Shown: positions 1 to 20,441 of the stretch, one piece after another | How positions within the stretch are numbered: the stretch's first letter is position 1 | How the letters are laid out: each line of letters opens with the position of its first letter | From: a virus | IMG/VR virus record: IMGVR_UViG_3300048903_000091 | Coordinates: 1-20,441 of that record | Reading direction: 5' to 3' (one strand) | DNA length: 20,441 nucleotides | The notes under the pieces: model-generated | Seen by the model: only the letters and a program-made list of their open reading frames with translations | Told to the model about the DNA's origin: nothing | Databases searched by the model: none | Translations under genes and position numbers: made by a program

Positions 1-3000
1 CGAGCTTCTTCTTGATGGCGTTGACCATCGCAGATGCGATGACGTCCATCTGCTTCTCGATGGCCTTCTGTTGAATCTTGAGACCCTTGACGAGTCCTTC
101 AGCAGAATGAACCGCGGCGTCATAGAGTTCGCTGGATGCGGACTTTCCGAGAGCCTTCGAGGCGTCTTGCAACTGCTTGTCGAGGCTGTTGACCTCATTG
201 ACCGCGTTCTTGCCGCCCGCCAGAATCTGGTTAGCGAATGGAAGAGCATCGATACCCTTGGCAAGAAGCTGCTTGTACGCATCGTCGTTCAGACCGAGAT
301 CACGAAGCCTCTGAAGAGTGTTCGCGAACTGCTTGGTCTTCTCGATCTGCGTCTTGAGGTCGGACTCATAACTCGCCACCGTCGTTTCCGCCGTGATATC
401 GGGCAGAACCGAGTATTGATCCGTGATCTGCTTCTTGAAGTCATCACGGGTCTTTTTGATGTCGGTAAGAGCCTGTTCGGCAGCCTTGATCTTATCGGTG
501 TACTTGTCGTACTTGTCAGCCAGAGAATCGAGCTTCTTGTGCTCGTCCTTGTAGGCCGTGTTCAGCAGCTTGTAAGCTTCGGCTGCCTTCTTGCGCTCCT
601 TACCGGTAGCCTTGGCGCTCTTGGAAAGCGCCTTGAGCTTGTCGGACATGTCCTTGAACGACTGGTCGATCTGGGCTTTGTTTCCGTCCAGGCCCTTCTT
701 GAAGCCGTCATTGACGTAGTTACCGACCTTCTCGAATTCCTTCGAGGGCGAGTGAATACCCAGGAAGTCCTTCGCTCCGTCCAGAGCAGCACTGGCGACC
801 TTCTTAGCAGCATCCTTGATGACGCCAATGCCGCCCATAATGCCCTTGACCATGCCCTTGACGATGGCGAGAGCCAGACGAACGCCGGCAGCTCCCATTT
901 CCTTGGCGTGAGAATCGATAGCTTTCGAGACACCATTGACGAAGCTAATGATCAGCTTGACGCCGGCATCGATGATCTTCGGAAGGTTCTTGGATATCCC
1001 TCCGAGGAAGGCCACGATGACCTTCGTCGCGGCATCGATCATCTTTCCGATGTTCTGAGCGATACCGTTCAGGACACCAGTGATCAACTTCATACCAGCG
1101 ACGACCATCTTGGGCACGTAGTTCGCGAGTTGCTGAAGCAACATCGTGAGCATACGCAGAAGCGTCGACACTATCTTTGGCGCGAGTTTGTTGATGGCGT
1201 TGAGCATCGCCGTCATGACCGCGGTCATAGCCTGGAATATCGCCGGTCCAGCCGTAGCGATCACCTTAGCGAACGCAACGACACCCTTACCGATTCCTTC
1301 CATGAACTTCGGGATGAGACCGATCAAACCACCAACGATACCGATGATGGCCGCCGCACCTGCTGCACCTGCTGCCGCTAGAGCCGTGAGGCCCGTGGCG
1401 AACAGAAATACACCAGCTCCAGCAGCCAACATGCCGACGCCAAGAACGCCGACAGCGATACCAAGAGCGATCATTAGGGGGACCACCGGAGCGAGCAACA
1501 GCGCCGCCGCTCCGAACACCGCAAATACGCCGGCCAACATGAGAAGGGATGTACCGATCTCAGCCAGAGACATAGCTGCGAACTGCTGGAGCACAGGAGC
1601 CAGTACGGCCAGAGCAGCCGCAATAACGAGCGTTGCTGCGGCACCCGGAAGGGCCCCGGTCATTAGCAACATGGCGCCTGCAATAATGCCCATCGTGCCG
1701 GCGAGCATCGTCATGGCGAGCCCGATCTCTTCCCAGGAATATGCAGCGAATCCAGAGAGGACACCAGCAATTTGCTGGAGGGCGAGAGCGACGATGAGTA
1801 CACCAGCCGCGGCAAGAGGAGCCGTGGGAGGAATAACGTACAAAGCCGCCGCAATGATGGAAAGAGCGCCTAGCATGACGGTGAGACTGGAACCGATCTC
1901 GCCCCAGCTCATCTGAGCCATTTCCGCAAGAGCCTTGGCCACCATACCCAGAGATATGGCTACGCCGAGAACTCCAGCCGCGGCAAGAGGTGCCGTGGGC
2001 GGAATAAGCATGAGCGCACCCGTGATGATGCCAAGAGCACCAGCAAGAGTTACCAGACCACGTGCGATCTCAGTCCAAGACAGCTTGGACATGTCGGCTA
2101 CAGCACTGGCGAGGATCTTGATCCCTGCCGCCAGCAATATGATTCCGAGTCCCTGAGAGATTCCGCCCCCGTCCGCCTTAGCGAACTTGGTGAAGAGAAC
2201 CAGGCTCCCGAGAATTGCTCCTACGCCGACCAGGCCCTTGGCGAGATCCTGCCAACTGAGCCCCGACAAGTCCGCGACAGCGCTTGCGAGGATCTTGATC
2301 CCTGCCGCGAGAGCGATCATCCCCAATCCGGTGGATATCATCCCTGAGGGGTTGGGCATCAGCTTGAGTGCGCCCACAACCAGTCCGAGAACGACCGCAA
2401 GACCCGTAAGTCCCTTAGCGAGCTCATTCCAGTTGAGACCAGACAACTGCTTCACTGCCTGAACCAGGATAAGAATGGCCCCGGCGAGAAGGATCAGAGA
2501 TCCCATCACGAACGGCATCTTGGCGAAGCCAGCAGTACCGATGAACTTCGTGAATATGGTCAGAGCGCCCAGAAGCTGACCGAACAGAACCGTGATCGCC
2601 GCGCCAGCCTTGGTGAGGTCGTCGGGATTGATCTTGGCCAGAATGCTCAGGGAGACAGACAGAACGCCAATCGCAAGGGCGATCTGAAGAAGCGTCGCCG
2701 CCTTGAGTGTGTTCTGCATCGTGCTGAACGTACCGGTGAGATTTCCGATACCCTCGGATATGGCGTCGAAGATCCCACCGGCGCCGTCCCCGAATGAACC
2801 CAGGAACTTCTTGACGATCAGGAACAGACCAGCAAGGAGTCCAGTGTCGAGTCCGGCAAAGAGGGTCTTCATGTCGAAGCCCTCGAACATGCTGCCGAGA
2901 TCGATACCGATGCTCTGCATAACGCGGGATATGTTGTCCCCGAGCTTAGAGAAGAAGTTTCCGACATTCTTCATGACCGTGAGGGTCTTGTCCCAGGCCT

Positions 3001-4987
3001 TGGAAACCACATCACCCAGACGTCCCAGAGGCTCGAGTTTTCGAGACACCCCTTCGACGCTCTTCTCAACATCCTTAGAATCGGTGTCCTTGAACAACGA
3101 CCCGAGGAAACCCGCAAGCTTCTGAATAAGCTTGATCGGGATGGCGAGTACGGTACCGAGCCCCTTGAAGAAGTTGGTGAGGCCCTTGCCCTCCTTGATG
3201 CCGTTTCGGAGAGCAACCAGGAAATCACCGATCTTGGCGGTGAAGTTGAGGAATCCGCCGGAGCCCTTAGTGGCTACTCCGACCAAGTCAAAGATAGTGT
3301 GGACAACGGCCTTGACGACATCGACCGCAATCCCAAATATCGCGAAGACACCCGCGAACGTCCTCTTCAGTTTGTCTGCTGTGTCGCTCCCGATCTTGAG
3401 CTTCTCGGTGAAGTCCCGGAAGGACTTGGTCATGTCGGCAAGCTGCTTCCCGGTGGTGGCCGGGAATATCTGGCGAAAAGCGTCCTTGATCGGCTTGATA
3501 ACCGATCCGAGAGCCTTGAACGAGTTGCCCAGACCATCGATGAGAGCGTCTCGTCCGCCGAACTTCTTCCACTCCGACAGCATCTTGTTCCGGGCGTCGG
3601 AAGAATCCCCGACCAACTTACCGATGGACTTGCTGACTCCTGTAAACAGGCCCTTCGCTTCGGTGAAGTCACCGAATATGAGCTGCCACGTGGTAGCCCA
3701 GCCGGAGCCGAGAGCTTCTTTCGTGGTGTCCATCAGTTGGGTGAAGGTCTTGACCTGGGTTGCGGATTCCTTCGCGACCTTGGCCTGGGCCTGGATCATC
3801 TTGATCTCGGCCTTGTTGAAACCTTCGGCCTTGAGCTGGGCATCGGTCATGTCACCGGTGAACTGCTTCAAAGTCTGAAGCAGAACCTTGTCAGTGAGCC
3901 ATGGCTTCTGCCCCGGCTTCATCCTGATCGATTCGGTGAATGACTTTCCTTCGACCGTGACGGTCTTCATGGCGCCCTTGAGCTTTACCGCGCCGTCCTT
4001 CAGCGTTCCCAACTTCTCGGCGTTCATAGCCAGAGCGCGCTGGAAACCACTACTCGCCATGCCGGCGTTCACGACAGAGGTCCAGTCCTCCATGGTGACG
4101 GTGCCGGAGGAAATGGCCTGTGAGAGCTGATACATGACGTGTGACGCGCTCTCGGAGTTGGCCCCTGCCATAGCCGCAACGTTGGCGATACCCTTGATCG
4201 CCGCGGTAGAGGTCTTCAGGTCGACACCGGCAGAAGTGAAGGTGCCGATGTTCTTGGTCATTTCCGAGAAGCTGTAGATCGTCTGGTCGGCGTAATGATT
4301 CAGCTCATTCAGAGAATGCTTGACGTCGTCGAGCGTCGTTCCAGCCTGCTGAGTGTTAGCCAGGATCGTCTGGATCGAGTTGATGTTCGTCTCGTACTCT
4401 TGGAACCCCTGCATGATGGGGCCGAAAGAGAACGAATTCGCCATCCGGAGACCAGCCTGGGCAGCCTGCGCTCCGATGCTCATGAGAGCCCCGGTAGCCA
4501 TGGTTCCAAGCGCCGAGAATTTACCGGCTAGTGTCGAAACGGCGCCCTCGATCTTCTGGAGCGAAGACGCGGCCTTGTCAGCCTGCCCCGAAGTCGAGGA
4601 CAGTCCGCTAGTGAACTGCCCGAGGGAATTCCGCCCCTCGCTCACCTTGGAACCGAAGCTCGTCACGTGACCCACCAACGAAGAAAATCCGCTGGAGAGC
4701 TTACTGATGACTCCGTGCGAGGCTTCGATCTTCTGGGTGAAAGAAGACGCCACTGTAGAGGACTGCTGAACGCTGGTCGTGAACTGCCCAAGGGCGTTCC
4801 GGCTGTGCTCCATCTTCGAGCTGAACTGGCCGGCAACGGTGGAGACCCCCGCGAGACCCTTCGTGGCCCCCTGCAACTGCAAGCCCTTGTTGAGAGCCTC
4901 GAGAGAGCGAAGAGTCTGCTGAACGCCACGTTCGAACGCAGCATTCTCAAACTTCATTTGAACGACGCGCTCGTCAATAGAGCTCAT
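1..4987 (-). CDS. Tail tape measure protein (partial, continues past left edge)
   Basis: Sets tail length and occupies the tail tube before DNA ejection. The frame opens with ATG at 4987 (MSSIDERVVQMKFENAAF) and stays open to base 2, giving 1,662 residues and no stop, so the C-terminus is missing. The N-terminal third has the tape-measure signature (NINSIQTILANTQ near residue 205, then YADQTIYSFSEMTKNIGTF). A very hydrophobic middle (about residues 700-1250) contains tandem 57-59 residue repeats centred on W853, W912, W971, W1028, W1085 and L1141. FLGIHSPSKEF near residue 1408 is a motif common near the end of siphovirus tape measures, followed here by a charged coiled-coil stretch. At roughly 0.15 nm per residue the visible part implies a tail of at least about 250 nm. 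The start overlaps the gp10-like stop by ATGA, suggesting translational coupling. No peptidase domain is seen in the visible part. Confidence 0.95.
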   Translation of the reverse strand, partial: MSSIDERVVQMKFENAAFERGVQQTLRSLEALNKGLQLQGATKGLAGVSTVAGQFSSKMEHSRNALGQFTTSVQQSSTVASSFTQKIEASHGVISKLSSGFSSLVGHVTSFGSKVSEGRNSLGQFTSGLSSTSGQADKAASSLQKIEGAVSTLAGKFSALGTMATGALMSIGAQAAQAGLRMANSFSFGPIMQGFQEYETNINSIQTILANTQQAGTTLDDVKHSLNELNHYADQTIYSFSEMTKNIGTFTSAGVDLKTSTAAIKGIANVAAMAGANSESASHVMYQLSQAISSGTVTMEDWTSVVNAGMASSGFQRALAMNAEKLGTLKDGAVKLKGAMKTVTVEGKSFTESIRMKPGQKPWLTDKVLLQTLKQFTGDMTDAQLKAEGFNKAEIKMIQAQAKVAKESATQVKTFTQLMDTTKEALGSGWATTWQLIFGDFTEAKGLFTGVSKSIGKLVGDSSDARNKMLSEWKKFGGRDALIDGLGNSFKALGSVIKPIKDAFRQIFPATTGKQLADMTKSFRDFTEKLKIGSDTADKLKRTFAGVFAIFGIAVDVVKAVVHTIFDLVGVATKGSGGFLNFTAKIGDFLVALRNGIKEGKGLTNFFKGLGTVLAIPIKLIQKLAGFLGSLFKDTDSKDVEKSVEGVSRKLEPLGRLGDVVSKAWDKTLTVMKNVGNFFSKLGDNISRVMQSIGIDLGSMFEGFDMKTLFAGLDTGLLAGLFLIVKKFLGSFGDGAGGIFDAISEGIGNLTGTFSTMQNTLKAATLLQIALAIGVLSVSLSILAKINPDDLTKAGAAITVLFGQLLGALTIFTKFIGTAGFAKMPFVMGSLILLAGAILILVQAVKQLSGLNWNELAKGLTGLAVVLGLVVGALKLMPNPSGMISTGLGMIALAAGIKILASAVADLSGLSWQDLAKGLVGVGAILGSLVLFTKFAKADGGGISQGLGIILLAAGIKILASAVADMSKLSWTEIARGLVTLAGALGIITGALMLIPPTAPLAAAGVLGVAISLGMVAKALAEMAQMSWGEIGSSLTVMLGALSIIAAALYVIPPTAPLAAAGVLIVALALQQIAGVLSGFAAYSWEEIGLAMTMLAGTMGIIAGAMLLMTGALPGAAATLVIAAALAVLAPVLQQFAAMSLAEIGTSLLMLAGVFAVFGAAALLLAPVVPLMIALGIAVGVLGVGMLAAGAGVFLFATGLTALAAAGAAGAAAIIGIVGGLIGLIPKFMEGIGKGVVAFAKVIATAGPAIFQAMTAVMTAMLNAINKLAPKIVSTLLRMLTMLLQQLANYVPKMVVAGMKLITGVLNGIAQNIGKMIDAATKVIVAFLGGISKNLPKIIDAGVKLIISFVNGVSKAIDSHAKEMGAAGVRLALAIVKGMVKGIMGGIGVIKDAAKKVASAALDGAKDFLGIHSPSKEFEKVGNYVNDGFKKGLDGNKAQIDQSFKDMSDKLKALSKSAKATGKERKKAAEAYKLLNTAYKDEHKKLDSLADKYDKYTDKIKAAEQALTDIKKTRDDFKKQITDQYSVLPDITAETTVASYESDLKTQIEKTKQFANTLQRLRDLGLNDDAYKQLLAKGIDALPFANQILAGGKNAVNEVNSLDKQLQDASKALGKSASSELYDAAVHSAEGLVKGLKIQQKAIEKQMDVIASAMVNAIKKKL
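1555..2460 (-). repeat. Tandem repeats inside the tape measure gene, period 171-177 bp
   Basis: Repeat units of the tape measure centre are visible at both protein and DNA level. The protein unit ends in a segment such as LSGLSWQDLAKGLVGVGAIL, and the W codons fall at 2429-2431, 2252-2254, 2075-2077, 1904-1906 and 1733-1735, with a Leu codon at 1565-1567. DNA identity survives between neighbours: 1807-1836 and 1978-2007 match at 28 of 30 bases, 171 bp apart, and 2109-2131 and 2286-2308 match at 23 of 23 bases, 177 bp apart. This indicates recent unit duplication or ongoing homogenisation. A degenerate further unit may lie upstream, near 2600. Confidence 0.85.
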
Positions 4988-5373
4988 GCGGAGGTCACCG
5001 CCTTCCATACCTTGTTAGCGATTTGGTCGAATACGGGCCTCATGGCCGGGTTGATGTAGTCCTGCCCTTGAACATACCCACCGGTGCCCGTTCCGTGCCC
5101 GTACTGAAGCATGATGGCAACCGGAAATCCGTGCTCGATGTCCTTGTTGGTCCACTTGATCGTGACAGACCTGCCGGAGTGTTCGATCTCGTATCCCCAC
5201 GAGTCAGCGGCCAGCCCGGAGTCAACCGGAGTCCCCGAGATCAGAGCATTCACTCCTTCTCTGGCAGAAGAGTCCAGGGACTTGTAGACGTCCCCTCTTG
5301 CCATCTTCTGGAGGAATGCTTCTGTTCTCTTGGTGGAGCCGCTGACCGTAAAGCTGACCCATTCGGCTCCCAT
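4984..5373 (-). CDS. HK97 gp10-like neck or tail completion protein
   Basis: 129 residues, MGAEWVSFTVSG to KAVTSA. It has the layout of the HK97 gp10 family: an N-terminal helical part, TPVDSG at residues 48-53 (the usual V-D-[ST]-G turn), a beta-rich core, and the Gly-rich LQYGHGTGTGGYVQG stretch at 89-103 followed by YINPA. Proteins of this type sit at the head-tail interface or in tail completion. The ATG at 5373 is chosen because GGAG lies 8 bases upstream and the previous gene ends at 5379; upstream in-frame sequence is the previous gene read in another frame. Its stop overlaps the tape measure start by 4 bp. In most siphoviruses this gene sits before the tail tube gene, but here it sits just before the tape measure. 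Confidence 0.75.
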   Translation of the reverse strand: MGAEWVSFTVSGSTKRTEAFLQKMARGDVYKSLDSSAREGVNALISGTPVDSGLAADSWGYEIEHSGRSVTIKWTNKDIEHGFPVAIMLQYGHGTGTGGYVQGQDYINPAMRPVFDQIANKVWKAVTSA

Positions 5374-5379
5374 TTTGAC
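5367..5379 (-). repeat. 13-bp repeated motif, copy 5 (GTCAAAATGGGAG)
   Basis: Spans the start codon of the gp10-like gene and begins at the last base of the preceding stop codon. Confidence 0.6.
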
Positions 5380-5654
5380 TACTCCAGACCGGTCATCTTG
5401 CGTCCGAGTCCGGAGAGCGAGGGGTTGCCGACTCGGAGCGCTTCGACGCTCTCGAAGTAGACACGGATGACGTAGGCCTCGTCCGTCGTGTAGTTGAACG
5501 GCTCCTCGGTGAGAGGATCGGTTCCGTCCGAGGGGTGGTTCGCGAGCCATGCCGCGATGGATTCGACCTTGGCGAGGGCGCTGCGGACCGACATGACAGC
5601 GTCGGCCAGCTTCATGTCGAGCGTGCCCTTGTCGACGTTGTAGCCGAGACTCAT
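5379..5654 (-). CDS. Phage protein of unknown function (tail region)
   Basis: 91 residues starting MSLGYNVDKGTLDMKLADAV. It is predicted to be mostly helical, with a central PLTEEPFNYTTDEAYVIRVYFE stretch that I recall as conserved in related actinophage proteins, none with a function I know. It has no signal peptide, membrane segment or catalytic motif. The start is supported by AAGGAGG seven bases upstream of ATG. It ends five bases before the gp10-like ATG, so the two are probably translated together. Position between the fibre-like protein and the gp10-like protein suggests a minor tail or tail-assembly role, which is inference only. Confidence 0.8.
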   Translation of the reverse strand: MSLGYNVDKGTLDMKLADAVMSVRSALAKVESIAAWLANHPSDGTDPLTEEPFNYTTDEAYVIRVYFESVEALRVGNPSLSGLGRKMTGLE

Positions 5655-5666
5655 TAGGCGTCCTCC

Positions 5667-6905
5667 TTAGGAAGCGGATTCGTAGGTGAAGTTACCCCGG
5701 ATGTAGTCGGTGGAGGCCCATACCCAGGGAGAAATGGAATCGACATCGCCGGGGTTGACGGGAGTGCCGCTGAACATACCGCCAGCCATGCTCAGGATGA
5801 GGTTTCCGGTGCCACTGGTCTTTGCCCGAGCCATCATCGTGGTGCTACCGCTACCGCCCGACTGCATGTGGATGAACCCCATGGAGTCGCCGGATCGGGC
5901 AGCAGTAACCGGAAGACTGAACAACCAGTTGTCCGTCGTAGTGGCGGAAGCGCCAAAGTTGGTGGTGCTTCCGAACACGATCTCGAACTTGCAGTCGACC
6001 TTCCGGCCGTCTTTGAAATAACGACAGTCGACTGTGGCGTTTCCGAGCGAAGGAAGATGCAGACCCGAAGAAGTGGTCCACGTCGGAGTCCACGGAGTAG
6101 ATGCTCCGAATTCGGTGTGCACCTTCTGCCATGCTGTCCAGCCACCTGCAGACGTCGCTGTACGGAACCACTGAACCGGGTTTGTAGAGCCACCGACATG
6201 CTGGGTGAATGTCTGCCGACCGAAGTCGGTACCTTCGATGTAGGTGATGACCTCGCCGGCCATGCCCGCGAAGTCCCAGCTCGATGAGGTAGCGGTGGTG
6301 TAGTACAGCCGAGACAGGCCGGCCGGGTAGTTACCCCGGGTCGTGGCCTGAGTGAAGCTTGCTGCGGTGAGCTGGACCATGAGCATCATCTGAGCCCACG
6401 AGGTCCAACCACCACCGCCTACAGAGGAGTTGTACTCACGAACCCACGCCTTGGTAGATGCTGTACCGCCAGAGTTTTCGTAGAATATCTGAGCGGTTCG
6501 GGTGGAGTCGATGCTCTCGGTGACGATGGTGCCGGCGCCGCCGTTGGGGGTCCAACCGGATCCCGCGGAAACCGACTGAAGCGAAGTGGCGTAGGGCCAG
6601 GAAGCAGGTGTGGCTGATTCCGCGATGCCGCTGACGATCTGGACCTTGTAGCCGGGAATCGACGCGAGACCAGCCGGCGTAACTGCTCGAACGGTGTCCG
6701 TTCCCGCCTGAGTTTCGGCCGAAGTGGCAAGCTCGACAACACCGGTAGCCGCCGTGGTGGCATTTCCGATGGTGCCGGCGTCGATAGTCGTTCCGTCGTA
6801 CTTGGTGAGGATGAGATGGTTCGCTGAGTTGAACGTGGCACTCATGACCATGCCGTTTCGAATGGCCAGCATGGCCTCGGCGGTCAACCCTGTGACGGTA
6901 GCCAT
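5667..6905 (-). CDS. Tail fibre-like minor tail protein with pyocin-knob-type domains
   Basis: 412 residues rich in Thr, Ser, Gly, Ala and Trp, typical of trimeric fibres. After a short N-terminal part (1-45) comes a fibre repeat, TGVVELATSAETQAGTDTVR (about 54-73). Two similar segments follow that look like pyocin-knob domains: about 85-172, ending GGGGWTSWAQM, and about 185-263, ending TSAGGWTAWQKV. The C-terminal domain (about 270-412) begins TPWTPTWTTSSGLHLPSLGNA and resembles a beta-sandwich domain at the tip of many actinophage minor tail proteins. A receptor-binding or cell-surface adhesion role is likely from family knowledge. AGGTGG lies four bases before the ATG. The location is odd: such genes normally lie downstream of the tape measure and distal tail genes, not between tube protein and tape measure. 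Confidence 0.8.
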   Translation of the reverse strand: MATVTGLTAEAMLAIRNGMVMSATFNSANHLILTKYDGTTIDAGTIGNATTAATGVVELATSAETQAGTDTVRAVTPAGLASIPGYKVQIVSGIAESATPASWPYATSLQSVSAGSGWTPNGGAGTIVTESIDSTRTAQIFYENSGGTASTKAWVREYNSSVGGGGWTSWAQMMLMVQLTAASFTQATTRGNYPAGLSRLYYTTATSSSWDFAGMAGEVITYIEGTDFGRQTFTQHVGGSTNPVQWFRTATSAGGWTAWQKVHTEFGASTPWTPTWTTSSGLHLPSLGNATVDCRYFKDGRKVDCKFEIVFGSTTNFGASATTTDNWLFSLPVTAARSGDSMGFIHMQSGGSGSTTMMARAKTSGTGNLILSMAGGMFSGTPVNPGDVDSISPWVWASTDYIRGNFTYESAS

Positions 6906-6917
6906 AGGACCACCTTT

Positions 6918-7706
6918 CTATTCGGAACTGATGGTGTAGGTGTCCTCGTCGATGAATACGGCGGTAGGCGAGGTGATTTCGAACGTCTCTTCATCGAGCA
7001 TGCGAATAACGTCGAACGGAGCAATCGCCGTCCACGTCCCGTCACCGTTGTCGATGATGGTGAGCGAGGATATGGTGTCGTACGCCGCGATCAGATCATC
7101 CAGCGAAGGAAGTCTTGCCTGGTCTTCTTCGGTGCCGTAGAGAATATCCTCGACTGCCGAGATCACCGAAGGATCAGTGGTTCTGGTGTCGAGAATAACG
7201 TGCGCTGTTGGGCGATAGCCGTCCATAGTCGGCGGCTTGCACGTGATCTTCCAACTGAAGTCTTCGGGGTCGGTCTGCTCGGTGTACGTTCCGTTCGACC
7301 GTTCCGACGGCGCCGCCAGAGCGTTGTAGATGATGTGGAGTTTGTACCCCGCCGAGTCGTCCAGATCATTACCGATCATCGTTCGGTATGAAATGCTGAA
7401 CGACTTCCGCCGCTGATGCGCGAGAAACAAACCAGAACGGATCTGGGATGTTCCGTTGCACACAGCGAATTCGTCAGGATATGTGAAGGCGGTGATGGTG
7501 CCCTCGAATTCCTCCGGGGAGGAAAGCGTCAGGTACTTGACCCCATCGATGTAGAACGATTGGGGGTCACCGCCGGAAGGGTTTTCGGTGACAGATGTCA
7601 GGCCGTTCCAGGGGACTCCGGGGTAGCCATCGACATACAGAACTCCCCGGTCAACTCCGGCTTCGAAATACCGGGAACCTGGAGCGTTCCAGTCGAGCCT
7701 TGACAC
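6918..7706 (-). CDS. Second major tail tube-like protein (paralogue)
   Basis: 262 residues, beginning MSRLDWNAPGSRYFEAGVDR from a GTG start with GGGGG eight bases upstream. It aligns along most of its length with the tube protein two genes upstream: WNGLTSVTENPSGG against WNGLTTLTESPSGA, and GTITAFTYPDEFAVCNGT against GTIEAFTYPDEFAQCDGT. The shared YKLHIIYNALAAPSE element is also kept. It lacks the C-terminal Ig-like domain of that protein and ends instead in a short beta-rich segment (NGDGTWTAIAPFDVI, then SPTAVFIDEDTYTISSE). Its codons are mixed at the third position, unlike the G/C-ending codons of the other copy, so it is probably made in smaller amounts. It may form a tube terminus, tip ring or minor tube component. 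Confidence 0.85.
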   Translation of the reverse strand: MSRLDWNAPGSRYFEAGVDRGVLYVDGYPGVPWNGLTSVTENPSGGDPQSFYIDGVKYLTLSSPEEFEGTITAFTYPDEFAVCNGTSQIRSGLFLAHQRRKSFSISYRTMIGNDLDDSAGYKLHIIYNALAAPSERSNGTYTEQTDPEDFSWKITCKPPTMDGYRPTAHVILDTRTTDPSVISAVEDILYGTEEDQARLPSLDDLIAAYDTISSLTIIDNGDGTWTAIAPFDVIRMLDEETFEITSPTAVFIDEDTYTISSE

Positions 7707-7721
7707 GACAATATCCCCCTC

Positions 7722-8264
7722 TCATCCAGTAGTACCCAACTGGGCTCGTCGTTGCGCGTTCAGGTCTCGGTGCTGCTGAGCCAGCTTCGCCTTACTCATC
7801 TTCTTCTGAGGCTTGTTCTTCTCGCTGAACACCTTGATCAGAGTGAACAATCGGTTGAGGTTCCACTCCTCACAGGACTTGTCAATGCCTGAGGAGAACA
7901 TCCAGTAGTAGATGACTTCGGAGGTGATGATCTCTTGACTGGGTTTCTGATTGGGGTCTTCAGTGAACCAGGTGGCCGTCTGCTTCGAGTCCAAGTAGGC
8001 ATCGATCTCCCTGACGTTGCTCTCGGTCAGCGCGAGAAAAACCTCGTCAGGTACATCGGGCGTGATAGTCATCAACTTCACATACCGAAAGATCTCTTCG
8101 GCCGTCTTGTCCTTGGTGTGCAGGAAAGGCTTCTGGAATTCTGACTCCCATTTTGACAGGGAGACCAGAGAGTGCTCCATCTCAAGCTTAAACGCATCAA
8201 CAGTTATGAACTCTTGAGTCTCCTCGTTGAATCCTTCGGACATTGGAACGATTAGTTCGAGCAC
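7722..8264 (-). CDS. Tail assembly chaperone
   Basis: 180 residues starting MLELIVPMSEGF at a GTG with AAGGAGG seven bases upstream. The in-frame sequence further upstream is the tube gene in another frame. Recognisable family features are EHSLVSLSKWESEFQKPFL (about 30-48), the TSEVIYYWM helix, and a C-terminal KKMSKAKLAQQHRDLNAQR motif. Relatives in Gram-positive phages sit between the tube protein and tape measure and are annotated as tail assembly chaperones, which coat the tape measure during tube polymerisation. The classical system makes a longer product by ribosomal frameshifting. I see no overlapping downstream frame here, because the next gene begins 15 bases after the stop and is a tube-like protein. 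Confidence 0.75.
   Translation of the reverse strand: MLELIVPMSEGFNEETQEFITVDAFKLEMEHSLVSLSKWESEFQKPFLHTKDKTAEEIFRYVKLMTITPDVPDEVFLALTESNVREIDAYLDSKQTATWFTEDPNQKPSQEIITSEVIYYWMFSSGIDKSCEEWNLNRLFTLIKVFSEKNKPQKKMSKAKLAQQHRDLNAQRRAQLGTTG
8145..8157 (-). repeat. 13-bp repeated motif, copy 4 (GTCAAAATGGGAG)
   Basis: Lies inside the tail assembly chaperone gene, where it encodes part of the family-conserved LSKWES, so protein constraint could explain this copy. Confidence 0.5.
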
Positions 8265-8296
8265 TCTCTGGCCTCCTTTCTGCCCAGAGACACCTA

Positions 8297-9193
8297 CTAC
8301 GAGAAGGTGATGGTCCAGTCGTTGTCCTTGCCGGCCGGGAACTTGTAGCCGGCCTGCGGCTGGGCCTCGACGAAGACGTCCTCGGTGATCGGGCCGAAGG
8401 CGCCAGCCGGAACGAGCTCGCCGTCGACGTAGTAGTCGACACCGGTGATCGACGGGATCGTGACGATGTCCGTCGACGCGTTGTAGGTCGGCATGGTCGG
8501 GGTGACGCTGGTGACCGAGCCGGAGAAGAACGCGATGACCTCGGTCGGCGTGGGGAGACGCGGGTCCTGTCCGACGGTGCCGTACAGGGCGTCCTCGAGC
8601 GCCGCCAGAGCCGTTGCGTCCACCTTGGTGGAGTCGATGACCATGCTCGCCGTCGGCTTGTAGGGCTTGCCGGTGGCCGGGTCCGTCCCGCTGACAGCGA
8701 CCGGAGTGGTCGTGAACTCCCACGAGAACGCCATCGCCTCGGGCGAGTCATTGACGGTCGCGTAGGCCTTCTCCGACGGGGCGGCGAGGGCGTTGTAGAC
8801 CAGGTGGAGCTTGTAGCCGAAGTCGTTGCCGGAGACGTCGTTGCCGACCTTGGTCCGGTACGACAGACCGAAGGTCTTGCGGGACTGCTGCCCCATGTAG
8901 ACGCCGGCCTGCGGAGTCGCGGTGCCGTCGCACTGGGCGAACTCGTCGGGGTAGGTGAAGGCCTCGATCGTGCCGCCGAACTCCTCGACGGACAGCAGGT
9001 TGAGGTACTTGATGTTGTCGGCGTACTGCGGGTTGGACTCGGCGCCGGACGGCGACTCGGTGAGAGTCGTCAGACCGTTCCAGGCGTAGCCGTTGTCGTA
9101 GACGCCGGAGGTGTTCGGGATGTACAGGACACCATGGTCGACGCCGGTCTCATAGAGCCGTTCGCCGGTGGCGTCCCAAGCGAGCTTGGACAT
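8297..9193 (-). CDS. Major tail tube protein with C-terminal Ig-like domain
   Basis: 298 residues, MSKLAWDATGERLYETGVDH onward. The N-terminal 225 residues form the tube domain (FTYPDEFAQCDG, SRKTFGLSYRTKVGND, FGYKLHLVYNALAAPSE), a family found in siphoviruses of Gram-positive hosts. From about residue 233 a separate Ig-like domain begins (PTYNASTDIVTIPSITGVDY) and runs to the end at WTITFS. It is probably displayed on the tail surface. A similar domain ends the major capsid protein of this phage. Codons are almost all G/C-ending, consistent with a very abundant protein. AAGGAAG precedes the ATG, and the gap to the upstream tail terminator is 13 bases. I am sure of the tube assignment; the Ig-like label rests on pattern and on the match to the capsid C-terminus. 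Confidence 0.9.
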   Translation of the reverse strand: MSKLAWDATGERLYETGVDHGVLYIPNTSGVYDNGYAWNGLTTLTESPSGAESNPQYADNIKYLNLLSVEEFGGTIEAFTYPDEFAQCDGTATPQAGVYMGQQSRKTFGLSYRTKVGNDVSGNDFGYKLHLVYNALAAPSEKAYATVNDSPEAMAFSWEFTTTPVAVSGTDPATGKPYKPTASMVIDSTKVDATALAALEDALYGTVGQDPRLPTPTEVIAFFSGSVTSVTPTMPTYNASTDIVTIPSITGVDYYVDGELVPAGAFGPITEDVFVEAQPQAGYKFPAGKDNDWTITFS

Positions 9194-9206
9194 GCGCTAC
9201 TTCCTT

Positions 9207-9521
9207 TCAGAAGTACAGGGTGAACACGTAGTGGTGTAGGTTGTCCGCTGTGAATATGCGGTTGAGATTCGACAGCGGAAGCTGAGCGACATCGTCAGGA
9301 ATAAGAGTGTCTGGATTCCTATCGATGATCGTCACCTGATATCGCTTGGTGCGACTGTATGGGTGATTGCCGGCGAACTCAGTCTTCGCGTTGTCCTGGG
9401 CATACACAATACAGGGGTACTGCATAGCCAGGTTGGAAGGGGGTTGGAAATATACGTTGGCCGATCCCAGCGTCTCCACCAAAATCGCGTGAAGCTCGAG
9501 GCGCTTAGGGTCTGGGGCCAT
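9207..9521 (-). CDS. Tail terminator protein
   Basis: 104 residues beginning MAPDPKRLELHAILVETLG. It has the pattern of the small tail terminator family that caps the tube and joins it to the neck: an N-terminal helix, then VYFQPPSNLAMQYPCIVYAQD (29-49), the RYQVTIIDRNPDTLIPDD strand-turn motif, and HHYVFTLYF at the end. The ATG at 9521 is chosen over an in-frame GTG at 9530 because AGGGGG lies eight bases before the ATG and would abut the GTG. It overlaps the end of the upstream gene by 17 bp. Position just before the tube gene agrees with the role. Confidence 0.75.
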   Translation of the reverse strand: MAPDPKRLELHAILVETLGSANVYFQPPSNLAMQYPCIVYAQDNAKTEFAGNHPYSRTKRYQVTIIDRNPDTLIPDDVAQLPLSNLNRIFTADNLHHYVFTLYF

Positions 9522-9828
9522 TGTATACACCCCCTAGCCTCAGAATAAGGCGGGGGCTCTGTACCTCGATCTCAGAGACCGACCACAAAGCCCCCGCCCA
9601 CTGAACATAGCGAATAGCAAAGAAATGCTCGTTCGCGTAAGCATCAGCAACAATGCTGACAGAATTACTCACCGAGAGGTCATTGTTGACGCTCTCACCT
9701 TCCCTGAACTTCAGCGAATTCCGAATCACGTCTCCGAAATGGGAGCGTTCGTGAATCTGGTCTTCGTGCACGCCGGGGGAGGTTTCTACAGTTACACCGT
9801 ATCCCACCTTTCCAGAAAATCGTGTCAT
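9505..9828 (-). CDS. Head closure or neck protein candidate
   Basis: 107 residues, MTRFSGKVGYGVTVETSPGV. The family is known from related actinophages by HFGDVIRNS, SVSNSVSIVADAYANEHFFAIRY and SPRLILRLGGVYNGPRP. Those proteins sit immediately after the capsid gene and before the tail terminator, which is where head-closure (adaptor or stopper) proteins are encoded. Short, beta-rich, with no membrane segment. The assignment to head closure rests on position and on remembered homologues rather than on a diagnostic motif. Start codon ATG lies 17 bases after the capsid stop, with a modest AGGCGG upstream. The end overlaps the next gene. Confidence 0.65.
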   Translation of the reverse strand: MTRFSGKVGYGVTVETSPGVHEDQIHERSHFGDVIRNSLKFREGESVNNDLSVSNSVSIVADAYANEHFFAIRYVQWAGALWSVSEIEVQSPRLILRLGGVYNGPRP

Positions 9829-9845
9829 GACTTGGGCCGCCTAGC

Positions 9846-11858
9846 TTAGGCGTGCTTGCGCGTGAACTGCCAGGACGCCGTGGCCTCGTTCGCGATGAAG
9901 CGACCGGCAGCCGCGACGGCGTAGACGGTCGTGGACTGACCGGCCGCGAGAGCGGTCTGGGCGCCGGCGGTGAGCGTGGTGCCCGCGCTGTCCTTGTAGA
10001 CCAGACCGGTGACGGTCGGGATCGTGGCGACACCAGTGGTGGCGTTGAAGCCCGGCTCGACCGGGACGACCTCGGTGTCAGCCGCGGCGGTCTTCATGAC
10101 GACCAGGGCGGACTTCGGCTTGAGGAGAGCGCCGGACATGCGGGTCTCGATCAGGTACTTCTGCTGGTTGTAGTCGATGTCGAAGTCGTCGAAGAGGCTG
10201 ACCTCGCCGCCGCGGTCCGTACCGACGTTGTAGTCGTCGAGGTTGACGATGATGCCGATCAGCCCCGCGACCTCCTTCATGACCTCGACGGTGACGATCT
10301 GCTTGACGCCGAGAGCGTCAGCGACGGCCTGCTTCGTCTCGTAGAGGCGCCGGCCCATCTGGTCCTTGGCCTTGAGGAACTTGTTGAGCTCGGGGATGGT
10401 GGTGAAGAAGGTCGGCGTGCCGGTGCCCTTGTAGTACTCCATGCCGTCCATGACGACGTCCACGACCTCGTCGTAGGTGGAGTCCGCGTCGTCGACGTTG
10501 ACGTTCAGCGTGGTGACGAAGAGCTCGTGGTCGTTGAGGATCGAACGGATGCCGTCACCGGCCGCGCCGATCGGCTCCTTGACCTTGTCCTCGTCCGCGA
10601 CGTTCCGGCCGTCACCGATGAGGATCGCACGGGCGATCTCCTCCTCGAGCATGAGCCGCATCTCGGCCTTGAGGAAGGCGACGATGTCGAAGTCCGTGAT
10701 GTCGATGATGTCGTCACGGTCGAGCTTCTGCTTCTTGTAGAGCGTGGTGGGGCCGGTGGTCCGCTTCGTGACCCCGAACCACTCCTCGAGCTTGTAGTTG
10801 CCCTTGATGTAGCCCTTGGCGCGGGCCTCGTCCTGGGTCAGGTCGGCCGCGAAGGTCTTGATCCGGGAGAACGGGGTGTGTCGAGTACCGCCGAGGACGG
10901 TGGCCACCCACTCGGTCCGACGCTTCTCGAGCTCGATCGTCCCGGTGGCCATCTTGGCGTCCGGGAAGAGGATGTCGATGTTGTCGATGCCGTGCTGGAG
11001 GGTGTCGGCGTAGTGCTGGACCGCGTCTCGCAGCGAGCCGCACTTGACGGCGTCCGCGAAAATGCCCTTGATGGCGTCGTGGCTCAGAGCAGCGGACTTG
11101 TTGCCGCCCTCGGTCTTGTCGGTGGACTGGTCGAACACGTTGCGCGACATGTTGTCGGCTCCTTCCTTGTGGGTGAGGTCGCCCTCGCCGGGCTTGTCGG
11201 AGTGGGCGGCGTCGGCCGCGGCGTTCTCGAGGGCCACGCCGATGAGGTAGTGAACGACGTTCTGCTCCTCCTCGGACATGCCGTCGTAGACGTCCTGGAC
11301 GGTCATGTCGGCCGCGTGCTGCAGGCCTTCGTCATCGTCCTCGTCATCGGCGAAGTCGTGCTGGTCGTCGTCCTCGGTGTCGAGAGCGTGCTCGAGCTCG
11401 AGTCCGGTCTTGATGATGGCCTCGTCGTCCATCTCGGTGATCGAACCGTCACCGTGCTTGATGTTGACGAAGTCGATCACCGCGCCGGGGTTGGCGCCGG
11501 CCAGCACCAGGCTGACCTCACGGATGTTGCCGTGGGTGACCTTCTTGCCGGTCTCCATCAGGTTGTTGGCGTAGATCGACAGGTGCTTGATGTCCCGGTG
11601 CTTGACCATGGACTTGGCGTTCTGCCCCTGCGGCGTGTCGTTGAAGAACGCGTAGGCGTAGATGCCCTCGTCGCGGTGCTCCAGGACCGCGTGTCCCAGG
11701 ACGTTGTCGATCTTGTTGTGTCCGTGCTGGTACAGCAGCGGGACCTGAACCTGGTCCATGTGCTCGAAGGCGCCGGGCATGATGGTTCGGCCGTCGGTGC
11801 ACTTGAGCCCAGCCTTGGTGGCCCAGCCGCCGAAGTCGGCTTCCAGAGTTACTGCCAT
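9846..11858 (-). CDS. Fused prohead protease and major capsid protein
   Basis: 670 residues combining two normally separate genes. Residues 1 to about 135 are an HK97-type prohead protease: H45 in LLYQHGHN, S94 in KHLSIYANN and the REVSLVLAGANPGAVID block (113-129) fit the usual active-site layout. A long acidic linker (about 153-180, many Asp and Glu) and a helical segment near 190-215 follow. From about M237 (MSRNVFDQS) the sequence is an HK97-fold capsid protein, with GYIKGNYKLEEWFGVT and a long FLKAEMRLMLEEEIARAI helix. The last 70 residues (GFNATTGVATIPTVTGLVYK to WQFTRKHA) form an Ig-like domain like that of the tube protein. Codons are strongly G/C-ending. The linker may act as a built-in scaffold that the protease removes. 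AAGGAGA lies 11 bases before the ATG. Confidence 0.92.
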   Translation of the reverse strand: MAVTLEADFGGWATKAGLKCTDGRTIMPGAFEHMDQVQVPLLYQHGHNKIDNVLGHAVLEHRDEGIYAYAFFNDTPQGQNAKSMVKHRDIKHLSIYANNLMETGKKVTHGNIREVSLVLAGANPGAVIDFVNIKHGDGSITEMDDEAIIKTGLELEHALDTEDDDQHDFADDEDDDEGLQHAADMTVQDVYDGMSEEEQNVVHYLIGVALENAAADAAHSDKPGEGDLTHKEGADNMSRNVFDQSTDKTEGGNKSAALSHDAIKGIFADAVKCGSLRDAVQHYADTLQHGIDNIDILFPDAKMATGTIELEKRRTEWVATVLGGTRHTPFSRIKTFAADLTQDEARAKGYIKGNYKLEEWFGVTKRTTGPTTLYKKQKLDRDDIIDITDFDIVAFLKAEMRLMLEEEIARAILIGDGRNVADEDKVKEPIGAAGDGIRSILNDHELFVTTLNVNVDDADSTYDEVVDVVMDGMEYYKGTGTPTFFTTIPELNKFLKAKDQMGRRLYETKQAVADALGVKQIVTVEVMKEVAGLIGIIVNLDDYNVGTDRGGEVSLFDDFDIDYNQQKYLIETRMSGALLKPKSALVVMKTAAADTEVVPVEPGFNATTGVATIPTVTGLVYKDSAGTTLTAGAQTALAAGQSTTVYAVAAAGRFIANEATASWQFTRKHA

Positions 11859-11864
11859 TTTGAC
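11852..11864 (-). repeat. 13-bp repeated motif, copy 3 (GTCAAAATGGCAG)
   Basis: Spans the start codon of the protease-capsid gene and differs from the other copies at one base. Confidence 0.55.
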
Positions 11865-11874
11865 TGTCTCCTTC

Positions 11875-12369
11875 CTACTTCGATGTGTTTCGCCGGGCTC
11901 CGACGGAGCCGTCCTTGCGCATCTTGGCGATCCGCTCTTGAATGGTCTTGATCTTCTCGTTCAACGACTTGATCTGAGCCTCGGGAGTATCGAGCTTCTC
12001 CCTGCGCTTCTTGTCAGCCTTGGCCTTCGCAGCTTTCTGCGCAGCAGTGAGCTTTTCGGTCTTACCCGATGACTTCTGCTGAGAAGCGGACTTCGTGGGG
12101 TCCGCTTTCTTCGTTTCGACGCCACTGCGCTTCTGAGCAGCTTCGGTGAGCTGCTTGAGGACAGCACGAAGCTTTTCGAGACGTCCCTTGAGGGCCGCGA
12201 TCTGGGCTTCTTGCTTCTTCCGCCGTTCGGCCTGTCGCTGGGCTCTCGTCTTCTTCGGAGGCGCCTTAGGGCGAACAGCACCCTTCTTGCGGCCCTTCAG
12301 TTTCCGAGTTCTCAGGTAGTACTCACGCCGCTTAATCGCGTCGTAGTTGTGAAGGAGCTCGTCATCCAT
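11875..12369 (-). CDS. Lysine-rich coiled-coil protein, possible head assembly factor
   Basis: 164 residues, about a third Lys or Arg. The N-terminus MDDELLHNYDAIKRREYYLR carries the YDAIKRREYYLRTRKLKGRK block that I recall in actinophage proteins of the head region, some of which also carry the HYGVKGM motif. A basic coiled coil (about 42-80), a low-complexity Lys/Ser/Ala stretch and a second coiled coil (about 128-152) follow. The start at 12369 overlaps the portal stop by 8 bp; a longer upstream reading is only the portal gene in another frame. It lies between portal and protease-capsid, where scaffolds are often encoded, but its strong positive charge would also suit a DNA-binding internal protein. 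Function is not established. Confidence 0.8.
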   Translation of the reverse strand: MDDELLHNYDAIKRREYYLRTRKLKGRKKGAVRPKAPPKKTRAQRQAERRKKQEAQIAALKGRLEKLRAVLKQLTEAAQKRSGVETKKADPTKSASQQKSSGKTEKLTAAQKAAKAKADKKRREKLDTPEAQIKSLNEKIKTIQERIAKMRKDGSVGARRNTSK

Positions 12370-13735
12370 CTTCGATACCGAGATCCGCGAAGATCTGGTC
12401 GAGCGTGGCGTTGAGCTCATCCAGGCCACTCGACACGACGTCGGCACCGGGGTCGTCAACAGCGTCCGCGTTGGGATCGCCGGCGACATCGGTTGCATCT
12501 GTCGGCGGAGCAGCACCTGTACCCATGTCGGTTCCAGGCTGAGGCATGTTGCTGTTCACGAGCTGATCAGCCTTCGGATCCTGAGAAGGCTTGAACCCGA
12601 TGCCCTGACGGATCTCGTTCGAGCTGAGGATCTCGTTCCGGGTGAACTTGTCGGCGATCTCGGCAATATCAGCCATCGGAACCAGAGCGAACGGGTCACG
12701 GAAGTACATGACCGATTGGCCCTGCGTCCGAGCTGTCTTCGTCAGGAAGGCGCGCCTCATGGCCTCCGTGACCGCCTGAATAACAGGCTGGATCGTCCGA
12801 CTGTAGTAGTTCAGCATGGCCTTCTCGTCGGCCGTGCCGTTCATGACCTCAGGAGTCAGACCGAGTTCGCTGTAAAGCTTGTCGGTCAGATACTTGATCT
12901 GCTCCAAGAGGTTGTTGTCCACCGGGCGGTTGAGCTGAGTGATCTTCTCGGTACCGTCGGTGTAGGCGATACCGTACTTGCTCCCCTTGAGCTGGAACTC
13001 AATATCCTTACGGCGCTGTTCGGCCTGCTGGCGTCGAGCGTCAGTCTTGATAACGTAGGGGAGCTGAATGATCATGTCGAGCTTGCCGGAACTGGAAGCT
13101 TCGTCGACCGTGTCAAGCATGGTCAGCTTCCGGGTGAGACGCTTCAGCGTAGAGTTCGGCTCGTTCATCACCGCGTAAAGCGGATTTTCAACGATGGCCG
13201 TCATCTGCTTCGGAACCGTTACGATCTTCGTCTCGCCGAGACGCTGGTCATAAAGACTCACCCGAACGTGCCCTGGTTGCCAGCCTACGATCTCTCCTAC
13301 TCGGAGTTGCTGAATATCGTAGCCGCCAGTTTCAGTAGGACTGAGACTCGTCTCGACAGGGACGATCGCGATGACGCCCTTTTCGAAAATGGTGTGAGCT
13401 ATGTCCTGTCGGAACTGGCGAGGGAGCTGATCCAAGTTCGGGTCTACGGTCAGACAGTCATGAAGACCGCTGGTCGTAATATCGTTGAGGTACCGGCCAT
13501 CAGCGTCAGTCCGGACATGCCTGATGTCGATCCCCGAAACATCGATACTGAGTCGGGTGTAGATCGACGAGATGAGCGTTCGTTCGTTGCCGTAAGAGGC
13601 ACGACGGCGGTCAGGAGGGCTGTAATAACCCAGCGTCGCACCGGTGGTGTGAAGCCCGTCAAGGTAGTCCGGATCCGTGAAAACATTCCAACCGTGGCGA
13701 ATGGTGGACTTAACACGTGAAAACAAGTTTGCCAT
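12362..13735 (-). CDS. Portal protein
   Basis: 457 residues with HK97-type portal features. The N-terminal part (NERTLISSIYTRLSIDVSG, 50-68) and the wing region with VPKQMTAIVENPLYAVMNEP are followed by the stem and clip. KYLTDKLYSELGLTPEVMNG (about 285-304) and the EKAMLNYYSRTIQPVIQAV helix are characteristic. It forms the dodecameric ring through which DNA enters and leaves the head, and it docks the terminase. The last 55 residues are an Ala/Asp/Gly-rich acidic tail. The ATG at 13735 follows GAGGAGGTGACTC, a strong ribosome site. Flanked by tagged protein 5 upstream and the coiled-coil protein downstream. Confidence 0.92.
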   Translation of the reverse strand: MANLFSRVKSTIRHGWNVFTDPDYLDGLHTTGATLGYYSPPDRRRASYGNERTLISSIYTRLSIDVSGIDIRHVRTDADGRYLNDITTSGLHDCLTVDPNLDQLPRQFRQDIAHTIFEKGVIAIVPVETSLSPTETGGYDIQQLRVGEIVGWQPGHVRVSLYDQRLGETKIVTVPKQMTAIVENPLYAVMNEPNSTLKRLTRKLTMLDTVDEASSSGKLDMIIQLPYVIKTDARRQQAEQRRKDIEFQLKGSKYGIAYTDGTEKITQLNRPVDNNLLEQIKYLTDKLYSELGLTPEVMNGTADEKAMLNYYSRTIQPVIQAVTEAMRRAFLTKTARTQGQSVMYFRDPFALVPMADIAEIADKFTRNEILSSNEIRQGIGFKPSQDPKADQLVNSNMPQPGTDMGTGAAPPTDATDVAGDPNADAVDDPGADVVSSGLDELNATLDQIFADLGIEDG

Positions 13736-13768
13736 GAGTCACCTCCTCTCTGAACTAGTGGCTCGGAA

Positions 13769-14428
13769 CTAACCGATCCCCATGTCTCGAAGGAGATTCC
13801 GGGCGGCCTTGTGTCCGTTGGGGTCGGCGGCCTTGGAGTAGGCCTTCTTACCCGCTTCGAAAATTGTCTTGTCGATGCCGGCCTTGTGCGCATAGAGGGC
13901 ACCACCGACGATGATCGCCGTAGCCGCGGAGGCATACTGCGAATTGCCCCGGAGGATATGGCTGGTACCCCGAATACCCTTACGGGTACTGTTGACCACG
14001 TTCTTGCGCTTGCGTTCGGACTGAGCCTTGGCTGCGTGCTTGGACGTGTCCTGGCGATCGAGGTGATGGTCGAACGCCTTCTTGTAGGCGGGGTTGTTCT
14101 TGCTCCTACCCTCGACGGTTGCCTTGATCAGCTTTCGTCGGGTGCCGGCGCCTTCACCGTAGAACTGCTTGGCTCGGGCGAACTCTTTGGCGTCCTTCTT
14201 GGCGGACCGGTTGGTGCTACGAGAAACACCAGGAGGACCGTCATGACGAACGCCCCAGTGCATGCCCTTCACGCCGTAGTGTATGACTTCTCCGTCGGCG
14301 AGAGAATTCAAGTACTCGTCGCTTATCGGAATGAAGCCTGGTTCACTACTCAATTGCAGGAGTTTCTCGTCCAGTGCTTTCTTACTCGGGAAAGCCGAGG
14401 GGACAATAAAACCCGGAGTTCTACTCAC
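13769..14428 (-). CDS. Tagged protein 5: HYGVKGMHWGVR protein with conserved basic block
   Basis: 219 residues. Unlike its relatives, the tag HYGVKGMHWGVRH is internal (50-62), after a 49-residue leader with an LPSKK-like helical part. A basic block follows: NRSAKKDAKEFARAKQFYGE, then GAGTRRKLIKATVE and AYKKAFDHHLDRQDTSKHAA. I recognise this block from other Gram-positive phage proteins that carry the motif, without a known function. A hydrophobic segment (YASAATAIIVGGALYAHKAG, about 164-183) could be membrane-active, and the C-terminus is basic. GTG start, AAGGAGG nine bases upstream, one base after the tagged protein 4 stop. Likely a virion-internal or head-associated protein, by position next to the portal and by analogy with ejected basic proteins; this is inference. 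Confidence 0.85.
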   Translation of the reverse strand: MSRTPGFIVPSAFPSKKALDEKLLQLSSEPGFIPISDEYLNSLADGEVIHYGVKGMHWGVRHDGPPGVSRSTNRSAKKDAKEFARAKQFYGEGAGTRRKLIKATVEGRSKNNPAYKKAFDHHLDRQDTSKHAAKAQSERKRKNVVNSTRKGIRGTSHILRGNSQYASAATAIIVGGALYAHKAGIDKTIFEAGKKAYSKAADPNGHKAARNLLRDMGIG

Positions 14429-14429
14429 G

Positions 14430-15149
14430 CTATCTCACCTCCTTGAAAGGCGTGGGGTCTACGCCAAGTTCCTGGTGCAGGGCTTCACCCCAGGCCTTAA
14501 CGTAAGGGGGCGGATTGGATCCCCAGTGGTAGTTGCTAAACAACTCGGCTTCGAGTTCCCCCAAAGAACCAGAAGTTCTGGCGTAACCCGAAATATCCAG
14601 GACAGACACTCCATCTCTCCTGGCTACTTTGGCTGCGGCTTTGAGGGCCTTGTCAAGTGCTTTGACCTTACTACCTACACGCTTGGGGCCGAGAAAGCCG
14701 TTAACAGGCTTTTGATCCGAGTGAAAAACCGAATGAGCACTCTCGTGAGTGAGAAGCGCTCGTGTGTTTGCGGTTCCCGGTGCCATCCAACCCGACGACT
14801 CCGCCTCGCTCAAGACCGGGGTGAAATCTTTCTTCTGCATGAAGATTGTCCCGTGAACTGCGCCCTTAACGAGGTTGACGTTCTCTACGTAAGCCAGAGT
14901 TCCCGGGTACTCGGGGTGATCAGGACCGATTGTCTTCACTGTGTTGATGTCGTAGCCATAACGATCCCGTATCAGGTTCGTTACTTCGACGGCGGCATCT
15001 CTGGTCTTCTTATTGAAGCCCGAGTCCATAGCGAGCCCACCAGATGTGAAACGATTCGTTCCGTCATCTTCCTTCCGGACACCCCAGTGCATCCCCTTGA
15101 CACCATAGTGCACCACCTTGTCTTGAGGATTCTTCTCCCATTTTGACAT
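14430..15149 (-). CDS. Tagged protein 4: HYGVKGMHWGVRK protein with zincin metallopeptidase domain
   Basis: 239 residues from the ATG at 15149 (MSKWEKNPQDKVVHYGVKGM), with GGGGGG seven bases upstream. Tag at 14-26. The remainder is a globular domain with a zinc-metallopeptidase signature: LLTHESAHSVFH gives HExxH at H135 to H139, and ISGYARTSGSLGELEAELF (186-204) matches the Y-A...E-x-x-x-E-[AL]-F element of zincin toxins, so E202 (or E198) is the likely third zinc ligand. Metal binding and peptidase activity are inferred, not shown. Comparable domains occur at the C-terminus of polymorphic toxins and some MuF-type phage proteins. Possible targets are a host protein after ejection or a virion protein during maturation. 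No signal peptide. It lies between tagged proteins 3 and 5. Confidence 0.85.
   Translation of the reverse strand: MSKWEKNPQDKVVHYGVKGMHWGVRKEDDGTNRFTSGGLAMDSGFNKKTRDAAVEVTNLIRDRYGYDINTVKTIGPDHPEYPGTLAYVENVNLVKGAVHGTIFMQKKDFTPVLSEAESSGWMAPGTANTRALLTHESAHSVFHSDQKPVNGFLGPKRVGSKVKALDKALKAAAKVARRDGVSVLDISGYARTSGSLGELEAELFSNYHWGSNPPPYVKAWGEALHQELGVDPTPFKEVR
15135..15147 (-). repeat. 13-bp repeated motif, copy 2 (GTCAAAATGGGAG)
   Basis: Begins at the last base of the tagged protein 4 start codon and encodes SKWE there. Confidence 0.6.
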
Positions 15150-15162
15150 AGAGGATCCCCCC

Positions 15163-15630
15163 TTACAGTGATGAGATGTCGTAGATGCCCTTGCGGTTCT
15201 GCTTGGAGAAGGTCGGCCCATCGGTAGCCATTCGGGGGAGACCCATCGCGTTAGCAGCGGCAGCTCTCCCTCGGTTGGTCTCAGCCTTGACGGCGATGTG
15301 CTGAACAGCGATGCCGGCGGCCAGGCTGGCGAGTGTTCCGGCAACTTGGGCGCCGACCTTCAGCTGTTCTCGGTACTTCACCGAGGTGGACGCCAGGATG
15401 ATGGAACTTCGAACTCGCCGCCGGTACTTGAACTCGTTCTTCCGAGCAGTTGCGAGGTCTTGGCCCTTGTTCATCCGGCGGTTGATCCTCTTGACACCGC
15501 CCTGACCGTGGTTCTTCCGGTCTGTCTTCTGGTGGTTCTTGGTGTAGCCGGCGTTCGTCGGGGTGTTCTTTCGGACACCCCAGTGCATCCCCTTCACGCC
15601 ATAGTGCGTGATCTCACTGGGGGAGTTCAT
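15163..15630 (-). CDS. Tagged protein 3: small basic HYGVKGMHWGVRK protein
   Basis: 155 residues, MNSPSEITHYGVKGMHWGVR, tag at 9-21. The next 60 residues are very basic and poor in hydrophobic residues (KNHQKTDRKNHGQGG, RINRRMNKGQD, FKYRRRVRSS). A hydrophobic helix follows (VGAQVAGTLASLAAGIAVQH, about 92-111) and then a basic C-terminus. No enzymatic motif. The ATG overlaps the end of tagged protein 2 by 17 bp, and no strong ribosome site is seen, so it is probably translated by coupling. The layout of tag, basic region, hydrophobic helix is shared with other members of the set and suggests DNA association in the head and membrane contact on release. That is inference. Confidence 0.85.
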   Translation of the reverse strand: MNSPSEITHYGVKGMHWGVRKNTPTNAGYTKNHQKTDRKNHGQGGVKRINRRMNKGQDLATARKNEFKYRRRVRSSIILASTSVKYREQLKVGAQVAGTLASLAAGIAVQHIAVKAETNRGRAAAANAMGLPRMATDGPTFSKQNRKGIYDISSL

Positions 15631-15964
15631 GGTCCGACTTCTTGTGCGCGGCGAGCGCGAGGGTGATCAGGTTGGCGGATCCGTACGCGTTGAGGATGTC
15701 GCCGACCTTTGCCTTTCCGGTGGCGAGACGCTTCTCTGCGGCCCGGATCTTCTCCGCTCGGTGGGCCGAGTTACCCTTCAGACCTCGCTTGGCGAGACCG
15801 TAAACGCTCGATGTACTAGCGGCTCCGATCTTGTCCCTGAGAGATCCATTGCCCGACGCCACCCGCTCGAGACGGCTCGCAGCCTTGTTGAGGTTTCCGG
15901 TGTGCGCCTTTCGGACGCCCCACTTCATGCCCTTGACACCATAGTGGATGAGCTCATCGCCCAT
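15614..15964 (-). CDS. Tagged protein 2: small basic HYGVKGMKWGVRK protein
   Basis: 116 residues, MGDELIHYGVKGMKWGVRKA, tag at 7-19. The start at 15964 has AAAGGAG nearby upstream and places the tag at the N-terminus; a longer reading from 15994 would run into the terminase gene. After the tag the protein is helical and basic (NKAASRLERVASGNGSLRDK, GLAKRGLKGNSAHRAEKIRA, EKRLATGKAKVGDILNAYG), ending in a short apolar stretch (ANLITLALAAHKK). It begins 22 bases after the terminase stop, which fits production with packaging proteins. I know no function. Confidence 0.85.
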   Translation of the reverse strand: MGDELIHYGVKGMKWGVRKAHTGNLNKAASRLERVASGNGSLRDKIGAASTSSVYGLAKRGLKGNSAHRAEKIRAAEKRLATGKAKVGDILNAYGSANLITLALAAHKKSDHELPQ

Positions 15965-15986
15965 TTTGCAAACTCCTTTCAGGGGC

Positions 15987-17732
15987 TCAATCAAACGCGT
16001 CTTTGTTCAACTTGTACGCAACGAATGCGTCCATCATTGCGGCCACGTTGTCGATCTTGGCTTCCTGTCGCTTCTTGAGAAGCTTACGGTTGCCGTTTGT
16101 GTCTTCCATGGTGATCGCGTTACCCATGGCGAATGTCATGAGCCCTTGATCAAAAATGAGCAATCTTGATCCACTAAGAGCCTTGAGTTCCCCAAGCGGG
16201 ACAGACTCAGTCCTCGCCCCCTGAATCACTTTCTCGATGCCGTATGGGCCGTTCTCCGCTTCCCAGCGGGCGACGAACTCCTTAGCGTTGTAGGGGTCGA
16301 AACCAAACGCGCGCACGTCATAGGCAGATTCCTGGATGAACGCATCCAGGTCATCAAATACCTCCATCATGTCGAGGATCGTGCCCTCGAGAACATGGAG
16401 GCTTCCTTCGTTGATGAACTCCTCGTACTTCTGGCGCATAGCTCCCGGCAGCTTCATCAGCGTCAACGACGTAATGTAGCTTCGGGTCTTTACGCCGAAT
16501 TTCCCATCTCGCAGTGGAAAGAGGAATGTGAATGCACAGAAGTCATCACCCTGGGAAAGGTCAGCGCCAAGTGCACAAGGCATCTCCCAGAATTCGCGGT
16601 AAGGATGAGGCAGAGTCTCCTCGTAGGTGAAGAAGTACGTGTAACCCTCCATCGGAATCCCGAAACGCTTCGCCAGAATGTCGTTCCTGGCCGCGGGCGC
16701 CTTCTCGGCTCGTTCAACGTCGAGTTGGTATACGTCATACGTTACGGTCTTCCCGAGATTTGGGTTGGCCTTCAACCACATAGAGGGGTCGCCGACTTCC
16801 TCCAACTCGTCAAGCTTGTAGTGCCAGATCGAGACATGGGGCGCGTTGTAGTCACCCTTGAGAATGTCTTGAAGCTCAAGCTTGATCGTGTCGCCGCTAC
16901 CGTTACGGACGGTTCCCTCTGAACTGACTGCCACGATAAGGTAGTCGTCCAGCTTAGAGGCGCCCTGTTCGATAGCACCGATGACGTCTTCTCGCAGATC
17001 TCCGGATAGCCACTCATCTACAGTTGCTACCTTGGTCCGGAGACCCTGGAGTTTGTTGATCGTCATCGGTCGGATCTCGAGCATCGAACCCGTCAGGAAG
17101 TTCTCGATGCCCTTCTTGGTCGCAGCCAGTTTGACTCGGTTGGCTTTCGACCCCGTGGTGTTCTGGAGCGATCCCTCTGTGAGAAATGCGAAGAGAGGAC
17201 CGCGGCTTCGGACGATGGAAGTCCGAACGGGGGACATGACCTCTTCGGCCTGCTTCATCGTCGGCGCCGTTGTGATCTGGTGCGTCGTCGCGGCGTCGAT
17301 GTTGAGGAAATAGCTCTGCAGACAGGACTCGTAAAGCGACTTTGCCGCACCTCGAGCAACGATGAGGTACTGCTTGGTTGTCAGGCGCTTCTTGATGACC
17401 TTGTCTACGTAGCGACCTCCGCCCCCGTTCTCTCCGGGGACATAAACGCTGCGGTTGATGAAGTGGTACCAGCAGAAAATCTGTTCTGCCCAGAGTTTGA
17501 ACGAGTCGAGCAGGTGAAGATCTGTGCCATCGGTGAGGGTGAGCTCGCCTTCGCAGTACTTGACAAAACCTTCTACCGGATCCGGATCATAGTAGATGTT
17601 CGGGTTGGCGATGAGTGCGTCGATACGGTTCATCTCCAACGAGACTTCCCGATTGACAGGAATATCGCCTCTGATCACCGCGTCACGGAATCTCCCATAG
17701 TAGAAAGGAGTAGCCGTGTTCGACAGAGCCAT
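15987..17732 (-). CDS. terL: Terminase large subunit
   Basis: 581 residues. The packaging motor has an N-terminal ATPase and a C-terminal RNase H-like nuclease. The Walker A-type loop is LIVARGAAKS (123-132, K131), a deviant form common in this terminase group. Walker B is VATVDEW (235-241, D239 and E240). The nuclease centre shows the first acidic residue in CALGADLSQGDD (D391), a second in FGFDPYNAKEF (D479) and a third near KIDNVAAMMDAF (D561). Length is typical. ATG at 17732 has AAAGGAGGG six bases upstream and lies 15 bases after the preceding stop. It is flanked on both sides by tagged proteins, so the terminase and these proteins are very probably co-transcribed. Confidence 0.95.
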   Translation of the reverse strand: MALSNTATPFYYGRFRDAVIRGDIPVNREVSLEMNRIDALIANPNIYYDPDPVEGFVKYCEGELTLTDGTDLHLLDSFKLWAEQIFCWYHFINRSVYVPGENGGGGRYVDKVIKKRLTTKQYLIVARGAAKSLYESCLQSYFLNIDAATTHQITTAPTMKQAEEVMSPVRTSIVRSRGPLFAFLTEGSLQNTTGSKANRVKLAATKKGIENFLTGSMLEIRPMTINKLQGLRTKVATVDEWLSGDLREDVIGAIEQGASKLDDYLIVAVSSEGTVRNGSGDTIKLELQDILKGDYNAPHVSIWHYKLDELEEVGDPSMWLKANPNLGKTVTYDVYQLDVERAEKAPAARNDILAKRFGIPMEGYTYFFTYEETLPHPYREFWEMPCALGADLSQGDDFCAFTFLFPLRDGKFGVKTRSYITSLTLMKLPGAMRQKYEEFINEGSLHVLEGTILDMMEVFDDLDAFIQESAYDVRAFGFDPYNAKEFVARWEAENGPYGIEKVIQGARTESVPLGELKALSGSRLLIFDQGLMTFAMGNAITMEDTNGNRKLLKKRQEAKIDNVAAMMDAFVAYKLNKDAFD

Positions 17733-17747
17733 CGTCAGCCCTCCTTT

Positions 17748-18227
17748 CTACTTCTCGAGAGCTCGACGGATGAGCACCTGAGCGCCGGCGCCTGCTGCCG
17801 CGGAAGTTCCTCCGGAAGCATAGGCAGCTCCGGCCTTTGCAGCCACCTTGAACCCGGTCTTCAAGTTCTTGCCTGTCGGAGTGTCCATGAACTTGCGTAC
17901 GTTCTCGTAGGTCTGACCGATAGCGAGGTACTTTTTCACCTGGTCATGACCGCGATCGACCGCGGACCTTGCGGGCGGCTGCGACATCATCTGGGAATAC
18001 TGCCGCTCGAGATTCATCCGCTCGAGAAACTGCCGCATCTCCTGGTTGGAAAGCGACCCCGTTCCCTTGGTCTGAATCTTGTCGTGGAGGCGGCTTGCGT
18101 TCTTGGCGTCGGGAGAAAGGCCGGCCGTGGGAGACTTGCCCGAGGAAGAAGATCCCCCGGACTCGCTCTTGTGGACGCCCCACTTCATGCCCTTGACGCC
18201 GTAGTGGGTGAGGGAAATGTCTCTCAC
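17748..18227 (-). CDS. Tagged protein 1: HYGVKGMKWGVHK protein
   Basis: 159 residues if started at GTG 18227, whose GTGA overlaps the upstream stop and which follows GGAG by eight bases. This puts the tag HYGVKGMKWGVHK at residues 8-20, as in most relatives. An alternative ATG at 18272, with a good GGAAGGAG site, would add 15 residues and overlap the connector gene more deeply. After the tag come a Ser/Gly-rich stretch, a helical Gln/Arg-rich region (SNQEMRQFLERMNLERQYSQ), and a C-terminal Gly/Ala-rich apolar segment (FKVAAKAGAAYASGG) followed by a basic end. It is the only tagged gene upstream of the terminase. Function unknown. Confidence 0.85.
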   Translation of the reverse strand: MRDISLTHYGVKGMKWGVHKSESGGSSSSGKSPTAGLSPDAKNASRLHDKIQTKGTGSLSNQEMRQFLERMNLERQYSQMMSQPPARSAVDRGHDQVKKYLAIGQTYENVRKFMDTPTGKNLKTGFKVAAKAGAAYASGGTSAAAGAGAQVLIRRALEK

Positions 18228-18607
18228 CAGTATTGCTCCGACGCGATCGGCGCCGGGTCGGGGTCGACCCATGATTCTCCTTCCCTCACGACGTTGAGCC
18301 TCCACTCGATCTCATCTATCTGCCGCTTGAACGAGTCGATGACGAACGAGGTGGTCGGCGGGTCAAACAGAAGACGGACTCGGAGGTAGACATAGGTCTG
18401 AACCGAGGCCATCTTCACATCGGTAACGAAGTCGTCCCACGTGGGGTCGGCGTCTTCGATTACGAACCCATCCTCAGGCCCGATTCCGACTTGGTTGAGA
18501 ATGGCGAACACCGAGTTGATGTGAAGCACGATGTCCATGTCGAACGACGTGTCTTCCTCAGCTATGCCGAGAACTTTCTTGACACTGGTGAGGATGCTTT
18601 GTGCCAC
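18224..18607 (-). CDS. Head-tail connector protein, gp6-like
   Basis: 127 residues, MAQSILTSVKKVLGIAEEDT from GTG 18607, with GGAGGAGG eight bases upstream. It has the gp6-like connector pattern: an N-terminal helix with LGI, HINSVFAILNQVGIGPEDGF (29-48), a WDDF turn, and VQTYVYLRVRLLFDPPTTSFV followed by a long helix. Such proteins form a ring beneath the portal. The assignment is supported by close resemblance to a family common in Gram-positive siphoviruses. Its place upstream of the terminase is unusual: in related phages it normally lies after the capsid gene. Its end overlaps tagged protein 1 by 4 bp. Confidence 0.8.
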   Translation of the reverse strand: MAQSILTSVKKVLGIAEEDTSFDMDIVLHINSVFAILNQVGIGPEDGFVIEDADPTWDDFVTDVKMASVQTYVYLRVRLLFDPPTTSFVIDSFKRQIDEIEWRLNVVREGESWVDPDPAPIASEQYW

Positions 18608-18619
18608 GTGGGAAACCTC

Positions 18620-18632
18620 CTCCCATTTTGAC
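18620..18632 (-). repeat. 13-bp repeated motif, copy 1 (GTCAAAATGGGAG)
   Basis: Lies in the short gap between endolysin and connector genes. It contains an ATG that is out of frame with the connector and overlaps that gene's ribosome site. Identical to copies 2, 4 and 5. Confidence 0.6.
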
Positions 18633-18634
18633 TG

Positions 18635-19372
18635 TTAGCGACGTCGCGAGTTCGCCAGAAGGTCGACCTCACGCTGGACGTGAGCCGGGTCGTAGCCGGC
18701 GGCCTGGAGCTTCTTGGACCGCTCGGGGTCGTTGCCCCAGAGACCCCGCCACACCTCATCGGCGAGCTGCTTGTAGGTCTTGCGGCCCTTCGGCCCTGTT
18801 GCGGCGTGGTCTTCGTTGAGGAGACGCTCGACCTCGCGCTGGACCTCGTCGGGGTTGTAGCCCTGGGAGAGCAGCTTGCGTCGGCGTTCGGGTCCGTTGC
18901 CCCAGTTGCCCTTCTGGACGATCTCCTTGGCGACCTCGGCGACCGTCAGCTTCTTGCCGGGGTTGGAGGGGTTCGGGGAGGAAGGGGGCTGGTAGTCGCC
19001 GGGGAAGACCAGAACGTGGACGTGGTCCATGTGGTTCTCGGTCGGGCTTCCTCGGTCGGCCATCTTGCGGACGACGCCGGGCTGGGTGACGGTCGAGGTG
19101 ATGTGCTGCTGCCAGATCACGTGCTGAAGCCGGAGACGCTTGCGGTTGGTCCAGAGGTAGTTCCGGATCCAGTCGCCATCGGCCTTGTTGCGGACCATGA
19201 AGTCCAGGGCTCGCCCGCTGTGGTGCTCGGTGTTGCTGACGTCGCCGTCGTAGCCCCACATGTACCAGGGGGCATGCTTGGCTGCGGCGGCCTTGTCGTA
19301 GACCTCCTTGGAAATGGACTTGGTCGCAGCGGCGACCTTGCCGAGCTTCTCGCTGACGGATGCGTAGCTCAT
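18635..19372 (-). CDS. Endolysin: M15-like peptidase with two Cpl-7 wall-binding repeats
   Basis: 245 residues. The N-terminal domain (about 1-125) has the metal-site pattern of M15/D-Ala-D-Ala carboxypeptidase-like peptidases: HHSGRALDF at 50-58 (H50 and D57 in HxxGxAxD) and HMDHVHVLVF at 114-123 (H117 and H119). It is expected to cut peptidoglycan peptides. After a Pro/Ser linker, two Cpl-7 repeats follow: LTVAEVAKEIVQKGNWGNGP (142-185) and YKQLADEVWRGLWGNDPERS (200-240). Each ends in GY[ND]P-x-[EH]VQREV. Cpl-7 repeats bind the glycan-peptide unit of peptidoglycan. There is no signal peptide and no recognisable holin next to it, so export is unexplained. Codons are strongly G/C-ending. The start overlaps the 37-residue gene by ATGA. 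Lysis genes seldom sit among packaging genes. Confidence 0.88.
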   Translation of the reverse strand: MSYASVSEKLGKVAAATKSISKEVYDKAAAAKHAPWYMWGYDGDVSNTEHHSGRALDFMVRNKADGDWIRNYLWTNRKRLRLQHVIWQQHITSTVTQPGVVRKMADRGSPTENHMDHVHVLVFPGDYQPPSSPNPSNPGKKLTVAEVAKEIVQKGNWGNGPERRRKLLSQGYNPDEVQREVERLLNEDHAATGPKGRKTYKQLADEVWRGLWGNDPERSKKLQAAGYDPAHVQREVDLLANSRRR

Positions 19373-19482
19373 TCCGAAACCTCCTCGGCGTCGAAGTCGG
19401 CGTCGTTCACGTCGGCTTCGGTGACATCGTCGACGTCTTCCAGAACGTCCCCGCAGGGTCGTCCGTTCTTGTTGTCGGCCAT
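19369..19482 (-). CDS. Small acidic protein, 37 residues
   Basis: ATG 19482 to TGA 19371, reading MADNKNGRPCGDVLEDVDDV and then a tail ending FDAEEVSE. It has 14 Asp or Glu and one Cys, with no hydrophobic segment, so it is not a holin. A strong site (GAGGAGGAGATTC) precedes the ATG. The stop overlaps the endolysin start by ATGA, which would couple translation of the two. The near-perfect ribosome site and tight packing make it likely to be real. I recognise no family. It could be a translational leader for the endolysin or an accessory or inhibitory factor; both are inference. Confidence 0.7.
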   Translation of the reverse strand: MADNKNGRPCGDVLEDVDDVTEADVNDADFDAEEVSE

Positions 19483-19496
19483 GAATCTCCTCCTCG

Positions 19497-19910
19497 TTAC
19501 CAGAGTTTTGTGTCGCCAGCTCTTCGTTCGACGGGAGGCTTCGGGAGCATCCTCTCGTCTCCGTAATGAATGGCGTTGTGGGTGTTATGCGTTACCGTGA
19601 TCAAGTTGTTTGGATCCAACAGAGCAGGATCCCCCGCCTCGATCTGGGCCGGCGTGATCGGGTTCAGATGGTGAATGAATAGGCCTCTGTGAATTTCGTG
19701 GCCTTCGATCCCGAGATCGCACCCGTTGTCCCGGATGATGATCCCGTCTCGAGCGTTACGCCATTCGCGAGAGGTGTAGAAACCCTGATTCATGTACCGA
19801 TCGAACCCGAAGGTTGCCTGCCCTACTTGACCACGTAGAGCTAGATAGCGGTAACGCTCTTCGAACGTGGCTATCCGCCGGAGCTCTGAATACGACCTGT
19901 TAGTAGCCAT
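19497..19910 (-). CDS. HNH endonuclease
   Basis: 137 residues from ATG 19910 (MATNRSYSELRR), which matches the usual family start; an in-frame ATG at 19922 is possible. The nuclease core is clear: RDNGCDLGIEGHEIH, then FIHHLNPITP with the tandem HH, then LLDPNNLITVTHNTHNAIHY, which supplies the Asn and the last His residues. This is the HNH family encoded beside terminases in many Gram-positive phages, where it assists terminase cutting during packaging; that role is established in HK97 and only inferred here. Overlaps the upstream gene by 11 bp and ends 14 bases before the next ATG. Confidence 0.88.
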   Translation of the reverse strand: MATNRSYSELRRIATFEERYRYLALRGQVGQATFGFDRYMNQGFYTSREWRNARDGIIIRDNGCDLGIEGHEIHRGLFIHHLNPITPAQIEAGDPALLDPNNLITVTHNTHNAIHYGDERMLPKPPVERRAGDTKLW

Positions 19911-20262
19911 CGTCGTAATCATCGTCCTCTTCGGAAGGCTGACCCTGGTAGCCGCGGAAGGCGTCCATGGCCTTGGCGTACATCGCTTCCAGTCGCATGG
20001 TCGAGCCCATGGCTTCGATCTTGGCTTTCTGGAGTTCGATCTCGCCTTGGATACGAGCCTGTTCCTTCTGTTCTCGAGATGACCCCATCTTCAGGTAATG
20101 GGTGATCACCTGAGCTGATGCGGTACCGTCCTCGAGCTGCTGTTCGGCTAGCCTTTCGGCCTTTGCGATCAGCCGGTTCTCCCTGCCTTCGGGAGTTGTG
20201 TCCGGCTTTCGACGGCGCCTACTTGTCTCGGCTGAGGGTACAGTTTTGCGTTGGACAGGCAT
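19900..20262 (-). CDS. Candidate terminase small subunit
   Basis: 120 residues, MPVQRKTVPSAETSRRRRKP. A basic N-terminus leads into PEGRENRLIAKAERLAEQQL, then TASAQVITHYLKMGSSREQ, a coiled-coil stretch (KAKIEAMGSTMRLEAMYAKA), and an acidic tail (EEDDDYDD). Proteins of this layout are conserved as the first gene before HNH and terminase genes in actinophages. Small terminase subunits bind the packaging site and regulate the large subunit. I find no clear helix-turn-helix, so the label rests on position and overall shape. GAAAGGAG lies about ten bases before the ATG. It is the first gene after the structured region at the right edge. Confidence 0.6.
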   Translation of the reverse strand: MPVQRKTVPSAETSRRRRKPDTTPEGRENRLIAKAERLAEQQLEDGTASAQVITHYLKMGSSREQKEQARIQGEIELQKAKIEAMGSTMRLEAMYAKAMDAFRGYQGQPSEEDDDYDDGY

Positions 20263-20301
20263 GGTTTACAACTCCTTTCGGGAGGGTTCATGTCAAGAAA
20301 A

Positions 20302-20396
20302 CTGAGGCTTCTCCAGAGGGTTCTTCGCGCCGACGGATTGTCGGGGTGCCCAAGCTCGAGATGCGAGATGCGAAGAACCCCCGGGGGAAACCTCAG
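20302..20396. repeat. Nested inverted repeat upstream of the first gene
   Basis: Outer arms CTGAGG (20302-20307) and CCTCAG (20391-20396) flank inner arms GGGTTCTTCGC (20318-20328) and GCGAAGAACCC (20370-20380). The inner arms match over all 11 bases. The two arm pairs are separated by ten bases on each side, so the two stems could stack with a symmetric internal loop. A small stem CCGAC/GTCGG lies inside, near 20330. Confidence 0.7.
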
Positions 20397-20397
20397 G

Positions 20398-20414
20398 GGG
20401 CAAAAACTTTGCCC
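20398..20414. repeat. Short perfect hairpin (7-bp stem, 3-base loop)
   Basis: GGGCAAA, loop AAC, TTTGCCC. No T-run follows on either strand, so it is not a typical intrinsic terminator. Confidence 0.6.
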
Positions 20415-20441
20415 AAAAGTCCCGCCGGGGATATTTTTGGG
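20412..20441. repeat. Inverted repeat at the window edge
   Basis: CCCAAAA (20412-20418) pairs with TTTTGGG (20435-20441). The loop contains CCCGCCGGGG. It is directly at the right edge and overlaps the preceding hairpin by three bases, so the two are alternative structures. Confidence 0.5.

What the first reader, a model, noticed from the sequence alone, without database searches (positions are those of the whole stretch)
13769..18227. Five proteins sharing a HYGVKGM[K/H]WGVRK tag, interleaved with terminase and portal genes
The motif is at 18206-18171, 15946-15911, 15606-15571, 15110-15075 and 14281-14246 (minus strand). Outside it the five proteins show little similarity, and lengths range from 116 to 239 residues. 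Such a short motif kept nearly invariant on unrelated bodies behaves like a sorting or docking tag. All five lie beside genes for the portal and packaging motor. I propose that the tag binds a head component (portal, protease-capsid linker or coiled-coil protein) and loads these proteins into the procapsid. The motif is known from other Gram-positive phages; I know of no demonstrated function.
Basis: partly seen in the sequence, partly recalled or inferred. Interest (0 to 1): 0.88.

Follow-up and report, generated by a model that had tools for sequence, protein, structure and literature searches.

The report
Phage head cargo-loading tag
Five otherwise unrelated proteins of this Streptomyces phage start with the same short peptide, which across viruses occurs almost only in phages whose head protease is fused to their capsid protein, so it is probably an address label that loads proteins (some of them enzymes) into the phage head.

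Summary
The five tags score 35-47 bits; 100 shuffles reach at most 11. The tag is Pfam DUF7211 (function unknown, absent from the literature I could search).

(1) It is modular: 437 tagged proteins fall into 185 body clusters. 91% carry the tag within 30 residues of the N-terminus, and it is predicted disordered.
(2) It marks one head type. Loci chosen only for a protease-capsid fusion had upstream tags in 43 of 46; loci with a stand-alone protease had none in 47. In 50,697 phage records the fusion occurs in 244 and the tag in 242-244, with matching host genera.
(3) Tagged bodies are basic (+7.7 versus -1.0 charge per 100 residues) and nearly cysteine-free.
(4) They include ART-fold, zincin, GNAT and 2H-phosphoesterase domains.
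(5) Tags resemble tags of unrelated proteins in the same phage more than tags of homologues elsewhere, suggesting one receptor per phage.
(6) Lactococcus phage 1706's tagged orf7 is deposited as 'structural protein'.

Best reading: a capsid-targeting sequence, functionally like that of T4, loading internal proteins into the procapsid. P1 is the core member; the others are exchangeable cargo. Virion content, receptor and ejection are unproven.

The parts
17748..18272 (-). P1: tagged protein, 174 aa; tag at 18171-18206. Core member of the system (phrog_11022; body motif LSxxELxxxxxRMNLExQY)
   Evidence: family found in 159 loci, normally one per locus, between connector and TerL
15614..15964 (-). 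P2: tagged protein, 116 aa; tag at 15911-15946 (phrog_17496)
15163..15630 (-). P3: tagged protein, 155 aa; tag at 15571-15606 (phrog_34327)
14430..15149 (-). P4: tagged zincin-like metallopeptidase, 239 aa; tag at 15075-15110; HExxH at about 14747-14733, downstream SxYA..EExEAExF
   Evidence: (HExxH and downstream E invariant in 8 homologues)
13769..14428 (-). P5: tagged protein, 219 aa; tag at 14246-14281 (phrog_6291), with a 48-residue N-terminal RTPGF extension
9846..11858 (-). prohead protease (S78) fused to major capsid protein, 670 aa; the gene the tag co-occurs with and likely receptor
   Evidence: PF04586 and PF05065; for association
12362..13735 (-). portal protein (PF04860)
15987..17732 (-). 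terminase large subunit
   Evidence: 90-92% identical to Rima-type Streptomyces phages
11875..12456 (-). basic protein between portal and capsid with only sub-threshold coiled-coil-type Pfam matches; absent from several tagged phages
18224..18607 (-). head connector (Phage_connect_2, PF24829)

Best explanation
The L-x-H-[YH]-G-[VI]-K-G-[MQ]-K-W-G-V-R-R tag is a capsid-targeting signal. It is an unstructured N-terminal peptide that binds the inside of the immature head, most likely the protease-capsid fusion subunit that lines it (possibly the portal). Any protein carrying it is thereby built into the procapsid. In the window P1 is the core passenger; P2-P5 are exchangeable cargo. The basic, cysteine-poor bodies would lie among the packaged DNA and, at least the enzymes (ART-like, zincin, GNAT, 2H phosphoesterase), would be delivered into the next host with the genome, as T4 delivers Alt and its internal proteins. 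Shown: modularity, N-terminal place, predicted disorder, near-exclusive link to fusion heads, synteny, basic and cysteine-poor composition, enzyme domains, tag tracking the genome. Inferred: packaging, the receptor, ejection. Open: whether the protease removes the tag.
For: (a) 43 of 46 fusion-head loci with at least 4.5 kb upstream carry tags; all 108 tags lie upstream on the same strand and none in 468 kb downstream. (b) 0 of 47 stand-alone S78 protease loci carry one, best score 5.1 bits; 0 of 18 in a sample of 116 Lachnospirales genomes; in 29 tag-bearing bacterial genomes 27 of 28 fusion ORFs have tags on the same contig within a few kb and 0 of 7 stand-alone ones do. (c) INPHARED: fusion in 244 and tag in 242-244 of 50,697 records with matching genus counts. 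(d) 42 of 42 tagged records have an HK97-type portal; every S78 hit sits in a 577-831 aa ORF. (e) Tagged bodies more basic in 204 of 218 loci, fewer Cys in 211 of 218. (f) Tag identity to unrelated proteins of the same phage versus homologues in other phages: ART family 0.717 vs 0.591, P1 0.699 vs 0.600, P5 0.728 vs 0.648. (g) ART-like fold in the largest accessory family; HExxH zincin P4; GNAT and 2H phosphoesterase domains. (h) 1706 orf7, with two tags, deposited as 'structural protein'. (i) T4 precedent: a 10-residue N-terminal signal suffices for packaging (PMC9026906).
Against: No virion proteomics could be read; the 1706 label is a depositor's annotation whose paper is not held. The protease's cleavage specificity is unknown, so tag removal could not be tested. 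One intact fusion-head locus (L289) has no tag, so the tag is not essential to such heads. A few proteins have the tag internally or repeated (29 with 2-3 tags, 37 internal), not only N-terminally. For the zincin, GNAT, P2, P3 and 2H families the same-genome tag similarity is not significantly higher. Co-occurrence could partly reflect shared ancestry of one head lineage.
Confidence: 0.72

Rival explanations
1. The tag anchors purely structural inner-head proteins (a core or scaffold substitute for fusion-type heads). P1 and the others help assembly and are not delivered to the host.
For: P1 is near-universal and at a fixed place beside the connector; fusion heads carry no obvious separate scaffold gene; 1706 orf7 is labelled structural.
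Against: Accessory tagged proteins vary in number and body between phages and include enzyme domains (ART-like, zincin, GNAT, 2H), which a scaffold does not need; L289 has an intact head cluster without any tag.
Confidence: 0.13
2. The tag docks proteins to the portal or terminase motor during packaging, and the proteins are not virion components.
For: Genes flank TerL and sit directly upstream of the portal.
Against: All HK97-type phages have a portal and terminase, yet 47 stand-alone-protease loci have no tag; 1706 orf7 is labelled a structural protein; enzyme domains have no obvious role in packaging.
Confidence: 0.08
3. The tag is a propeptide or inhibitor/substrate segment for the protease domain: it holds or times the protease and is not an address signal.
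For: Tag presence tracks the protease-capsid fusion; it is short, N-terminal and predicted disordered.
Against: Up to nine tagged proteins per phage with enzyme bodies is hard to explain by protease regulation alone; the tag also occurs internally with large domains in front of it.
Confidence: 0.05

Closest known systems
T4 capsid targeting sequence (CTS) of internal proteins IPI-IPIII and Alt
   Same: Short N-terminal signal on otherwise unrelated, mostly basic proteins encoded by a protease-bearing phage; passengers include an ADP-ribosyltransferase; passengers vary between related phages (PMC9026906).
   Different: A different phage group and head type (HK97-like protease fused to capsid); packaging and cleavage of the tag not shown here; tags can be internal or repeated; no sequence comparison of the two signals was made.
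Phage P1 Dar system (DarA, Hdf, DarB, Ulx and others)
   Same: Set of internal head proteins co-ejected with DNA, some attached to the inner capsid surface and some with DNA-facing positive surfaces (PMC12810830).
   Different: The capsid attachment described for P1 is by DarA and Hdf, not by a peptide shared by all passengers.
Pfam PF23847 DUF7211
   Same: It is this motif: a 25-residue model matched by all five window proteins and 136 of 138 surveyed ones.
   Different: Pfam gives no function; the link to fusion heads and cargo composition is new here.
Cyanophage A4 pre-ejectosome protein (PDB 9k3a)
   Same: Structural match to the ART-like tagged cargo (Z 6.3) in a protein of a phage pre-ejectosome.
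   Different: Part of a much larger protein of a cyanophage; low Z and 8% identity.
MuF-type phage polymorphic toxins; encapsulin cargo peptides (from memory)
   Same: Modular delivery of enzyme or toxin domains with a phage or HK97-fold shell.
   Different: No MuF domain found among tagged proteins; encapsulin peptides are usually C-terminal and act in a non-viral shell.

Membership tests
Pfam DUF7211 (PF23847) | profile match above the curated cut-off of 27 bits | tested here: met
   All five window proteins score 36.7-43.7 bits
T4-type capsid-targeting sequence system | one short N-terminal peptide shared by unrelated proteins | tested here: met
   399 of 437 within 30 residues of the N-terminus; 185 body clusters
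T4-type capsid-targeting sequence system | phage encodes a prohead protease | tested here: met
   S78 domain in the fusion ORF of the window and in 38 of 42 tagged records
T4-type capsid-targeting sequence system | passengers are mostly basic | tested here: met
   204 of 218 loci; P4 itself is only weakly basic (+1.3 per 100)
T4-type capsid-targeting sequence system | passengers present in the mature head | tested here: inconclusive
   Only 1706 orf7, deposited as 'structural protein'; paper not held
T4-type capsid-targeting sequence system | tag necessary and sufficient for packaging; tag cleaved by the protease; passengers ejected | not testable with these tools
   needs mass spectrometry, fusion proteins and infection assays
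T4-type capsid-targeting sequence system | sequence similarity of the tag to the T4 CTS | not tested
   No T4 sequence was fetched
ADP-ribosyltransferase superfamily (commonest accessory cargo in relatives) | ART fold | tested here: inconclusive
   pLDDT 80 model; the top rows of the second-look aligner are mostly ART-superfamily structures (MbcT 6.5, SAIP 5.5, diphtheria toxin 5.5, Tse6 4.3, AcrIF11 4.2) but Z is below 8, Foldseek alone gave no hit at E<=0.001 and no Pfam or PDB sequence match exists
Zincin metallopeptidases (P4) | HExxH plus downstream acidic ligand | tested here: met
   T-H-E-x-x-H and E-x-E-A-E-x-F invariant in 8 homologues; the four best structural rows are lethal factor (Z 5.2-6.3), on a low-confidence model; no activity tested
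MuF polymorphic toxins | MuF (Phage_Mu_F) domain in the same protein | tested here: not met
   Not among the listed Pfam matches of 138 tagged proteins (25 of 28 families shown)

The most novel reading that the evidence does not exclude
DUF7211 is a widespread capsid-targeting code: one short peptide by which the whole lineage of phages with protease-capsid fusion heads (hosts in several phyla) loads a swappable arsenal of enzymes, including an unrecognised ART-like family and a zincin with its own linked partner module, into the head and delivers it with the DNA.
Probability: 0.55. Interest if true: 0.92.

Novelty: new variant of a known kind. Interest (0 to 1): 0.8.

Why it matters
It would give a function to a curated but unexplained Pfam family and identify hundreds of hypothetical phage proteins as head cargo by a 15-residue pattern. 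It predicts early-acting enzymes (ART-like, peptidase, acetyltransferase, 2H phosphoesterase) delivered with the genome by phages of Streptomyces, Arthrobacter, Gordonia, Lactococcus and gut Bacillota. It would also offer a simple address tag for packaging a chosen protein in laboratory phages.

Tried and rejected
Coiled-coil protein as the universal receptor: rejected, gene absent in several tagged phages. Tag as core of a single globular domain: rejected. Recent duplication as the cause of tag identity: rejected by synonymous differences. Tag-like sequence in the protease-capsid linker: looked for by eye in an alignment of 103 fusions, no convincing match. Hydrophobic segments as the main feature of tagged bodies: only a modest enrichment (20% vs 8%). 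Foldseek alone gave no significant hit for either model. Literature search for the motif strings and 'DUF7211' found nothing; the 1706 paper is not held. The first charge comparison mixed host groups and was redone locus by locus. Three of 46 fusion loci without a tag were inspected: two (L308, L309) have tail-fibre-like genes where the cluster should be, so a rearranged upstream region; one (L289) is a genuine exception.

Full report
Observation. The motif is at all five stated positions, scores 35-47 bits against at most 11 in shuffles, and is Pfam DUF7211, a 25-residue family of unknown function. The five bodies are different: P1, P2, P3 and P5 fall in four different PHROGs, P4's body in none. 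The contig is a fragment of a Streptomyces phage of the Rima/LibertyBell kind. The order of its head region is connector, P1, TerL, P2, P3, P4, P5, portal, basic protein, protease-capsid fusion.

What the tag is. A DNA-pattern survey of IMG/VR and GTDB contigs plus named phages gave 437 distinct full-length tagged proteins. Consensus: [DE]-x-L-x-H-[HY]-G-[VI]-K-G-[MQ]-K-W-G-V-R-R. The tag starts within 30 residues of the N-terminus in 399 of 437; 29 proteins hold two or three tags, and some have a domain in front. With the tag masked, the proteins form 185 clusters, 157 of them singletons. The survey pattern favours well-conserved tags, so diverged ones (such as 1706's) are under-counted, and start codons were inferred by a ribosome-site heuristic. 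AlphaFold2 gives low confidence (below 50) over the tag in both proteins modelled: it behaves as a tail, not a domain.

What it goes with. In 42 tagged virus records (32 IMG/VR, 10 named) the HK97-type portal was found in all and an S78 prohead protease in 38; each protease lay in an open frame of 577-831 residues, that is, fused to the major capsid protein. I then reversed the test. Loci fetched only because they encode the fusion had tags upstream in 43 of 46 cases with 4.5 kb to look at; all 108 tags lay upstream and on the same strand, none in an equal length downstream. Loci fetched for stand-alone S78 proteases had none in 47, 598 kb. In 29 bacterial genomes with tags, 27 of 28 fusion genes had tags on the same contig within a few kb and 0 of 7 stand-alone genes did. 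In a sample of 116 Lachnospirales genomes none of 18 stand-alone genes had one. In 50,697 phage records the fusion is found in 244 and the tag in 242-244, with Arthrobacter 95, Gordonia 55 and Streptomyces 54 in both lists. I compared genus counts, not record lists.

Anatomy of the system. The usual order is connector, P1-type protein, TerL, zero to several variable tagged proteins, portal, fusion; no tag was seen between portal and fusion. P1-type proteins (body motif LSxxELxxxxxRMNLExQY; related loci have a 2H phosphoesterase fused in front) occur in 159 loci and are the usual sole member where there is one tagged gene. The orf7 of Lactococcus phage 1706, deposited as 'structural protein', lies at the same place. 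Up to nine tagged proteins occur in one phage. Compared with untagged neighbours of the same loci, tagged bodies are strongly basic (+7.65 versus -0.97 net charge per 100 residues, 204 of 218 loci) and almost cysteine-free (84% have none, versus 34%). This is what one expects of proteins stored among DNA in a virion (inference).

Cargo. The commonest accessory family (54 of 587 tagged proteins) matches no Pfam or PDB sequence. Its model (pLDDT 80) aligns best to members of the ADP-ribosyltransferase superfamily (MbcT, an insecticidal ART, diphtheria toxin, Tse6, AcrIF11, PARPs) and to a cyanophage pre-ejectosome protein, at modest Z, 4-6.5 for the leading rows. The window's P4 has invariant HExxH and downstream acidic residues, and its low-confidence model resembles lethal-factor-type zincin folds. 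GNAT (10 members) and 2H phosphoesterase (13) domains also occur.

One receptor per phage. Tags of unrelated proteins in one phage are more alike (0.72) than tags across phages (0.60; label shuffles reach 0.61). For ART-like, P1 and P5 proteins the tag is closer to unrelated proteins of its own phage than to true homologues in other phages; for the smaller families the difference is not significant. Identical tag residues are encoded by different codons in the window, so selection rather than recent copying keeps them alike.

Mechanism. The simplest account is a capsid-targeting sequence: a disordered N-terminal peptide recognised inside the procapsid, most likely by the protease-capsid fusion, less likely by the portal. 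The coiled-coil candidate is missing from several tagged phages. T4 does the same with a ten-residue signal whose passengers include basic internal proteins that differ between relatives, alongside the ART Alt (PMC9026906); P1 carries a comparable set of ejected internal proteins (PMC12810830). Not shown: presence in the virion (beyond the 1706 label), the receptor, tag removal, ejection.

Novelty. The motif has a Pfam entry but no described function that I could find. The link to the fusion-type head, the cargo composition and the cargo list are new here, to the extent that I could search. I file it as a new variant of a known kind: it works like a T4 capsid-targeting sequence, but it is not shown to be a member of that system.

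Noticed in passing
window 14282-14428 (P5 N-terminus); L126, L127, L129, L130, L225, L226, L271: A 40-50 residue N-terminal extension starting RTPGF[IVL] occurs 8 times in all fetched loci, each time on the tagged gene directly downstream of the zincin gene and on different bodies; the ninth zincin (L263) is followed by a similar extension. It may be the zincin's inhibitor, substrate or partner.
   Followed up: partly
L126:118-966: GirlPower has an unannotated tagged ORF of the ART-like family at the left genome end, before the first annotated gene.
   Followed up: no
L126:6528-7520, L128:5956-6948: Natural fusions of two tagged proteins: a GNAT domain with its tag followed by a second tag and a P2-like body.
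   Followed up: no
L109:2367-2936: A tagged protein with similarity to the window's CW_7 endolysin.
   Followed up: no
L136, L146, L150, L135, L021, L079, L185: Proteins of a common type (MSYQYDQYL...; Pfam DUF5662 was hit once in the survey) carry the tag internally, after about 170 residues.
   Followed up: no
Bacillota loci, e.g. L155, L219: The tag is often extended to RRYQNxDGSLTxxGxxRY.
   Followed up: no
L158, L197, L209, L193, L212, L138: Tags in contigs binned as Saccharibacteria, Thermoplasmata, Dependentiae and Kiritimatiellae; may be mis-binned phage contigs.
   Followed up: no
L289: A complete connector-TerL-portal-fusion cluster with no tag; unrelated ORFs stand in the P1 position.
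   Followed up: partly
L216:5202-6497: Lactococcus phage P118 gene annotated as tape-measure protein is a portal.
   Followed up: no
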